Under the pieces are notes generated by a model, which ran no database searches, was not told where the DNA came from, and saw only the letters and a program-made list of their open reading frames with translations. From contig JALEMG010000033.1 in NCBI GenBank assembly GCA_022768375.1, forward strand, positions 1 to 64,000: DNA of 64,000 nt, in the 5' to 3' direction. The position numbers and the translations under genes are program-made. Source of the DNA: Lentisphaeria bacterium. GTDB lineage: Bacteria > Verrucomicrobiota > Lentisphaeria > Victivallales > Victivallaceae. Of this stretch, positions 1 through 64,000 are shown one piece after another (positions within the stretch are counted from its first letter, which is position 1; the number at the start of each line of letters is the position of its first letter).

Positions 1-670
1 CGCAACCTTGCAACCCCGAGGAAAAAACTTCTGTTTTTTCCCGCGCCTTTTTTTCCTCTTTTGCGGGAACGGGTTGACGCCGCGTCTTTGTTTTTCATCC
101 GAAAAGCAAAGACTTGGACGTCCCCTTCCGAGGGCGGTCGCGGGAAATCGTGCCAATGACCGTTTTGCCGATCGAACCCCGCAAATCCCGCACCCCTGAT
201 CCGCCTTTTGGGGCGAATCAGGGGACTTGTCTTTGCTGTGGCCTCCGTTACCCGTATTGCAATGATCGCGGCCCCCTTTGACCGTACGCCCTTGACCGCC
301 GACGAACTACCGCTTGCGACAGTTGCGGATATTTGGGAGGTTGCAGCATAGGCGGGCCGAAGGCCCGCCGTCAGGGGGGCCGGGGGCGTGTTCCCCCGGG
401 TGGCAACTCGTGGCGCAAGACAAGAGCCGCTTTCGCCAGAAAAGGCGGAAGCGGATCGCAGCATTGCGCCACAAGCGTCCAACCACCACCGCCGCGAGAA
501 CCCGAACACACCCAGTACCCAATGCGGCTTTTGCCGCCGCCGGGGTGCAGGGGGCGACGTGAGCCCCCTGCAAAAAAGACAACGCTCGGCATAACATCCC
601 GCCGTCCGCGGACCGCCGCTCCCCTTCCCCCCGCCGTTTGTCTTCCGCGGCCGCGTCCGGGTGCGGCGGA
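1..670. other. Intergenic region without a convincing gene
   Basis: Short open frames exist on both strands, but none has a ribosome binding site, a recognisable domain or the GC3 pattern of the neighbouring genes. The stretch is rich in self-complementary segments, including GGCGGGCC facing GGCCCGCC at about 353-371 and a longer hairpin at 193-224. It lies downstream of the LacI-family gene, so it may hold its transcription end. Nothing else is supported. Confidence 0.6.
193..224. repeat. Stem-loop, CCCCTGAT/ATCAGGGG
   Basis: An 8-bp perfect inverted repeat (193-200 with 217-224) is extended by an inner 4-bp CGCC/GGCG stem after one mismatch, with a 6-nt loop. No T-run follows on either strand, so it is not a classic intrinsic terminator. 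It could be a transcription end or part of an intergenic repeat. Confidence 0.4.
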
Positions 671-1627
671 TCAGATCGTCCGCACGCTCTCCCGGGGGAT
701 GAGCAGGTACGGCAGCACCGTTCGGGCTGGCGCGGGGCGCCCCTGAAGGCGGGCTTCGATCACATCGGCGACCGCGCCGGCCAGCGCCGGGTAATCGGGG
801 GAGAGGGTGGTTTGCGGCGGTGTGCCGTAGCGGGAGAAGAACGTCTGCTCCGAGGCGATGAGCGAAATATCGTCGGGGATCCTCCGATTGAACATGGAAA
901 GCGCATAAGCGCAGAGGATGCCGCCGCTGCCGCCGGGACAGAACAGGGCGTCCACCTGTTTCCGCAGCAATTTTCCGATGATCTCCAGATATTCCCCGTC
1001 GTTGCCGAAATAGATCAGCGAATCGTCGCACGGCAGGCCCCGTTTCCGCAGGGAAGCGCGGATGGCGTCCCGGCGGATGTCCGCATTGCCGGTTCCGGGT
1101 TTGCCGTGGATGATACAGCCGATTTTCCGGCAGCCGTGGTCGTACAGGTCGGCGATGGCCAGTTCCATGCCCTGCGCTTCGTCGGAGCGGACCAGATACA
1201 CGTCGGACACGGTGGTTCGCGCATCCCGGTCGATAAGGACCAGCGGCACGGAGAATCGGTCGGACCAGCGGGCGAAGTCCCCCGGTTCGGCTCCGATCGC
1301 CGCCGCCGCGCAGAACTGGATGCGGTCCAGCCGTTCCTGATTGTCCTGCGGCAGCACTTCGATGCGGAAACCCCGGCGCGGCAGTTCCCGGGTCAGCGCC
1401 ATGAGGATCATTTCCACACAGCACTGCACCGGATAGGCCGAGGTGTACGGGGTAATGATCACCACATTGCGCTGTTTGGCGGAGAGCCGCGGATGATATG
1501 CATGGTCGCGGGCGACGGCGAACACCTTTTCCCGGACGGCGGCGCTGACGTTGGGGTGGTGGCTGAATACCCGCGAAACCGTGGCCGGAGAAACTCCGGC
1601 AAGATCGGCGATTTCCTGAATTTTCAT
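671..1627 (-). CDS. LacI-family transcriptional regulator
   Basis: A 318-aa protein of typical LacI/GalR length. Residues 1-47 form the LacI helix-turn-helix (MKIQEIADLAGVSPATVSRV), followed by a hinge and a periplasmic-binding-protein-like ligand domain from about residue 57 to the end. Such proteins usually repress sugar genes and release DNA on binding a sugar or derivative. The ATG at 1627 has a GAGGAAAA ribosome binding site. The gene is divergent from the dehydrogenase operon at 1880 across a 252-bp gap holding promoter-like sequences for both directions, so it probably controls that operon and itself. The ligand cannot be read from sequence. Confidence 0.9.
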   Translation of the reverse strand: MKIQEIADLAGVSPATVSRVFSHHPNVSAAVREKVFAVARDHAYHPRLSAKQRNVVIITPYTSAYPVQCCVEMILMALTRELPRRGFRIEVLPQDNQERLDRIQFCAAAAIGAEPGDFARWSDRFSVPLVLIDRDARTTVSDVYLVRSDEAQGMELAIADLYDHGCRKIGCIIHGKPGTGNADIRRDAIRASLRKRGLPCDDSLIYFGNDGEYLEIIGKLLRKQVDALFCPGGSGGILCAYALSMFNRRIPDDISLIASEQTFFSRYGTPPQTTLSPDYPALAGAVADVIEARLQGRPAPARTVLPYLLIPRESVRTI

Positions 1628-1658
1628 GATAGTTTTCCTCTAAAATTGACGTGTTTTC

Positions 1659-1686
1659 AATATATCACGATTTTTTTTGAAATCAA
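1659..1686 (-). promoter_or_regulatory. Candidate promoter for the LacI-family gene
   Basis: On the minus strand, TTGATT (1686-1681) and TATATT (1664-1659) are separated by 16 nt, about 30 nt before the start codon. The sequence just downstream (TTGA and TCAA half sites around 1643-1662) could host an autoregulatory operator, but no clear LacI palindrome is visible. Confidence 0.5.
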
Positions 1687-1731
1687 GAGCGGATTTGCAG
1701 ATGTTTTTTCAGCAAAAAGGATTCCGCCTGA

Positions 1732-1760
1732 TTGATAAATCCCGCTCGGGGAGTTACCTT
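1732..1760 (+). promoter_or_regulatory. Candidate promoter for the dehydrogenase operon
   Basis: TTGATA (1732-1737) and TACCTT (1755-1760) lie 17 nt apart, leaving a leader of about 115 nt before the start codon at 1880. The -10 box is weaker than others in this window. Confidence 0.35.
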
Positions 1761-1879
1761 TATTCCGGGAGCGGTCATTCAATCCCGGAGGAGTCCCGTT
1801 CCGCTTGCAAAAGAGGCGGATTCGGGAGGGAAAATCAATCGTTTTGGGGAAGAACAAGGCCCGAAGGACAGGAGCGGAA

Positions 1880-2902
1880 ATGTTGGACGTAAACGTGGTG
1901 GTGGCCCGGACTCCGGGCAAGGTCGCACTGGAAACCATCCGGCTCGACGAGGGAGATATTCCCGCCGATCAACTGCTGGTCAAGACGGACTTCAGCGCCA
2001 TCAGCGCGGGGACCGAGTGCGCATGGATCTCGGGCAATTCCAACAATGCGAACCAGAAATTCCCGTTCTACCCGGGGTACAGTACCGCCGGGCATGTGGT
2101 GCGGGTCGGATCGGCGGTGAAGGACTTCGCCGCGGGCGACCGGGTGATCGTGCCGTGGGGCGGGCATCGCTCCTACACCGTGGTCCCGGCGGAACGCAGT
2201 TACATCGGCGCGCACAAGATCACCGATCCCCGGGTGGATCAGAAAGCCGCGGCGCTGGTCCATATCGCTTCGTTTCCGCTGCTGGGCGTCCGGCGGCTGA
2301 ACATCCAGATGGGCGAATCCGTGATGATCGCGGGACTGGGCATTCTGGGGCAGATCGCGCTGCAGGCGGCCCGGTTTTCGGGGGCCGCGCCGTTGTTCGG
2401 ATGCGATTTCTCTCCGGAACGGCGGGCGTTGGCGCTCAAACTCGGTGCGGACGCGGTGTTCGATCCGGGCGAACCGGACTTCATCGAACAGGTCCGCGCC
2501 GCCGCCGGGGACGGGGTCAACGCCGTGGTGGAAGTGACCGGCAAGGCCGTCGCGCTTCAGCAGGCGCTGAAATACACCGCGAAACTGGGCCGGGTCTCGC
2601 TGCTGGGCTGTACGAGGGTGCCGGACTGCCCCATCGACTTTTACCGGGACGTTCACCTGCCGGGGATCACCCTGCTGGGCGCGCACACCAGCAACCGGCC
2701 GGAACACGATTCCCGTCCGGGGCTGTGGAGCGAGCATGACGATTATGATACGGCGTTGAAGTTCCTCGCGTCCGGGCGGTTCGATTTCGCCTCGCTGATC
2801 AGCCGGACGGTGGAACCGCGGGAGTGTCCGCAGATCTACGACATGCTGCTCCATACGAAAAATCCGCCGATGGGAATTGTTTTCGACTGGCGCGGATGCT
2901 GA
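1880..2902 (+). CDS. Medium-chain (MDR) zinc-type dehydrogenase
   Basis: A 340-aa medium-chain dehydrogenase/reductase. The start at 1880 is preferred over an upstream in-frame ATG at 1805 because AGGAG sits 6 nt before it and homology begins there. The N-terminal GroES-like half carries the SAGTE motif (residues 42-46) where classical alcohol dehydrogenases place a zinc ligand. GLGILG (about 152-157) is the nucleotide-binding Rossmann motif. SAGTE-type MDR proteins often sit beside Gfo/Idh/MocA oxidoreductases, as here: the next gene starts 13 nt downstream. It probably oxidises or reduces a sugar or polyol derivative; the substrate is unknown. Confidence 0.85.
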   Translation: MLDVNVVVARTPGKVALETIRLDEGDIPADQLLVKTDFSAISAGTECAWISGNSNNANQKFPFYPGYSTAGHVVRVGSAVKDFAAGDRVIVPWGGHRSYTVVPAERSYIGAHKITDPRVDQKAAALVHIASFPLLGVRRLNIQMGESVMIAGLGILGQIALQAARFSGAAPLFGCDFSPERRALALKLGADAVFDPGEPDFIEQVRAAAGDGVNAVVEVTGKAVALQQALKYTAKLGRVSLLGCTRVPDCPIDFYRDVHLPGITLLGAHTSNRPEHDSRPGLWSEHDDYDTALKFLASGRFDFASLISRTVEPRECPQIYDMLLHTKNPPMGIVFDWRGC

Positions 2903-2915
2903 AAAGGGGGAAATC

Positions 2916-3938
2916 ATGGAAAAGATCAGGATCATCCAGATCGGCATGGGACACGAGCATGCCGCCGGCAAGATCGCCAGTCTGCGGAAACGTCCCGATG
3001 TCTTCGAACTGCTCGGGGTCGTGGACGAGACCGGCTTTTGCACGACGCCGCGCTGGGCGTCGGCGTACCGCCCGGAACTCTACGCGGACCTGAAAAAATT
3101 TACGCTGGAGGAGGCGTTGAACTGCCCCGGACTGGACGCGGTGGCGATCGAAGTTCCCAACAATGACCTTGTTCCCGTGGCCATACGGTGCATGGAGCGC
3201 GGTCTGGCCATGCATCTGGACAAGCCCGCCGGAGAAGACCTGGCGCTCTACCGCAAACTGCTGGCCGGGTGCAGGGCGAAACAAGTGCCGCTGCAGATGG
3301 GGTACATGTTCCGGGGCAATCCGATCTTTCAATTCTGCCTCCGGGCGATCCGGGAGAAACTGATCGGCGAAGTGTTCGAGATCGAAGCGGATATGAACCA
3401 CAGTTACGGCGACGAAACGTATCAGCAGTACATCGGCAAATTCCCCGGCGGCATCATGTACAATCTGGGGTGTCACCTGATCGACTTCGTGATCGCGGCG
3501 CTGGGACGGCCGGACAACGTCGTCCCGTTTCTGAAGTCCGCTCCGGGATACCCCGACGGGATCCGCAACAACGGCATGGCGGTGCTGGAATACCCTCACG
3601 CGCTGGTCACGCTGCGCGCCTGCAGCAAGGACGCCTGTTCGGATCCGGGCCGGTACATGAAGATCGCCGGGACCAAAGGGACCATCAAATTCACCCCGTT
3701 CGAGCGTTTCAACGGACAATCGGTGGAACTCGGCCTGACGCTGCGCGAGGATTCCGGTCCGTTCCCGGCGGGGGAACACACGCTGCGCTTCCCGTCGCTG
3801 CGCGACCGTTATGAAGCGCAATTGCTGGAACTGGCGGAGGTCATCCGGGGGCGGAAGGTCAGTTCGTACTCGTACGAGCACGACGATCTGGTCCACGAAG
3901 TGACGCTGGCCGCCGCAAACTATATTGCATGGAGGTGA
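2916..3938 (+). CDS. Gfo/Idh/MocA family oxidoreductase
   Basis: A 340-aa NAD(P)-dependent sugar oxidoreductase-like protein. The start at 2916 follows a GGGGG ribosome binding site. The N-terminal Rossmann strand-loop is IQIGMGHEHA, and the family hallmark EKP appears as DKP (residues 102-104) in HLDKPAGED. The C-terminal alpha/beta domain contains GGIMYNLGCHLIDFV, where Gfo/Idh enzymes place catalytic His/Asp residues. Such enzymes act on cyclitols, amino sugars or keto-sugars. It is second in a three-gene operon with 13- and 3-nt gaps, next to a LacI regulator, so a role in sugar-derivative catabolism is likely. Confidence 0.9.
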   Translation: MEKIRIIQIGMGHEHAAGKIASLRKRPDVFELLGVVDETGFCTTPRWASAYRPELYADLKKFTLEEALNCPGLDAVAIEVPNNDLVPVAIRCMERGLAMHLDKPAGEDLALYRKLLAGCRAKQVPLQMGYMFRGNPIFQFCLRAIREKLIGEVFEIEADMNHSYGDETYQQYIGKFPGGIMYNLGCHLIDFVIAALGRPDNVVPFLKSAPGYPDGIRNNGMAVLEYPHALVTLRACSKDACSDPGRYMKIAGTKGTIKFTPFERFNGQSVELGLTLREDSGPFPAGEHTLRFPSLRDRYEAQLLELAEVIRGRKVSSYSYEHDDLVHEVTLAAANYIAWR

Positions 3939-3941
3939 ATC

Positions 3942-4901
3942 ATGTTTGCAATGATCCTTGACGAGAAACGGAACTTTCTCTGGGCGGAAGTGCCCGACCC
4001 GGTCCGCAAGGCCGGAGAAGTACTGATCGAGGTCCACGCGGCGGCGGTCAACCGGGCCGATCTGATGCAGAAGGACGGCTGTTACGCTTCGCCGGAGGGA
4101 TGGCCCCAGTGGTGCGGGCTGGAGGTTTCCGGCGTGGTTCTGGAGGCCCCGGAAACTTCCGCGCTGCATCCCGGCGATCGGGTCTGCGCGCTGGTCGGCG
4201 GCGGCGGGTATTCCGAAAAGATCGTCGTGCCGGAGGGCATGGTGATCCCGATCCCGGATGAGATGAGCATGGTGCAGGCGGCTTCCATCCCGGAGGTGTG
4301 GAGCACGGTCTATCTGAACCTCAAACTGGAAGCCGGCGGCATGAAGCCGGGGGACGTTTTCTACATGCAGGCCGGGGCCAGCGGCGTCGGATTGGCGGCG
4401 ATCCAGTTCGCAAAAACCATGGGTGCGGAGGTCATCACCACGATCGACTCCCCGGAAAAGGCCGCCTTCGTCAGAAAACTCGGCGCGGACTATGTACTGG
4501 ACTACCGCAAGGAGGACGTGCGTCCGGTCATCGAAGCGCATCCGCCCACCGTGGCGCTGGACTGCATCGGCGGCAAACTGATGGGCGAATGTTTCAAAAA
4601 CATGGTCTTCGGCGGCCGCTGGATCATGATCGCCACCATGGGCGGCGCGGAGACCGTCATCAATCTGGAAACCGTCTGGCGCAAGCGCATCCGGCTGATC
4701 GGCAGCACGCTGCGCAGCAGGACCCCGGAGGAAAAGAGCCGGATCATGCGCGCGCTGCACGACGAACTTCTTCCTCTGTTTGTCAGCGGCAAACTGATTT
4801 CCAACATTCACGCGGTCTGCCCGATCCGGGAAGTGGAGGCGGCCCACGGCATTCTCCGCCGGGCGGAAAACATCGGCAAGGTGGTGCTGACGCTGCGCTG
4901 A
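3942..4901 (+). CDS. NADPH:quinone oxidoreductase-like MDR protein
   Basis: A 319-aa zinc-independent MDR protein of the quinone oxidoreductase / TP53I3 (PIG3) type. It has a GroES-like N-terminal half (VNRADLMQKDG...) and the cofactor loop AGASGVGLAAIQFAK at about residues 144-158. Its start lies 3 nt after the previous stop, so the three genes are clearly co-transcribed. Two different MDR proteins flanking a Gfo/Idh enzyme suggest sequential redox steps on one substrate. Reduction of an enone-type intermediate is possible but inferred. Confidence 0.85.
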   Translation: MFAMILDEKRNFLWAEVPDPVRKAGEVLIEVHAAAVNRADLMQKDGCYASPEGWPQWCGLEVSGVVLEAPETSALHPGDRVCALVGGGGYSEKIVVPEGMVIPIPDEMSMVQAASIPEVWSTVYLNLKLEAGGMKPGDVFYMQAGASGVGLAAIQFAKTMGAEVITTIDSPEKAAFVRKLGADYVLDYRKEDVRPVIEAHPPTVALDCIGGKLMGECFKNMVFGGRWIMIATMGGAETVINLETVWRKRIRLIGSTLRSRTPEEKSRIMRALHDELLPLFVSGKLISNIHAVCPIREVEAAHGILRRAENIGKVVLTLR

Positions 4902-5378
4902 ACTTCGCGTGCGGAAAGACTCCGCAGGACTAAAAATAAAAGAAATCCGCCACCGGGCGCTGCCCGGACGTGGTCCAGCGGCGGAACGCTGGTCGCCGCT
5001 TAACGCGGCGAAATCTCAGCGAAGCGTTGAGGTCGGCGCGAGCCGACACCTCCCGCCGGAAGCGATGTTGCGAAAAATCGCAGATTTTTCACAACGGTTG
5101 AGCGGGAGGCGGCTTACTTCTTTTCTTGCGGGAAAAGAAGTAAGACAAGAAAAGGCGACTGCGTTACTTTCTTTCACAAAAGAAAGTAACCAAAGAAAGG
5201 GCGGGATTGCAAAAAACTGCTTGTCCGCCATGGCATTGGCGACGGCGGAAGCGGGAGGCGGCAACCCGCGGGAAATGAAAAATCAGGCGAGATTGAGAGA
5301 GCCGGACGGAACCGCCGCACATCCCCGTTTCGGGGCGGTGCGGCGGTTTGCTGTCGGCGAAGACGATCGCGGGAACAG
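4902..5378. repeat. Intergenic repeat, copy 1 (left and right modules)
   Basis: No gene is supported here. From about 4931 to 5110 lies a left module that recurs at about 36690-36890 (shared core: CACCGGGCGCTGCCCGGACG-like palindrome, GTCCAGCGGCGGAACGC, GGCGAAATCTC, GACACCTCCCGCCGG). From 5109 to about 5270 lies a right module that recurs inverted near 62640-62800. The right module holds two near-perfect hairpins: CTTACTTCTTTTC/GAAAAGAAGTAAG (5110-5140) and GTTACTTTCTTT/AAAGAAAGTAAC (5163-5189), then a GACGGCGGAAGCGG tail. Confidence 0.75.
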
Positions 5379-5888
5379 TTATCGTTTGACGGTCGTGCGG
5401 ACTTCGGTCGGCAGATAGAGCCAGTTTTTGGCCGAGTTGCCGCCGGAAGCGAGGTGGAAATTATCGTAATCCGCCATGACCGGCATCGGTTTGTCATTCA
5501 GGATTTTCAGTTTCAGGGTCTTCTCATCCATCAGCAGTCCGTTGGCTTCGGTATTCCAGTCGTAACTGCCGTCGGAGGTGTCCGCTTCGGTCCGGGGGTC
5601 GGACGGGCACCGCCACACGCCCGCGCCGCCGGTCAGGAAGGGGGAGACCGCGGTTCTGATCGCGGGACCGGCGGCGGGGTCCAGACTGCCGCCGCAGACC
5701 GGCAGCCGGTAGCGCGACGCCGAGCCGTAAAGTTCCAGCCCCGTGCCCAACTGCCGCAGATTGTTGACGCACGACGTGCGCCGGGACGACTCCCGGGACC
5801 GGCTGATCGCCGGAAACAGCATGCCGGCCAAAAGCGCGATGATCGCGATGACGACCAGCAGTTCCACAAGGGTGAATGTCCGCTTCAT
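5379..5888 (-). CDS. Type II secretion-type pseudopilin (prepilin N-terminal motif)
   Basis: A 169-aa protein beginning [17 protein letters not shown], the class III prepilin signal plus hydrophobic helix of type IV pilins and type II secretion pseudopilins. Phe5 is position +1 and Glu9 is +5, but position -1 is Thr, not the usual Gly. PVC bacteria carry many such H-X9-DG-type surface proteins. The remainder is a short globular domain with paired cysteines, probably an envelope or extracellular protein anchored before peptidase processing. It overlaps the upstream membrane-protein gene by 4 nt (ATGA), so the two are translationally coupled. Confidence 0.85.
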
Positions 5889-6481
5889 TTTCGGTTCTCC
5901 AGCATAGATTTCCAGATTTTGATGGTCGGGCCCAGCAGTCGCCGGTCCTCCGGGCTGAACTTGTTGGTCGTGGTGTCGATGGCCTGGTCGATCTGCGCGC
6001 GGCCGCCGGGGGTGTCGGCGAGGATGGCCAGCGCCATTTTCTGCTTTTCCCGGGGAAAACTGCGGAAGTATTGCAATGTGCGCTCCGCATCTTCCCGCAT
6101 CCGCTCCGCCTGTTCCTCCTTGCGGTCCGGCGGGAGTTGGGCGAACTCCGTAAAGGTCCGGTTGACCGACTCCGCCAGCGCCTCGATGATCACCGAATTG
6201 CGTTTCTCCGGCGGGATGTTCTGCGCCGAATGGAAACTGCGGCGCAGCGAGGCCAGCCGCTCCAGCGTGGACTCCTCGGGATCGAACGCCCGCTGGAAAT
6301 TCCGTCTGATCTTCTGCTCCGGGGGCAGATCAGGTTCGGGGTCGCGGGTCAGCACCCAGCAGAAAACCCCGATCGCCGCCAGCAGGACCAGCACCCCCGC
6401 CAATACGATCCACGTGACCTTTTTGCGCGGGGATGCCGTCTGAGCCGTCGGTTTTTGCGGACGTCGATAGTACGTCGGCAC
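5885..6481 (-). CDS. Single-pass membrane protein, unknown function
   Basis: A 198-aa protein I do not recognise. A short basic cytoplasmic segment (residues 1-21) is followed by one transmembrane helix (about 22-44). The rest is a highly charged, mostly helical region with many Glu/Arg and repeated REK/REDAERT patterns, probably facing the periplasm. It lies 18 nt downstream of the rubrerythrin gene and overlaps the pseudopilin gene by 4 nt. A role linked to the pseudopilin, such as an assembly or anchor partner, is only inferred from this coupling. Confidence 0.8.
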
Positions 6482-6499
6482 CCTGATTCCCCCTGCGGC

Positions 6500-7048
6500 T
6501 TATTTGCCGAAGTAGCGCGCGAGCAGACCGGCGAAGCCCTGTCCGTGACGGGCCTCGTCTTTGGCCATCTCATGCACGGTGTCGTGAATGGCGTCGTAGC
6601 CGAGTTCCTTGGCGCGCTTGGCGATGGCGAATTTCCCGGCGCAGGCGCCGTGTTCGGCCTCGGCCCGCATCTTGAGGTTGGTCTTGGTGCAGGGCACGAG
6701 GACCTCGCCCAGAAGTTCCGCGAACTTCGCGGCGTGTTCGGCCTCCTCGAACGCATACCGCTTGTAGGCATCGGCGATTTCGGGGTAGCCCTCGCGCTCG
6801 GCCTGACGGCTCATGGCCAGATACATGCCGACCTCGGTGCATTCCCCGGCGAAGTGGGCCCGGAGGCCTTCGAGGACTTCCGCGTCCACGTCCTTGGCAA
6901 TGCCGATCTGATGCTCGGCGGCGTAGACGACGGCCGCCGCGGTCTTCTCCGTGAACTTGCTTCCGGCACAGCCGCACTGGGGGCACTTCTCCGGCGCGGA
7001 ATTTCCTTCATGCACATAACCGCAGATCGGACAGACGAATTGTTTCAT
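6500..7048 (-). CDS. Rubrerythrin (N-terminal rubredoxin-like domain)
   Basis: A 182-aa peroxide-scavenging diiron protein. The rubredoxin-like Cys4 site is at the N terminus (Cys6, Cys9, Cys22, Cys25), as in reverse rubrerythrins. The ferritin-like four-helix domain follows, with iron-ligand motifs [22 protein letters not shown] and DEARHG. It reduces hydrogen peroxide in the cytoplasm of anaerobes using reduced rubredoxin or NADH-linked donors. AAGGAG lies 6 nt before the ATG, and a good promoter lies 60 nt upstream. It is the first gene of a three-gene unit with a membrane protein and a pseudopilin. Confidence 0.93.
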
Positions 7049-7108
7049 GATATCGCTCCTTGATTAAGTTGGCTTTTCGCGTTGCGACCGCCGCAACCGC
7101 TTCCGGCG

Positions 7109-7137
7109 AATATACATCCGAATCGGCCAAAATACAA
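7109..7137 (-). promoter_or_regulatory. Promoter of rubrerythrin, with a CCGATTCGG-type palindrome in the spacer
   Basis: On the minus strand, TTGTAT (7137-7132), a 17-nt spacer and TATATT (7114-7109). The spacer holds CCGATTCGG (arms CCGA/TCGG). The 19-nt string GCCGATTCGGATGTATATT is identical to the fabH promoter at 57413-57431, which suggests a shared regulator or a copied promoter. Confidence 0.65.
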
Positions 7138-7192
7138 ATGTCCGCCGGACCATTTTCGGCAAAAATATTTCGGCTCCGCCCTGAACCGAGTA

Positions 7193-7250
7193 CGTTGCTT
7201 TCTTCGGGCGACGGCGGAAGCGGAAGGCGGCTGACCGCATGAGACGGAAA
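7193..7250 (+). repeat. Fragment of the intergenic repeat (right-module tail)
   Basis: GACGGCGGAAGCGGAAGGCGGC here matches the end of the right module at about 5240-5265 (GACGGCGGAAGCGGGAGGCGGC) and the inverted copy near 62665-62690. Only the tail is present. It sits between the end of the DUF4037 gene and the rubrerythrin promoter. Confidence 0.45.
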
Positions 7251-7308
7251 ATCGGCGGCATTCGGCGCGGAGCCGACGTTTTTGCCCGCGAGCGGCTGTA
7301 TGGGGGAA

Positions 7309-8241
7309 CTACCCTTCCATCACATGCAGGGCACGGATCTCCCGGTCGCGGATGCCGGTCATGATGGCGAATGCGTGAGGTTCCAGATAGACTTCCTCCC
7401 CGGCGTCGGAGAGTTGCTGCGCCGTCAGTTCGGCGGCGATCCGGGCGCAGATGCGGTCGATCTGCGCGGATTTCTCCGCTCCCGGCAGTTCCCGGACAAG
7501 CAGGGATTCCAGCATTGCGGCGAGGTCCGCCAGTTTCGGCAGTTCCCGCATCGCCCGGAACTGCCACTTGTAGTACGGCGCGAACCGGCGGTTCAGCAGA
7601 AAGATCATGGAGACCGCGTGCCGGACGAACTCCGCCAGCGCCAGCGCCGCCGCCCCCGGTTCCCCGTGGCGGAGACAGCGGGCGAAATTGTACTGTCCGC
7701 TTTGAGCCATGAACACCGCCCGGGCCGCGAGTTTTTTGCGCCGCACATCCTCGGGCATTCCGGTGAGGATGTGCCGGCGGATGCCCGAGAATACCCCGGA
7801 ATCGTCCCGGAACACCGCCCCGTTGGTCGCTTCGGCGAATGCGTATTCCGGGGTGTAGAGCCACTGCCGCCAGTTCTCCGGCGCACCGGGAAAGCCCAGA
7901 CGCCGCCGGTAAAACTCTCCGATCGTCATGACCCCGTGTTCCGCCTGACCGAGCCGGCTCTCCCCGCCGGTGCCGCACTCCGGAGGCGATTCCCGGAACA
8001 GTTTCGCATAGGCCCGCTCCAGACGGAACCCGAACGCGCGCTCGTCCGCCTCGGTGAGCCACAGCAGAAATCCGGGGTTGAAGTCGTGGTCGCGGGAAAT
8101 CGCGTCATCGAATCCGAAACACTCGGACCCGCGGCCCGCCAGCCCGACGGCGATGCGGGGCAGTTCGGCGGCGAACTGCCGTTCCAGCATCGGCAGTCCG
8201 GCGGTCTCGAACCAGTTGCGGGAAGCCTCAATGCCCCGCAT
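7309..8241 (-). CDS. DUF4037 family, nucleotidyltransferase-like protein
   Basis: A 310-aa protein if the ATG at 8241 is used. That start overlaps the TPR gene by 14 nt, and the longer frame from 8367 adds a low-complexity Ser/Thr/Pro head inside the TPR gene. Near the N terminus, GRGSECFGFDDAISRDHDFN resembles the nucleotidyltransferase active-site layout (G-S followed by D-x-D-type acids), as known for DUF4037. The rest is helical. Family members often neighbour TPR or regulatory proteins; the substrate is unknown. It is the last gene of a four-gene minus-strand operon. Confidence 0.8.
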   Translation of the reverse strand: MRGIEASRNWFETAGLPMLERQFAAELPRIAVGLAGRGSECFGFDDAISRDHDFNPGFLLWLTEADERAFGFRLERAYAKLFRESPPECGTGGESRLGQAEHGVMTIGEFYRRRLGFPGAPENWRQWLYTPEYAFAEATNGAVFRDDSGVFSGIRRHILTGMPEDVRRKKLAARAVFMAQSGQYNFARCLRHGEPGAAALALAEFVRHAVSMIFLLNRRFAPYYKWQFRAMRELPKLADLAAMLESLLVRELPGAEKSAQIDRICARIAAELTAQQLSDAGEEVYLEPHAFAIMTGIRDREIRALHVMEG

Positions 8242-9055
8242 GGAACGCGTCCGCCCGGTGATGGAGTTCACGTTCGTCCCCCTCCCGCCCGAAGAACCCG
8301 AACGCCGAAGCGCACTTGCGGCAGGTGTGGGCGTAGTAGCCGTCGCGGACGGCGGCGGGATCGTCAAAACAGGCCATGGCCTCGTCCAGTTCCGTTTGGA
8401 TCCGGGGATCGTCCGGGTCGATGAGGCAGTACATCTGAGCCAGATTGACGTGGGTTACGGCGGCGTCCATTAAATTGCGGCAGACCTCAAGGATCGCCAG
8501 CGCTTTGCGGTAATAGGCTTCGGCGTGCGGAAAGTCCTCTTTCGCGGCATAGGCGGCGGCCATGTTGTTCGACAGTCCGGCAAACCGCCAGTCGTCGGGC
8601 GCGAGGCTGTCGCCGTAGCAGCGGAACGCTTCGGCGTAGTGCCGTAGCGCCTCATCGTATTCCCCGAAGGCCTGCAGCGCGGTGGCGCCGTTGATGAGGA
8701 TGGTTCCCGCGGCGGCGCACCGGCCGAGATTCAGTTTGCCCATCAGGGCGAATCCGTCCCGCACCGCGGCCAGTCCCCGTTCCCGGTCGCCGCTCATGCG
8801 GTAGTGTCCCATCAGTTCGCTGAGGATGCTCAATTCGCCCTCCTCGTCGCCGAGTTCCCGGGCCCGGGCGCGCCAGAAGCGCAGATGCTCCCCCAGTTCC
8901 GCCGTCTTTTCCGCCTGAAACAGCCGGTCGCACTCCGCGATGATCTCCGGCAGGGGAATGCGTTCCCGCCCCGAAGCGCGGACGGAGGGACCGCCGTCGT
9001 CGGGCGGGCCGAGCGGACAGCGGGGTTCGGCGTAATCCTCGCGGTTGATGGTCAT
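8228..9055 (-). CDS. Tetratricopeptide-repeat protein
   Basis: A 275-aa cytoplasmic protein without a signal peptide. From about residue 30 on it is a chain of helical TPR-like pairs (AFGEYDEALRHYAEAFRCYG, FPHAEAYYRKALAILEVC). It carries paired cysteines near the C terminus. TPR arrays mediate protein contacts. Tight overlap with the DUF4037 gene downstream and 12 nt from the CsgG-like gene upstream place it in one operon, where it may act as the adaptor of the nucleotidyltransferase-like partner (inferred). Confidence 0.8.
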   Translation of the reverse strand: MTINREDYAEPRCPLGPPDDGGPSVRASGRERIPLPEIIAECDRLFQAEKTAELGEHLRFWRARARELGDEEGELSILSELMGHYRMSGDRERGLAAVRDGFALMGKLNLGRCAAAGTILINGATALQAFGEYDEALRHYAEAFRCYGDSLAPDDWRFAGLSNNMAAAYAAKEDFPHAEAYYRKALAILEVCRNLMDAAVTHVNLAQMYCLIDPDDPRIQTELDEAMACFDDPAAVRDGYYAHTCRKCASAFGFFGREGDERELHHRADAFHAGH

Positions 9056-9067
9056 GGGGAAGCCGGT

Positions 9068-10078
9068 TTATTTACCGTTCTGTTTCAGCACGGGCAGGAG
9101 GTACGGCACCACCTTTTGGGTCAGCACCGATTTGATCATGTCCTTGCCGTAATCCTGCGCCGTCCAGACATCGGCTCCGGCGGAGCGCGAGGGGCCGAAA
9201 TCCACACTGTCCGCAAACGGAATGCTGGCGACGATGTTGCCCCGCTGAACGGAGATCACCCGGACGCTGCCCTCCAGATATCCGGCGTACCGCACACCCT
9301 GCGCCCCGGTTTCGGACACATAGAACGGCGCGCCCACGATCTCGAACCGGGTGACGTAAGCCTGGACGAGAAACTCCACCTCCAGCAGTTGGCCGACCTT
9401 GCGGTACATTTTCGGCTCAAGTTCGGAGAGGTCGTCGAGGTTGTTTTTCCGGAGGATGCTGCGGATGGACTTCAGGTTCTGGAGCGGGATGCCGTTGTAG
9501 AGCAGCAGACTCTCCAGCAGAATGTTGAAATCCTGCGGCAGATAGGCCGGCGACTGGTCGAGTCGGATGATCGGATTCAGGATCGCCGTCATTTTCAACT
9601 GCTTCTCGTCGGAAAGCAGTTTCTCCAACGCGGGCTCCAGTTTGTCCGCCAGTTCGTCCAGGTCCTTCACCCGCAGATTGGCGGTGCGGGTCTGGTCGAT
9701 CTCGCCGGTGGAGGCGTCCAGAATGCGCACGGTGAAGTTGAACCGGGTCCCGAAGCGGCCCAGTTCCGAAACGAGAATGTACTTGACGCCCTCCACTTTG
9801 CCCAGTTTGGCCTTTTGAGCGGAATTGAGATTGACCAGATCCGAACTGGCGGTCAGGCCGATCTCGGTCAGCATCTGTTTGAGCGCGCCCCGGGAGATGA
9901 GTTTGTACTCGTCGGAACGGATGGAGGACTCCAGCATGCCCCAGAGGGCGTCGATGTCCCCGGCCTTGACGCCGCCTTTGGCCACCGGTTCGGCGACGGC
10001 CAGTTGGTCCGCGCCGCCCGCCGGCAGCAGCAGCAGGAACGCGATCAGCGCGGGAAGAAGGGTTTGAAGCCGTTTCAT
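9068..10078 (-). CDS. Secreted CsgG/LpoB-like protein
   Basis: A 336-aa protein with a signal peptide (residues 1-22, MKRLQTLLPALIAFLLLLPAGG; no lipobox). The mature part resembles the CsgG / penicillin-binding-protein activator LpoB fold: a statement of a regulator-of-activity type (SRGALKQMLTEIGL), a KYILVSELGRFG strand, then FNFTVRILDASTGEI, typical of this beta-sheet family. It is probably periplasmic or outer-membrane associated. It lies 37 nt downstream of a second, diverged CsgG-like gene, so the pair may form a complex. Confidence 0.7.
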   Translation of the reverse strand: MKRLQTLLPALIAFLLLLPAGGADQLAVAEPVAKGGVKAGDIDALWGMLESSIRSDEYKLISRGALKQMLTEIGLTASSDLVNLNSAQKAKLGKVEGVKYILVSELGRFGTRFNFTVRILDASTGEIDQTRTANLRVKDLDELADKLEPALEKLLSDEKQLKMTAILNPIIRLDQSPAYLPQDFNILLESLLLYNGIPLQNLKSIRSILRKNNLDDLSELEPKMYRKVGQLLEVEFLVQAYVTRFEIVGAPFYVSETGAQGVRYAGYLEGSVRVISVQRGNIVASIPFADSVDFGPSRSAGADVWTAQDYGKDMIKSVLTQKVVPYLLPVLKQNGK

Positions 10079-10115
10079 GGTTTGTGTTTCCTTAAAAAGA
10101 ATTTTTTCAGATGGT

Positions 10116-11045
10116 TCAGCGATTTTCCGGTAGGGGCGTGACCGCGATGCGGTTTTTGCGCCCGGGTTTGCAGGCGTCGTACAGTTCCCCGGCGGCCTGT
10201 TCCAGCGCGGATTTCATCATGCTTTGGAAAAGATCGTGGTCGGACTGTTCGGTGCTGACCGGCGACTGCTCCCGGGCCGTGCCGGTGAAGACGTTGCCGT
10301 ACACGGTGCTCTGCGCGGCCAGGTCCACCATTTTGACGATGACGTCCAACTGGTAGTTGACGGTCTTGGTCTCAATGCCGTAGCCCTTGAAGGAGTTGCT
10401 TTTGCTCCGCACGTCGGAGACGGTGCCGCAGATCAGGTGGGTGGCGCCGGTGGCCCGGGCCAGTTTGAGCAGAAAGTCCTGCGGGAAGTCCGGTTCGGCG
10501 GCGATCTTGACCATCGCCGCCTGCACGACCTCCTGCGGCACGCAGGAAAACACGTCGCTGTGACGGGACAGAAAGGCGCTCAGGTACTCCGCGCCGATGA
10601 CCGTCGGACGGGCCGGACCTTTCACGGTGGTGTGGTAGAGTTCCAGCGCTTTTTGCCGGTCGAAGCGGTTGTCGTCCATCTGCAGTTCACGATTGGCCCG
10701 GTCCGTGGCGGCCCCGCTCCGGGCGTCGATCATCCGGACGAAGCCCTGCATCACCCGACTGACGGTCTGATGGTCGGCGGCGTTAAGGGAGTTGCGCTCC
10801 GGGATCACCACCGGCTGGTTTTTGAGGCTGAGAAACCGCTCCATCCCCTTGATGTCCGGAGTACTGAAATCCAGCACGCAGACCTTGAACGGCCGCCACC
10901 GGGTCTTTTCCCGGACCACGGTTTTGGTGACGACGGTTTGCGTGGTGGTGGTCACTTCGGTGGTTTTTTCCGCCGTGACCGGTCCGTCGGCGGCGGCCGC
11001 CGTCCCGCAGAGCAGAAGCCCGGCCGCCAGAATCCTGTTTTTCAT
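10116..11045 (-). CDS. Secreted CsgG-like protein, second copy
   Basis: A 309-aa protein with a signal peptide (about residues 1-19), then a Thr-rich linker (residues 27-47) and a CsgG-like body: FKVCVLDFSTPDIKG, a GATHLICGTVSDV strand and VNYQLDVIVKMVDLA. These match the LpoB/CsgG order of strands. It is the first gene of a four-gene operon behind a promoter at 11094-11122. Its partner downstream shares the fold but little sequence. Curli export is unlikely, since no csgA/B/E/F genes are present. Confidence 0.7.
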   Translation of the reverse strand: MKNRILAAGLLLCGTAAAADGPVTAEKTTEVTTTTQTVVTKTVVREKTRWRPFKVCVLDFSTPDIKGMERFLSLKNQPVVIPERNSLNAADHQTVSRVMQGFVRMIDARSGAATDRANRELQMDDNRFDRQKALELYHTTVKGPARPTVIGAEYLSAFLSRHSDVFSCVPQEVVQAAMVKIAAEPDFPQDFLLKLARATGATHLICGTVSDVRSKSNSFKGYGIETKTVNYQLDVIVKMVDLAAQSTVYGNVFTGTAREQSPVSTEQSDHDLFQSMMKSALEQAAGELYDACKPGRKNRIAVTPLPENR

Positions 11046-11093
11046 GATGCATTCCCCTGTTGTCGGTGCCGCGTTTGCGTACTATCGGCGCTT

Positions 11094-11122
11094 AATGTAT
11101 CCCCCCTCCGGGCGAAATGCAA
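11094..11122 (-). promoter_or_regulatory. Candidate promoter of the CsgG-like operon
   Basis: On the minus strand, TTGCAT (11122-11117), a 17-nt spacer and TACATT (11099-11094), about 48 nt before the start codon at 11045. Confidence 0.5.
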
Positions 11123-11135
11123 TCCCTCCCGAAAC

Positions 11136-11180
11136 AAAAAAACGGCAAAACATCGTCCGGACCGGACCATGTTCGCCGTT
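11136..11180 (-). terminator. Intrinsic terminator of the glycosidase-like gene
   Basis: On the minus strand, ACGGC and AACAT arms pair with ATGTT and GCCGT across a GTCCGGTCCGGAC top, followed by seven T residues (+ strand A-run 11136-11142). It begins about 24 nt after the stop codon at 11204. Confidence 0.8.
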
Positions 11181-11203
11181 TGCCCGTTCCCGGGGGACTT
11201 CCG

Positions 11204-13555
11204 TCAGATCAGCACGTCGAACCGGAGAAACGCCCGGTCCGGTTCCAGATCGTTGCGGAAGATGATCTCATAGGAGCGGCCGTTCCCGTCGGAAAGTTCC
11301 GCCTTGAAGAAGGAGTAGAAAGGTTCCCCGAGGTGGGTGGCCTGAAGCCCGAGACGGTGGCGCCCCGGCGGGAGCAACTGCTTCAGGTCCAGCGTCGTGC
11401 TCCGGTCGCCGGTGCAGAGGGATTTGCCGTCGGCGCGGAGGATCTTGGCGATCTCCCGCAGGGAGCCGTCGGGCATGAATTCCACCACGAACGAATCGTT
11501 GTCGAAAAGGTCCAGCAGCATGGAATCCTCGTACCCGAACGCCATCTGCGGCGCGATGCCGACCGTCAGAAACAGGTTGTCCCATTGCGGCGGATTTTCC
11601 CGCAATCGCCGCTGTTCCTCCAGTTGCGCGAGGAATTGTTTTCCCGAACCGCACGGCACATGGTAGGCCCGGCGGTACCCGAAGAAATCCGGTTCGCCGT
11701 CGCTGAAGTAAAATCCCGCCACGCCGCAGCTCGGCAGCGTCACGGTCAATTTTGCGGCGGAACAGAGCGTCTCCGTTCCCGGCGATTGCAGTGTCGGAGA
11801 GAGTTTCCACACCCGCTTGCCCGCGGGGTCGAGCCCGGCGCGTTTGCTGTCAAAGGTGACGTCGAACGTGCGTTCCGCGTCCGCGAAGTTGGTCACGACG
11901 TACAGCGCCCTCCGCCCGTCGGCGGAAACGAGCAGATGGTGGCCGCACTCCGGCTCCGCGGGGAAAACCCCCCGGGAATTGTAGTCGCAGCAGATGCGCA
12001 GGTCTTTCTCGTTCCGGACCATGCCCCAGAGTTTCCACAGCGGACGGAAGACATGATCATTGATGCCCGGTTCGCCGGGGTGGGCCAGACTGGAGGAGGG
12101 GAACTGTTCGCCCAGCGGGTTGTGGGGGTACTGCCCGGCGGCGGCGAGAAAGGGAATCATTTTTTCCGTGGAATACTCCGGAAACGCCGCGGTCCACATG
12201 GTGCCGGTGGCCACCGCCGCCATGCTGTAGTATTCATGGTGCTTCCGGCTGAGGATCAGCATGCCCCGCTCACCCTCGCCGGAGACGTAGCCGTCGAAAA
12301 AGTTCATGCTCATGCCGGAGAAACAGGGTCCGGTGTGGCTGAACAGCAGTCCGTCCTTGCCCACCCTTTCCCGCAGTCTGCGGAAGGTCTCGTAGTGGGC
12401 GCGGAAGTGAATGCGGCCGTTGACGAAATTTTCGTCCGCCGCCGAGAGACGGCACATGGGGCCGCCGTAATCCATGTACAGCCCGTCGAAGTCCTTTTTC
12501 AGACAGCGGTCGAACCATTCGCATGAGCCCTCCACCGCGGAGTTTTCGTTGCCCCGGATGTACACCGCCACCCGGATGCCCCGGTCGTGCGCCGCCTTGA
12601 CCGTGGCGAGGAACCGTTCCCGGTCACAGGGAATGCCGTCGTTCTGCAGATCGTGCCGCCAGTTTTCGTGCAGGATCAGCAGATCGCAGCCGGAATCGGC
12701 CATGGCGTTGATCTCCGCCGTCGAGGGATAGCGGACGGCGTTGTCCAGATAGTGATACATGGTCATGGGGGGCAAATGGCGGGTGCGGGGCGGATTTTTG
12801 ATGATCCAGCCCCAGAAGTTGCGCAACTGGAGGCAGACGCGGGGTTTGGTGTCGAGGACGTTCTGGAAGTTCCACTCCACCGCGGGCGAACCGTTTTTCC
12901 AGTCGATCCGGGTGGTGTTGACTCCGGGTTTGCCGGTGAGCGAAGCGCCGCCTTCCATGAAAAATTCCATGTACATCGCTTCCGCGCCGGGGCGGAACGC
13001 GTTGAAACTGACGAGGGGGGATATCTCCGGGCAGACCATCTCCAGACCCCGTTCCAGATTCCGCTGGGGGGCGAGGTCCTGGATCATGGCGCCGTCGACC
13101 TTTTCCCGCCGGTGCAGGATCGCCCAGCGGATGTCGTCGAAGCGGGAGAGTTCCGAACCGAGGGCAAGTTTCAGGTCCCGGTACTTGTAGCCGCAATCGG
13201 CTTTCACCAGAAAATAGAAGGAGCAGAACACCGTACCGTCGAAAAAGCAGTCGTAGGTGAATGCCGCGGTCAGTTCCGGGATCACCCGGCCGGATCCGTC
13301 GATGAATTCCACTTCCGGAAAGACGATCTGCCGGTGGTCCGTGAAATCCCGCAGTTCCGGTTCTCCGGCGAGTTGAGAGCGGCAGACCCGGCCGTCCTCT
13401 TTGGTGACGGTGAATGCGCACCGGTCGCCCGTCAGCACCGGCTCGTACCCGCCGTCGAAGTTTTTCAGACTCACCGCCGCCGGCATGACGCCGTGTCCGG
13501 TGTCGAAGACGATCCGCTGATCGCCCGCATCAATGATCCATTCCGAATTCTGCAT
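11204..13555 (-). CDS. DUF6259-like glycoside hydrolase-type protein
   Basis: A 783-aa protein. The frame stays open far upstream, but the ATG at 13555 has AGGAAAGG before it and homology starts at MQNSEW. No signal peptide is seen, so it is probably cytoplasmic. An N-terminal beta-sandwich (about 1-240) is followed by a (beta/alpha)8-like centre with YHYLDNAVRYPSTAEINAM, DLLILHENWRHDL, GIRVAVYIRGNEN and FDGLYMDYGGP, where acidic residues could be catalytic, and a C-terminal beta domain. This layout fits DUF6259/GH-like enzymes common in Lentisphaerota and Bacteroidota. Substrate unknown. It is divergent from an AraC regulator, its likely controller, and ends in a strong terminator. Confidence 0.75.
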   Translation of the reverse strand: MQNSEWIIDAGDQRIVFDTGHGVMPAAVSLKNFDGGYEPVLTGDRCAFTVTKEDGRVCRSQLAGEPELRDFTDHRQIVFPEVEFIDGSGRVIPELTAAFTYDCFFDGTVFCSFYFLVKADCGYKYRDLKLALGSELSRFDDIRWAILHRREKVDGAMIQDLAPQRNLERGLEMVCPEISPLVSFNAFRPGAEAMYMEFFMEGGASLTGKPGVNTTRIDWKNGSPAVEWNFQNVLDTKPRVCLQLRNFWGWIIKNPPRTRHLPPMTMYHYLDNAVRYPSTAEINAMADSGCDLLILHENWRHDLQNDGIPCDRERFLATVKAAHDRGIRVAVYIRGNENSAVEGSCEWFDRCLKKDFDGLYMDYGGPMCRLSAADENFVNGRIHFRAHYETFRRLRERVGKDGLLFSHTGPCFSGMSMNFFDGYVSGEGERGMLILSRKHHEYYSMAAVATGTMWTAAFPEYSTEKMIPFLAAAGQYPHNPLGEQFPSSSLAHPGEPGINDHVFRPLWKLWGMVRNEKDLRICCDYNSRGVFPAEPECGHHLLVSADGRRALYVVTNFADAERTFDVTFDSKRAGLDPAGKRVWKLSPTLQSPGTETLCSAAKLTVTLPSCGVAGFYFSDGEPDFFGYRRAYHVPCGSGKQFLAQLEEQRRLRENPPQWDNLFLTVGIAPQMAFGYEDSMLLDLFDNDSFVVEFMPDGSLREIAKILRADGKSLCTGDRSTTLDLKQLLPPGRHRLGLQATHLGEPFYSFFKAELSDGNGRSYEIIFRNDLEPDRAFLRFDVLI

Positions 13556-13741
13556 TGGTCCCGTCCTTTCCTGTTTCCCGCGGTTTCCGGAGAGAGAATG
13601 TACTTGCGTCCGGCGGATTTTGCAATGGCCGTTTACGGTATATTTTCGGCATTTTTTTGTAAAATCCTGCTTTTTGTACTGGAAAATTCGGATAAAAAGA
13701 TGTATTTTCCCCCGGAAACGAGATGATCGCGGAGCGAAACG

Positions 13742-14566
13742 ATGGAACCGATACTCTACCAGTGGCAGTTGACCCGGGACAATCCTTTTCAGATCGACGA
13801 GCAGTTGATCCCTCCCGGATTCGAGAACCCGCGTTACGACATGCATTCGGCGGTGCATCTGGGCATCCTGCGGCGCGGCGCGATGGGAAATCTGACCCGG
13901 CGTTACGATCTGTTTTTCACCGCGTCCTGGGAACTGCACGGCCGCACCCGCAGTCCGTCCGGCGCGGAACTGCTGCTGATCACCGTGCAGCCGGAGGCGC
14001 TGCTGGACGGCATCGTCGATTCCCGGGAACGGGTGAAAAACCTGCTTTTCCTGCCGTCCGGCAACACGCCGGAGCCTTTTCGGGTGGCGGAGTTGCAGCG
14101 GAGGGCGCGGGCGTTCTGCGCGGCGTACCGGAAGCGCCGAAAAGGACCGGATCCGGGGTGCGCCCGACAGGAATTGTGGCTGGACATCGTCGGGCTGTTC
14201 CATTCCGCCGCGGTTCTGACGGACCTTCATTCCGGCGGCGGGGCCCGGCGGAAGTATCCGCAACTGCAGCCGGTTTTCGCGGCGCTGGCGGAGTTGAAGC
14301 ATCTGCCGCTGCCGCTGGCGGAGGCGGCGCGGATGTGCTGTATGAGCGAGAGTTACTTCGCCCATTTGTTCCGGGCCTGCACCGGGATCAGTTTCGGGCA
14401 GTACGAACTGGCGTTCCGGCTCAACGGGGCGGCGGCGGCGCTCCAGCGCGGTCCGGTGCGGCTCAAGCAGTTGGCGGCGGAATGGGGATTTTACGACGCC
14501 AGTCATTTCTGCCGGAGTTACAAGCGGTACTTCGGCGTCGCGCCTTCCCGGGATCGGGAACGCTGA
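13742..14566 (+). CDS. AraC-family transcriptional regulator
   Basis: A 274-aa regulator with a cupin-like N-terminal sensing region (about 1-150) and a C-terminal double helix-turn-helix. The first HTH has LAEAARMCCMSESYFAHLFR; the second, LKQLAAEWGFYDASHFCRSYKRYFG, matches the AraC signature, including the P at the end of the domain (VAPS). It is divergent from the glycosidase-like gene over a 186-bp AT-richer gap and probably activates it and perhaps the downstream esterase. The effector is likely a sugar. Confidence 0.92.
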   Translation: MEPILYQWQLTRDNPFQIDEQLIPPGFENPRYDMHSAVHLGILRRGAMGNLTRRYDLFFTASWELHGRTRSPSGAELLLITVQPEALLDGIVDSRERVKNLLFLPSGNTPEPFRVAELQRRARAFCAAYRKRRKGPDPGCARQELWLDIVGLFHSAAVLTDLHSGGGARRKYPQLQPVFAALAELKHLPLPLAEAARMCCMSESYFAHLFRACTGISFGQYELAFRLNGAAAALQRGPVRLKQLAAEWGFYDASHFCRSYKRYFGVAPSRDRER

Positions 14567-14583
14567 AATCGGGGAAGCGAGGA

Positions 14584-14612
14584 TTGATTTTTGCCGGTTG
14601 TGGTGATATCTT
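14584..14612 (+). promoter_or_regulatory. Promoter of the esterase-protease pair
   Basis: TTGATT (14584-14589), a 17-nt spacer and TATCTT (14607-14612), about 50 nt before the esterase start. Confidence 0.55.
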
Positions 14613-14664
14613 ATTTCCGGTACGGGATCGAGACTGGAATATACGGAGGAAGAACGCGGTGGTC

Positions 14665-16497
14665 ATGAAAAACATCTTGGTCGGAGCGGCGGTCGTGTCG
14701 GCGATGAGCGGCTGGTGCGGTGTGTCCGATCTGCAGGTCGAATACCGGAACGGTCAGGTGTTCCTGCGCTGGCAGGAGAAGGATCTGCCGGCCGACGCCA
14801 GATTGAGCGTCTGGAGCGGCGCGGAACCGATCACCGCCGGGACGCTGGACCGGGCGGTGAAAGTCGCCTCTCTGCTCAATCCCGGCGGGGCCCGGGACTG
14901 GTGGCTGGACGTGGATTCCTTCGTCGTCCGGCGGAGCGACAAGGCGAGAGCCGAGGAGATTTTCGCCGGCAAAGTGGCCGACACCGACGCGGAAAAGCCG
15001 CGGTCGGTCCGGGGGTTCGTCATCACCGACGACGGACAGCCGGTCGACCCGGCGGGCGGACTTCACGTGCACACTCCCGGGCCGGGGAAGACCGGAAAGC
15101 GTTACTTCGCCGTGACCTGGCATCACGGGACCGGAACGGAAGTCATGGGACTGACCGCCGCCGGGCCCGCGGCGGTCGGTCCGGGCAAGGTCAACGCCAT
15201 CCGCATCGCCGGCAAACTGGACCGGGCGCGGACCGAAGGCAGACCGCTGGTGGTCTATCTGCACGGACGGGGCGGCGGGGTCGGCGTGGACAGCAGAGGC
15301 AACGCGGTGGGCACGCACATGATTTTCGCGGACTCCACTTTGGCGTGGCGCGAGGGGATCCCCTTCAAATTCACCGTGGAGGTCCGTTCGGACGGCGCGG
15401 TGTGGGCGGTGCTGTGCGACCGCACCTGGCTCGGGCGGAAACTGACGCCGCGGGAGTCCGATGACGACCGGGATTATGTGCCCGCCGTCGCCTCGTTCTG
15501 GCTGGGGTACAACCGCAATATCGCGGTGAGCAATCTCGGACCGGAATTCACCTGGGACAACTATTCCGAACGGGTGGTGCTGCGCATTGTCCGATGGATT
15601 CAGGAAGCACTGGGCACGGACCCGGCCCGGACCTACCTTTACGGCGGGAGCATGGGCGGTTCCGGCGCGGTGCAGTTGGCCCTCCACTACCCGGAAGTTT
15701 TCGCGGCGGCCTGGGCTCTGGTGCCGGTCTACTCCTACACTTGGGAAAGAATGCCGAAATTCCCGGGACTTGCGCCGTCCATCAGCCGCATGCAGTGTTC
15801 CATCGGGCTGTTCAAGCCGACCGACCGGGTCCTCATGCCCGACGGCCGCGATCTGCTGGACTACGGCAGCGGGGCAAAGAATATCGACCGTCCGCAAGTG
15901 GACATGCCGCCGATTTTCGCCACCAACGGACGGCGCGACATGTCGATCCCGTGGGTGAATAACCCGCCGTTTTTCAAGGCGGCGAACCGGGCGCGGCAGG
16001 CGTTCGCCGTCAACTGGAACAACGGGGCTCACGGGATGTCCCGGGAGGTGCCGCCGGTCGTGTCCATGGAAAAATTGTTCCGTTACCGTCTGGATCAGGC
16101 GTTCCCGGCGTTCAGCAATTCCAGCGACGACCGGAATTACGGCGACGGCGACCCGGACGCGGGCGATCTGACCGGCTGGATCAACCGGGGCATGGAGTGG
16201 AGCGGCGTGAAGGACGAGCCGGACCGGTTCGAGATCACGCTCAAGGCGGCGCACGAGGATATGAAGTATCCGGTGGTCTGCGACGTCACCATCCGCCGTC
16301 GGCAGAAATTCAAATTCGCGCCGGGCACGGAAGTGGAAGTTTCCGTCAACGGCAGGAAGCGGCGCACGGCGATCGATGCCGACGGTCTGCTTGTCGTGAC
16401 GAAGGTGGAATTTCCGGATTCGGGGCCGGTGAAACTGGTCTGCGTTCCGCCGCCCGGCGGGACGGCCGGGTCCGTTCTCGGGAGTGAACGAAGATGA
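14665..16497 (+). CDS. Secreted alpha/beta-hydrolase, esterase-like
   Basis: A 610-aa protein with an N-terminal signal peptide (MKNILVGAAVVSAMSGWCG). GGAGGA ends 14 nt before this ATG but 8 nt before an in-frame GTG at 14659, so the true start may be two codons upstream. The N-terminal third is beta-rich (fibronectin-like). The C-terminal part has the nucleophile elbow YGGSMGGSG with Ser at about residue 329, preceded by a long helix, as in PHB-depolymerase or feruloyl-esterase-like hydrolases. A His in NNGAHGMS is a candidate triad member. It probably de-esterifies plant or host polysaccharides outside the cytoplasm. It overlaps the protease gene by 4 nt. Confidence 0.75.
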   Translation: MKNILVGAAVVSAMSGWCGVSDLQVEYRNGQVFLRWQEKDLPADARLSVWSGAEPITAGTLDRAVKVASLLNPGGARDWWLDVDSFVVRRSDKARAEEIFAGKVADTDAEKPRSVRGFVITDDGQPVDPAGGLHVHTPGPGKTGKRYFAVTWHHGTGTEVMGLTAAGPAAVGPGKVNAIRIAGKLDRARTEGRPLVVYLHGRGGGVGVDSRGNAVGTHMIFADSTLAWREGIPFKFTVEVRSDGAVWAVLCDRTWLGRKLTPRESDDDRDYVPAVASFWLGYNRNIAVSNLGPEFTWDNYSERVVLRIVRWIQEALGTDPARTYLYGGSMGGSGAVQLALHYPEVFAAAWALVPVYSYTWERMPKFPGLAPSISRMQCSIGLFKPTDRVLMPDGRDLLDYGSGAKNIDRPQVDMPPIFATNGRRDMSIPWVNNPPFFKAANRARQAFAVNWNNGAHGMSREVPPVVSMEKLFRYRLDQAFPAFSNSSDDRNYGDGDPDAGDLTGWINRGMEWSGVKDEPDRFEITLKAAHEDMKYPVVCDVTIRRRQKFKFAPGTEVEVSVNGRKRRTAIDADGLLVVTKVEFPDSGPVKLVCVPPPGGTAGSVLGSERR

Positions 16498-18590
16498 ATG
16501 GACGAATCATGAATCGACTTTGCGGGGCGGTCGCGGCGGCGCTGCTGTGGTCGGCGTCGGGAGCGGTCGGAGCGGAGAAGAACGAGTACACCGCCGGAGA
16601 TTTCCGCCGGATCAGCGCCATGACCGCGAAGATACTGGAGCGCAACCACTACTCCGGGGTGAAGATCAACCGGGCGATGTCGGAGAAAATTTTCGACCGC
16701 TACTTCGATATGCTGGATCCGGCGCGGATGCTGTTCACGGCGGCGGATGTGGAGAAGTTCAGCGGCTGTCGGCAGGACATCGGAGAGCGGCTGCTGCGGG
16801 GGGAGTGCGACTTCGCCTTCGAGGTCTACGAGGTGTTCCGGCGGCGGTACGGGGAGTTTCGGGCGTTCACGCGGGAGATGCTGAAGCACGAGGTGGATTT
16901 CACCGTGGACGAGAGCATCGCCGCCGAACCGTCCAAACAGCCCCGTCCGGCGGATGAGACGGCCATGCGGGACCTGTGGCGGCGGCGGGTGAAAAACGAT
17001 CTGCTGCTCTACCGGATGATGGAGCGGGCCGAGGCCGCCGAAAAGGACAAGCCGTCCGCCGATCCCGGCGTCTCCCCGGCCGCGCCGCGCCGCGCCTCCG
17101 CCGCGAAGACCCCGGCGGAACGGATCCTTCAGCGTCAGCGGGACATCGGCAATGACGTGGACCAGCGCGACCGTATCGACATTCTGGGGCTGCTGCTGGA
17201 TGCGATGGCCCGTTCGTTCGGGGCGCACTCCGACTACCAGGCGCCGAAACTGAGCCGGGATTTCGAGATCAGCATGTCGCTGTCCCTCTCCGGGATCGGG
17301 GCCACGCTCACCAGCGAAAACGGTTACATCAAGATTGTGGAACTGGTCCCCGGCGGCCCGGCGGCTCTTTCCGGCAAGATCAAGGTCAACGACCGCATCG
17401 TCACCGTCACGCAGGGCAACGGGGAGACCGCCGATCTCATCGACATGCCGGTGAGCAAGGCGGTGCAGTTCATCCGGGGGGAGAAGGGGTCCGAAGTGGT
17501 GCTGGGCATTCTTTCCGGCGAGGGCGGCGCGCCCCGCAGCGTCACGCTGGTGCGGGACCGGATCAATCTCAGCGCCGGAGCAGCCAAAGGCGAAGTCCGG
17601 GAAGTGGAGGGTAAATCCGGCGTGATCAAGGTGGGGGTCATCACCCTGCCCGGTTTCTACATGGACATGGAAGCGGTCATGCGGGGGGACGCCGACGCAC
17701 GGCGGGCCAGCGCCGATGTGAGGAACATCCTGCGGGATTTTGAACGGCGCCAGGTGGATTCGGTGGTCATCGACCTGCGGAAAAACGGCGGCGGCAGTCT
17801 GCCGGACGCCATTGCGCTCAGCGGGCTTTTCCTCTCCGGCAATCCGGTGGTGCAGGTGCGGGACAAGAACAATCTTTCCCTGGAGCGGGACCCGGACGTC
17901 CGCATGATGTATTCCGGGCCGCTGGTGGTGCTGACCAGCAAGTTTTCCGCGTCGGCGGCGGAGATTTTCTCCGGGGCCATGCGGGACAGCAACCGGGCGG
18001 TGCTGGTGGGGGACAGCCGGACGTTCGGCAAGGGCACCGTGTTGCGGGTGGAATCGCTGGACCGGTACAACAGTTGGTTCGGCAAGGCGCAGCCGGCGGG
18101 CGCGCTGACGTTTGAGATCGCCATGTTCTACCGGCCCAGCGGCGGTTCGGTGCAGCAGTTGGGGATCGCGCCGGACATCCAGTTGCCGGCGCTGACCGAG
18201 GAACTGGAGGTGGGCGAAGTGTTTCTGGACAACCATTTGCCCTGGGACGCCATCGCCCGGGTGGAGAATCCGCCGTTCGACCCGGATCTGGACCGGAAGA
18301 TCGGCGAGTTGAAGAAGCGTTCGGAGGCCCGGGTCGCGGCGGATCCCCGGTACAAGGCGCTGCTGCGCCGTATCGGACAGTTCCGCGCCATTCGCACCCG
18401 GAAACGGATCTCGCTCAACGAAAAAGTCCGCTGGGACGAGTACGTCCGGGAGAAGCAGGTTTCCGAGGAGGTGGAGGCGCTGGAGAGCGAGAGCGGGGAG
18501 GCAAAGGGCGCCGAAGACCGCGACCCGGTCCTGGGCGAAGCGGTGAATATCGCCGCGGACCTTTTCAGTATGGAGAAAAAGCGGCTCTGA
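16494..18590 (+). CDS. Tail-specific (C-terminal processing) protease, S41 family
   Basis: A 698-aa periplasmic protease with a signal peptide (about residues 1-26). An N-terminal helical region (DPARMLFTAADVEKF, typical of Prc/Tsp) is followed by a PDZ domain (about 255-345) and an S41 catalytic core. FSASAAEIFSGAM gives the catalytic Ser at about 487, and TFGKGTV the Lys at about 513, matching the Ser/Lys dyad of E. coli Prc. A C-terminal DUF3340-like helical tail follows. It cleaves envelope proteins from their C termini. The ATG overlaps the esterase stop (ATGA). A promoter for the next gene starts just after its stop. Confidence 0.92.
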   Translation: MNGRIMNRLCGAVAAALLWSASGAVGAEKNEYTAGDFRRISAMTAKILERNHYSGVKINRAMSEKIFDRYFDMLDPARMLFTAADVEKFSGCRQDIGERLLRGECDFAFEVYEVFRRRYGEFRAFTREMLKHEVDFTVDESIAAEPSKQPRPADETAMRDLWRRRVKNDLLLYRMMERAEAAEKDKPSADPGVSPAAPRRASAAKTPAERILQRQRDIGNDVDQRDRIDILGLLLDAMARSFGAHSDYQAPKLSRDFEISMSLSLSGIGATLTSENGYIKIVELVPGGPAALSGKIKVNDRIVTVTQGNGETADLIDMPVSKAVQFIRGEKGSEVVLGILSGEGGAPRSVTLVRDRINLSAGAAKGEVREVEGKSGVIKVGVITLPGFYMDMEAVMRGDADARRASADVRNILRDFERRQVDSVVIDLRKNGGGSLPDAIALSGLFLSGNPVVQVRDKNNLSLERDPDVRMMYSGPLVVLTSKFSASAAEIFSGAMRDSNRAVLVGDSRTFGKGTVLRVESLDRYNSWFGKAQPAGALTFEIAMFYRPSGGSVQQLGIAPDIQLPALTEELEVGEVFLDNHLPWDAIARVENPPFDPDLDRKIGELKKRSEARVAADPRYKALLRRIGQFRAIRTRKRISLNEKVRWDEYVREKQVSEEVEALESESGEAKGAEDRDPVLGEAVNIAADLFSMEKKRL

Positions 18591-18594
18591 CCTC

Positions 18595-18623
18595 TTGCAA
18601 ATCCGGGGGCGGGCGGCTATATT
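18595..18623 (+). promoter_or_regulatory. Promoter of the nine-gene RicT-to-glycosyltransferase operon
   Basis: TTGCAA (18595-18600), a 17-nt GC-rich spacer and TATATT (18618-18623), about 40 nt before the next start codon. This is one of the best matches to the window's promoter pattern. Confidence 0.7.
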
Positions 18624-18663
18624 GACAGCAGGCAAGTGAAACAGGCATTTTGAGAATGGGAAT

Positions 18664-19566
18664 ATGGAAAATATCTGGACGGTGAAACTGGGCAACGGCG
18701 CGACGCTGATGGTGCGCGGCGCGGAGGAGTTGGGCCTCAAACGGGGCGACTGGTGCGTGTTCCGGCGGGATTACTTCGAGGACCTCGGCGAGATCGTCCG
18801 GCTGGAGAAGGAACCGGAACTTTCCGGCGACGTGAGCACCCTGCCGCAGATCGTGCGGACCGCCGGGGAACCCGAACAGATCGAAGCCGGGGAGAACGAC
18901 CGCAAGGCCCGGAGCGCCATGTTCACGGTGAACGAGTGGATCGCCAAACTGAATCTGGAGATGAGTCCGGTCAACGCCCACTATTCGCTGGACCGCAAAC
19001 TGCTGACGGTGCAGTTCTGCGCCGACGGGCGGGTGGACTTCCGGGAACTGGTGAAGGAGTTGTCCCGGGCGCTCTCCGTGCGGATCGAACTGCGGCAGAT
19101 CGGCGTGCGGGACGAGACCGGGATCTTCGGCGGCATCGCCGTCTGCGGTCAGCCGCTGTGCTGCTGCCGGTTTCTGAAGGAGTTCAGTTCCATCAACGTG
19201 AAAATGGCCAAGGAACAGGACCTGCTGCTCACTCCGGCGACCATCTCCGGGGTCTGCGGCCGCCTGAAGTGCTGTCTCCGGTACGAGCACGAGGGGTATC
19301 TGGAACTGGAAAAGGGCATGCCCCGCAAGGGCGAATACTGCGAGACACCCGCCGGGCGCGGCCGGATCACCGACCGGAATCTGCTGACCCGCAAGGTCAA
19401 CGTCACGTTCGAAAGCGGCAACGTCTCGGTGTTTCCGGTGGATGAGATCAAAGTCGTTCCCCACGAGAAGCGGCGGGAGGGCGGCGCTCCGGGCGGGGAA
19501 GGCCCCCGGAACCGCGACCACGGCGGCAAACGGCGCAAACCGGGCGAAGCCGGAGCGGAAAAGTGA
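18664..19566 (+). CDS. PSP1 domain protein, RicT/YaaT-like
   Basis: A 300-aa protein. The PSP1 domain spans about residues 85-255, with the hallmark cysteine clusters CGQPLCCCRFLKEF and CGRLKCCLRYEHEGY. In RicT of Bacillus these cysteines hold an Fe-S cluster in the RicTAF complex that affects RNase Y and RNA processing. The C-terminal tail is basic and Gly-rich, suggesting nucleic-acid contact. It opens a long operon and overlaps the next gene by 4 nt (GTGA). RicA and RicF are not seen nearby, so a standalone PSP1 role is likely. Confidence 0.85.
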   Translation: MENIWTVKLGNGATLMVRGAEELGLKRGDWCVFRRDYFEDLGEIVRLEKEPELSGDVSTLPQIVRTAGEPEQIEAGENDRKARSAMFTVNEWIAKLNLEMSPVNAHYSLDRKLLTVQFCADGRVDFRELVKELSRALSVRIELRQIGVRDETGIFGGIAVCGQPLCCCRFLKEFSSINVKMAKEQDLLLTPATISGVCGRLKCCLRYEHEGYLELEKGMPRKGEYCETPAGRGRITDRNLLTRKVNVTFESGNVSVFPVDEIKVVPHEKRREGGAPGGEGPRNRDHGGKRRKPGEAGAEK

Positions 19567-20483
19567 CTTCTCCGGAGGTGGAGTATCTGATCCTCATGGA
19601 CCGTCAGGGGTTCATCCCGGGGGCCCGGGAGACGTCGGCGGAGTTTCGGAAGCGGGTGGAGAAAGCGCGGGAGTTGTACGCGGAATTCGACCGGGAGTTG
19701 GAGACGGAGCAACGGCGGGAGATATTCGGCATGTACACGGTGACGCCGGAGGACCGGATCGCGCCCGAACTGCTGGACGAGGCCGCGGCGGTCACGGAGC
19801 AATTGTACGGTTTCGCGGTACGGCACGTGCCGGGGTTCTACCTGCGGCGGGGTATGGGGCCCTTTTGGGGCGGCTGCATGCTGGGCGACCCGGAGACGGG
19901 GTTTGCGGTGTTTCTGCTGCGGAACGCCTTTCGGAAACACCGGAAGTTTCTGAACTACCGCCGGGACGAACTGCTGGCCCACGAGTTGTGTCATACGGCG
20001 CGGCAGAGTTTGGACGAGCCGGTGCTGGAGGAGTATTTCGCCTACCGGACCTCCGACTCCGCGCTGCGGCGGTATCTGGGCAACTGCTTCATCACCGACG
20101 CCGACGCGTGGGGGTTCGTGCTGCCGGTGCTGCTGCTGCCGGCGGCGGAGATGGTGAAAGCCGTGTGGCTGCCGGATTTCCCGGCGTGGATTTTCTGGCT
20201 GGCCGCTGCGGCGGTCCCGCTGTGGCTGATGGCCCGGAATCTGTGGTCGCGGCGTCTGGCGGGCCGCGCCTGGCGGTCGGCGGCGGCGGCGGGGGCGGTG
20301 AATCCCGGCGCGGTGCTTTTCCGCTGTACGCTGGAGGAGATAAAGGTCCTCGGGCGGATGACGGCGGCCGAAGTCCGGCGGTTCGTCCGGGAACGGCGGA
20401 CGGTTTCGCCCCGCTGGGCGGTGATTGCGGCGCGGTTTTTCCCCGGGGAAGACGCGCCGGCGGAGCAGGATGAGGAATTATGA
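19563..20483 (+). CDS. Membrane protein with a HELCH zinc-peptidase-like motif
   Basis: A 306-aa protein I cannot assign to a named family. It starts at a GTG overlapping the previous stop. HELCH at residues 140-144 fits the HExxH zinc-binding motif, and Glu156/Glu157 downstream (EEYFAY) could be the third ligand, suggesting a membrane-associated metallopeptidase. Two hydrophobic segments lie at about 188-228 (FVLPVLLLPAAEMV and WIFWLAAAAVPLWLM). The C-terminal tail is basic. Substrate unknown; the coupling to RicT may be only by operon. Confidence 0.7.
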   Translation: MTSPEVEYLILMDRQGFIPGARETSAEFRKRVEKARELYAEFDRELETEQRREIFGMYTVTPEDRIAPELLDEAAAVTEQLYGFAVRHVPGFYLRRGMGPFWGGCMLGDPETGFAVFLLRNAFRKHRKFLNYRRDELLAHELCHTARQSLDEPVLEEYFAYRTSDSALRRYLGNCFITDADAWGFVLPVLLLPAAEMVKAVWLPDFPAWIFWLAAAAVPLWLMARNLWSRRLAGRAWRSAAAAGAVNPGAVLFRCTLEEIKVLGRMTAAEVRRFVRERRTVSPRWAVIAARFFPGEDAPAEQDEEL

Positions 20484-21514
20484 AGATCGAAACTGAAATC
20501 GCCTCCCGCTGTGCCGGGAACACGATGACTTTCGCCGCGTCCGGGGCGTACTGCGGCGAGTTCCGGGTCGGTGCGGCGCCGATGCTGTATGTGGGACGGG
20601 TGAACGTCAACAAATTTTCCGAGGCCGGGGGGCTGGCGGCCAAACATCGCCGTCACGTCGCCGACGACCGTCTGAGCGGGGAGATTGACAGCGAAAACGT
20701 TATTCCGTTCGGCTGTGAATACCGGGTGCGGCGGCACTGGCGGATCGCCGGCAACATCGCGGAATTGACCTGCGACGTGGCCGCGGACAACGGCGGACGG
20801 ATCGCGGAACTGGAACTGGAGGAACTGTTTTTTCCGGTGCCGGGCGCGACGGTGGAGTATCTGGTGTTCGGCGAGGAAGCGTTCCGGCGGGACCGGGACT
20901 ACGAGGGCGCGGAGATGCTGATGATGGTCCGGGTGACGGCGCCGGACGGGAGCAGGGCGGAATTTTACGCCGGGGACGACTTCTGGCGGCACCGGGCGGC
21001 GTGCGGCGTTCCCGGGGCGTCGGCGTTTCACCGGCTGACCGTCGGAGATGACGGGGTGCGCTACACCCGACGGGTACTGTCCATCCCGAAGGAGATCGTG
21101 CCGGAGAAGCGGCCGTGGCGGTTCCAGTCGCTGATCGCGCTCTCCGCTCCGGGTCGTCCGGCGCCGGAAGTTTCGGAGTGCCTGAATCTTGCCGGATGCA
21201 TGACCGCGCCCGCGGCGCGGCGTGCGGTGCGGGCGTTTGTACGGCGGCTTCCGGCGGGGGCGTGCGCGGCGGTGCGGGGGGATTTCCCCGGCCTCTGCGC
21301 CGACGGGGGGCACGAGGCCCGTTCGGGGCGGAAACTGCTTCACGGGGATCTGGCGGCGGTGTTCGACGACTGGGTCTGGGCAGCCGGACATCTGGCCGGA
21401 CGCGGCGCAAGTTGCGTGATGCAAAGCGGAAATGAGCGGTTCGCCGGATCGGTGCTGCTGACCGATCTGGCGTCTCCGCCGGAGACAACGGTTTTCGGAG
21501 ATGGGGCAAAATGA
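20480..21514 (+). CDS. Hypothetical protein
   Basis: A 344-aa protein with no family I recognise. No signal peptide or membrane helix. The first two thirds are beta-rich (repeated short strands such as ELELEELFFPVPGATVEYLVFG), suggesting a sandwich or sugar-binding fold; the last third is helical. GC3 is high and even throughout, and the ATG overlaps the previous stop (ATGA), so it is real. It lies directly upstream of a HisA-like gene, which it overlaps by 4 nt. Confidence 0.75.
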   Translation: MKIETEIASRCAGNTMTFAASGAYCGEFRVGAAPMLYVGRVNVNKFSEAGGLAAKHRRHVADDRLSGEIDSENVIPFGCEYRVRRHWRIAGNIAELTCDVAADNGGRIAELELEELFFPVPGATVEYLVFGEEAFRRDRDYEGAEMLMMVRVTAPDGSRAEFYAGDDFWRHRAACGVPGASAFHRLTVGDDGVRYTRRVLSIPKEIVPEKRPWRFQSLIALSAPGRPAPEVSECLNLAGCMTAPAARRAVRAFVRRLPAGACAAVRGDFPGLCADGGHEARSGRKLLHGDLAAVFDDWVWAAGHLAGRGASCVMQSGNERFAGSVLLTDLASPPETTVFGDGAK

Positions 21515-22305
21515 GACGTTCGATTCCTTCCTTCCGTCCCTGCATTGATCTGCACGACGGCAAAGTCAAGCAGATCGTCGGGGGGACCCTCAACACCGCC
21601 GCCGGCGAATCCGCGCTGGCGACGAATTTCGTATCCGACCGGCCGCCGGAGTACTTTGCCGAACTCTACCGCCGCGACGATCTGCGCGGCGGTCACATCA
21701 TCAAACTCGGTCCCGGCAACGACCCGGCGGCCAAAGCGGCGCTGGCCGCATGGCCGGGCGGCATGCAAGTCGGCGGCGGGATCAATGCCGACAACGCCGG
21801 AGCGTGGCTGAATGCCGGGGCGGACAAGGTGATCGTCACCAGTTTCGTTTTTTCCGGCGGGGAGTTTCACCGGGCCCATCTGGACGCGATGCTCCGGGCG
21901 GTGGGCAAACAGAATCTGGTGCTGGATCTTTCCTGCCGCAAGTGCGCGGACGGGGCGTACCGGGTGGTCACCGACCGCTGGAAGAACTTCACCTCGCTGG
22001 AGGTCAACGGCGCCACGCTGGAGATGCTCGGCTCCTGCTGCGCGGAATTTCTCATCCACGCCGTGGACGTGGAGGGGCTGTGCGCGGGGATCGACGAGGA
22101 ACTGCTGCATTTGCTGGGCCGTTACGCGCCCATCGACTGCGTTTACGCCGGAGGGGTGTCCAACTGGAACGACGTGGAGAAAATCGAACGGGCGGGACTT
22201 TCCTACACCATCGGCTCGGCGCTGGATATTTTCGGCGGTCCCGTCCGTTACGCCGAAGTGGTCGCCCGCGCCGGGCGGAATGCCGGAGCCAATCAACCAA
22301 CATAA
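21511..22305 (+). CDS. hisA: Eukaryotic-type HisA (ProFAR isomerase)
   Basis: A 264-aa (beta/alpha)8 protein close to the eukaryotic HIS6 form of 5-ProFAR isomerase rather than bacterial HisA. It has RPCIDLHDGKVKQIVGGT at the N terminus with catalytic Asp in IDLHDG, a central VGGGIN phosphate loop, and YAGGVSNWNDVE in place of the bacterial SGG loop near the C terminus. It would catalyse the Amadori rearrangement in histidine synthesis. No other his genes are in the window. It sits between an unknown gene (4-nt overlap) and rhamnulokinase (16-nt gap). Confidence 0.85.
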   Translation: MRRSIPSFRPCIDLHDGKVKQIVGGTLNTAAGESALATNFVSDRPPEYFAELYRRDDLRGGHIIKLGPGNDPAAKAALAAWPGGMQVGGGINADNAGAWLNAGADKVIVTSFVFSGGEFHRAHLDAMLRAVGKQNLVLDLSCRKCADGAYRVVTDRWKNFTSLEVNGATLEMLGSCCAEFLIHAVDVEGLCAGIDEELLHLLGRYAPIDCVYAGGVSNWNDVEKIERAGLSYTIGSALDIFGGPVRYAEVVARAGRNAGANQPT

Positions 22306-22321
22306 GGAAGTACATACGACA

Positions 22322-23791
22322 ATGCATCATTTTCTCGCATTCGATCTCGGCGCGTCCAGCGGACGGGCGATTATCGGCACTCTGGACCGCGGCGGACTGA
22401 CGCTGCGCGAGGTGCATCGTTTCCCCAACGGTCCGGTGGAAAGAGACGGTTCGTTCTTCTGGGATTTCCCCCGGCTCTGTCAGGAGTTGCGCACCGGGCT
22501 GAAAAAGGCGCTGGAAACCGGAGTGAAACCGGAGGGCATTGCCATCGACACCTGGGGAGTGGACTATGTATTATTCGACCGGGAGACGAAACTCGCCCGG
22601 CGCATGCCCTACAACTACCGGGACGAGCGCACGATCCCCGTCGCGGAGAAACTCTGGCGGACCCTCCCCCCCTCCGAACTGTACCGGCTGACCGGGATCC
22701 AGTGCATGACGCTCAACACGGTCTACCAGTTGCTGGCCCACAAGGAGGCGCACCCGGAAGACCTGGAAGGAAGCGTGTTCCTGCCGATCCCGGACGCGCT
22801 GGCGCTCTCGCTGGGCGGGGATTTCACCGCGGAATACACCTTCTGCTCCACCACCAATCTGCTCGATCCGGTCACGCGTCAGTGGCACTGGGAACTCATC
22901 GACCGTCTGGGACTGCCCCGGAGCATTTTCCCGGTCATCGTGCCGCCGGGTTCGCCCAACGGCAAATTGAGCGATTCCCTGTGCCGCGAACTGGGCTGTG
23001 AAGCCATTCCCCTCTACAAGTGCGGTTCCCACGACACCGCCAGCGCGGTGGCGGCGGTCCCGGCGCCGGAGAGCGGCAGTTGGGCGTATCTGAGCGCCGG
23101 GACGTGGGCGCTGCTGGGCGCGGAACTCGACGCCCCGATGCTGGACGGGTACGAATTCATCACCAACGAGGGCGGCGTGGGGGGCAAGATACGCTACCTG
23201 ACCAACATCATGGGCTCGTGGCTGTTTCAGGAGTTGCGGCGGGTCTGGAACGAACGGGGCGGCGATTTCTCCTTCAACGACATGGAGCAGATGGCGCGAC
23301 GGACGGCCCCGTGCCGGTATTTCATCAATCCCAACAGCGCGGAATTCGCCGCGCCGGGGGACATGCCGGGGAATATCCGGGCGTTCCTGCGGCGCACCGG
23401 GCAGGGAACGGAATTTACCGACGCCGAAGTGGTCCGGGCCGTCTACGACAGTCTGGCGCTGTACTTCCGAAGCAAACTGGAGATGCTGGAAAAGGTCCTG
23501 CACACCCGTTTCGCCTGTCTGAACGTGGTCGGCGGCGGGACGAAGGACGGATTTCTGATGGAACTGGCTTCCTGCGCGCTGCGCCGCCCGGTGGTGGCCG
23601 GTCCGGTGGAGGCGACCGCCGCCGGCAACATTCTGGTTCAGGCGATGGCGCGCGGTCTGCTTAAGGACCTGTCCGCGGCGCGGGATGTGGTGCGCCGCTC
23701 CTTCGACCTCAAGCGGTTCACCCCGGACGACGTCATGGCGCGCGAGTATGACGCCGCCGCCGAACGCTTCGCCGCCGTCGCCGGGCAATGA
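22322..23791 (+). CDS. rhaB: Rhamnulokinase
   Basis: A 489-aa FGGY-family kinase. The start at 22322 is chosen because FLAFDLGASSGRAIIG, the first phosphate-binding loop, begins right after it and AAGGAAG lies upstream. IDTWGVDYVLFD and the GTWALLG adenosine-motif region fit RhaB, which phosphorylates L-rhamnulose. The C-terminal ATP-binding motif is NVVGGGTKDGFLMELA. Rhamnose isomerase and aldolase genes are not present here. It overlaps the downstream solute-binding protein gene by 4 nt. Confidence 0.9.
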   Translation: MHHFLAFDLGASSGRAIIGTLDRGGLTLREVHRFPNGPVERDGSFFWDFPRLCQELRTGLKKALETGVKPEGIAIDTWGVDYVLFDRETKLARRMPYNYRDERTIPVAEKLWRTLPPSELYRLTGIQCMTLNTVYQLLAHKEAHPEDLEGSVFLPIPDALALSLGGDFTAEYTFCSTTNLLDPVTRQWHWELIDRLGLPRSIFPVIVPPGSPNGKLSDSLCRELGCEAIPLYKCGSHDTASAVAAVPAPESGSWAYLSAGTWALLGAELDAPMLDGYEFITNEGGVGGKIRYLTNIMGSWLFQELRRVWNERGGDFSFNDMEQMARRTAPCRYFINPNSAEFAAPGDMPGNIRAFLRRTGQGTEFTDAEVVRAVYDSLALYFRSKLEMLEKVLHTRFACLNVVGGGTKDGFLMELASCALRRPVVAGPVEATAAGNILVQAMARGLLKDLSAARDVVRRSFDLKRFTPDDVMAREYDAAAERFAAVAGQ

Positions 23792-25563
23792 AGCGGACGC
23801 TTTTCGCCGTTTTTGCCGCCGGGGTGCTGCTGACGCTGCACGCCGGGGGCGTGCTGCGCACCGGCGCGGGAGGGGCGGTGAAAAGTCTGGACCCGGCGCT
23901 GGCGGACGATCTGGCGGGCCGGGACCTCGCCGCGCTCTGCTATGACACGCTGGTGCAGTACGATTATCTGGCCCGGCCCTACCGTCTGGCGCCGTCGATG
24001 ATCACGGCGATGCCGGAGGTGTCCGACGACCGCCGCAGTTACACGTTCGAATTGCGCGGCGATCTGTTTTTCGCCGCCGGACCGGGGGAACGCCCGGAGC
24101 CGCTCACGGCGGAGGACGTGAAGTTCTCCATCCTGCGGATCGCGGACGCCCGCATCCACAGCCCGGTGTACTGGATTTACCGCGACCGGATCGCGGGCAT
24201 CGGACAGTTCCGGGCGGCGACCGCGCGACTGGCTCCGGAGGATATGAGCGTCTACGATTCCGACATTCCCGGGATCAGGATTCACTCGCCGCGAAAATTC
24301 ACGTTGACGCTGGACCGCCCGGACCCCGGCTTCCTCTATCTGCTGGCCATGCCCAACGCGGGAGTGGTCTCCCGCCGGGCCGTGCTGGAGCGGGGCCAGC
24401 GCTCGCTGGCCCGGCGCCCGGCGGGTTCGGGGCCGTTCATGCTGAAGGAGTGGATCCCCAACCTCCGACTGCGTTTCGTCCGCAATCCGGGATACCGGGA
24501 GGAGTATTTTCCGCGGGCGGATTCGCCCGGGGACCGGAAGCGGAAACTGCCGCTGCTGGACGGCGTGGAAATTCTGCAGATCCGCCAGCCGATGACGGCG
24601 TGGATGCTGTTCCTGCAGGGCAATCTGGACTGCAACGCGGTGGACAAGGACAACCGCGACACCATCGCCGGAGACGGCGAACTCAATCCGGCGTTGGCGG
24701 CGCGGGGGGTGGTCATGGAGAAGATCCCGGAATTCGAGATACGCTACGTCGGTTTCAACTTCCGCGACCCGAAACTGGGGGGGAATCTGAAGCTGCGTCA
24801 GGCCCTGCGCGAGGCCTACGACATCCGCCGCCGGGTGGAACACGCCGCCCATCTGCTGCTTCCCGCCGCCGGGCCGATCCCCGCGGGTGTGGGCGGGCAC
24901 GTTCCCGCGGCTCCGGCCCGGCACCCGGACCGGGAGGCGGCCCGGACCCTGCTGGCCGAGGCCGGATATCCGGGGGGGATTGACCCGGAGACCGGGGAAG
25001 CGCTGCACTTCGACTTCGATCAGGGCGGCTCCTCCGTCGGACACCGGCAGTTGGGGGAACTGGCGGCGGACGACTGGCGGCACATCGGCATCCGCATCTC
25101 CCCGATGCTCAACTCCCGGCCCCGGTTCGCGGACAAACTGCGGCGGGGACGGTTTCAGATCTTCCGCTATTCCTGGATCGGGGACTATCCGGACGGAGGG
25201 AACTTCCTGCAGTTGTTCTACTCCGGCAACATCGGCAGCTGCAACTACTGCGGTTTCTCCGACCCGGAGTTCGATGCGATGTTCGAACGGTCGCTGACGC
25301 TCTCCGACGGGCCGGAGCGGACCGCGCTCTACGAAGCGATGGTGAAACTGCTCAACGACCGGTGCGTCTGGATATGGGAAGGGTTCCCGATCTCCTGCGT
25401 ACTGCGGTACGATTATCTGGAGAACAGCGTGCCCCACGATTTCAGTTTCGTTCGCTGGAAGTACCTCTCGATCAACGAACCGCTTCGTGCCGAGCGGCGG
25501 CGGCGCCTGCGGCCGCTCTCCTTTGCGGAGTTGTCCGGCCGGGCGGCGGGAGGCCGGCGGTGA
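23788..25563 (+). CDS. YejA-like extracellular solute-binding protein (family 5)
   Basis: A 591-aa substrate-binding protein with a signal peptide (residues 1-19). The SBP family-5 fold covers the rest: SLDPALADDLAGRDLAALCYDTLV, LRGDLFFAAG with an adjacent LTAEDVKFSI motif, and a C-terminal lobe with FRYSWIGDYPDGGNFLQLFY. These proteins bind oligopeptides or similar ligands for ABC import. It is followed immediately by a YejE-like permease (GTGA overlap), but no second permease or ATPase gene lies beside it. Confidence 0.88.
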   Translation: MKRTLFAVFAAGVLLTLHAGGVLRTGAGGAVKSLDPALADDLAGRDLAALCYDTLVQYDYLARPYRLAPSMITAMPEVSDDRRSYTFELRGDLFFAAGPGERPEPLTAEDVKFSILRIADARIHSPVYWIYRDRIAGIGQFRAATARLAPEDMSVYDSDIPGIRIHSPRKFTLTLDRPDPGFLYLLAMPNAGVVSRRAVLERGQRSLARRPAGSGPFMLKEWIPNLRLRFVRNPGYREEYFPRADSPGDRKRKLPLLDGVEILQIRQPMTAWMLFLQGNLDCNAVDKDNRDTIAGDGELNPALAARGVVMEKIPEFEIRYVGFNFRDPKLGGNLKLRQALREAYDIRRRVEHAAHLLLPAAGPIPAGVGGHVPAAPARHPDREAARTLLAEAGYPGGIDPETGEALHFDFDQGGSSVGHRQLGELAADDWRHIGIRISPMLNSRPRFADKLRRGRFQIFRYSWIGDYPDGGNFLQLFYSGNIGSCNYCGFSDPEFDAMFERSLTLSDGPERTALYEAMVKLLNDRCVWIWEGFPISCVLRYDYLENSVPHDFSFVRWKYLSINEPLRAERRRRLRPLSFAELSGRAAGGRR

Positions 25564-26720
25564 CCGGGCGGAGGAGGACTCCCGGCGCGGCGGCGCGGGC
25601 GGCGTTTTTCCGGGACCGGGCGGCCGGATTCGGAGTCGCCGGGATCGGATTTCTGCTGGCGCTGGCGGTGCTGGCGCCGCTGCTGGCCAACGGGAAGCCG
25701 CTGTTGCTGTATGCCGGAGGGACGTGGAGTTGTCCCTTCTGGCGGAGTTTTTTCGCCCCGGAAAGTTCGGAAGTGCTGGTGGAGAAGGTATTCAACTGGG
25801 TCCTGCTGTTCCTGCCGCTGTCGGTCCTGCCGTTCGCCCTGCCGCGGCGCTGGCGGCGGACGGCGCGGATCGTGCTGGCGGCGGCGGCGGTGATCCCGTT
25901 TCTGCTGGTGTCGCCCCGACTGGACAGGCGGGACTACCGGCGGAGTGCGGCCGGGGCGGACTTCGTGCTGTTCGCCCCCATCGCCTGCGGGCCGGACGAG
26001 ATCGTCGGTGCGCCCTGCGCCCCGCCGAGTCGGGAACACTGGCTCGGCTGTGACGACATCGGACGGGATCTGGCCGCCCGGATCATCTACGGCGGAAGGG
26101 TGTCGCTGGCGGTGGGCATTCTTTCCACGCTGATCGCCATGGTCATCGGCGTGAGCGTCGGCATGGCGGCGGGGTATTACCGGAACTGGTTCGATCTGAC
26201 GGTGATGCGGCTGGTGGAGATTTTGATCTGCTTCCCCACGTTTCTGCTGCTGCTCATTCTGATGTCCATGCTCGGCGATGCGAAAATCGGCCAGTCCATC
26301 CCGCTGGTGATCGCGGTGATCGGTCTGACCGGCTGGCTCCATCCGGCACTGCTGGTCCGGGGCGAGGCGCTGAAGCAGAGTGCGATGCCCTACATCCTCA
26401 GTTGCATGGTCTCCGGGGTGTCGGACCGGCGCATCATGTTCCGGCAACTTCTGCCGAATATCCTGCCGCCGGTGCTGATCTGTTTCACCTTCGCCGTGGC
26501 GGGGGCGATCATCGGGGAGAGCGGGTTGAGTTTTCTGGGGTTCGGTGTGCAGCCGCCCACCGCCAGTTGGGGAAATCTGCTGCGGCAGGCATTCGACGAC
26601 CCGCTGGCTCACTGGCATCTGACGCTGTTCCCCGGGCTGGCGCTGTTCCTCGCGGTGCTGTCGTTCAACTTCACCGGGGAAGGGCTGCGCCGGGCGTTCG
26701 ACGCGGGAGGTGAATCATGA
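25560..26720 (+). CDS. YejE-like ABC transporter permease
   Basis: A 386-aa inner-membrane permease beginning at the GTG overlapping the previous stop. The N-terminal extension, with LANGKPLLLYAGGTW and further membrane segments up to about residue 130, is characteristic of YejE/OppC-type subunits. After SREHWLGCDDIGRDLAARIIYG comes the core with EAA loop EALKQSAMPYILSCMVSGVSD and the closing GLSFLGFGVQPPTASWG. It would pair with a YejB-type permease and a YejF-type ATPase, neither of which is nearby. The next gene (HydE) overlaps its stop. Confidence 0.9.
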   Translation: MTGRRRTPGAAARAAFFRDRAAGFGVAGIGFLLALAVLAPLLANGKPLLLYAGGTWSCPFWRSFFAPESSEVLVEKVFNWVLLFLPLSVLPFALPRRWRRTARIVLAAAAVIPFLLVSPRLDRRDYRRSAAGADFVLFAPIACGPDEIVGAPCAPPSREHWLGCDDIGRDLAARIIYGGRVSLAVGILSTLIAMVIGVSVGMAAGYYRNWFDLTVMRLVEILICFPTFLLLLILMSMLGDAKIGQSIPLVIAVIGLTGWLHPALLVRGEALKQSAMPYILSCMVSGVSDRRIMFRQLLPNILPPVLICFTFAVAGAIIGESGLSFLGFGVQPPTASWGNLLRQAFDDPLAHWHLTLFPGLALFLAVLSFNFTGEGLRRAFDAGGES

Positions 26721-27814
26721 ATTTTGCCGGGATCCTGGCCCGGGCGGAGGCGGGGGCAGACCTGACCGTGCCGGAGTTGGCCGTCCTGCTGGCTCCGCCG
26801 GACCCCGGATCGGCCGCGGCGCTGACCGCCGCCGCGCACCGGGTGAAAACCGCGGTCTGCGGCGATTACGTCAACCTGCGCGGGCTGATCGAATTTTCCA
26901 ATTTCTGCAATCGGGACTGCTTCTACTGCGGCATCCGCAAAAGCATGCCGGCGGTCCGGCGCTACCGGATGAGCGCCGACGAGATCGTTCACGCGGCGAC
27001 GCTGGCCGGGGAGTACGGGTACGGGTCGGTGGTGCTCCAAAGCGGCGAACGGGACGATCCGGAGTTCACGGGGTTTCTCACCGGGGTGCTGCGGCGGATC
27101 GCCGCGCTGCCGTACCGTTTGGGCATCACGCTTTCCTGCGGCGAACAGACGCTGGACACCTATCTGCGCTGGCGGGAAGCGGGGGCGACGCGGTATCTGC
27201 TGCGGATCGAAAGTTCCAATCCGGCGCTGTTCGCCCGCATCCATCCGGCGAACTGGCGCTGGGAAGACCGGGCGGCGGCACTGGCCCGGCTCCGGGAGGC
27301 GGACTATCAGGTCGGCACCGGCGTAATGATCGGTCTGCCCGGTCAGACGACGGCGGATTTGGCGGCGGACGTGAAATTCTTTCAGCGCATCGACGCGGAT
27401 ATGATCGGCATGGGGCCGTATCTGCCGCAGGACGACACCCCGCTGGGACGGCAATGTCCCGACGCTCCCGGCGCTGCGGCGGCGCGGCTGGAACTGGCGC
27501 TGCGGATGATTTCCGTCACCCGGCTGCTTCTGCGGGACGTGAATATCGCCGCCGCCACCGCGCTGCAGGCGATCTCGCCCGCCGACGGCCGGGAACGGGG
27601 CATCCTGGCCGGGGCCAACGTCATCATGCCGAACGTGGGCGATCCGGCCTACCGCCGCAGTTATCAACTCTACAACGGCAAGCCGAATCTGGATGAGAAC
27701 GCGGCGGCTCTGCGGGCGGGACTGCTGGCGAATCTGGCGGCCGTCGGAGCGCGCCCCCGGTTCAACGCCCCGGGGGACCCGCCGCACTACGCGGCCAGGA
27801 CCGGCAAGCCGTGA
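26717..27814 (+). CDS. hydE: Radical SAM protein, HydE-like [FeFe]-hydrogenase maturase
   Basis: A 365-aa radical SAM enzyme. The CxxxCxxC cluster motif is CNRDCFYC (Cys64, Cys68, Cys71). QSGERDDP and the LGITLSCGEQT region match HydE, which processes the organometallic synthon during H-cluster assembly with HydG and HydF. PylB is a paralogue and cannot be fully excluded, but the context of the cluster motif and length favour HydE. HydG, HydF and hydrogenase genes are not in the window. The ATG overlaps the permease stop, and the following gene overlaps by 4 nt. Confidence 0.85.
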   Translation: MNFAGILARAEAGADLTVPELAVLLAPPDPGSAAALTAAAHRVKTAVCGDYVNLRGLIEFSNFCNRDCFYCGIRKSMPAVRRYRMSADEIVHAATLAGEYGYGSVVLQSGERDDPEFTGFLTGVLRRIAALPYRLGITLSCGEQTLDTYLRWREAGATRYLLRIESSNPALFARIHPANWRWEDRAAALARLREADYQVGTGVMIGLPGQTTADLAADVKFFQRIDADMIGMGPYLPQDDTPLGRQCPDAPGAAAARLELALRMISVTRLLLRDVNIAAATALQAISPADGRERGILAGANVIMPNVGDPAYRRSYQLYNGKPNLDENAAALRAGLLANLAAVGARPRFNAPGDPPHYAARTGKP

Positions 27815-28893
27815 ACCCCGCCGTCGTCGCCAAATATTTCCGGCGCTTTCCGCCGCTGCCGCTGGACCCCGGAAGCTCCCGGCACGCGGTGGTGATCCCC
27901 GCCTACGACGAGGCGGCGGAACTGCCGGCGACGCTGGCGGCGCTCCGCCGGGCCGTCGGCGGGGCGCCGGTCGCGGTGATCGCGGTGGTCAATCATCCCC
28001 CCGGCGCGGACCCCGCCGCCTCGCTGGAACTGCTGGAATTTCTGCGGACATGCCGTGAAGTCCGCACCCTCTATCTTCCCGATCTGTCCGGCGGGGTCGG
28101 AGCCGCCCGCAAAGCCGGGATGGACGCGTTTCTCGCCGCGATGCCGCCGGAGGCGCTGGAGCAAAGCGCGGTGTTTTCCCTCGACGCCGACACGCGGGTG
28201 GAGCCGGATTACTTCTCCGCCGCGCTTCCGGCGGTGCTGGCGGGCGGCGCGGTGACGTTCCGCTTCCGCCACCGCGCGGCGGAGACGCCGGAACAGCAGT
28301 CCGCGATCGACCGCTACGAAACTTATCTGCGCCGGTACGCGGACAAACTGCGGTTCGCCGGTTCGCCGTATGCCTTCGTCGCCATCGGTTCGGCGTTCGC
28401 GGTCCGGGGCGACGCCTACATCCGGGCCGGAGGGATGAAGGTGCGCGCCGCGGGGGAGGATTTCTACTTCCTTCAGGCGGCGGCCAAGACCTCCGGCGTC
28501 CGGGAACTGCCGGAAGTCACGGTCCATCCTTCGCCCCGGGTCTCCCGCCGGGTCCCTTTCGGCACCGGCCCGGCGGTGGCGGCATTGCTGGCGGGGGAGG
28601 CGCTGCCGGAGATCCCGGACGCGGCGTTTTCCGCGCTGCGCACGGTATTGACCGGCGCGAAGGACGCGGCCCTGACGGACGGGGAGCGGTTTCTCGCCGG
28701 GATGCCGGAAAAAAGCGCGGAATTTTTCCGCCGGGAGAAGTTCCCCGCCGTCTGGTCCCGCGTCCGGCGGAATCTGCCGGATCGCCCCGGGGCGGCGGCG
28801 CGGGCGTTTCACGAGTGGTTCGATGGACTGAAAACCTTGCGTTTTTTGCATTTCTACGCTGATTTTTTGGAAAAAACGATGCGGAAGGGTTGA
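27811..28893 (+). CDS. Glycosyltransferase family 2-like protein
   Basis: A 360-aa GT-A type transferase starting at a GTG that overlaps the HydE stop. HAVVIPAYDEAAELPATL is the usual family-2 opening, and DAD (Asp125, Asp127) is the metal- and nucleotide-sugar-binding DxD motif. A later GGMKVRAAGEDFYF segment resembles the acceptor ED motif. No membrane helices are evident, so it is cytoplasmic or peripheral. It is the last of nine genes; the next promoter overlaps its stop codon. Confidence 0.85.
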   Translation: MNPAVVAKYFRRFPPLPLDPGSSRHAVVIPAYDEAAELPATLAALRRAVGGAPVAVIAVVNHPPGADPAASLELLEFLRTCREVRTLYLPDLSGGVGAARKAGMDAFLAAMPPEALEQSAVFSLDADTRVEPDYFSAALPAVLAGGAVTFRFRHRAAETPEQQSAIDRYETYLRRYADKLRFAGSPYAFVAIGSAFAVRGDAYIRAGGMKVRAAGEDFYFLQAAAKTSGVRELPEVTVHPSPRVSRRVPFGTGPAVAALLAGEALPEIPDAAFSALRTVLTGAKDAALTDGERFLAGMPEKSAEFFRREKFPAVWSRVRRNLPDRPGAAARAFHEWFDGLKTLRFLHFYADFLEKTMRKG

Positions 28894-28918
28894 CAGAACG
28901 ATGTTCCAGAGGTAAATT
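28890..28918 (+). promoter_or_regulatory. Consensus promoter of the PTS EIIA gene
   Basis: TTGACA (28890-28895) is a perfect -35 box, with a 17-nt spacer and TAAATT (28913-28918). It overlaps the stop codon of the upstream glycosyltransferase gene, about 48 nt before the next ATG. Confidence 0.65.
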
Positions 28919-28965
28919 AACGATAGTACTGTTTGGCTTCATTCTATACATTACGGAGAGAACCT

Positions 28966-29433
28966 ATGAAAAACGAATTTTCCCAGTATGTGGACAAGGA
29001 TTCGGTCATGACCCTGGTGGGAAAAACCAAGTTGGAAGTGATGGATCAGTTGATCTCCCGCGCCGCCGATCTGACCAAACTCAGCCGCGACGTGATCTTC
29101 CGGCTGGCGTGGAAGCGGGAACAGATGATGACCACCGGCGTCGGCGGCATGCTGGCGCTGCCCCACATCCGGGTCAACGATATCCTCCATCCCTACGTCA
29201 TCGTCGGCGTCTGCGAGAATCCCATCGCCGATTATCAGGGATTGGACGACCAGCCGGTGCGGGTGATCGTATTCACCATTGCCCCGGACGAGAATCAGGA
29301 GGCGTATCTGCAGTTGCTCTCCAGCATCTCCCGCCGTCTGCGCAATCCGAAACTCATCGAGCTGATCATCGGGACGGTCGGCAACACGGTGGAGTTGCTC
29401 AAGGTCATCCAGCAGGAATCCGACCCCCAATGA
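28966..29433 (+). CDS. PTS EIIA type-2 / PtsN-like protein
   Basis: A 155-aa PTS EIIA-2 domain protein. The start at 28966 follows GGAGAG by 6 nt. The candidate phospho-acceptor is His67 in LPHIRV, and IVFTIAPDENQEAYLQLLSSISRRL is typical of the family. PtsN-type proteins regulate metabolism and K+ or envelope responses rather than transport sugar. No EIIB/EIIC genes are nearby, supporting a regulatory role. It overlaps the next small gene by 4 nt. Confidence 0.88.
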   Translation: MKNEFSQYVDKDSVMTLVGKTKLEVMDQLISRAADLTKLSRDVIFRLAWKREQMMTTGVGGMLALPHIRVNDILHPYVIVGVCENPIADYQGLDDQPVRVIVFTIAPDENQEAYLQLLSSISRRLRNPKLIELIIGTVGNTVELLKVIQQESDPQ

Positions 29434-29816
29434 GCGCCGTGGCGACGAAGCCGCTGGCACGGCTGGATTTTCATTGTTTCTCCGACGGCTGCGAAGGGGT
29501 GGTCGGATTCGACATCGACCAGGTCGCCGACCCGGGGTTTCAGGCGGTGTGCCCCAAGTGCCACCGCGCCTACGCTCTGGACCCGGCTCTCCGGGACAAA
29601 CTGACCCGGATGATGAAACTCGTCGGCGCGATCCGGGAGTGCGAGGACATTCTCGGGGACAGCGTGGTTTCCGTGAATGTGGCCGGGGGCGAGGTGCGGG
29701 TGCCGTACGCGCTGCTGCTGACCCGGCTGAATACGCTGATTTCGCTGGAGGTCGGCGGACGCAAGACCGATTTTCATTTGTGGGTCGAACCGTCCGGTCC
29801 CCAGACTTTCCGCTGA
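29430..29816 (+). CDS. Small zinc-ribbon-like protein
   Basis: A 128-aa protein. Near the N terminus, HCFSDGC and CPKCHRAYALD give two cysteine pairs of a zinc-ribbon-like site (about residues 16-50). The remaining part is an alpha/beta segment with alternating charged residues. ATG overlaps the PtsN stop. I do not recognise the family; a role with the EIIA protein is inferred only from coupling. Confidence 0.75.
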   Translation: MSAVATKPLARLDFHCFSDGCEGVVGFDIDQVADPGFQAVCPKCHRAYALDPALRDKLTRMMKLVGAIRECEDILGDSVVSVNVAGGEVRVPYALLLTRLNTLISLEVGGRKTDFHLWVEPSGPQTFR

Positions 29817-29840
29817 ATCCGCGCGCGGCCGCGAAGTGAC

Positions 29841-29879
29841 AGGGCGAAAGGCGTCCGGAGCGATTCCGGGGGCTTTTCG
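29841..29879 (+). terminator. Stem-loop between the PtsN operon and pyrE, terminator-like
   Basis: GGCGAAA pairs with TTTCGCC, with an inner CCGGA/TCCGG stem. Only TTT follows, so termination would be partial. It may separate the PtsN operon from pyrE. Confidence 0.4.
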
Positions 29880-29918
29880 CCTTTGGTGCAGGAAAATTAA
29901 CCGAAAAGGGATTGTATC

Positions 29919-30488
29919 ATGACTGAAGTTGAGATCGTCAATCTGCTCAAGTCCTCCGGGGCTCTGCTCTCCGGGCATTTCCAACTGCGCAGCGGTCTGC
30001 ACAGCGACCATTTCTTTCAGGCGGCGCTGCTGCTGCAGTACCCCGACAAGGCGGAGACCGTCTGCCGGCATCTGGCGGAGAAGTTTCGCGGCGTGGAGAT
30101 TTCCGCGGTCATCAGCCCCGCCGTCGGCGGGCTGATCGTCGGTCAGGAGATCGCCCGGGCGCTGGGATGCCGGGCGATCTTCGCGGACAAGGAAGACGGC
30201 CAGTTGGTGCTGAAGCGGGGCTTCGCCATCCGGCCCGGGGAGAAAATTCTCGTGGCCGAGGACGTGGTGACCAAAGGCGGCCGGGTCCAGCAGACCATTG
30301 ATCTGGTCCGGGCCAAAGGCGGCGAAGTAATCGGCGTGGCCGTGATCGTGGACCGTTCCGGCGGAGAGGCGAAATTCGACGTGCCGAAATTCGAGAGCGC
30401 GCTCAAACTCACGCTGCCGACATTCGACCCGGCCGCGTGCCCGCTCTGCGCCGAACACGTGCCGGTGGACCGCCCCGGCAGCAAGTAA
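29919..30488 (+). CDS. pyrE: Orotate phosphoribosyltransferase
   Basis: A 189-aa enzyme of pyrimidine synthesis that joins orotate and PRPP to OMP. The PRPP-binding motif is ILVAEDVVTKGG (about residues 110-121), and the flexible-loop segment FADKEDGQLVLKRGF lies before it. The C-terminal CPLC segment is typical of the type seen in many bacteria. It lies 29 nt upstream of secA and is probably co-transcribed. Confidence 0.93.
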   Translation: MTEVEIVNLLKSSGALLSGHFQLRSGLHSDHFFQAALLLQYPDKAETVCRHLAEKFRGVEISAVISPAVGGLIVGQEIARALGCRAIFADKEDGQLVLKRGFAIRPGEKILVAEDVVTKGGRVQQTIDLVRAKGGEVIGVAVIVDRSGGEAKFDVPKFESALKLTLPTFDPAACPLCAEHVPVDRPGSK

Positions 30489-30517
30489 CCCCCCCCGCAA
30501 GGATTCCGCAAGTACCC

Positions 30518-33493
30518 ATGATCAACGCCATCATCAAAGCCATTTTCGGGACCAAGTCCCAGCGGGACGTGAAACGGATGCTCCCGCTGGTGCGCCGGAT
30601 CAACGCGCTGGAACTGGAGTATCAGAAACTTTCCGATGCCGAACTTCAGGCCAAAACGCCGGAATTCAAACAGCGGTTCGCCGCCGGAGAGACGCTGGAC
30701 GGCCTCATGTGCGAGGCGTTCGCCGTGGTCAAGAACGCCTGCCGCCGCATGGTCGGCAGAAGTTTCGAGGTCTGCGGCCAGCCGATGGTCTGGGACATGG
30801 TGCCGTTCGACGTGCAGATCATGGGCGGCATCGCGCTGCACCGCGGCGCCATTGCGGAAATGGCCACCGGCGAGGGCAAGACCCTCGTGGCCACCATGCC
30901 GCTTTACCTCAACGCCCTCTCCGGGAAGAACTGCCAACTGGTCACGGTCAACGACTATCTCGCGCTCCGGGACTCCAGTTGGATGGGCGTGATCTATGAA
31001 TTTCTCGGGCTGACCGTCGGTTGTCTCCAGAACATGCAGCCGCCGGAAGTGCGCAAAGCCCAGTACGCCTGCGACATCACCTACGGTACCAACAGCGAAT
31101 TCGGCTTCGACTACCTCCGGGACATGGGCATGGCGACGGAGGCGGATCAGATCGTCCAGCGGGACCACTTCTACGCCATCGTGGACGAGATCGACAGCAT
31201 TCTCATCGACGAGGCCCGGACGCCGCTCATCATCTCCGGGCCGGTGCCGGACGCGGGCAACCAGTTTGCGGAACTCAAGCCGCTGGTCGCTTCGCTGTAC
31301 GCCAAGCAGAATATGCTCTGCTCCCGGCTGGTGCGGGAAGCCCGGGAGGTGCTGGAAAAGGCCGACGCCTCCGAGGAGGCGCGGGACGAGGCGTATCTGA
31401 AACTGCTTCAGGTCAAATACGGCATGCCCACCCACCGGCAGTTGCTGCACACGCTGGAGGACGGCGAAGTGCTCCGGGCGGTGGACCGGCTGGATTCCAA
31501 AGTCCACAGCGACAACAACCGTGGCATGCTGCAGGAGGTGCAGGCGGCGCTGTACTTCACCATCGACGAGAAGACCCACGAGGCCGATCTGACCGAACAG
31601 GGCCGCCGCGCCATCAGTCCGGACGATCCGGGCGCGTTCATCCTGCCCGATCTGTTGGGCGAACTGCACCGGATCGAGGTGGACGAAACGCTTACCGCCG
31701 AAGCCAGAGTCGAGGCGAAAAACGCGTTTCAGGAGCGGTTCTCCGTCCAGAGCGAGCGCCTGCACGACCTCTCCCAACTGCTCAAGGCGTACTGCCTCTT
31801 TGAAAAGGACGTGAACTACGTGGTCATGGACCGCAAGGTGCTGATCGTGGACGAACACACCGGGAGGCTCATGCCGGGCCGCCGCTTCTCCGACGGACTG
31901 CATCAGGCGCTGGAGGCCAAAGAAGACGTGCCCATCGAGCAGGAAACCCAGACGATGGCCACCATCACCATTCAGAATTACTTCCGGCTCTACAAAAAAC
32001 TTGCCGGCATGACCGGGACGGCGGAGACCGAGGCGGCGGAGTTCCACCAGATCTACAAACTGGACGTGGTGGTCATCCCCACCAACAAGCCGTGCATCCG
32101 CAAGGACGACAACGATTCGATCTTCAAGACCAAGCGGGAGAAGTTCAACGCCATTTTGGACGACGTGGCCGAGCGCCATGCCAAAGGCCAGCCGGTGCTG
32201 CTGGGGACGATCTCGGTGGACGATTCCGAGAAACTCTCCCGGATGCTCAAGATCCGCAACATCCCCCACAACGTCCTCAACGCCAAAAACCATCAGCACG
32301 AGGCGGAGATCGTCGCCCGCGCCGGACAGTCGGGCGCGGTGACGGTGGCGACTAACATGGCCGGACGCGGGACGGACATCAAACTCGGTCCCGGCGTGCG
32401 GGAACTGGGCGGACTCCACGTCATCGGCAGTTCGCGGCACGACTCCCGCCGGATCGACCGGCAGTTGCGGGGCCGGTGTTCGAGGCAGGGGGACCCGGGG
32501 AGTTCCAAATTCTACGTGTCGCTGGAGGACGACCTCATGCGGCTTTTCGGCGGCGACCGGATCGTCAAGATTTTCGACCGCTTCGGGCTCAAGGAGGGCG
32601 ATGAACTCCAGCATCCGTGGCTGGACCGTTCGATCGAGACCGCGCAGAAGCGGGTGGAGCAGCAGCATTTCGCCATCCGGAAGCGGACGCTGGACTTCGA
32701 CGACGTGATGAATAAACAGCGGGAGATCGTCTACGCGCTGCGACGGGACGCGCTGCTCTCCGACAATCCCCACGACGTGCTGTTTTCCATCATCGATCAG
32801 GTGGTGGAGAACAGCGTCGCCCGCGCGGCCGCCCGCGTCGGCAAGGACGCGGCCGAACGTTTCCCCGCCGACACGCTGGCGGCGGAACTCAACGCGGTCT
32901 TCCCGCTGGAGTTCCATGCGGAATCTTTCACCGCCGGGCTGACCGACGGCAAACTTACCGATCCCCGGGCGCTGGCACTGCAGATCATCGACCGGGTGGA
33001 GGGGGCCTACGGCGACCGCAACGCGGGACTGGACCCGGAACAGTTGGCGTATTTGCAGCGGCACACGGTGCTGGAAGCCATCGACCGACTGTGGCAGGAG
33101 CATCTTTACGCCATGGACCAGTTGCGTTCCAGCATGTCGTTGCGGGTGTACGCGCAGAAGGACCCGCTGGTGGAGTACAAGAACGAGGCGTTCGGCATTT
33201 TCCGGAACATGATGGAGCAGGTGTATGTGGATGTGGCGAAAAACCTGCTTCGTCTCACCATCACCCGCCTCGCGTCGCTGGAGGAGTTGCTGGCCTCCAT
33301 GCCGCAGGAGATGGTGCATTCCTCGCTGGACCAGTTGGGCAGCGGCAACTTCGCGCCGGAAACGGAACCGGAACCGCCGGAGCCGGAGATGCATTTCACG
33401 TTTCACCGGGAGACGCCGAAAGTCGGGCGCAACGACCTCTGTCCCTGCGGCAGCGGCAAAAAATACAAGAAGTGCTGCGGCCGGGATCAGTGA
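30518..33493 (+). CDS. secA: Preprotein translocase ATPase SecA
   Basis: A 991-aa SecA motor that drives proteins through SecYEG. The ATG at 30518 is chosen because the conserved N terminus MINAIIKAIFGTK starts there. Walker A is MATGEGKT (115-122), the DEAD-box-like VDEIDSILIDEARTP follows, and the second helicase half has TNMAGRGTDIKLG and GRCSRQGDPGSS. The C-terminal zinc site CPCGSGKKYKKCC is intact. Length is slightly above E. coli (901 aa). Confidence 0.98.
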   Translation: MINAIIKAIFGTKSQRDVKRMLPLVRRINALELEYQKLSDAELQAKTPEFKQRFAAGETLDGLMCEAFAVVKNACRRMVGRSFEVCGQPMVWDMVPFDVQIMGGIALHRGAIAEMATGEGKTLVATMPLYLNALSGKNCQLVTVNDYLALRDSSWMGVIYEFLGLTVGCLQNMQPPEVRKAQYACDITYGTNSEFGFDYLRDMGMATEADQIVQRDHFYAIVDEIDSILIDEARTPLIISGPVPDAGNQFAELKPLVASLYAKQNMLCSRLVREAREVLEKADASEEARDEAYLKLLQVKYGMPTHRQLLHTLEDGEVLRAVDRLDSKVHSDNNRGMLQEVQAALYFTIDEKTHEADLTEQGRRAISPDDPGAFILPDLLGELHRIEVDETLTAEARVEAKNAFQERFSVQSERLHDLSQLLKAYCLFEKDVNYVVMDRKVLIVDEHTGRLMPGRRFSDGLHQALEAKEDVPIEQETQTMATITIQNYFRLYKKLAGMTGTAETEAAEFHQIYKLDVVVIPTNKPCIRKDDNDSIFKTKREKFNAILDDVAERHAKGQPVLLGTISVDDSEKLSRMLKIRNIPHNVLNAKNHQHEAEIVARAGQSGAVTVATNMAGRGTDIKLGPGVRELGGLHVIGSSRHDSRRIDRQLRGRCSRQGDPGSSKFYVSLEDDLMRLFGGDRIVKIFDRFGLKEGDELQHPWLDRSIETAQKRVEQQHFAIRKRTLDFDDVMNKQREIVYALRRDALLSDNPHDVLFSIIDQVVENSVARAAARVGKDAAERFPADTLAAELNAVFPLEFHAESFTAGLTDGKLTDPRALALQIIDRVEGAYGDRNAGLDPEQLAYLQRHTVLEAIDRLWQEHLYAMDQLRSSMSLRVYAQKDPLVEYKNEAFGIFRNMMEQVYVDVAKNLLRLTITRLASLEELLASMPQEMVHSSLDQLGSGNFAPETEPEPPEPEMHFTFHRETPKVGRNDLCPCGSGKKYKKCCGRDQ

Positions 33494-33544
33494 CCGGCCG
33501 CGGAGAACGGATGGTTCAACCAAGTTCAACGGAGAAAATATATC

Positions 33545-36193
33545 ATGGCGCATCAGGAACCGCTGCCCCGGGCGTATGAACCGGCGGAAGTGGAGAAACA
33601 ATGGTTCCCCCGGTGGGAAAAGGGCAACTGTTTTCACGGCGATCCGGCTTCGGCCAAGCCGGGGTATTCCATCGTCATCCCGCCGCCCAATGTGACCGGC
33701 ATTCTGACGCTGGGGCATGTGCTCAACAACACGCTGCAGGACATCCTCTGCCGCCGGGCGAGGATGAAGGGCTTCGAGGTCTGCTGGTTCCCCGGCACCG
33801 ACCACGCCGGCATCGCCACCGAAGCGCGGGTGGTCAAGTTTCTCAAGCAGACGGAGAACGTCACCCGGGACGAACTGGGCCGGGAGGAGTTCATCCGGCG
33901 GGTGTGGCAGTGGAAGGACGAATTCGGCGGCAAGATCATCCGCCAACTCCGCACGCTGGGCTGCTCCTGCGACTGGGATCGGGAGCGTTTCACCATGGAC
34001 GAGGGGCTGTCCGCCGCCGTCCGCAAGGTTTTCGTCGAACTGTACAAAAAAGGCTATATCTACCGCGGCCAGCGCATGATCAACTGGTGTCCGGCGGCGA
34101 AAAGCGCGCTTTCCGACGAGGAAGTGATCTACAAGGACGTCCCCGGCAAGTTCTATTACTTCCGGTATCCGCTGGCCGACGGCTCCGGTGCGCTGACCGT
34201 GGCCACCACCCGGCCCGAAACCATGTTCGGGGACACCGCGGTGGCGGTCCATCCCGACGACCCGCGGTACAGACACCTGATCGGCAAGATGGTCAAACTG
34301 CCGCTCACCGACCGGGAGATCCCCGTCGTGGGCGATCCGCATGCCGACCCGACCAAGGGGACCGGCTGTGTGAAGATCACCCCGGGCCACGACCCCAACG
34401 ACTTCGAGGTCGGCCGCCGCTGTCACCTGGAGGTCATCAACATCATGAATCCCGACGCTTCGCTGAACGACTTCTGTCCGGCGGAGTTCGCGGGGCTGGA
34501 CCGGTTCGCCGCCCGGGACCTCTGCGTGAAGCGGATGGAGGAGGCGGGACTGCTGGAGAAAGTTGAGGATATCGTACACTCCGTCGGATTCTCCGAGCGG
34601 GGCGACGTGCCCATCGAAACGCTGGTCAGCGCCCAGTGGTTCTGCAAAATGGGCGAACTGGCCAAGCCCGCCATCGAAGCGGTGCGCAGCGGCCGCATCA
34701 AGTTCTACCCCGAGCGGTGGAGCAAGACGTATTTTCACTGGATGGAGAATATTCAGGACTGGTGCATCTCCCGGCAACTCTGGTGGGGGCACCGCATCCC
34801 CGCATGGTACAACGCCAAAGGAGAAATCTACGTGGGCGAGACCGCCCCGGAGGGCGACGGCTGGACGCAGGAAAACGACGTGCTGGACACGTGGTTCAGC
34901 AGTTGGCTGTGGCCGTTCTCCATCATGGGCTGGCCCGACGGGGGCAAGGCGGAGATGGCGAAGTTCTATCCCACCAACGATCTGGTGACCGGGCCGGACA
35001 TCATCTTTTTCTGGGTGGCACGGATGATCATGGCCGGGTTTGAATTCACCGGCGAAGTGCCCTTCCGCAACGTGTACTTCACCAGCATCATCCGGGACGA
35101 GCAGGGGCGCAAACTCTCCAAGTCGCTGGGCAATTCCCCGGACCCGCTGGATGTCATTCGGGAGTACGGCGCGGACGCGCTGCGTTTCTCCATCGCCTAC
35201 ATCGCGCCCATCGGCATGGACATCAAATACAGCAACGAGAAGTGCGAGATCGGCCGGAATTTCGCCAACAAACTCTGGAACGCCTGCCGCTTCCGGCAAA
35301 TGCAGGGCGACTGTTCGGCGGATTGCCGGAGCCTGCCCGCCGGAGAGTTGTCCGCCGACGAGAACTGGATGCTGGCGAAACTGGACGCGGCGACGCTGAC
35401 CATCGAGAAGGAGTTGAACGACTTCCGGTTCCACGCCGCCGCCCACGCGCTGTACGATCTGGTCTGGTCGGATTTCTGCGACTGGTTCGTGGAAGCGGAA
35501 AAAGTGCCGATGCGCGCCGGCGGCGCGGTCCGGGAACGGGCGCTGGCGGTGCTGGACTACACGCTGTTCCGCATTTTGAAACTGCTCCATCCCTACATGC
35601 CGTTCATCACCGAGGAACTCGCGCACCGGCTGGGGTTTGTGGACGAGGACAAGTTCCTGATGTACGAGGAATTTCCGACGGAGGCGAGCGGTCGGAGCGA
35701 CGCGGCGGCCGCCGCGCTGGTGGATGGCAAGTTCGAGTTGGTGCGGGCGGGACGGTTTCTCCGTTCCAGTTACAACATCGCCGACGGGAAGAAACTGAAA
35801 TTCCACATCAAGGCGGTCGATGCGGCGACGGCGGAATTTTTGCGGCGGGAGATGGATTCCGTGCGCAGTCTGCTCAACGCGGAGGCGATCGAACTGGGAC
35901 TGGAGGCGTTCGATTCCGCCTCCCGCGGCGCGGCGGCCAGTCAGACCGTATCCTGCGGGGTCGTCTGTCTGCCGCTGGCCGATTTGATCGACGTGGACGC
36001 GGAGATCGTGCGGCTGAAAAAACAGTTGGCCGACCTCGGCAAATGGATCGCCGGCAACCGGGCGCGGCTGGCCAATGAGAAGTTCGTCAACTCCGCTCCG
36101 GCGCAGGTCGTGGCCGATACCCGGAGCAAACTTGCGGAACTGGAACAGAAAGAGGCGCACACCCGGGAACTGCTGGACGCGCTGACCAAGTGA
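33545..36193 (+). CDS. valS: Valyl-tRNA synthetase
   Basis: An 882-aa class I aminoacyl-tRNA synthetase charging tRNA-Val. The HIGH motif appears as TLGH (about 55-58) in PPPNVTGILTLGH, and KMSKS as KLSKS (523-527). The editing domain (CP1) lies between, with TTRPETMFGDTAVAVHP. The C-terminal coiled coil has many Leu/Lys/Glu heptads, as in ValS. A low-molecular-weight phosphatase gene starts 13 nt after its stop. Confidence 0.97.
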   Translation: MAHQEPLPRAYEPAEVEKQWFPRWEKGNCFHGDPASAKPGYSIVIPPPNVTGILTLGHVLNNTLQDILCRRARMKGFEVCWFPGTDHAGIATEARVVKFLKQTENVTRDELGREEFIRRVWQWKDEFGGKIIRQLRTLGCSCDWDRERFTMDEGLSAAVRKVFVELYKKGYIYRGQRMINWCPAAKSALSDEEVIYKDVPGKFYYFRYPLADGSGALTVATTRPETMFGDTAVAVHPDDPRYRHLIGKMVKLPLTDREIPVVGDPHADPTKGTGCVKITPGHDPNDFEVGRRCHLEVINIMNPDASLNDFCPAEFAGLDRFAARDLCVKRMEEAGLLEKVEDIVHSVGFSERGDVPIETLVSAQWFCKMGELAKPAIEAVRSGRIKFYPERWSKTYFHWMENIQDWCISRQLWWGHRIPAWYNAKGEIYVGETAPEGDGWTQENDVLDTWFSSWLWPFSIMGWPDGGKAEMAKFYPTNDLVTGPDIIFFWVARMIMAGFEFTGEVPFRNVYFTSIIRDEQGRKLSKSLGNSPDPLDVIREYGADALRFSIAYIAPIGMDIKYSNEKCEIGRNFANKLWNACRFRQMQGDCSADCRSLPAGELSADENWMLAKLDAATLTIEKELNDFRFHAAAHALYDLVWSDFCDWFVEAEKVPMRAGGAVRERALAVLDYTLFRILKLLHPYMPFITEELAHRLGFVDEDKFLMYEEFPTEASGRSDAAAAALVDGKFELVRAGRFLRSSYNIADGKKLKFHIKAVDAATAEFLRREMDSVRSLLNAEAIELGLEAFDSASRGAAASQTVSCGVVCLPLADLIDVDAEIVRLKKQLADLGKWIAGNRARLANEKFVNSAPAQVVADTRSKLAELEQKEAHTRELLDALTK

Positions 36194-36206
36194 GCGCGGC
36201 GCGGCG

Positions 36207-36665
36207 GTGAAACGGATATTGTTTGTTTGTCACGGCAACATCTGCCGCAGTCCCATGGCGGAACTGGTCCTGCGGGATATGGCGCGGCGGTCGGGTCGGA
36301 ACGATGTGGAAGTCGCTTCCGCGGCCACCAGCACGGAGGAATTGGGCAATCCGGTGTATCCTCCGGCCCGGCGGGTCCTGACGGAACACGGGATCGACAG
36401 TTCCGGCAAGTATGCGCGACAGATGACCCGGGGCGATTACGACCGGTACGATCAGATCGTCGGCATGGACGCGGTCAACGTCCGCAACATCCTGCGGATC
36501 TGCGGCGGCGACCCGGAGGGCAAGGTTTCGCGGCTGCTGGACCACACGAACCGGCCCGGCGACGTGGCCGATCCGTGGTACACCGGGGACTTCGACGCGA
36601 CGTGGCGCGACGTGGAGGCGGGATGCCAGGCGCTTTGGGCGGAATTGCCGCCGGAACGGAACTGA
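36207..36665 (+). CDS. Low-molecular-weight protein tyrosine phosphatase
   Basis: A 152-aa phosphatase starting at GTG 36207. The P-loop is VCHGNICRSP, with catalytic Cys8 and Arg14 (CX5R), and the general-acid loop is ADPWYTGDF with Asp near residue 122. It removes phosphate from Tyr residues, perhaps on a tyrosine kinase controlling exopolysaccharide, or on other small substrates. It lies directly after valS. The 295 bp that follow hold a repeat copy and the lysS leader. Confidence 0.92.
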   Translation: MKRILFVCHGNICRSPMAELVLRDMARRSGRNDVEVASAATSTEELGNPVYPPARRVLTEHGIDSSGKYARQMTRGDYDRYDQIVGMDAVNVRNILRICGGDPEGKVSRLLDHTNRPGDVADPWYTGDFDATWRDVEAGCQALWAELPPERN

Positions 36666-36960
36666 CGGAAAGGCTCTGAATTAAAAGAGGACTGAAAAAT
36701 AAAAAAAGTAATCTGCCCCCGGGCGCTGCCCGGACGTGGTCCAGCGGCGGAACGCCAGTCGCCGCTTGATGCGGCGAAATCTCGGCGAAGCGTTCAATCC
36801 GGCGCAGGCCGACACCTCCCGCCGGGAGTGATGTCCCGGAAATCTTTTCCGGGATGGTTGAGCGGCAGGCGGTTGACCGCGCGGATTAAAAAATCAGGTA
36901 ACGTTTAGTACAGAGCCGATGGAAAAAAAGACAGTACCATAGCAAGGAGAAACGGAAAAA
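36666..36960. repeat. Intergenic repeat, copy 2 (left module) before lysS
   Basis: About 36690-36890 matches 4931-5110 in the same orientation at most positions, beginning with an A-rich GGACTGAAAAATAAAA lead and sharing the GGGCGCTGCCCGG palindrome, GTCCAGCGGCGGAACGC and the CCGACACCTCCCGCCGG block. The two-hairpin right module is absent. No gene is supported. The lysS ribosome binding site (AAGGAG) follows near 36940. Confidence 0.75.
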
Positions 36961-38457
36961 ATGGCTGAAAACACCACCGCCCCGCAGACCGGGGATCTTT
37001 TTGAACAGCGGGTCGCCAAGATCGCCGAATACCGGGCCGCCGGGATCAATCCTTTCGGCGGCGCGTTCCCGGGGACCGAACTCATTGAGGCCGTCCGCAC
37101 GAAGGAACTGCCTCCCGCCGACAGCGGCCTGCCGGGGCCGGAAGCGACCGTCGCGGGGCGCATGGTCGCCAAGCGGGGCATGGGCAAATCCATTTTCGCC
37201 GATCTGCGGGACAGCACCGGGCGGCTCCAACTTTTCGCGGGCAAAAGCGACATGAGCGAGGAGGCGTTTGCGCTTTGCCGCAAACTGGACATCGGCGACA
37301 TCATCGGCGTCAAGGGGACGCTTTTCACCACCAAGACCGGGGAACTTACGCTGCGGGTCAGGGAGGTGACGCTGCTGTCCAAATCCATGCGCGCGCTGCC
37401 GGAGAAGTTTCACGGCCTCGTGGACGTGGAGCAGCGTTACCGGCAACGGTATCTGGACCTCATCGCCAATCCCGAGGTGAAAGAGGTTTTCCGCAAGCGT
37501 TCGGCGATCATCCGGGAGATCCGCAACTTTCTCTGCGACCGGGGGTTCATGGAGGTGGAGACCCCGATGCTCCAGCCGCTGGCCGGCGGCGCTTCCGCGA
37601 CGCCGTTTCAGACGTTCTACGAGGCGCTGAACAGCACCGTCTATCTGCGCATCGCCCCGGAACTCTATCTGAAGCGGCTGCTGGTGGGCGGATTCGAGAA
37701 GGTCTTCGAATTGAACCGCTCCTTCCGCAACGAGGGGCTGGACCGCCGCCACAACCCGGAATTCACCATGCTGGAGATCTATCAGGCGTACAGTGACTGC
37801 CGGGGCATGATGGAACTCATCGAAAGCATGATCTCCACCGTGGCCATGAAGGTCTGCGGCACGCTGAAAATCGACCACGGCAACGGCAAAGTGATCGACT
37901 TCACGCCGCCGTTCCGCCGGGCCACTTATCACGATCTGGTCCGGGAAAAGGGCGGCGCGGACTGGTTCGACATCACTCCGGCGGAACGGGTGAAGCGCGG
38001 ACGGGAAATGGGACTGGAGGTCAACGCCTCCATGAGCGATCTGGAAGTCACCAACGAACTGTACGAAAAACTGGTGGAACCGACCAACATCCAGCCGACA
38101 TTCGTCACCCGGCTCCCCGCGGAACTGCTGCCGCTGGCCAATCCCTGCGCCGACGATCCCACGCTGGTGGACGTGTTCGAACTGGGCATCAACGGCGTGG
38201 AAGTCGCACCCGCGTACAGCGAACTCAACGATCCCGTCATCCAGCGCAAGCGGTTCATGGACCAGTTTGAAAAGACCAGAGCGGAAGGCGACACGCTGGA
38301 GAACAAGGTGGACGAGGACTTCCTCACCGCGCTGGAGTACGGCATGCCTCCCGCCGGCGGCATGGGCGTGGGCATCGACCGGCTGGTCATGGCGCTGACC
38401 GGGGCGGAATCCATCCGCGACGTGATCTTCTTCCCGCAGATGAAGCGGTTGAAATGA
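36961..38457 (+). CDS. lysS: Lysyl-tRNA synthetase (class II)
   Basis: A 498-aa class II synthetase. An N-terminal OB-fold anticodon domain (about 55-160, AGRMVAKRGMGKSIFADLRD) is followed by the catalytic core: motif 2 FRNEGLDRRHNPEFTMLE and motif 3 GMGVGIDRLVMALTG near the C terminus. Length matches bacterial LysS. AAGGAG lies 12 nt before the ATG. It ends 7 nt before murD. Confidence 0.97.
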   Translation: MAENTTAPQTGDLFEQRVAKIAEYRAAGINPFGGAFPGTELIEAVRTKELPPADSGLPGPEATVAGRMVAKRGMGKSIFADLRDSTGRLQLFAGKSDMSEEAFALCRKLDIGDIIGVKGTLFTTKTGELTLRVREVTLLSKSMRALPEKFHGLVDVEQRYRQRYLDLIANPEVKEVFRKRSAIIREIRNFLCDRGFMEVETPMLQPLAGGASATPFQTFYEALNSTVYLRIAPELYLKRLLVGGFEKVFELNRSFRNEGLDRRHNPEFTMLEIYQAYSDCRGMMELIESMISTVAMKVCGTLKIDHGNGKVIDFTPPFRRATYHDLVREKGGADWFDITPAERVKRGREMGLEVNASMSDLEVTNELYEKLVEPTNIQPTFVTRLPAELLPLANPCADDPTLVDVFELGINGVEVAPAYSELNDPVIQRKRFMDQFEKTRAEGDTLENKVDEDFLTALEYGMPPAGGMGVGIDRLVMALTGAESIRDVIFFPQMKRLK

Positions 38458-38464
38458 GCCGGTC

Positions 38465-39676
38465 ATGACCGACGTGGTGGTCATCGGCGACGGCGTTTCC
38501 GGACGGGGCGCCGCCGGACTTGCCGCCAGACTCGGCCTGCGTTGCGCCGTGGTCCGGGACGGGGCGGGGGCGACTCTGCTGCCGGGAGGACTCATCGTGG
38601 TCTCCCCGGGGGTACATCCGGCCAAATCCGCGCTCTATCAGGCGGCGCTGGCGTCGGGACGGCCGGTCGTCAGCGAGATGGAGTTCGGCTTCCGGCACTG
38701 GCACAAACCGGTGCTGGCGGTGACCGGCACCAACGGCAAGACCACCACCACCGAATTGACCGTTCATCTCCTGCGCTCCTGCGGGGTCGGCGCCGCGCCC
38801 GCGGGAAACATCGGCCGACCGCTCTCCGATCTGGCCGCCGACCCCGGCGACGCGGAAGTCGCGGTGGCGGAAGTGAGCAGTTTTCAGTTGGAAAAGGTGG
38901 AAACATTCGCGCCGCTGGCGGCGGTGATCCTCAATTTCGCCAGCGATCATCTCGACCGCTACCCGGGCGGCTTTGCCGAGTACTGCGCCGTCAAGAAGCG
39001 GATTTTTGACCGCGTTGCCCCGGAGAACCGGATATGGGGGCTGAGTTTTGCGGGCAAACCCCGTCGGGTGACGTGCGCGGACGGGCGGCTTTTTCTGGAC
39101 GGAAAGGAGATCTTCAACTTGGCGGAGGGTGATCTGCCGGGGCCGCACAATGCGGAGAACGCCGCAGCCGCCTGCGAACTCGCGTCGCGGGTGCTGCCGG
39201 ACACCGTGGTCCATTCGGAGCGTTTCGCCGCCGCGCTGAGAAGTTTCCGCCGGGGCCGCCATCGGATTGAGACGGTGCTGGTCCGCGGCGGCGTCACCTT
39301 TGTGGACGACTCCAAAGGGACCAATCCGGCGGCGGTGCTGGCGGCCGTTGATTCCTTCGCCGCGCCCATCGTCATTTTGCTCGGCGGACTGGGCAAGGGA
39401 ATGGATTTCTCGATCCTGGCGACGAGGGCGTCCCGGTTCCGAGCGGCGATCGTGTACGGGGCGGACCGGGAAAGCATCGCCGCGGTACTGCGCGGCAGGT
39501 GTCCGGTGATCGACTGCGGGAACGATTTTTCCGCCGTGGTGCGCCGGGCGTGCGAACTGGCGCGCCGCGGCGACGTGGTGCTGCTCTCCCCGGCGTGCGC
39601 CAGCATGGACATGTTCAAAAATTACGCCGAACGCGGGGACAGATTCCGCGAACTGGCGGAGCAACTGGCGAGGTGA
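38465..39676 (+). CDS. murD: UDP-N-acetylmuramoylalanine--D-glutamate ligase
   Basis: A 403-aa Mur ligase that adds D-Glu to UDP-MurNAc-L-Ala in peptidoglycan synthesis. The ATP loop is GTNGKTTTTE (88-97), and the N-terminal Rossmann-like domain begins VVVIGDGVSGRGAA. DSKGTNPAA is a conserved Mur motif, and SPACASMDMF near the end is a MurD hallmark. It is somewhat shorter than E. coli MurD (438 aa). Other mur/dcw genes are not adjacent, so this murD is outside a standard dcw cluster. Confidence 0.93.
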   Translation: MTDVVVIGDGVSGRGAAGLAARLGLRCAVVRDGAGATLLPGGLIVVSPGVHPAKSALYQAALASGRPVVSEMEFGFRHWHKPVLAVTGTNGKTTTTELTVHLLRSCGVGAAPAGNIGRPLSDLAADPGDAEVAVAEVSSFQLEKVETFAPLAAVILNFASDHLDRYPGGFAEYCAVKKRIFDRVAPENRIWGLSFAGKPRRVTCADGRLFLDGKEIFNLAEGDLPGPHNAENAAAACELASRVLPDTVVHSERFAAALRSFRRGRHRIETVLVRGGVTFVDDSKGTNPAAVLAAVDSFAAPIVILLGGLGKGMDFSILATRASRFRAAIVYGADRESIAAVLRGRCPVIDCGNDFSAVVRRACELARRGDVVLLSPACASMDMFKNYAERGDRFRELAEQLAR

Positions 39677-39680
39677 CGCT

Positions 39681-40130
39681 ATGAAAATTCTCGTGATCGA
39701 CGGACAGGGCGGCGGCATCGGCAAAAGCCTGATCGCCCAACTGAAACTCCGACTGCCCGACTGCCGGATCATCGCGGTGGGCACCAACAGCATCGCCGCC
39801 AGCGTGATGAAAAAGGCCGGCGCCGACATCGTGGCCACCGGGGAAAACGCGGTCAGGGTCAACGCCAGGAACGCCGACATCATCACCGGGCCGGTCGGGA
39901 TCATCGCGGCCGACGCGCTGTACGGAGAGATCAGCGGCGAAATGGCCAATGCCGTGGCCCGGAGCGAAGCGGATAAAGTGCTGATTCCGTTCAACAACTG
40001 CGGCATTTTCATTGTCGGGATCTCGGCCGGTCCTCCGGCGGAACTGCTGGCCGCCGGGGTGGAAAAAATCGTTGAAATTGTCAATTTCGCGGCAAAAAAT
40101 GAAAAAAATACGGATTTTTTGGAAAAATAA
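39681..40130 (+). CDS. DUF3842 family protein
   Basis: A 149-aa protein starting 4 nt after murD. It opens with MKILVIDGQGGGIGKSLI, a nucleotide-binding-like glycine loop, and has ITGPVGIIAADALYGEI and a conserved FNNCGIFIVG, all typical of DUF3842. Function of the family is unknown; the glycine loop suggests a nucleotide ligand. A strong promoter for the next transcript begins just after its stop. Confidence 0.85.
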   Translation: MKILVIDGQGGGIGKSLIAQLKLRLPDCRIIAVGTNSIAASVMKKAGADIVATGENAVRVNARNADIITGPVGIIAADALYGEISGEMANAVARSEADKVLIPFNNCGIFIVGISAGPPAELLAAGVEKIVEIVNFAAKNEKNTDFLEK

Positions 40131-40131
40131 T

Positions 40132-40160
40132 TTGCAAATTCCCCGCGGACAAGGTATACT
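40132..40160 (+). promoter_or_regulatory. Strong promoter of the small-protein unit
   Basis: TTGCAA (40132-40137), a 17-nt spacer and TATACT (40155-40160). It starts right after the DUF3842 stop and gives a leader of roughly 100 nt. Confidence 0.7.
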
Positions 40161-40166
40161 TATAGG

Positions 40167-40271
40167 AGTCGCACCTCCCGAACGGGTCGGGCGGTGTGAT
40201 GACAGTGCGGGCTCCGAACGGGTAGGAGTCCGCGAAGGCCAAAGGTCATAATACACGAAAGGACAAAGAAA
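40167..40271 (+). promoter_or_regulatory. Structured leader with twin hairpins bearing identical loops
   Basis: Hairpin 1 (40172-40196) has 9 pairs and one mismatch; hairpin 2 (40210-40231) pairs CTCC with GGAG plus flanking GG/CC. Both present the same loop, ACGGG closed by A-T, inside the string GAACGGGT. A TAGGAGTC segment occurs before hairpin 1 and again inside hairpin 2, so alternative pairing with CTCC is possible. The downstream gene's AAAGGA ribosome site lies about 30 nt after hairpin 2. It may be a regulatory RNA; no known class fits fully. Confidence 0.5.
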
Positions 40272-40511
40272 ATGGCTGACAAAAAAGAGATCTTCGCAGA
40301 CGGGATCGGACAGATTCACTTCGCGGGCAACATGGTGCGGTTCGACTTCGTCACCCTCCAGCCGGAAGAAGACGGCAAGGCCCCCGTTCCGGCGAGCAAC
40401 GTCCGGATCATCATGCCGCCCCAGGGGTTCCTCGGCGCGTTCAACTCCATGCAGCAGTTGATCGACAAACTGGTCGAGGCCGGCGTGCTCCAGAAGAACG
40501 CGGAGAATTGA
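40272..40511 (+). CDS. Small conserved-type protein, unknown function
   Basis: A 79-aa acidic, beta-rich protein with no signal peptide or membrane helix. It begins MADKKEIFADGIGQIHF, continues with a strand-turn pattern (NMVRFDFVTLQPE) and ends with a helix (MQQLIDKLVEAGVL). The AAAGGA ribosome site, strong promoter and structured leader suggest high expression. A link to DUF3467-like proteins is possible but not shown. Confidence 0.8.
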   Translation: MADKKEIFADGIGQIHFAGNMVRFDFVTLQPEEDGKAPVPASNVRIIMPPQGFLGAFNSMQQLIDKLVEAGVLQKNAEN

Positions 40512-40553
40512 TCTCTCTTTCTCTCAACCATTGATACCGTAAGGACTGCCGTC

Positions 40554-40889
40554 ATGGATCTGGAACTCGGATATTCGCTCAGGGAGGGCACCCCGGAGTA
40601 CCGCTTCGCGGGAATGGTGCTGTCCGTCCCGGCGCAGCAGTTCCGGGAGTCCGGCGCCTTCGGTGTCGCCCCGGTCCGTTTGGAGAGCGGGATCATCGTT
40701 TCCATCCGGTGTTCCCTCGCCGAATGCGGCCAGTACATTCTGAAACGGGTCTGCGAACTTTGCGTCACCGTTTCCGGTTTCTTGCGGCGGACCGTCGCCC
40801 GGGTCTTCAGCCATCTGCCCCGGGTGCGCCGGCGCGAGACGATTCAGAAAACCACAACGTATTTGTCCTGTTGCGTGTTTCGATGCTGA
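40554..40889 (+). CDS. Hypothetical protein, 111 aa
   Basis: A small gene 42 nt after the previous one, with AAGGAC near its ATG. The first 90 codons have the GC-rich third positions of real genes here; the last 15 do not (QKTTTYLSCCVFRC). The C-terminal half is basic and cysteine-rich. No domain is recognised. An intrinsic terminator follows. It could be a genuine cotranscribed gene or a partly degraded one. Confidence 0.55.
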   Translation: MDLELGYSLREGTPEYRFAGMVLSVPAQQFRESGAFGVAPVRLESGIIVSIRCSLAECGQYILKRVCELCVTVSGFLRRTVARVFSHLPRVRRRETIQKTTTYLSCCVFRC

Positions 40890-40923
40890 CCCTTCCCGAA
40901 CAAGGGTCACGAAAAACAGAAAG

Positions 40924-40951
40924 CCTCCGGTTTTGCCGGGGGTTTTTTGTT
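40924..40951 (+). terminator. Intrinsic terminator
   Basis: GCCTCCGG and CCGGGGG arms form a 7-bp GC-rich stem with a TTTTG loop, followed by TTTTTT. It ends the small-protein unit. A weaker T-run on the other strand may also let it terminate the redox operon coming from the right. Confidence 0.85.
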
Positions 40952-41004
40952 TGGGTTCGGTACTGAAAAATGAAGAAATCCGCCTCCGGCGGGGATTTTC
41001 GCGC

Positions 41005-42165
41005 TCACGCCTCCGGCGGCGTCGGCGGGAGCGGCAGCAGCGGTCGGAGGGACGAGTACGGCAGATCCCTCGGAACAAGATTCGCCCCGGCGCAGAGCGC
41101 CGCCGCGCATCCCGCCGCTTCTCCGGTCATCGCCGCGGCGGGGATCACCCGGAAAACTTCCCATGCGTATTTTTCGGCGCCGATACAGCGTCCCGCGGCC
41201 AGCAGTCCATCCAGGTCCCGCGGAATAAGCGATTCATACGGTGCTTCCCATCCGGGGTCCGGGCGCATCCAGTTTCCGGCCATGCCGACGGCATGGGGAA
41301 AGTGCTTCCCCGCATCCGAGTCCGTCAGATTGTAACACGCGTCGATGCGGCCGATTTTGCGGATCTGCGGCATGGCCGGCAGATGGACCGGGTAGTTCCG
41401 GACCCGCTCCCCGCGCTCGAATTGATCGTAATATTCCCGGGCCATGCGCCAGGTGCGGCGGATGAAAGCCGTCACGTTTTTGCCGTCGTATCCGGGGGGC
41501 GCGGCGGAGCCGTCCGCAATATCCCCGAAGGTGCGGATATGGAGCGATTCGGTGAAGTGGAACGACGAAGGATCGGCGCTCATTTCCATGATCCACGGGG
41601 TCACGTAATTGGTTTCCGAAACGGTCCGTCCTCCCGCAAGTCCGGCCAGATGCGCGCCGCCGGTGGCATCCACAAAACATGTCCCCCGGAGACGGATCGT
41701 GCCGGAGAGATTGCAGACGTCGACGGATTCGACGCGCGACCCTTTCTTTCGCGCGGCGACGAGCCGGGTGTCCAGCCAGAGATCGACGCCCGCTTCCTCC
41801 AGCATCCTGTCCAGTGTCAGCGTGAAGCCCGCCGGCGAAAAACAGCACGAATACCGTGTCTTCCGCTTTGGTGATGTGCCCGGGTTGCCCCCTTTCGGTC
41901 CGCCCCATTGTTCCGGAACGTCGAAAGGTCCGTATTCCACACAGCGTTTCAGCATCTCCTCCGCGATCCCGAATGTCACCTGTCTCCCGTTGCCGTCGCA
42001 CAGCGGCAGATAAATGTAGATCAGCCCGGAAGTCGCCAGCCCGCCCAGCAGACACTGCTTCTCGATCAGAACGGTCCGCGCTCCCTGCCGGGCCGCCGCG
42101 ATTGCCGCCGCGATCCCGGCGACACCGGCGCCGCAGACCACGACGTCATAGTTCAATTCTTTCAA
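41005..42165 (-). CDS. FAD-dependent oxidoreductase
   Basis: A 386-aa flavoprotein with a dinucleotide-binding N terminus: VVVCGAGVAGIAAAIAAARQG, with the GxGxxG at residues 12-17 and Glu35 (LIEK) binding FAD ribose. Later GTCFVDATGGAHLAGLAG is the usual second FAD motif of this FAD_oxidored (PF12831-like) family, common in PVC bacteria. It is cytosolic. It lies 123 nt downstream of three Fe-S protein genes read in the same direction and may belong to the same operon. Confidence 0.85.
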   Translation of the reverse strand: MKELNYDVVVCGAGVAGIAAAIAAARQGARTVLIEKQCLLGGLATSGLIYIYLPLCDGNGRQVTFGIAEEMLKRCVEYGPFDVPEQWGGPKGGNPGTSPKRKTRYSCCFSPAGFTLTLDRMLEEAGVDLWLDTRLVAARKKGSRVESVDVCNLSGTIRLRGTCFVDATGGAHLAGLAGGRTVSETNYVTPWIMEMSADPSSFHFTESLHIRTFGDIADGSAAPPGYDGKNVTAFIRRTWRMAREYYDQFERGERVRNYPVHLPAMPQIRKIGRIDACYNLTDSDAGKHFPHAVGMAGNWMRPDPGWEAPYESLIPRDLDGLLAAGRCIGAEKYAWEVFRVIPAAAMTGEAAGCAAALCAGANLVPRDLPYSSLRPLLPLPPTPPEA

Positions 42166-42288
42166 CGCGATCTTCCTTTCCGTAAAAATTCCGCTTCCGC
42201 GCCATACAATAACACGCTTTTGCCGATCGCGCCACCGCGGATCGCCGATCGGTGCGAAAAATCATGCTTTTTTCCCTTTTGCGGCGTC

Positions 42289-43221
42289 TCACCCCTCCAG
42301 AGGGAGTTGCCAGACCGGACGCTTGCGGAACTTGGTGCGGAACTTCCGGGTCAGCACGCCTTTTTCCTCCAGATGGACGTAACAGGCGGTGTCGCAGGCC
42401 CGACCGCACATGCTGGCGACGAAAGCGTGCTTGATGGGGGGATAGAAGTTGATCTGGTCGATGATCTCCCGCGCCCGTTCCGGGGAGAGGTCGGCCGCGC
42501 CGGAGATGACGTTCAGCCGCTCCGGGTCGTCGGCGAAGGCGTTCGGGGGCATGAAGGGGTTCTTGGTCCGGTTCGCGCCTTTGTAGTAGACGGCGCACTG
42601 CCACTCGTTCCGGACGCCGTCGGCATTCAGCGCATGGCCGGGGCAGGCCTTGCGGCACTCGCCGCACCGGTCGCAGAGGTGCGGTTCGATCACCGGGTCC
42701 TCCGGCAGTTCCGCGTCGGTCAGGATGAATCCCCACCGCTGATTGGGACCGAATTCGTCGGTGAGAACAGACCCGGACAGTCCGATCTCCCCCAGTCCGC
42801 AAGCGGCGGCGCACCGCTCGAAATCCAGCATGTGTTCGGCGGTCTTTCCCCGGTAGACCTCGGCGTAGTCCACTTCAAAGTTGGTGCCTTCGCTGTCGTT
42901 GCGCACCAGCAGCGTGCGGCGCTGGGGCAGGGCTTCGAAGCCCGCTTCCTCCAGCACGGAGCATCCCCGCAGCAGCGCGCCGGGGATCATCACCTCCTCC
43001 AGCGTCTCCACGCCGGTCGTGTATTGGTAGTACACCGTGCCGTCCTCCACGCCGCGCCGGGAACCGCGCAACTGCCGAAAGGCCACGCAGATCACGCTGC
43101 GCGCCTCCGGCATGAGGAGTTTGACCGCCGGGTCGGGGATCCGGTCCGCCGCTCCGCAGCGGACGAGATCGGCCCCGCATCGTTTCAGTTCGGAGATGAT
43201 TCGGGATCTCAGTTCGTTCAT
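42289..43221 (-). CDS. QueG-like 4Fe-4S protein, paralogue 3
   Basis: A 310-aa protein; the ATG at 43221 overlaps the preceding gene's stop. The first half resembles the epoxyqueuosine-reductase-like cobalamin-binding core. The ferredoxin-like part has CDRCGECRKACPG (four Cys), and a second cysteine set lies at the C terminus (CGRACDTACYVHLEEKGVL). Such double-cluster proteins transfer electrons; cobalamin use is possible. No Tat signal is present, so it is not a respiratory dehalogenase. It is the third of three tandem paralogues. Confidence 0.8.
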   Translation of the reverse strand: MNELRSRIISELKRCGADLVRCGAADRIPDPAVKLLMPEARSVICVAFRQLRGSRRGVEDGTVYYQYTTGVETLEEVMIPGALLRGCSVLEEAGFEALPQRRTLLVRNDSEGTNFEVDYAEVYRGKTAEHMLDFERCAAACGLGEIGLSGSVLTDEFGPNQRWGFILTDAELPEDPVIEPHLCDRCGECRKACPGHALNADGVRNEWQCAVYYKGANRTKNPFMPPNAFADDPERLNVISGAADLSPERAREIIDQINFYPPIKHAFVASMCGRACDTACYVHLEEKGVLTRKFRTKFRKRPVWQLPLEG

Positions 43222-44123
43222 AATACACCTTCGGCTTTCAGATGACGGTAACAGGCGGCGTCGCACGCCTTGCCGCAAATGCAGGGGATGTAGCCGGTGG
43301 AACGGCTGGGCAGAAAGTCGATCTTCCCGTACATCTCCCGGGCGGTTTCCCTCGTGAAGCGTTTCTCGCCGGAAATGACACGTTCGCGTTCCGGGTCGTC
43401 CGCTAAAAATTCCTCCGTCATGAACGGGTTGGATTTGTGCGCTCCCCGGTAGTAGACCGCGCACTGCCAGGAGTCCGTCCCGTCGGCGTCGACGGCATGG
43501 CCGGGACAGGCGGCGGCGCACGCTCCGCACCGGTCGCAGAGCGTTTCCCCGAACGGTTCGTCGCACTCCAGCGGCGCGTCGGTGATGATGAACGCCATGC
43601 GCAGGAACGGCCCCAGTTTCGGCGCGATCAGGTGTCCGGACATGCCGGGCGCGCCGAGACCGCAGATTTTCGCCGCCAGATTGAAGTCGATGATGACGTC
43701 CGGCACCGGCTTGCCGGGCGCGACGGCTTCGGCGTGGACCAGTTCGTAGGTGTCGACGAGTTCCGGGTTGGTGGTGTGGTCGCCCTGAATGCGCAAGTTG
43801 GAGACGTTGCGCTGGAGACAGGCGTCGTAACCGGCGTTCTCGATCATCGCCCCCATTTTCAGCAGAAAGATCTCACTGAGGTCCTCGTCGATGTATTTGA
43901 CCCCCAGCGAAGTGTACTGCATGTACTGCGTCCGGTCCGCCATGGTCCGGTACAATGCGCGGGGGACACGGAACAGAAATCCGACGACGCATTTCGCGTT
44001 GGGCAGGATCATTTTGGGATCGCGCTGGGGGGCGACGCCCCGGAAGGCCGCGATGTCGCCGATGCCCACGGCGGCGGCCCCGTATTCCCGCGCCTTCTGT
44101 TTGACAAGTTCAGCGGTCAGCAT
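43218..44123 (-). CDS. QueG-like 4Fe-4S protein, paralogue 2
   Basis: A 301-aa protein of the same family as its neighbours. CDRCGACAAACPGHAVDADG gives the 4Fe-4S site, and CGKACDAACYRHLKAEGVL forms the second cysteine set. The N-terminal core, with GIGDIAAFRGVAPQRDPKMILPNAKCVVGFLFRVPRAL, matches the layout of QueG-like proteins. It overlaps the next paralogue by 4 nt (ATGA) and lies 18 nt after the first. The substrate is unknown; queuosine synthesis is unlikely to need three copies. Confidence 0.8.
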   Translation of the reverse strand: MLTAELVKQKAREYGAAAVGIGDIAAFRGVAPQRDPKMILPNAKCVVGFLFRVPRALYRTMADRTQYMQYTSLGVKYIDEDLSEIFLLKMGAMIENAGYDACLQRNVSNLRIQGDHTTNPELVDTYELVHAEAVAPGKPVPDVIIDFNLAAKICGLGAPGMSGHLIAPKLGPFLRMAFIITDAPLECDEPFGETLCDRCGACAAACPGHAVDADGTDSWQCAVYYRGAHKSNPFMTEEFLADDPERERVISGEKRFTRETAREMYGKIDFLPSRSTGYIPCICGKACDAACYRHLKAEGVL

Positions 44124-44141
44124 GATGAAAACACTCCTCCT

Positions 44142-45209
44142 TTACCGATCCATGATCCAGGCCTTGCCGGTGCGCAGCGGTTCCTTGAAGCGCCCTTCCA
44201 TGCAGCCGCCTTTTTTCTCCAGCATGCTGACGCAGGCGCGGATGCAGCCGCCGCATTTGGCCATGTTGTAGCCGACCCAGGTGGGGAAGTATTTTTCCAG
44301 CGCCCGGTAGACTTTCATGATCTCTTTTTCGTTGGCTTCGCACTTGCCTTCGAGCAGATCAAGGGAGCCGTTCTCGTTCGCGTCCCAGACCCGCTTCGGC
44401 ACGAAGGGGTTGAACTTGCGCCCGCCGTGCGTGTAGAAGGCGTAGCAGCGCCATTCGTCCAGTTTGCCCCATTCGCAGAGTTTGTCGCCGATCATGACCT
44501 TGATGCTCTCGGTTTTGCTGAGACAGCCGCCGGGACACTCCCGGACGCAGGCCATGCAGCGGCGGCAGAGCGGCTTGCCGCTGTACAGCGGGTCCGGGGT
44601 CAATTCCGCGTCGGTGAAAATGAACGCCACCCGCTGCAGCGGTCCGAAGTCTTTGGTCAGAAACATTTTGCTCCAGCCGATCTCCCCGAGTCCGCAGGCC
44701 ACCGCCGCCAGCCGGAACTGGAACTGCAGATCGGGCGGCACCTGACCCGGCCGCGCCGCCCGGGTGAACTGCACCGAACGGTGATGGTTGGTCTTGCGCT
44801 TGGCCTGATTCATCGCCTCAATCTGCTCCTCCGGCGAGAGCGTATTGCCCGGGGAACCGTCCATGTCCGAGACGCAACCCCGCGCTCCGGTATTGCGGTA
44901 GACCACCGCTTCATAGCCGTTGTCCTCGATCAGTTGTCCCACCTGATAGAGCACCGCCGGGGCGAAAATTTCGTTGATGCCGCCGTAGGCCATCGAGGGG
45001 TACTGGTAGAACTGCGTCCCCTCCTCGATGCCCCGCTGGACCCCCCGGGGGATGCGGAAGACAAAACCGATCACCGATTTCGCCTCGGGAAAAATGTACC
45101 GCGGGTCCATTTCCCGGGGGGCGCCCTCGAAGCGGTCCATGCTCCCGATGCCGCACATGTCGGCGCCGGCGGCCAAAGCCGCCTCCTTGATCATTTCACT
45201 GGTCAGCAT
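44142..45209 (-). CDS. QueG-like 4Fe-4S protein, paralogue 1
   Basis: The longest of the three paralogues (355 aa). CRRCMACVRECPGGCLSK gives the cluster motif, and CGGCIRACVSMLEKKGGCMEG a second, distinct C-terminal cysteine set. An insertion (about residues 118-150, GSPGNTLSPEEQIEAMNQ...) is not seen in the others. It lies 24 nt downstream of the U32-like gene. Sequence divergence among the three copies suggests different partners or substrates. Confidence 0.8.
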   Translation of the reverse strand: MLTSEMIKEAALAAGADMCGIGSMDRFEGAPREMDPRYIFPEAKSVIGFVFRIPRGVQRGIEEGTQFYQYPSMAYGGINEIFAPAVLYQVGQLIEDNGYEAVVYRNTGARGCVSDMDGSPGNTLSPEEQIEAMNQAKRKTNHHRSVQFTRAARPGQVPPDLQFQFRLAAVACGLGEIGWSKMFLTKDFGPLQRVAFIFTDAELTPDPLYSGKPLCRRCMACVRECPGGCLSKTESIKVMIGDKLCEWGKLDEWRCYAFYTHGGRKFNPFVPKRVWDANENGSLDLLEGKCEANEKEIMKVYRALEKYFPTWVGYNMAKCGGCIRACVSMLEKKGGCMEGRFKEPLRTGKAWIMDR

Positions 45210-45233
45210 ATTGGGAATCTCCTCCTTATGAGC

Positions 45234-46241
45234 CTAGGGTTCCATCGTTTCCGGCGGCGTGACCATGGCCGCCTGCTGGATGTCTTTGCAGTAGCGCCGG
45301 GCGGTTTCCGGATCGGTCAGACGCCAGCGGGTCGCCGCGTAATCCGCGGGGATCGCGGCATTGGCCAGAATGCGCGGATGAAAAAGTTCGGAATGGGCCG
45401 GTTCGGTGAGGTCCAGCAGATTGCCGTGCCAGTGTCCGGCGAGATAAGCCGCCGCCACCGCCGCCGGGTTGAAGTTGGTCCGGGTGGCGAGTTTCATGCC
45501 GTCGCAGAACGGTTCGTAGCGCGGGATGTCCTCGGGCCGGATGAAGTTGCTGTGAAAGAGCAGATGGTCCCGGTGGTCCCCCGCCTTGAGAAACATTGTG
45601 CAGACGCCGTGAAACTCGAACGCATTGTCCATCTCCGCCGTTTCGTGCTGGTGCGCCACCAGATTGTCGTGAAATGTCCGCGCGGAACAGAAGTTGAGAC
45701 AGCCGCTGTTGGCCAGAAGAAAAAGTTTCTTCCCCCGGGCATGGCAGAGATCCCGCATCCGCGCCATGCGCTCCGGGTCGTAGTTGTACTCCCGCTTGAG
45801 GTAGAAACTGTCGAAAAGTTCCGCGACGTATTCCACCGCTTCCGGCGTGCCGATCTCCATGTTGACCGAGGCGCGCAGTTCCAGTTGCGGGAAGTTGGCG
45901 CGCAGAAACCGGGCGATCAGCGGCGAGGCGGTCGTCGCCGCCGCCAGACCGTATTCGGTCCGCAGCCGGTCCACCGTATCCCCCAGACGCTGAAAGAAAC
46001 TCCGCGCCAGTGTTCGCCGGCCGTAGCAGTTGCCGTTCAGCAGCAGACACAAGTCGATCCCGGCGTTGGCGAAGCGCCGCAGATCCGTCTCCAGTTGCCG
46101 CTGTTCCGCCCCGCCGGAGGCGAGACCGCGCCCGGTGGTGAAGTTCTCCCACGCAAAGTAAAGTTCCGCCACCTGCTCCCGACGGGCCAGCAGGCAGTCC
46201 AGAAAACGACGGTGGTTCTGGTAGCCGAAGTGGAACTTCAT
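45234..46241 (-). CDS. U32-like (UbiU/UbiV/peptidase U32) protein
   Basis: A 335-aa protein. The ATG at 46241 is preferred because AGAGGT precedes it; upstream in-frame ATGs at 46262/46259 lack a ribosome site. It has a TIM-barrel-like start (FHFGYQNHRRFLDCLLARR), then ASVNMEIGTPEAVEYVAEL and NSGCLNFC with further cysteines, as in U32 proteins that bind 4Fe-4S clusters and act in hydroxylation or RNA modification. It is the first gene of the Fe-S operon behind a strong promoter. Confidence 0.75.
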   Translation of the reverse strand: MKFHFGYQNHRRFLDCLLARREQVAELYFAWENFTTGRGLASGGAEQRQLETDLRRFANAGIDLCLLLNGNCYGRRTLARSFFQRLGDTVDRLRTEYGLAAATTASPLIARFLRANFPQLELRASVNMEIGTPEAVEYVAELFDSFYLKREYNYDPERMARMRDLCHARGKKLFLLANSGCLNFCSARTFHDNLVAHQHETAEMDNAFEFHGVCTMFLKAGDHRDHLLFHSNFIRPEDIPRYEPFCDGMKLATRTNFNPAAVAAAYLAGHWHGNLLDLTEPAHSELFHPRILANAAIPADYAATRWRLTDPETARRYCKDIQQAAMVTPPETMEP

Positions 46242-46283
46242 CGCAACGACCTCTTTCATCAAAGAATCCCGAAGACCGCAAGC

Positions 46284-46304
46284 AACTGTCTTCGTTATAC
46301 AGTT
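46284..46304. promoter_or_regulatory. AACTGT/ACAGTT inverted repeat, operator candidate
   Basis: A 6-bp perfect inverted repeat (46284-46289 with 46299-46304) sits just downstream of the -10 box of the Fe-S operon, near the expected transcription start. This position suits a repressor site; no regulator gene is adjacent. Confidence 0.35.
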
Positions 46305-46307
46305 AAT

Positions 46308-46335
46308 AATATAATCCCGTTTTTGCCGATGTCAA
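46308..46335 (-). promoter_or_regulatory. Consensus promoter of the Fe-S/U32 operon
   Basis: On the minus strand, a perfect TTGACA (46335-46330), a 16-nt spacer and TATATT (46313-46308), about 65 nt before the U32-like start. Confidence 0.7.
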
Positions 46336-46345
46336 ACGGGGAAAT

Positions 46346-46372
46346 AAAAAATCCCCGGAGAAAAGTCCGGGG
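46346..46372 (-). terminator. Intrinsic terminator of the kinase operon
   Basis: On the minus strand, CCCCGGAC/CTCCGGGG arms with a TTTT loop, followed by ATTTTTT. It lies about 40 nt after the last gene of the six-gene operon and just before the Fe-S operon promoter. Confidence 0.85.
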
Positions 46373-46414
46373 ACGGTCGTTTCCGGGCCGCGCGGCTCCG
46401 GGAACCGGCGCAAA

Positions 46415-47428
46415 TCACTCCGCGAGGCGGAAGGTGGAGTGCATCCAGTTGTATTCGGCGTCCACGCCGGTTTCCATGCGGAGCCGACCTTCCTTGAGCA
46501 GATTCTCCATCGTGCGGTAGGTCGAGATGGCGCAGCACTGCATGACTCCTTTGGGAAAGAGCGGTTTCAGGCCCTGATCGCAGATTTTGGCCAGACCGGC
46601 CGGCTGGATTTCGGCCAGCGTCCGCAGGAAATTCCGCTCCAGTCCGTCCGGGATGGTCTCGTCCACGACGTAGCGGTCTGACAGTTTGCGGATGACGCAC
46701 TCGTCGGGGGAGAGCATGCCGCAGGAGTTCACCGGCAGTTGATGGAAGCGGCGGTCCGGGAAGGCGACGCTGCTCACCGAGAGCATCACGCCGTCCCGCC
46801 CCCGGGCGGCCACGACCGACTGATTGGTGGTGGCGTAGAAAATTTTGCCCGGATGTTTGCGGAAGATCACGATGCTGGACGCCTCCTCGGGCAGTTCGCT
46901 CAACGCCTTTTGCACCGATTCCAGCGGCCCCATGCCCTGCGCGAAAAAGTACGCGATGGTGTTGGCGACGATCTCGGAAACGTGGACGTTGAATTTGCCG
47001 AACAGCAGGGGATATTTGCCGGACGGGTCCTCGGTTTTGGCACTGGGGAAGTTGTATCCCAGATTCATGAGCATCTCCCCGTACCGGATGAAACTTTTCT
47101 GCGGCTCCCCGGCGAACACCCCGGAGAAGCCCTGGGAGACCAGCGCCACTTCGTTGTCCGAACTGACGAAGGGGTGGGCCCGGTCATCGTCGCCGAAACC
47201 GCCGGTGCGGCTGTGCCACAATCCGGTCGTTCCGGGGAAGTCCGTCAGCGCGAAGCGCTTCTCCCAATCCAGCGTGGTGCCCCGCAGTTTGCCGCAGTGC
47301 AGTCCGGAATCGTCCAGCGTCACCATGCCGGTGAAGATCCCGCTCCACAAGCCCTCGATCCGCTTCCCGCACTCCCAAAGTATCGGGGCCGCCGGGAGCG
47401 CGCCGGTATACGCACACCAGGTACACAT
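46415..47428 (-). CDS. Class II glutamine amidotransferase-like (N-terminal Cys) protein
   Basis: A 337-aa protein. The start at 47428 (GGAGG 10 nt upstream) exposes Cys2 after Met removal, as needed for an Ntn-type class II glutamine amidotransferase; MCTWCAYTG resembles the MCGIVGY opening. Downstream, TGLWHSRTGGFG fits the ...HxR(W/T)xG loop of that fold, and further GFSGVFAG lies close behind. It has no synthase domain, so it may act alone or with an unknown partner. It is the last gene of a six-gene operon and is 2 nt from the upstream gene. Confidence 0.75.
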   Translation of the reverse strand: MCTWCAYTGALPAAPILWECGKRIEGLWSGIFTGMVTLDDSGLHCGKLRGTTLDWEKRFALTDFPGTTGLWHSRTGGFGDDDRAHPFVSSDNEVALVSQGFSGVFAGEPQKSFIRYGEMLMNLGYNFPSAKTEDPSGKYPLLFGKFNVHVSEIVANTIAYFFAQGMGPLESVQKALSELPEEASSIVIFRKHPGKIFYATTNQSVVAARGRDGVMLSVSSVAFPDRRFHQLPVNSCGMLSPDECVIRKLSDRYVVDETIPDGLERNFLRTLAEIQPAGLAKICDQGLKPLFPKGVMQCCAISTYRTMENLLKEGRLRMETGVDAEYNWMHSTFRLAE

Positions 47429-47430
47429 AT

Positions 47431-48024
47431 TCACTTCGCCTCCACATATTTGCCGATATCTCTGCGGATCAGCCAGTTGCCGTCCTTTTTGACCAGTTCG
47501 CACCGGTGCTCCTCCATTTTGCCGTTTTCGATGTTCTTCTGCCGGAAGACCGCCACGGCCCGGTCGCCGTCGACTTTGACGTCGGTGATGACGAAAGACT
47601 CGACCTGCGCCTGGATCGTCTGCTGCATTTTCGTTTTCTGCGCGGTCCAGGTTTCGCGGATCAATTTCGCCGTTTTCGCGCCGTGTTCGGTTTTCTCCAG
47701 ATCCTGATACATCCGGATATCCGCCTCGGAAACCGGTTCACCGGCGGCGTTTTTCGCGGCGACGATCATCTCGGTCAGCGAGAGGTCTCCGCGGTTCATG
47801 ATCTCCAGCATCCGCGCCGCTTTGCGGGCGAGCACCATGTCCACTTTTTTGCCGTCGGCGGAAGTCTCCTCGAAATCCGGGGTGTAGTACTTCAGCGCCT
47901 CCTGCAGTTTCCACTCCGCTCCCAGTCGGTTCACCTCGGCAAAGACCTTGCGCACCGCCGCCTCGTCGGCGCGGAGCGCCAGAACCGCTCCGGCGGTCAT
48001 GATGAGAGCAAACAGTTTTTTCAT
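47431..48024 (-). CDS. Small secreted protein, unknown function
   Basis: A 197-aa protein with a clear signal peptide (MKKLFALIMTAGAVLALRA). The mature part opens with AAVRKVFAEVNRLGAEWKLQEALKYYTPDFEE and ends with DGNWLIRRDIGKYV, resembling SnoaL/DUF4440-type cone folds. It lies 11 nt after the ABC-F gene and 2 nt before the amidotransferase-like gene. A ligand-binding role in the envelope is possible. Confidence 0.75.
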   Translation of the reverse strand: MKKLFALIMTAGAVLALRADEAAVRKVFAEVNRLGAEWKLQEALKYYTPDFEETSADGKKVDMVLARKAARMLEIMNRGDLSLTEMIVAAKNAAGEPVSEADIRMYQDLEKTEHGAKTAKLIRETWTAQKTKMQQTIQAQVESFVITDVKVDGDRAVAVFRQKNIENGKMEEHRCELVKKDGNWLIRRDIGKYVEAK

Positions 48025-48035
48025 TTTTTTCCTCC

Positions 48036-49997
48036 TTATGGGGTTTCATGGTTGATGCGGTCGTTTTCCTGCCGCAGTGCTTCCAGTTCCAGGGCCCGGG
48101 TTTCCCACGCGGTCTCGGTGGCGGCGATGGATTTCTCCAGCGCCGCCAATTCGGTGTTGAGTTTGGCGAAGTCAACCTTTTCTCCGCTGGCCAGTTTCGC
48201 CACCAGCACCGCTTTGCGGGCGGCCTGCGCGTCCAACTGCTGTTCCAGCGCGTCCACGTCCCTGCGGGCCTGCCGCAACTCTCCGGCGATGGCACCGCGG
48301 GCCCGGGCGCGCTGGCGGCGGCGTTCCTTCGCGCCGCCGGGAACGTCGAAAGGCTCCGGGGCGACCGGTGCGGGCATACCGCCGGACGCGGCGGATTTTT
48401 CCAGATAGTAGTCGTAGTTGCCGAAGTACTTGGTTACTCCGGCGGGGGAGACCTCCCAGATGGTTTGAGCCACGCTGCGCACGAATTCGACGTCGTGACT
48501 GACGAAGACCACGGTCCCGGTGTACTTCCGCAGCGCTTCCTGCAGCAGTTCCCGGGCGGCAACGTCCAGATGGGTGGTGGGTTCGTCGAGGATGAGCAGA
48601 TTGGGCGGCCGGACGAAAATGCGGGCCATCTGGAGCCGGATCTTCTCGCCGCCGGAGAGGACGCCGCAGGTTTTTTTCATCGCGTCGCCGGAGAATCCGA
48701 ACGAACCCAGCACGTTGGCGATGTTCGCCGTGGAAGCGTCCGGCGGCAGGGCCTGTTTCACCGCGTCGTAGACGGAGAGCGCGTCGTTGAGCAGTTCGGA
48801 GAATTCCTGCGCCTGATAACCGATCACGATCCGATGCCCCGGCACCACCCGTCCGGCCAGCGGCGTCAGCACTCCGGCCAGCAGTTTCAGCAGTGTGGTC
48901 TTGCCCATGCCGTTGTAGCCGATGATCGCCAGTTTGTCGCCGGAAGCGATGTCCATGCTCAGGTCGTGAAAGAGCAGTTTGTCCGGGGTGTATCCGAAGT
49001 CCACATGCTCGAACCGGGCCGCCTCCGCTCCCGCCGGCGGCGGCTCGGGGAACCGGATCACGCCGTGGTAGTCCAGCGTGTCGGCCAACTGGACATCTTC
49101 GATGCGGTCCAGTTTCTTCTGGGCGCTTTTGGCGGCGGCGGCTTTGGTGCTTTTGGCCCGGAAGCGGTCGATCATCCGTTCCAACTGTTCCTTTTTGTGA
49201 TCGGCGTTGCGCTTGGCCGCTTCCAGTGCGATCCGCCGCTGCTCCCGCTCGGTGCGGTAGAAGTCGTAGTTTCCCGCGTAGCGGGTGACGGTCCCCCGGT
49301 TGACCTCCAGCGTGATGGAAGTCAGTTTGCGCAGCAGGAACCGGTCGTGGGAGATCAGCATCAGCGTACCGGGGTAATTGGCGAGGAAACGGCACAGCCA
49401 CTCCACCGCCGGGATGTCCAGATAGTTGGACGGTTCGTCCAGAAGCAAAATGTCCGGTCGGGAGATCAGCACCCGCGCCAGCGCCGCCCGCATCTGCCAG
49501 CCGCCGGAGAAGCGGTTCAGGGGCTCCTCCAGTTTCGCCACCGGAAACCCGAGGCTGGTCAGCGCCTGTTTCGCCTCCACATCCAGATGGTAGGCGCCGA
49601 GGTGTTCGATGGCGCTCTGGAGGAATCCGTGCCGCTTCAGCAGGGATTCCAGCGTATCGTCGTCGTCGCAGTCGGCCAGTTTGTCTTCGATCGCCGTCAG
49701 TTCGGCGGAGTAGAGTTTCAGTTCCGGGATGGCGTCGGCGGTGAATTCCAGCAGCGTGCGGTCCAGATCGGCCTCCGGGATGTGCTGGCGCATGATCCCC
49801 AAACGGCTGTCCCGGGGGATGACGACGGTCCCGGCATCGGGGACGACTTCTCCGGTGATCATGCCGAACAGGGTGCTTTTGCCCGCGCCGTTGGGGCCGA
49901 CGACCCCGACGCGTTCGCCGGTGTTGATCCGGCAGTTGACGTCTTTGAGAATGTAGGAACCGGAATAGGTTTTGGAAAGGTTTCTGAAGTCGATCAT
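48036..49997 (-). CDS. ABC-F family ATPase
   Basis: A 653-aa protein with two ABC domains and no membrane segments. Walker A motifs are GPNGAGKST (34-42) and GYNGMGKTT, with signature motifs FSGGWQMRAALA and LSGGEKIRLQMA. A charged linker between the two halves and a C-terminal coiled coil (about 560-653, ARKAVLVAKLASGEKV...) fit the Uup/EttA/YdiF class, which acts on the ribosome. It may protect or tune translation. It is the fourth gene of the kinase operon. Confidence 0.92.
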   Translation of the reverse strand: MIDFRNLSKTYSGSYILKDVNCRINTGERVGVVGPNGAGKSTLFGMITGEVVPDAGTVVIPRDSRLGIMRQHIPEADLDRTLLEFTADAIPELKLYSAELTAIEDKLADCDDDDTLESLLKRHGFLQSAIEHLGAYHLDVEAKQALTSLGFPVAKLEEPLNRFSGGWQMRAALARVLISRPDILLLDEPSNYLDIPAVEWLCRFLANYPGTLMLISHDRFLLRKLTSITLEVNRGTVTRYAGNYDFYRTEREQRRIALEAAKRNADHKKEQLERMIDRFRAKSTKAAAAKSAQKKLDRIEDVQLADTLDYHGVIRFPEPPPAGAEAARFEHVDFGYTPDKLLFHDLSMDIASGDKLAIIGYNGMGKTTLLKLLAGVLTPLAGRVVPGHRIVIGYQAQEFSELLNDALSVYDAVKQALPPDASTANIANVLGSFGFSGDAMKKTCGVLSGGEKIRLQMARIFVRPPNLLILDEPTTHLDVAARELLQEALRKYTGTVVFVSHDVEFVRSVAQTIWEVSPAGVTKYFGNYDYYLEKSAASGGMPAPVAPEPFDVPGGAKERRRQRARARGAIAGELRQARRDVDALEQQLDAQAARKAVLVAKLASGEKVDFAKLNTELAALEKSIAATETAWETRALELEALRQENDRINHETP

Positions 49998-50006
49998 AAC
50001 AACTCG

Positions 50007-52226
50007 CTATCGGATCTCCCATACCACCCGGAGACCGGCGGCGGAATCCGCCCGGGCCGGAATGATTTTGCGGGTGACGGGGTTGAATACGGCAATGCCT
50101 CCGTTGCGGCGGCGGACGAAAAGCGGAATATCGGGCGACGGATCGTTCGCCCCGTAGAAACTGTGCCCCGGTACCGCGCCGGGAGTCAGGGATTTGAGCA
50201 GTTCCGATTCGTCGGGCAGCCGGACGGCGGCCCGGTGGAGGCGGCCGAATTCCCGGCAGAAAATCTCCGCGCCGCGGGGACAGACCAGCACTTTGTCCAG
50301 CACCGGGCGGACCGTCAGTTTGCTCCGGGCTTCTTCCGGCAGTCCGGAGAGCGTGCGCATGAATTCGCCGCCGGAGATCTCCGAAGCGGAGATCCTGAAT
50401 TCCGGGAGCCGCTGGAGTTTTTCTCCGATGCCGGAGACGGGGACGAACCAATGGTCGTCCGGAACGGTCACCCAGCCGGGTTCCGGCGGCGGTGGCGGCA
50501 GGGTCAGCATGGCCGACGCCCCCGGCGGAATGCGGAAAAACGCCGCCAGCGCGCTGCCGTCAGGCCGGGTGAAGTGGACCCGGGTGTCTCCCGCCGGCAG
50601 TTCCAGAAGCCGCCGATCCCGGAACACCAGCGGTTCGGAACTTCCGTCGGGCCGGATCAGCGTACAGCGCTGGATGGCGTCGGGGTCGTCGCCGTTGAGC
50701 AGCAAAGTTCCGGTGCCGTTGAGCACCCGGTTCACCATCCGGTCCAATTCGGGGTCGCGGCGGCAGATTTGGAACAGCGGATTCCAGCGGCGCTGAAACC
50801 GGTCCACCGCGGCACGGACCGCGTCGGGCGCGGCGGTGAGGATCTGCAGTCTCAGCAACTGCTTGCAGATTTTCGCCCCGCTGTTTTCCGCGAAGGCCCG
50901 GGCCGCTCCCGGGGAGGCCCCGGCCGCCGCGTCGAACGCGGCGAATCCCTCCATCATCGCCAGATTCGCGCTCAGCATCATGCCGCGCTCGGTCAGAACG
51001 GTATTCAGCGGCGTGAGCCCGCTCTCCGCCGACGTGAGGGTGTGCCATTGACGCATCGCCTGCCGGACGTGTTCGTCGGCCATGCGGAGATTGAAGTGCG
51101 CCTGCCGGAGCCGGAGCCGGTCTTCGGCATAGTTCAGCGCCGCGCTGCCGAGATGGTAGACCGCCAGCATCGCCAGCGCCACGGTGGTGACGCTGGGGAT
51201 CAGGGGCCGGCGGCGGCAGAGTTTCAGCAGACGGTACAGCGGATTGGGGGAATAGGCGCTGACCGGCCGCCCGTCCATGTAGTTGTGAAGGTCTTCGAGC
51301 AGGGCGTTCACATCGGAGTAGCGCCGGTCGCGGTCGGGATGCATGGCCTTGCGGCAGATCGCGGTCAATTCGACCTGAAGCACCTGGTTTTTTTCCGGGG
51401 CGCGCAGGGGCAGGAGTTTGCCGGCGGCCGCTGCCCGAAGCAGTTCGTCGCGGGAGCGGGTCAGGTCGAAAGGCGCATCGCGCCAGGTGAGGATACAGTG
51501 GAGGATCGCTCCGAGCGCGTAGACCTCGGTTTTTTCATCCGGCGCGGCCTGTCGTCCGGTCACCAGTTCCGGGGCCATGAACGCCGGAGTTCCGCCGCCG
51601 GAGGCGTTTTCCGCCCGGGGCGCGGCTGGCGGTTCGTCCATCTCCCGGGCCACTCCCCAGTCCAGCACCCAGACCGCGCCGATCTCGCCGATCATGATGT
51701 TGGAGGGCTTGAGGTCGCAGTGCAATATCCGCTTGGCATGGGCGGCGGCGACGCCGTTGCATCCGGCGATGAAGATATTCAGCAGCCGCCGCAGCGTGTA
51801 ACGCCGCCGGGTCCCCGGATCGCCTTCGCGCAGGTGCCGCAGGACGGTCTGCAACGTTTCGCCCTTGATCCGGCGCATGCTGAAGTACGCGCCGCACTCC
51901 GGGTGCATACCCAGACGGTGCACCGCCACGATGTTGGGGTGGTCGATCTTGGCGGTGATCCGGGCTTCCTGAATGAATTTGCCCACCAGCGCGCCGTTGC
52001 CGCGGTACTTGGAGCGAAGCATTTTCAGCGCGACTTTGCGTTCCAGCGCGGGGTCGTCGGCCTCGTAGACCACGCCCATGCCGCCCATGCCCAGCAGTTT
52101 CAAATCCTGAAACATCCCGCCGTCGGTGTCGGAGGGCAGCCGGAAGTTCTCCGGCAGTTCGGCGTCCGGGCCGACAGGTTCCGGGACGGTGTACTCCGGA
52201 TTGTCTTCCTGATGGCGGTCGTTCAT
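50007..52226 (-). CDS. Ser/Thr protein kinase with degenerate FGE-like C-terminal domain
   Basis: A 739-aa protein. The kinase domain (about 40-320) has LGMGGMGVVYEAD, ATP Lys68, HCDLKPSN (169-176; HCD where HRD is usual) and DWG (189-191, for DFG), then APE in GTPAFMAPE. A membrane helix lies near residue 350 (IPSVTTVALAMLAVYHL), so the kinase is cytoplasmic. The external part ends in a segment resembling a formylglycine-generating-enzyme (SUMF1) fold (VRLPDESELL, ...GLRVVWEIR), as in chlamydial Pkn1, but without its usual catalytic Cys/Trp set. It lies 2 nt after the coiled-coil gene. Confidence 0.85.
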   Translation of the reverse strand: MNDRHQEDNPEYTVPEPVGPDAELPENFRLPSDTDGGMFQDLKLLGMGGMGVVYEADDPALERKVALKMLRSKYRGNGALVGKFIQEARITAKIDHPNIVAVHRLGMHPECGAYFSMRRIKGETLQTVLRHLREGDPGTRRRYTLRRLLNIFIAGCNGVAAAHAKRILHCDLKPSNIMIGEIGAVWVLDWGVAREMDEPPAAPRAENASGGGTPAFMAPELVTGRQAAPDEKTEVYALGAILHCILTWRDAPFDLTRSRDELLRAAAAGKLLPLRAPEKNQVLQVELTAICRKAMHPDRDRRYSDVNALLEDLHNYMDGRPVSAYSPNPLYRLLKLCRRRPLIPSVTTVALAMLAVYHLGSAALNYAEDRLRLRQAHFNLRMADEHVRQAMRQWHTLTSAESGLTPLNTVLTERGMMLSANLAMMEGFAAFDAAAGASPGAARAFAENSGAKICKQLLRLQILTAAPDAVRAAVDRFQRRWNPLFQICRRDPELDRMVNRVLNGTGTLLLNGDDPDAIQRCTLIRPDGSSEPLVFRDRRLLELPAGDTRVHFTRPDGSALAAFFRIPPGASAMLTLPPPPPEPGWVTVPDDHWFVPVSGIGEKLQRLPEFRISASEISGGEFMRTLSGLPEEARSKLTVRPVLDKVLVCPRGAEIFCREFGRLHRAAVRLPDESELLKSLTPGAVPGHSFYGANDPSPDIPLFVRRRNGGIAVFNPVTRKIIPARADSAAGLRVVWEIR

Positions 52227-52228
52227 CG

Positions 52229-53983
52229 TCAGTGCCGGTCGTATCCGGGACGCACCGCGGCGCGGACCTTGCGCATGGCGGAGGCGTAGCGTGAAAAGTA
52301 TTTTTCGCCGGGCAGCCGGTCCAGCGGGATCAGCACCGGCTGATCCCAGACCGCGCCGGAGTCGAAAAGGACCGCCCGGGCGCCGCGGACGTGATCGACT
52401 TCATCCGTGACGGTGACCAGGGCGACGAATTCGCCCTCCGCGCTGAGGATGAAGTCTCCCGGCGCGGCCTTGAGTTCATTGTTGGCCCGTCCGGCGTTGC
52501 GGATGAAAAGCGACGAACTGCCGCCCGAACGCGCCAGCGACACCCGGCCGTCCAGTTTGGCGCTGGACCCGCCGAACGAGGTGCTTTTGAAAAGATAAAG
52601 GTCCTCCAGTCCGCGACGGATCAGCCCCCCGGATGTCAGCAGTTTCAGCGGCGTGCAGTTATTGTCGTTGTGGACGAATCCGGCCACGCGGGGCTCCGCC
52701 GCCGTCAGCACCATGGCTCCGGAGAGCGTCCGGCCGGCGTTGCCGCCCGGCGCGGCGGCGGTGAATTTCACCTCGGTAACGTCCTTGAAACTCAGCGCGA
52801 CCTGCTCATCTCCGGCGAAGCGGTTCAGCAGCCCGACCAGCAGGACTTTGCCTCCGAAGTCCACCAGCGGATAGAAACTGGTGCTTTTCCCGGTGCGGTC
52901 GCCGAACAGCGCCTCCTCGCGGACGACGCCGTCGATCTGCACCACCGCGGCGCCGTAACACTTGATGACGTCGTTTTTACGCTTGCGGGTCTCGGCGATG
53001 ATCTTCTGCGCGGCCTCCAGTTGGGCCCCGGAACGGTATTTTTCCTTCAGGGCCTCTTTCAGTTCGCGCTCCTTGGCGGAGAGTTCCGCCACGGCGCTTT
53101 TCACGGTCTTCTGCATCTCGTCCCGCTGGACCGCCGCTTCGATTTTCTCCAACTGCGCCACGGCCAGCGTCCGTTCGGCGCGGGCGAGTTTGTCCTGCAG
53201 TTCGGCGTTGGTCTTTTCCCGGACGACCAGTTGCCCGGAGAGGTTGGCGTTGCGGGTCTGGAGCGCTCCGGTCTCGCTCCGGCTCCGGATCAGCGACGTA
53301 TTGAGACGGCGCAACTCCTCTTTGGCGCTGCTGAGTTCGTGGCCGGTCCGCCGGGTCTCCCGCTGTTCCGCCGCGAGTTTCTCCTCGGTGCGGGCCAGTT
53401 CGGATCGGGTCCGGCTGTTTTCCCGGGTCACGTCCACCAGCGCTTCGCTGGTTTTGGCCAGACTCTCCCGGGTACGGGAAAGTTCCCGGCGCTGGACCGC
53501 CAGATCCCGCCGGGTCTCCCGCAGTTGTCCGGCGGCGGCATCCAGTTCGCGGCGGCTGACGGAGAGGTCCTTGTCCCGGTCGCGCAGTTCGATCTCAAGT
53601 CGGAGTTTTGCTTTCTGTTCCGTTTCCAGACGACGCTGCAACTCCTTGGCGTCCAATTCCCCGGTGTTGTCGGGCGTGGCGGCCAGCGAAGCGCGCAGTT
53701 TGCTCTGCTGGACCATGTTTTCGGCCAGTTTCGCCGTGAGTTTGCGCAGTTCCGCCTCCCGTTCCGGGGTCGGCCCCAGCCGGGACACGGTTTCCCGGAG
53801 CCGGTCGCGCAACTCCTCAAGTTCGGCATTCTGCCGGTCCAGTTCGCTCAGCAGGACCTTGGTGGTGTTCTCATCCAGCCCCACTCCGGTGCCGCCGGTG
53901 TGTCCGGGCACCATGCCGGTCATCATCGTCAGCATGGCCGAGACGAGGAAGTCGCAGATGACGATGAGAATGGCCCGGTTCAC
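52229..53983 (-). CDS. Membrane-anchored coiled-coil protein
   Basis: A 584-aa protein starting at the GTG that overlaps the upstream stop (GTGA), giving VNRAILIVICDFLVSAML as a transmembrane anchor (about 2-24). A very long coiled coil follows (about 40-330, repeated Glu/Arg/Leu heptads such as ELARTEEKLAAEQRETRRT), then a beta-rich C-terminal domain (about 365-584) that has not been placed in a known family. The order, a MotA-like protein followed by an anchored protein, resembles MotA/MotB or TolQ/TolR pairs. Confidence 0.8.
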   Translation of the reverse strand: MNRAILIVICDFLVSAMLTMMTGMVPGHTGGTGVGLDENTTKVLLSELDRQNAELEELRDRLRETVSRLGPTPEREAELRKLTAKLAENMVQQSKLRASLAATPDNTGELDAKELQRRLETEQKAKLRLEIELRDRDKDLSVSRRELDAAAGQLRETRRDLAVQRRELSRTRESLAKTSEALVDVTRENSRTRSELARTEEKLAAEQRETRRTGHELSSAKEELRRLNTSLIRSRSETGALQTRNANLSGQLVVREKTNAELQDKLARAERTLAVAQLEKIEAAVQRDEMQKTVKSAVAELSAKERELKEALKEKYRSGAQLEAAQKIIAETRKRKNDVIKCYGAAVVQIDGVVREEALFGDRTGKSTSFYPLVDFGGKVLLVGLLNRFAGDEQVALSFKDVTEVKFTAAAPGGNAGRTLSGAMVLTAAEPRVAGFVHNDNNCTPLKLLTSGGLIRRGLEDLYLFKSTSFGGSSAKLDGRVSLARSGGSSSLFIRNAGRANNELKAAPGDFILSAEGEFVALVTVTDEVDHVRGARAVLFDSGAVWDQPVLIPLDRLPGEKYFSRYASAMRKVRAAVRPGYDRH

Positions 53984-54534
53984 TTGATTTCTCCTTCCCC
54001 GGACAGCGCGTCCTCCCGCACCAGTCTGCGGCGCAGGGGGTACTGCAGGATCAGCCGCAAAAACAGACTGAAAACGATTCCGATCAGCGTCGAACTGTAG
54101 GCGATCAGCCGACTGCTCTGGGGCGAGAACGTCATCACCAGAAACGCCGATACCGTGCCGAACAGACCGAAATACAGCGGCACGTCGAAAAAGATCTCGG
54201 CATTGTCCAGACTGCGGAGTTTCAACTTCACCGGGTCGGGACTGCCGGCAATGGCGTTGACCACCACGTAGCCGACCCACAGCGCCGCCATCTGCAGCAG
54301 CGTGATGAAAATGAAGATCCACATGGAGACCCGCGCCGTGAAGTCCGCCTTCATCGCCAGCGTGGCCTCGGATTCCGGTCCGACGCTTCCGTAGACCGGC
54401 GAATCCGAAACGGTGAAAAGCGACCGGAACTGCGGCACATGATCGTAGGAATGGACCATGAACCAGACCAGCCCGCCGCTCAGGATCAGCAGCAGAAGAA
54501 AAGTGAAAACAAGTCGGGAACGTTTGGTGCTCAT
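53980..54534 (-). CDS. MotA/TolQ-like four-helix membrane protein
   Basis: A 184-aa inner-membrane protein. The start at 54534 follows GAGGAG by about 9 nt; the longer frame starts beyond its promoter region. Four helices lie at about 7-27, 71-92, 117-136 and 145-163. The third has YFGLFGTVSAFLVM, close to the GLLGTV-type helix of MotA/TolQ/ExbB, and the fourth (AYSSTLIGIVFSLFLRLIL) the inner-face helix with a polar/Thr pattern. A proton-motor role is a hypothesis. It is the first gene of the six-gene operon. Confidence 0.75.
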   Translation of the reverse strand: MSTKRSRLVFTFLLLLILSGGLVWFMVHSYDHVPQFRSLFTVSDSPVYGSVGPESEATLAMKADFTARVSMWIFIFITLLQMAALWVGYVVVNAIAGSPDPVKLKLRSLDNAEIFFDVPLYFGLFGTVSAFLVMTFSPQSSRLIAYSSTLIGIVFSLFLRLILQYPLRRRLVREDALSGEGEIK

Positions 54535-54583
54535 CGGCGTTGACTCCTCGGTTGATGATTGCATGCGTTTTGGCATTGGTGCT

Positions 54584-54612
54584 AAAATAACCCTTCTTTG
54601 CCCATTAGTCAA
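54584..54612 (-). promoter_or_regulatory. Promoter of the six-gene kinase operon
   Basis: On the minus strand, TTGACT (54612-54607), a 17-nt spacer and TATTTT (54589-54584), about 50 nt before the MotA-like start. It is back to back with the glnS promoter. Confidence 0.6.
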
Positions 54613-54621
54613 GCCGCCGCG

Positions 54622-54650
54622 TTGAAAATTTGACCATCGCGGAGTATATT
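54622..54650 (+). promoter_or_regulatory. Promoter of glnS
   Basis: TTGAAA (54622-54627), a 17-nt spacer and TATATT (54645-54650), about 52 nt before the glnS start. Confidence 0.6.
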
Positions 54651-54701
54651 AATGGGAAGTGATATGACTTCGGGAACGGACACAGGAAAGGCTTTGGGGA
54701 G

Positions 54702-56378
54702 ATGGCGGAAGTCGCGGAAAGAAACGAACCGGCGGATTTCATCCGGGAGATCGTCTCGGACGATGTGAAACACGGCAGACACGGCGGGCGGGTGGTCACC
54801 CGGTTCCCGCCGGAGCCGAACGGTTATCTGCACATCGGTCACGCCAAGGCGATCTGCCTGGATTTCGGCATCGCCGGGGAATTCGGCGGCAAGTGCAATC
54901 TGCGCATGGACGACACCAATCCCACCAAAGAGGACACCGAGTACGTCGATTCCATCATCCGGGACGTCCGCTGGCTGGGGTTTGAACCGGCGGCGGTGTT
55001 GTACGCCAGCGATTACTTCGACCGCATGTACGACTGCGCCGTGGAACTTGTCAAACGGGGCAAGGCCTACGTCTGCACGCTCACCAACGAGGAGTGGGAC
55101 GAGTACAAGGGCGACCTCAATACCCCCGGCAGGGAATCTCCGGGGCGGGCGCGTTCGGTGGAGGAGAATCTGGACCTTTTCGCCCGGATGAAGGCCGGGG
55201 AGTTCGCCGACGGCGCCATGGTGCTGCGGGCGAAAATCGACATGTCCTCCCCCAACATCAACATGCGGGACCCGGTGATCTACCGGATCCGCCGCATCAC
55301 GCACTTCCGGCACGGCGACAAATACTGCATCTACCCGATGTACGACTTCGCCCACCCGCTGGAGGATGCGTTCGAGGGGGTCACGCACTCCCTCTGCACG
55401 CTGGAGTTCGAGATCCATCGGCCGCTGTACGACTGGGTGCTCAGGGAACTGGACTTCCCCGACCCGCCGCGGCAGATCGAGTTGTCCCGGCTCAATCTCA
55501 CCAACCCGGTGATGCGCAAGCGCAAACTGCTGCAGTTGGTCCGGGAGCATCATGTCTCCGGCTGGGATGATCCCCGGATGCCCACGATCTGCGGACTGCG
55601 GCGGCGGGGAGTGCCGGCGGCGGCGATCCGGAAGATGTGCAAACTCGTGGGCATCACCAAGTTCGACGGCATCACCGACGCCGCGGTGCTGGAACACTGC
55701 ATCCGGGAGGAACTCAACGCCTCCGCGTCCCGGTTCATGGCGGTGCTGGACCCGCTGAAAGTGACCATCACCAACTTTCCGGAAGCGGGGGTGCCGGACC
55801 TTGACGCGGTCAACAATCCCGAGGACCCGGCGGCGGGCGGGCGCAAACTCGCATTCACCCGGACGCTGTACATCGACCGGGCCGACTTCATGCTCGAACC
55901 GCCCAAGGGCTATTTCCGGCTCTCTCCCGGCGCGGAAGTCCGGCTGCGCTACGGGTACTTCATCCGCTGTCAGGAAGCGGTGCGGGACGCGGACGGCAAT
56001 GTCGTCGAGTTGAAATGCACGTTCGACCCCGCCACACGGGGCGGCAGCGCGCCGGACGGCCGCAAGGTCAAGGGCACCATCCACTGGGTGGCCGCCGAAA
56101 CCGCGAAACCGGCGGAGTTCCGGCTTTACGACCGGCTCTTTTCCGTGGAGCAGCCGGGCGCGGACGGGGCGGACTTCCTCACCCAACTGAACCCGGATTC
56201 CATGAAGGTGGTCTCCGGTTTTGTGGAACCTGCCGCCGCGGTGCTGGAGCCGGGCGCGGTGGTCCAGTTCGAGCGGATGGGGTATTTCGCGTGCGATCCG
56301 GACAGTGCGGCGGACCGGCCGGTTTTCAACCGGACCGTCACCCTCAAGGATTCCTGGAGCAAACAGCAGAAGAAGTGA
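54702..56378 (+). CDS. glnS: Glutaminyl-tRNA synthetase
   Basis: A 558-aa class I synthetase specific for glutamine. [18 protein letters not shown] holds the HIGH signature (HIGH at about 47-50). The KMSKS equivalent reads VMRKRKL, where E. coli has VMSKRKL; the Ser to Arg change is notable. The two C-terminal beta-barrel anticodon domains follow (from about 345). Presence of GlnS implies direct Gln-tRNA charging. The last 35 nt overlap the convergent YiiX-like gene. Confidence 0.95.
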
Positions 56379-56967
56379 CCCGCGGCGGCGGCAGTTCCTC
56401 CGCGATTTCGGGGTCGGTCAGCGCGTCCGGCGGGATCAGACCGTTGTGCCGCTTCACCGTCAGGTGCGGCGCGGCGGTTTTCAGCGCGGCTGCCGCCAGT
56501 TCGGTGCAGTACAGCGCGGAATCGTCATCGTCGTCGAATTTCCAGTCAAAGGGGACGCCCAGTTGTTCCAGCGCGGCCTCCGCGAATTTTTTCCGCAGTT
56601 CGCGCGGCAGTTTGAGCCGGAAACGGCCGACGGCGTCCGCCTCCGCCAGAAAACGTTCCGGCGGGACCGCGTTCACCCGGCCGCGTCCGGTCCGGTCGTC
56701 GGCTTCGGCGTGAACGCAGAGCCGCCGTCCGGCGACGGTGCAGACGATGCCGATGTGAGAGAAGCGCCGGTCCCGGGGCGAGGCGCGGCGGAACAATTCG
56801 GACCACAGCCCGCGTCCGTGCCGCAGGATCAGGTCCCCGTCTTCCCAGTCCTCCGTGCCGGCGGCGCAGGTCAGCAGCGGCAGCAGACAAAAAAATCCGG
56901 CCGCGAGCCGCCGCGCCGGATGCCGGTTTCGGAGGGGCGGGATCACTTGCGCGGCGCGACTTTCCAC
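56344..56967 (-). CDS. YiiX/YebB-like papain-fold cysteine hydrolase
   Basis: A 207-aa secreted or membrane-anchored protein. It starts at a GTG (56967) with AGAGGA upstream and overlaps the lipoprotein gene; a second GTG at 56946, overlapping that stop, is an alternative. A hydrophobic segment ([18 protein letters not shown]) looks like a signal peptide. GDLILRHG and FSHIGIV give the permuted NlpC/P60-like core with His, and [10 protein letters not shown] the catalytic Cys. It may cleave peptide or amide bonds in the envelope. It is convergent with glnS. Confidence 0.75.
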
Positions 56968-57293
56968 CTGCCGTCCTCTTTGATCATGTCGAAGTCGGTG
57001 ACGTGTCCGGCGGCATCTTTGATTTTCAGCACCGCTCTGTTCCCGTCGGTTTTTTCATCCACCACGGAGAGTTGCCGGAAATCCCCCCGGGCCTTGTCGT
57101 CGCGTTTCAGGCTCTGCACGATGATCCCGTTGAGCACGTGGCTCGTCTCGACCGTCCGGGCGTTGGCCTTGTCGATCTTGCCGTCCAGAATCGCGTCCTT
57201 CCATTCGTCGAATGCGCTCTCCGGCGAATCGCAGCCGCAGAACAGCAGTCCGGCGGACAGTCCCGCCAGCGCCGCCAGAATCCGTTTTTTCAT
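56943..57293 (-). CDS. Small lipoprotein, DUF4878-like
   Basis: A 116-aa protein with a lipoprotein signal (MKKRILAALAGLSAGLLFCGC; Cys21 as the lipid-attachment site). The mature part begins SPESAFDEWKDAILDGKIDKANA and ends with RWKVAPRK, a pattern of small cone-fold (DUF4878-like) lipoproteins. It overlaps the YiiX-like gene by 25 nt, giving a two-gene unit with its own promoter. Confidence 0.75.
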   Translation of the reverse strand: MKKRILAALAGLSAGLLFCGCDSPESAFDEWKDAILDGKIDKANARTVETSHVLNGIIVQSLKRDDKARGDFRQLSVVDEKTDGNRAVLKIKDAAGHVTDFDMIKEDGRWKVAPRK

Positions 57294-57332
57294 AAAAATC
57301 TTCCCTTTCGCGGATGCAGATGATTTGCGGAC

Positions 57333-57361
57333 AATATAACCGTCATTGCGGTCGTTTGCAA
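57333..57361 (-). promoter_or_regulatory. Promoter of the lipoprotein/YiiX pair
   Basis: On the minus strand, TTGCAA (57361-57356), a 17-nt spacer and TATATT (57338-57333), about 40 nt before the start at 57293. Confidence 0.65.
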
Positions 57362-57402
57362 CCGGAAGCGGGGAAAAAAGCGGCTTTTTTGCCGGGGAAA
57401 AA

Positions 57403-57431
57403 TTGATATTTTGCCGATTCGGATGTATATT
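57403..57431 (+). promoter_or_regulatory. Promoter of fabH, sharing a 19-nt core with the rubrerythrin promoter
   Basis: TTGATA (57403-57408), a 17-nt spacer and TATATT (57426-57431). The 19-nt string GCCGATTCGGATGTATATT is identical to that of the rubrerythrin promoter. It contains the palindrome CCGATTCGG in the spacer, so a common regulator is possible. Confidence 0.65.
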
Positions 57432-57472
57432 TCCAAAATGTGACGCGGTTCAAAGCAGCGAGGGAACGGTAA

Positions 57473-58459
57473 GTGGGGATCAGGATCAAAGGTTCCGGCC
57501 GGTACGTGCCGGAGAAAATATTGACCAACGACGATCTGGAACGGATGGTCGACACCTCCGACGAGTGGATCGTCAGTCGGACCGGCATCCGGGAGCGGCA
57601 TCTTGCCGCCGAGGGCGAGACTACCTCCGACATGGCCGCGAAAGCCGCGCAAAAGGCGTTGGAGAATGCCGGGATCACCGCCGACGCGCTGGATCTGATC
57701 CTGGTCTCCACCGTGACCCCGGATCACATTTTCCCCAGCACGGCGGCGCTGGTGCAGCGGAAAATCGGCGCGCCGAAGTGCCCGTGCTTCGATCAGGAAG
57801 CGGCCTGTTCCGGGCTGCTGTACGCGTTCAACACCGCCTACGGTCTGATGGCTTCTCCACTCGGCTACAAGCGTGTGCTGGTGATCGGTGCGGAAAAGAT
57901 GAGTTCGCTGGTGGACTGGACGGACCGTTCCACCTGTGTGCTGTTCGGCGACGCGGCGGCGGCGTTTGTGCTGGAGAATGACGGGAATCCGGAAACAAAG
58001 GATTTCTACGTGGCCGGGGAGATCGGCGCCGACGGCGAATGGGCGGACATCCTGTGTGTCCCCGCCGGCGGCAGCGCGTGTCCGGCCTCGCACCGGAGCG
58101 TGGACGAGAAACTGCATTTCCTCAAAATGGGCGGCCCCAAGACCTTTCACATGGCGGTGCTGGCCATGACCAACGCCTGCCGCGCCGTGCTGGCCAAAAG
58201 CGGTGTGAGCAAGGACGACATCGCCTGGGCGGTGCCGCATCAGGCCAACCGGAGGATCATCGACGCCGTGGCCGAGCGGCTGGATATGCACGACAAGGTT
58301 TATCTGAATGTGGACCGTTACGGCAATACCTCCAGCGCGTCCATCGGCATCTGTCTGGATGAATTGAACCAGTCGGGCCGGCTGAAGCAAGGGGATCTGG
58401 TGCTGGCCGCGAGTTTCGGCGCCGGGCTGACGTGGGCATCCATGCTCATCCGCTGGTGA
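57473..58459 (+). CDS. fabH: Beta-ketoacyl-ACP synthase III
   Basis: A 328-aa condensing enzyme that starts fatty acid synthesis by joining acetyl-CoA with malonyl-ACP. It starts at GTG 57473 with GAGGGA upstream. The active site is Cys112 in QEAACSGLLYAF, with His in PHQANRRII and Asn in YGNTSSASI completing the triad. Length matches FabH. A neighbouring fab cluster is not present, so it stands alone with the hemolysin III gene. Confidence 0.95.
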   Translation: MGIRIKGSGRYVPEKILTNDDLERMVDTSDEWIVSRTGIRERHLAAEGETTSDMAAKAAQKALENAGITADALDLILVSTVTPDHIFPSTAALVQRKIGAPKCPCFDQEAACSGLLYAFNTAYGLMASPLGYKRVLVIGAEKMSSLVDWTDRSTCVLFGDAAAAFVLENDGNPETKDFYVAGEIGADGEWADILCVPAGGSACPASHRSVDEKLHFLKMGGPKTFHMAVLAMTNACRAVLAKSGVSKDDIAWAVPHQANRRIIDAVAERLDMHDKVYLNVDRYGNTSSASIGICLDELNQSGRLKQGDLVLAASFGAGLTWASMLIRW

Positions 58460-58502
58460 TTTCCGGGGCCGGACGGTCGCGGAACAAAAAGGGGGGACGA
58501 CG

Positions 58503-59129
58503 ATGACTTCACGCCGATACAGCCGCCGCGAGGAGCGGTGGAACTGGGGGATCCATCTGCTGGGGGCGGCGGTGGTGCTGGTCTCCGGCTGGTGGCTGCT
58601 GCGACCGGCGGATCTCGGCGGGGAATGGTTGTTCCCCGCGCGAATTTTCTACTGGTGCGCCATGCTTGGCATGTGCGCCGCCTCGTCGCTTTACCATCTC
58701 GTCCGGGACCCGGAACGCAAAGAACTCTGCCGCAAATTCGATCACTGCGCCATCTATCTATTGATCGTCGGGACGTATGCGCCGCTGATAGCGGGACTGC
58801 TTCCGGACTGGCGGGGCGGCGCGGTGATGGCGGCGCTGGGCGTGTTGGCCGCAACCGGGATCGTGATGAAATTCCTTTTCTCCGGACGGTTTCACCGCTG
58901 GGAGGTCGTCATCTATCTGCTGATGGGCTGGCTGTGCCTTTTCGTGCTGAAACCGCTGTGGGAAGCCATGGACCGGACCGGGTTCCAACTGCTGCTCGCA
59001 GGGGGCGCGGCGTATACCGCCGGGGTGGTTCTCTACGTGGTGAAGCGGGAATTCTTTCACGCGCTCTGGCATGTCACGGTGCTGGCCGGGATGGTGCTGC
59101 AACTGCTGGCGGTGCTCACCGTGCGGTGA
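58503..59129 (+). CDS. Hemolysin III family membrane protein
   Basis: A 208-aa seven-helix protein of the HlyIII/PAQR family. The metal-site motifs are present: SSLYHL in helix 2, FDHCAIYLLIVGTYAPL with Asp-His in helix 3, and HALWHV near the C terminus, with several membrane segments between. The family includes membrane hydrolases or fluidity modulators. AAGGGGGG precedes the ATG, 43 nt after fabH, suggesting cotranscription. Confidence 0.85.
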   Translation: MTSRRYSRREERWNWGIHLLGAAVVLVSGWWLLRPADLGGEWLFPARIFYWCAMLGMCAASSLYHLVRDPERKELCRKFDHCAIYLLIVGTYAPLIAGLLPDWRGGAVMAALGVLAATGIVMKFLFSGRFHRWEVVIYLLMGWLCLFVLKPLWEAMDRTGFQLLLAGGAAYTAGVVLYVVKREFFHALWHVTVLAGMVLQLLAVLTVR

Positions 59130-59154
59130 ATGCCGCGCCGCGGGGCGATCCCGC

Positions 59155-59184
59155 TTGCAAAAAATTTTTTTGCGTCTATATTAT
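59155..59184 (+). promoter_or_regulatory. Promoter of the TPP-controlled thiC transcript
   Basis: TTGCAA (59155-59160) is followed by TATATT (59177-59182; 16-nt spacer) or TATTAT (59179-59184; 18-nt spacer). The riboswitch starts about 15 nt later. Confidence 0.55.
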
Positions 59185-59199
59185 AGGCGATACTAAGGA

Positions 59200-59309
59200 C
59201 AGGGGAGCTGGCAACGGCTGAGAGGAAGCGGCGCGGGCGCGGTCAGGGGTTGACCGGGACGCCGTTTCGACCCTTTGGAACCTGACGCTGGTAATGCAGC
59301 CGCAGGAAG
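59200..59309 (+). promoter_or_regulatory. TPP (THI-box) riboswitch
   Basis: The conserved THI elements are in order: GGGGAGC, GGCTGAGA (59217-59224), ACCCTTTGGAACCTGA (59270-59285), then GGTAATGC and GCAGGAAG at the 3' side. The optional P3 arm is expanded (about 40 nt, GC-rich). It binds thiamine pyrophosphate and shuts off expression of thiC and the coupled HAD gene, probably by blocking the ribosome site near 59376 since no terminator hairpin with a T-run is seen. Confidence 0.9.
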
Positions 59310-59389
59310 CGCCGCCGGACCGGACCGACCGGTTCGGAACAAGACTTCTTCCCAGGTTCTCCCCGAGTTGGCACAAGGAGAAGAACATC

Positions 59390-60685
59390 ATGGCTTTCAC
59401 GCAGATGCTGGCCGCGAGGTCCGGTCAGATCACCCCGGAGATACGCGCTGTCGCGGCGGCGGAAAAAATCGACGCGGACGCGCTGCGGCAACTGGTCGCC
59501 GACGGCAAAGCGGTCATCCCCGCCAACATCAACCACCGCAATCTCGTGCCCTGCGGCATCGGTCGGGCGCTGCGGACTAAAGTCAATGCGAATATCGGCA
59601 GCAGCGCGTTGTCCAGTTGTCCCCGGCACGAACACGAAAAACTCGACATTGCGCTCAAGTACGGCGCGGACACGGTGATGGACCTTTCCACGGGGGGCGA
59701 TTTGAACCTCATTCGCCGGGCGCTGATCGCCAGGTCGCCCGCGCCGCTGGGCACGGTGCCGATCTACGAGATGGTGGCCCGGGCGGGCGGGAGCGGCATC
59801 AGCAGGGAACTGATGCTGGAGGTGATGAATTCGCAGGCGGAGCAGGGAGTGGATTACATGACCATTCACGCCGGACTGCTGAAAAAACATGTGCCGCTGG
59901 CGCTGAAGCGCAAACTCGGCATCGTCAGCCGGGGCGGAGCGCTGCTGGCGGCGTGGATGACCGAAACCGGGCATGAGAATCCCTTCTACGAATTTTTCGA
60001 CGAAATTCTGCAACTCTGCCTCAAGTACGATGTGACGCTGTCGCTGGGCGACGGATTGCGGCCGGGCTGTCTGGCGGACGCTTCGGACCCGGCGCAGTTC
60101 GCGGAGTTGGACACGCTGGGCGAACTGGTCCGCCGCTGCCGCGCCGCCGGAGTGCAGGCGATGGTGGAGGGCCCGGGGCATGTACCGCTGGATCAGATCG
60201 AGATGAATATGCTTCGGGAGCGGGAGGTTTGTGACGACGCGCCGTTCTACATCCTCGGGCCGGTGGTCATCGACTGCGCTCCGGGCTACGACCACCTGAC
60301 CGCCGCCATGGGCGGCATGATGGGGGCGTACTGGGGCGCGGCGATGCTCTGCTACGTCACGCCCAAAGAGCACCTCGGACTGCCGGAAGCCGACGATGTG
60401 GCCCGGGGGCTGACCGCGTTCAAGATCGCGGCGCACGCGGCGGACATCGGGCTGCACCGGCCGGGGGCGCGGGACCGGGACGACGCCATCAGCGACGCCC
60501 GGGCGGTATTCGACTGGGAGAAGCAGTTCCAACTGGCGCTGGAGCCGGAACGGGCGCGGGCCTACCGCAAGCAGGCGCTGGCGGCCTCGTCCAAGCCGGA
60601 CGACCACGGCAGCGAATACTGCACCATGTGCGGTCCGGAGTTCTGCTCGGTGCGGCTGAGCGCGAAACTGAAAAAAGCCCTCTGA
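59390..60685 (+). CDS. thiC: Phosphomethylpyrimidine synthase ThiC
   Basis: A 431-aa radical SAM enzyme that converts AIR into HMP-phosphate for thiamine synthesis. The ATG at 59390 has AAGGAGA upstream and follows the riboswitch. The Fe-S motif is at the C terminus, CTMCGPEFC (Cys411, Cys414, Cys419). Central landmarks include VPIYEMVARAGG and GPGHVPLDQIEMN. It overlaps the next gene by 1 nt (TGATG). Confidence 0.96.
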   Translation: MAFTQMLAARSGQITPEIRAVAAAEKIDADALRQLVADGKAVIPANINHRNLVPCGIGRALRTKVNANIGSSALSSCPRHEHEKLDIALKYGADTVMDLSTGGDLNLIRRALIARSPAPLGTVPIYEMVARAGGSGISRELMLEVMNSQAEQGVDYMTIHAGLLKKHVPLALKRKLGIVSRGGALLAAWMTETGHENPFYEFFDEILQLCLKYDVTLSLGDGLRPGCLADASDPAQFAELDTLGELVRRCRAAGVQAMVEGPGHVPLDQIEMNMLREREVCDDAPFYILGPVVIDCAPGYDHLTAAMGGMMGAYWGAAMLCYVTPKEHLGLPEADDVARGLTAFKIAAHAADIGLHRPGARDRDDAISDARAVFDWEKQFQLALEPERARAYRKQALAASSKPDDHGSEYCTMCGPEFCSVRLSAKLKKAL

Positions 60686-61341
60686 TGCGGTTCGACGGCG
60701 CGATCTTCGACATGGACGGCACGCTGCTGGACAGCATGCCGGTGTGGAGGGATCTCGCCCCGGACTTTCTGAAAAGGCACGGCGTCGAGCCGGGGCCGGA
60801 CTTTCACATCCGCGCCTCGGTACCCTCCATTCGCGGCGCGGTGGATTTCATGATCGCCGCATTCGGACTGGAAGCGGACGCGACGGCGGAAACGGCGGAT
60901 ATCACGGCGCGTCTGGCGGAGTTCTACCGGACGGAAGTCCGGGTCAAGCCGGGGGCGCGGGAACTGCTGGAAGCCCTGCGGCGGGCCGGTACTCCGGCCG
61001 GAGTGCTCACGGCCACCGAACCGGAACTGGCCGCGCTGGCGCTGCGGAGCACCGGACTGGCGGAGTATTTTGCCGTCGGCGGCGTCATCAGCGGCGCGGA
61101 ACACAACCTCTCCAAAAGCACCCCGCTTCCCTTTGCGATGATGCGGGAACGTCTGGGGACCGTCCCGGAACGGACGATCGTATTCGAGGACGCGCTTTAC
61201 GCCGCCCGCACCGCCGCCCGACTCGGCCACCCGGTCGCCGCCGTCCGCGACGCCAGCGAACCGCGCCAGACCGAACTGGCCGCCGTCGCCGACTGGTACT
61301 GCCGGGAATGGACGGAGTTTCCGCTGGAACTTTTCGCGTGA
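60685..61341 (+). CDS. HAD-family phosphatase, thiC-coupled
   Basis: A 218-aa HAD hydrolase of the beta-phosphoglucomutase-like subgroup. The nucleophile motif is DMDGT (Asp9, Asp11), motif 2 is LTATEPE, and EDALYAARTAARLG is the C-terminal acid motif. Its ATG overlaps the thiC stop, so the TPP riboswitch probably controls it too. This suggests it acts on a thiamine intermediate, such as thiamine or HMP phosphate, but the reaction is inferred. Confidence 0.88.
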   Translation: MRFDGAIFDMDGTLLDSMPVWRDLAPDFLKRHGVEPGPDFHIRASVPSIRGAVDFMIAAFGLEADATAETADITARLAEFYRTEVRVKPGARELLEALRRAGTPAGVLTATEPELAALALRSTGLAEYFAVGGVISGAEHNLSKSTPLPFAMMRERLGTVPERTIVFEDALYAARTAARLGHPVAAVRDASEPRQTELAAVADWYCREWTEFPLELFA

Positions 61342-61363
61342 TCCGGCGGCGCGGCGTGTCGCG

Positions 61364-62260
61364 TTACCGGAAAACTCCGAGGCGTTTCGCCTCCAGTTCC
61401 AGTATCCGCGCGTAGACGCTTCGCTTGTCCGGGATGTCGGGATCGGCCATGAGTCCGGCGATCTGCCGTTCCAGCAGTTCCGTGTCCGGGAAAAGGGTGC
61501 CGTAGTCGTCGAACAGCGGCCCCCACGCCACGCCCAGCATCGCCTCGCGGCGGACGGGAAACGTCTCCCGCACCCACGCCATGACGCTGCGGAAGTACTC
61601 CAGCAACTCTCCGGCATCCGGGTCGTTCCGGTGCGCCGCCATGTAGATTTCGATGTTGCCGTAACTGAGCCAGTTCAGCGCGGTCTCCAGATAATCCTGC
61701 CGCAGGGGGTCTCCCGCCAGATAGTCGCGCCCGAGTTCGGCCGCCGGTCCGTCGGGGCGGCTGAACTTCGCTTTGGCGTCTTCCAGCCACGGTCCGGGGT
61801 AGACCGCGTTGCGAAGTTCCTGCATGGTGAGCGGTTCTCCGGCGAAGTTGACGGCCCGGAAGAACTCCAGTTTCTCCTGCTCGCCGCCCTCGCAGACGTA
61901 TACCGGGATGCGGGCGTGGAGGATTTGCCGTTTCTCCTCCGCCGTCAGGTCGGCGAAGCGGCGTCCCTCCACGGCGAAATCCCCGCCCGCATAGCGGCAG
62001 AAAGCGAGTATGCGCCGCCGGCCGTCCAGCACCTCCCACGCGTCGTCGCCGTTTTTCACCCAGTGCATCACCCCCAGCGGATAGCCCCGGAGAAGGGAGG
62101 TGACGACCGCGTCGCGCCTCGCATCGTCGCAGACGAACTCCCGGTGGTACGCGGGACGGATGGTCAGACGGCCGCGGTATCCGAAGGCCCCCTGTTCTCC
62201 GCGGTCGGTGAAATTTTCCGCGATGGCTTCGACGGTGATTTGGTTCAGTTCAAATTTCAT
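61364..62260 (-). CDS. DUF262 domain protein
   Basis: A 298-aa protein. The N-terminal half is a DUF262 (ParB/GmrS-like) fold: PAYHREFVCDDARRDAVVTSLLRGYPLGVMHWV followed by WEVLDGRRRILAF, where the DGQQR-type motif binds nucleotide or acts in nicking. Typical two-domain defence proteins add an HNH DUF1524 half, which is missing here. AAGGAG lies 7 nt before the ATG. It has an unusually long leader (about 300 nt) with a consensus promoter at 62575-62603. Confidence 0.8.
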   Translation of the reverse strand: MKFELNQITVEAIAENFTDRGEQGAFGYRGRLTIRPAYHREFVCDDARRDAVVTSLLRGYPLGVMHWVKNGDDAWEVLDGRRRILAFCRYAGGDFAVEGRRFADLTAEEKRQILHARIPVYVCEGGEQEKLEFFRAVNFAGEPLTMQELRNAVYPGPWLEDAKAKFSRPDGPAAELGRDYLAGDPLRQDYLETALNWLSYGNIEIYMAAHRNDPDAGELLEYFRSVMAWVRETFPVRREAMLGVAWGPLFDDYGTLFPDTELLERQIAGLMADPDIPDKRSVYARILELEAKRLGVFR

Positions 62261-62329
62261 GGGCGTGCTCCTTGACGTCGGAGGCCGCGGACGCGGCGGG
62301 GACCTCCGGGATTGGAGGAATGCATCTGC

Positions 62330-62337
62330 AAAAAAAA
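62330..62337 (-). other. T8 tract after the nested hairpin
   Basis: Eight A residues on the plus strand give U8 in the leader RNA, about 20 nt after the nested inverted repeat and flanked by GGAATGCA/TGCATTCC (62317-62324 with 62342-62349), which puts the U-run in a loop. It may allow early transcription release, but no compact stem abuts it. Confidence 0.35.
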
Positions 62338-62347
62338 GAGGTGCATT

Positions 62348-62509
62348 CCTGATTTACACGCCTCAACACGCCTACCACAGCGCCTATCACAATGCAAACG
62401 CAGAAATGCACCGTGTATACGTGATGATACACGGCACAAAACAGTTGCTTGTGATAGTCAATCAGGCAATACTTCAGCATTGTGGTAGTTTGTTGAGGCG
62501 GCCTGATTT
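62348..62509. repeat. Nested inverted-repeat element in the DUF262 leader
   Basis: Four perfect arms nest: CGCCTCAACA (62359-62368) with 62491-62500, CTACCACA (62372-62379) with 62481-62488, CTATCACAA (62384-62392) with 62449-62457, and CCGTGTAT (62411-62418) with 62427-62434; 35 paired bases in total with an 8-nt apical loop. Direct repeats CCTGATTT (62348-62355 and 62502-62509) flank the unit. An inverted copy, AATCAGGC (62460-62467), inside it allows alternative pairing. It may be a MITE-like insertion with an 8-bp target repeat or a structured RNA; neither is proven. Confidence 0.6.
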
Positions 62510-62574
62510 TATGCGATTTTGGAAAAAAGATTGCGGGTGAGGAACCTCCTTTGTGATGACACCCCCCTGTCGGC

Positions 62575-62603
62575 AATATAATGTGACCGAAGGCCTTTGT
62601 CAA
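62575..62603 (-). promoter_or_regulatory. Near-perfect promoter facing the DUF262 gene
   Basis: On the minus strand, TTGACA (62603-62598), a 17-nt spacer and TATATT (62580-62575). The leader from here to the start codon is about 300 nt and holds the nested inverted repeat, plus a 5' GGGTG...CACCC hairpin. It is among the best promoters in the window. Confidence 0.75.
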
Positions 62604-62639
62604 GAGCGGCCGTCTGATTTTCCCGGCTTTCCGCCCGAT

Positions 62640-62808
62640 GTGCGGTTTTCTTTCAACGCGGCCGTCCGCCGTCCGCTTCCGCCGTTGTCATGACATGGCG
62701 GACAGGCGGTGCCGTCCTTTCTTTGGTCACTTCCTTCCGGGGGAAAGAACGTAACGCAGTTGCCTTTTCTTGTCTTACTTCTTTTCCTGCTGAAAAGAAG
62801 TAAGGCGG
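62640..62808 (-). repeat. Intergenic repeat, copy 3 (right module, inverted)
   Basis: On the minus strand this repeats the right module at 5109-5270: CTTACTTCTTTTC/GAAAAGAAGTAAG hairpin, GACAAGAAAAGG, a CTGCGTTAC segment, the CTGTCCGCCATG block and the GACGGCGGAAGCGG-like tail (about 130 bp). The first part overlaps the 3' end of the acyl-CoA synthetase gene, including its stop codon. Confidence 0.75.
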
Positions 62809-64000
62809 AGTTCGGTACGGCGGATTTTTCCGCTGGTGGTTTTCGGCAGGGCGGCGATGAACTCGACTTGCCGGGGATATTTGTAGGGCGCGGTGTGCGC
62901 CTTGACATAATCCTGGATCTCCTTTTTCAATTCATCGTTGCCGACGGTGTTTCTGGTAAGGACGATCCACGCTTTGATGACCTGACCGCGCACCGGGTCG
63001 GGAACGCCGGTCACGGCGCATTCCAGCACGTAAGGCAGTTCCATGATGACGCTTTCCACCTCAAACGGACCGATGCGGTAGCCGGAAGTTTTGATGACGT
63101 CATCGCTGCGGCCGACGTACCAGTAGTAGCCGTCCTCATCGCACCACGCGACATCGCCGGTGTGGTAGAACCCGTCATGCCATGCTTCCGCGGTCCGTTC
63201 GGGATCGTTGAGGTAACCGCAGAACAGGCCGGGGATCTCGCCGGTTTTGTCCGCCCGGATGCAGATTTCGCCGGTCTGCCCCGCCGGGACGGGGTTGCCG
63301 TCGGAATCCAGCAGGACCACCGGGTACTGCGGACTGGGCCGTCCCATGGAACCGGGGCGGGGGGCGGTGCCCACCAGATTGCCCAGCGACATGGTGGTCT
63401 CGGTCTGGCCGAAAGCCTCCATGATCTTGAGCCCGGTGACGTTGTAGAACTGCTGAAACACCTCGGGATTCAGTGCTTCGCCGGCGGTGGCCGCGTACTT
63501 GAGCGTCGAGAAGTCGTACTTGCCGAGGTCTTCCTTGATGAAGAAGCGGTACATGGTCGGCGGCGCGCAGAAAGTGGAAATGTTGTGCTTCTTGAACAGC
63601 GGCAGGATCTCGTCCGCGTGGAAGCGGTCGAAATCGAACACCAGCACCGACGCTTCGCAGAGCCACTGGCCGTAGTGCTTGCCCCACGAGGATTTGCCCC
63701 AGCCGGTGTCGGAGATGGTGAAGTGCAGTTCGCCGGGCTGGACATTGAGCCACCAGCGGGCGGTGATGATGTGACCCAGCGGGTAGGCGTAGTCGTGGAG
63801 GACCATTTTGGGGTAGCCGGAGGTGCCGCTGCTGAAGAACATCAGCATCGGATCGGTGACCTTGTGGTCCGCGGGCCGGGGAAACACTTTGTTGAAGTGT
63901 CCCAGTTGACCGTCGAAATCAAGCCAGTTCTCATGGGTGCCGTTGACGCAGAGTTTCAGTTCCACGCTGGGGCAGTGTTTCACCGCTTCGTTGACCGAAT
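62775..64000 (-). CDS. AMP-forming acyl-CoA synthetase, 5' end cut off
   Basis: The 3' 408 codons of an acyl-adenylate-forming enzyme; the reading frame runs off the window on the right. SSGTSGYPKM is the P-loop-like ATP site, AFGQTETTMSLGNLVG the family motif, and YVGRSDDVIKTSGYRIGPFEVE the hinge and C-terminal domain; KTTSGKIRRTELR contains the catalytic Lys. It resembles medium-chain or butyryl-CoA synthetases of the AcsM type. The last nine codons and the TAA lie in a repeat copy, so the original C terminus may have been altered. Confidence 0.9.
   Translation of the reverse strand, partial: SVNEAVKHCPSVELKLCVNGTHENWLDFDGQLGHFNKVFPRPADHKVTDPMLMFFSSGTSGYPKMVLHDYAYPLGHIITARWWLNVQPGELHFTISDTGWGKSSWGKHYGQWLCEASVLVFDFDRFHADEILPLFKKHNISTFCAPPTMYRFFIKEDLGKYDFSTLKYAATAGEALNPEVFQQFYNVTGLKIMEAFGQTETTMSLGNLVGTAPRPGSMGRPSPQYPVVLLDSDGNPVPAGQTGEICIRADKTGEIPGLFCGYLNDPERTAEAWHDGFYHTGDVAWCDEDGYYWYVGRSDDVIKTSGYRIGPFEVESVIMELPYVLECAVTGVPDPVRGQVIKAWIVLTRNTVGNDELKKEIQDYVKAHTAPYKYPRQVEFIAALPKTTSGKIRRTELRLTSFQQEKK

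Follow-up and report, generated by a model that had tools for sequence, protein, structure and literature searches.

The window analysed here, a stretch of 64,000 nt from a Lentisphaeria bacterium, carries near its end, on the minus strand, a promoter-like sequence, a set of inverted repeats, a U-tract and a type II restriction-like gene. The sequence-only reading of this DNA had described the promoter, four nested perfect inverted repeats of 10, 8, 9 and 8 bp, a direct repeat CCTGATTT flanking them with an inverted copy inside, and eight U residues behind them. All were found again, at the following positions.

62575..62603, minus strand: putative sigma-70-type promoter TTGACA-N17-TATATT (62603-62575), 11/12 matches
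62491-62500/62359-62368, minus strand: inverted repeat, 10 bp
62481-62488/62372-62379, minus strand: inverted repeat, 8 bp
62449-62457/62384-62392, minus strand: inverted repeat, 9 bp
62427-62434/62411-62418, minus strand: inverted repeat, 8 bp
62348-62355 and 62502-62509: direct repeat CCTGATTT, with the inverted copy at 62460-62467
62330..62337, minus strand: U8 tract (T8, 62337-62330), directly 3' of strand s4
61364..62260, minus strand: GmrSD_N/DUF262 type II restriction-like gene, 298 aa (Pfam PF03235, E 1.4e-10; PADLOC REase_II, E 6.6e-77)

No other promoter-like sequence turned up in 521 bp, and this one places the predicted transcript start near 62568. The minus strand folds at -70.1 kcal/mol, compared with -50.8 +/- 4.1 kcal/mol for dinucleotide shuffles (z -4.75, 0/200). 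A BLASTN search for further copies, as suggested by the sequence-only reading, returned one more copy from the genome studied here (contig C3, 81% identity over 109 nt) and 39 matches in 19 of 78 family genomes. Two covariance models were used, R1 from 37 copies of a type I and R2 from 36 copies of a type II only. R1 matched the type I core at 62330-62514 (minus strand), which ends with the U8 tract, at 158 bits (E 9.9e-30), and R2 independently matched the same element at 34.2 bits (E 1.6e-6). The two subtypes are built alike, and copies of either one are recovered by the model of the other. R1 found the element in 35/78 family genomes and 49/137 order genomes, diverged type II copies being among the matches, and R2 in 56 of the 198 genomes of the class Lentisphaeria. 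About 100 distinct copies were found in total (99 model matches; the minus-strand match in L027 is the antisense of a true copy), with up to 13 per genome (G021, by R2) and four by R1 in the genome studied here (C9, which is the window, C3, C62 and C44). Upstream of the copies, TATATT or TATAAT was exact in 64/94 cases, versus 33/94 after shuffling. An AAAGGA-like motif with no obvious start codon lies 30-100 nt before the core in 59/94 copies, and near 62548 in the window.

Among 388 genomes sampled across the phylum, only two weak matches fell outside the class (E 1.2e-5 and 8e-5). A pattern scan of GTDB gave true matches only in gut metagenome assemblies of Lentisphaeria/Victivallis; pattern matches from other phyla and from IMG/VR had neither the stems nor the U-tract and were attributed to chance. 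The type II pattern had no matches in IMG/VR, and phage and plasmid records contained no match to the RNA. The sequence-only reading had recognized no known family, in agreement with Rfam 15, which gave nothing above threshold in the window and nothing at E<=1 for two type I loci; at further type I and type II loci, Rfam matches lay only outside the RNA. The literature searched on Victivallales and Lentisphaerae yielded no RNA of this kind, a 2017 list of 224 candidate RNAs having been compared through Rfam only. As judged from these comparisons, 62330-62514 (minus strand) represents, as its type example, a new RNA family of the class Lentisphaeria, a leader RNA of roughly 180 nt in gut Lentisphaeria that probably has two mutually exclusive folds.

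The strands of this RNA follow one another from 5' to 3' in the order a-1-2-a'-3-4-4'/s2-5b-3'-6-2'-6'-1'-5b'-s4-U-tract and form the helices listed below.

62508-62501 (AAUCAGGC) with 62467-62460 (GCCUGAUU), minus strand: helix Pa; 75.7% of cells paired in type I (A1) and 86.5% in type II (A3), double changes
62500-62491 (CGCCUCAACA) with 62368-62359 (UGUUGAGGCG), minus strand: helix P1; 95.7% paired, type II 98.3%
62488-62481 (CUACCACA) with 62379-62372 (UGUGGUAG), minus strand: helix P2; 99.2% and 100% paired
62457-62449 (CUAUCACAA) with 62392-62384 (UUGUGAUAG), minus strand: helix P3; double changes in 7/7 modelled pairs, half-swap test
62437-62427 with 62418-62408, minus strand: helix P4, apical hairpin; 97.8% of cells paired in type I, tandem G-U wobbles conserved
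62412-62401 (s2, GGUGCAUUUCUG) with 62351-62340 (s4, CAGGAAUGCACC), minus strand: helix P5, competing putative terminator stem; covariation
62398-62393 (UUUGCA) with 62358-62353 (UGUAAA), minus strand: helix P5b, extending P5; double changes
62383-62380 with 62371-62368, minus strand: helix P6, small hairpin whose loop holds the 3' strand of P2; 92.6% paired, 4/4 pairs double-changed

These helices are found again, with compensatory changes, in about 100 relatives. Pa reads AGGCU/AGCCU or ACGUC/GACGU in relatives, and double changes affect 7/7 modelled pairs of P1 in type I and 6/7 pairs of P2 in type II. Only 64.8% of the P3 cells are paired, because its 5' strand is imperfectly aligned. At the base of P4, GUGCC (s1, 62437-62433) pairs with GGUGC. 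P5 and P5b together reach 97.3% paired cells in type I, with double changes at 132/188, 136/185, 137/184 and 140/181, and P5 in type II is 97.5% paired, as GGCAC/GUGCC. Loops such as UUGUGCC and CUUGUA are strongly conserved. The suggestion that the inverted copy of CCTGATTT permits a second fold proved a good lead, since two conserved sets of pairings were found that probably compete. Copies and covariation, whose joint absence had been named as the outcome that would count against an element here, are both clearly present.

When the seven helices of type I were scored together, 91.0% of cells were paired and both sides had changed in 32 of 53 pairs; the values for type II were 91.5% and 23 of 32. 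The covariation score was.327 for type I (.179 shuffled, at most.097 slid) and.439 for type II (.215 shuffled, at most.105 slid). Further helix-set scores also exceeded their slid controls (type I,.252 versus at most.092; type II,.252 versus at most.137). Because related sequences can exceed shuffles without any structure, we gave more weight to the slid control and to a half-swap test. In the latter, the 5' and 3' halves of the same copy paired at -46.9 kcal/mol and halves swapped between copies at -28.4 kcal/mol, 97/99 copies lying below the swap mean. Wobble pairs numbered 121 against 11 A-C mismatches (P3 and the constant P4 wobbles left out), and this excess of G-U over A-C argues for selection on the minus-strand RNA as a folded molecule.

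Analysis of the genes behind the RNA was done on the 89 copies with at least 450 nt of downstream sequence, counting ORFs of at least 60 aa. In 85 of them, the start of an ORF on the same strand lies no more than 220 nt from the U-tract (median 37), which argues that the RNA is a cis leader. The sequence-only reading had hesitated between a MITE-like insertion and a structured RNA, cis-regulatory or free; covariation, this same-strand gene and the conserved U-tract favor the structured cis-regulatory RNA. The products are varied: SNase-type nucleases with an apparent signal peptide (about 15 copies), EcoRI_methylase (11), zinc-ribbon/Sel1/ankyrin proteins (about 20, joined by single linkage), two families of unknown function (7 and 6), GmrSD (2, window included), a type IIG restriction-methylase (1), as well as sugar-nucleotide enzymes, an M48 peptidase and an AIDA-like adhesin. 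A large zinc-ribbon membrane protein family of unknown function is found repeatedly behind type II RNA (L121, L136, L145, L170 and others). Tandem RNA-gene-RNA-gene duplications occur at L009, L033, L147, L152 and L162; where readable, the two units carry genes of one family. Near-full-length EcoRI-type methylases number 14 in the order, and 10 have the RNA 46-53 nt upstream; a full-model check of two of the four others found no RNA before them. The RNA is therefore associated with this gene family but separable from it. The only EcoRI_methylase match in the genome studied here (L117, G000:C62:12209-13194; 248/345 profile positions) stands behind its own type II RNA.

Three loci (L157, L159 and L056) show the order RNA, EcoRI-type methylase, DUF262 protein, and the window protein is 50-52% identical over 296 aa to their DUF262 proteins. 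The window locus has lost the methylase from this order, and its DUF262 protein lacks about 60 aa at the C-terminus. The window gene is probably a remnant of such a restriction-modification operon that kept the leader and lost its methylase partner and a C-terminal segment. By eye, and not as a profile match, the C-terminal region of the related genes L202 and L205 reads like an HNH segment. The window protein has the motif DGRRR and its relatives DGQQR.

From the conserved helices, the shared strands and the gene that almost always follows, we consider it likely that the RNA is a cis-acting two-state leader, a conditional transcription attenuator in which some signal would decide between the folds, and possibly a new riboswitch class. 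In a state R, P1-P2-P3-P4 would form one long hairpin, with s2 held in P4 and s4 left free next to the U-tract, and the polymerase would read through into the gene. In a state T, s2 would pair with s4 (P5/P5b), with P6 inside the loop and Pa closed, and this stem directly before U8 would terminate transcription at the U-tract. A small molecule, an ion, a protein or folding kinetics may set the choice. R and T have strands in common and each is nested when taken alone, so the RNA would have to choose. The segment s2 (GGUGC..) is complementary both to its hairpin partner s1 and to s4. All five core s2:s4 pairs are preserved in 94/98 copies, s1:s2 was found in 90/98 by a permissive search for the best match within the stretch, and both hold in 86/98; the 10-bp s2:s4 score exceeded the best shuffled-region match in 98/98. 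Between subtypes, s2 and s4 change together, from GGUGC/GCACC to GGCAC/GUGCC. The copy L171 shows a joint change (s1 AUGCC, s2 GGUGU, s4 ACACC), and L118 has GCGCC/GGCGC/GCGCC. Evidence for the double use of s2 comes mainly from the subtype comparison and these few copies, since the core five s2 positions hardly vary within type I.

The s4-plus-U-tract pattern fits 98/99 model matches, and the U-tract was also seen in the inspected copies. No local terminator hairpin was found before T8 in the window, so the long-range s2:s4 stem is the only good one that could act as its terminator. Terminators with such long loops are unusual. Type II additionally has a local terminator hairpin, GGCAC-UUC-UUCG-GAAUGUGCC. 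A local type I terminator, GGUGUA-loop-UGCACC, was considered and set aside, being visible by inspection in part of the copies only and absent from the window. In the energy calculations, R is favored over T in 36/37 copies, with a mean difference of 11 kcal/mol, so T would be reached kinetically or with help. Control of translation, with s4 pairing to s5 past the U-tract and thereby freeing the Shine-Dalgarno sequence, was unsupported in general, as including s4 gave no relief. A hairpin hiding the Shine-Dalgarno sequence was absent from the other downstream genes tested and present in methylase genes (unpaired.29 versus.51 shuffled) and nuclease genes (.34 versus.50).

The element resembles transcription-attenuating riboswitches and orphan candidates in being a same-strand structured leader with conserved loops, probably competing folds that share strands and a terminal U-tract, and its cis position and the covarying structure of both subtypes are those expected of a transcriptional riboswitch. 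Unlike riboswitches, it has a long-range putative terminator stem in type I, is so far confined to Lentisphaeria without an Rfam match, and precedes unrelated accessory genes with no common pathway, which is atypical of metabolite riboswitches. Loci of type III toxin-antitoxin systems (ToxIN) are ordered promoter, structured RNA, terminator, gene. The Lentisphaeria loci have the same order; unlike ToxIN, they lack tandem antitoxin repeats, and the genes that follow the RNA belong to many unrelated families, none of them ToxN-like. A long hairpin of about 180 nt recalls 6S RNA (RF00013), from which the element differs in being multicopy and gene-linked; no RF00013 match rose above cut-off in the genome (best 12.2 bits, elsewhere). 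The tentative suggestion of a ligand- or protein-sensing switch class would place restriction-modification, secreted nuclease and surface/zinc-ribbon genes under one signal, such as infection, the presence of foreign DNA or a nucleotide second messenger. If so, one regulon would join restriction-modification operons and secreted nucleases with many unknown membrane proteins, and the ligand could reveal what gut Lentisphaeria respond to. The family itself is a large and well-supported addition to structured RNAs, coming from a class that has been little studied, and the pairings of both interlocking folds are visible in covariation; its leader is a ready test case for a long-range terminator competing with a more stable upstream fold.

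It is possible, though in our view doubtful, that the leader answers to a protein, by antitermination or autogenously, and is not a small-molecule riboswitch. LoaP/EAR-type antitermination elements are structured leaders before varied accessory, sometimes polysaccharide, genes, as is the RNA described here. Such diversity is easier to reconcile with a protein factor of processive or global action than with a single metabolite, and is too great for autoregulation; unlike LoaP/EAR, the Lentisphaeria element has a U-tract at its end and is mostly followed by single genes. A free small RNA acting in trans, beside an incidental or insulated gene, seems improbable. Its own promoter-like sequence, the U-tract preceding the gene and the many copies across many genomes fit this idea, but the same-strand ORF behind nearly all copies and the RNA 46-53 nt before most near-full-length EcoRI-type methylases do not, and the stem sequences differ among the copies of one genome, unlike those of one trans RNA. 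We also think it unlikely that the RNA is a single compact, multi-pseudoknotted molecule, perhaps protein-binding or catalytic, that does not switch. Pa and P6 can be drawn as forming pseudoknots with P1/P2, all supported together, so that some strands could coexist within one fold, with Pa, P2/P6 and P3/P5 as tertiary contacts, and the very conserved loops agree with this. However, GUGCC and GCACC cannot both be paired with s2 (GGUGC) at once, the P5 3' strand follows P1 almost without a linker, which is sterically hard, and either helix set alone is free of pseudoknots.

The idea of a MITE with target duplication is unsupported, as the CCTGATTT copies are internal pairing strands, belonging to helix Pa and, in part, to the 3' strand of P5, and are not repeated flanks in relatives. 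A DNA-level element, whether a MITE or an attC-like cassette recombination site, is scarcely credible, for although it is multicopy, sometimes in tandem with genes, and two copies look chimeric, the copies are diverged and not near-identical even within the genome, every copy has its own promoter-like sequence and U-tract, the readable tandem pairs reflect duplication rather than cassette gain, the strong wobble bias over A-C mismatch and the lack of phage or plasmid matches count against it, and the anatomy of promoter, U-tract and RNA-type covariation argues against an integron attC. The chimeric-looking copies (the L068:43-143 region, minus strand, and L032:1432-1605) have unpaired halves from different copies and may have arisen by recombination at the conserved UUUUGUGCC or as artefacts of assembly. 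At a minus-strand contig end (L055:1-400), three partial 3'-half copies stand in tandem with a period of about 138 bp.
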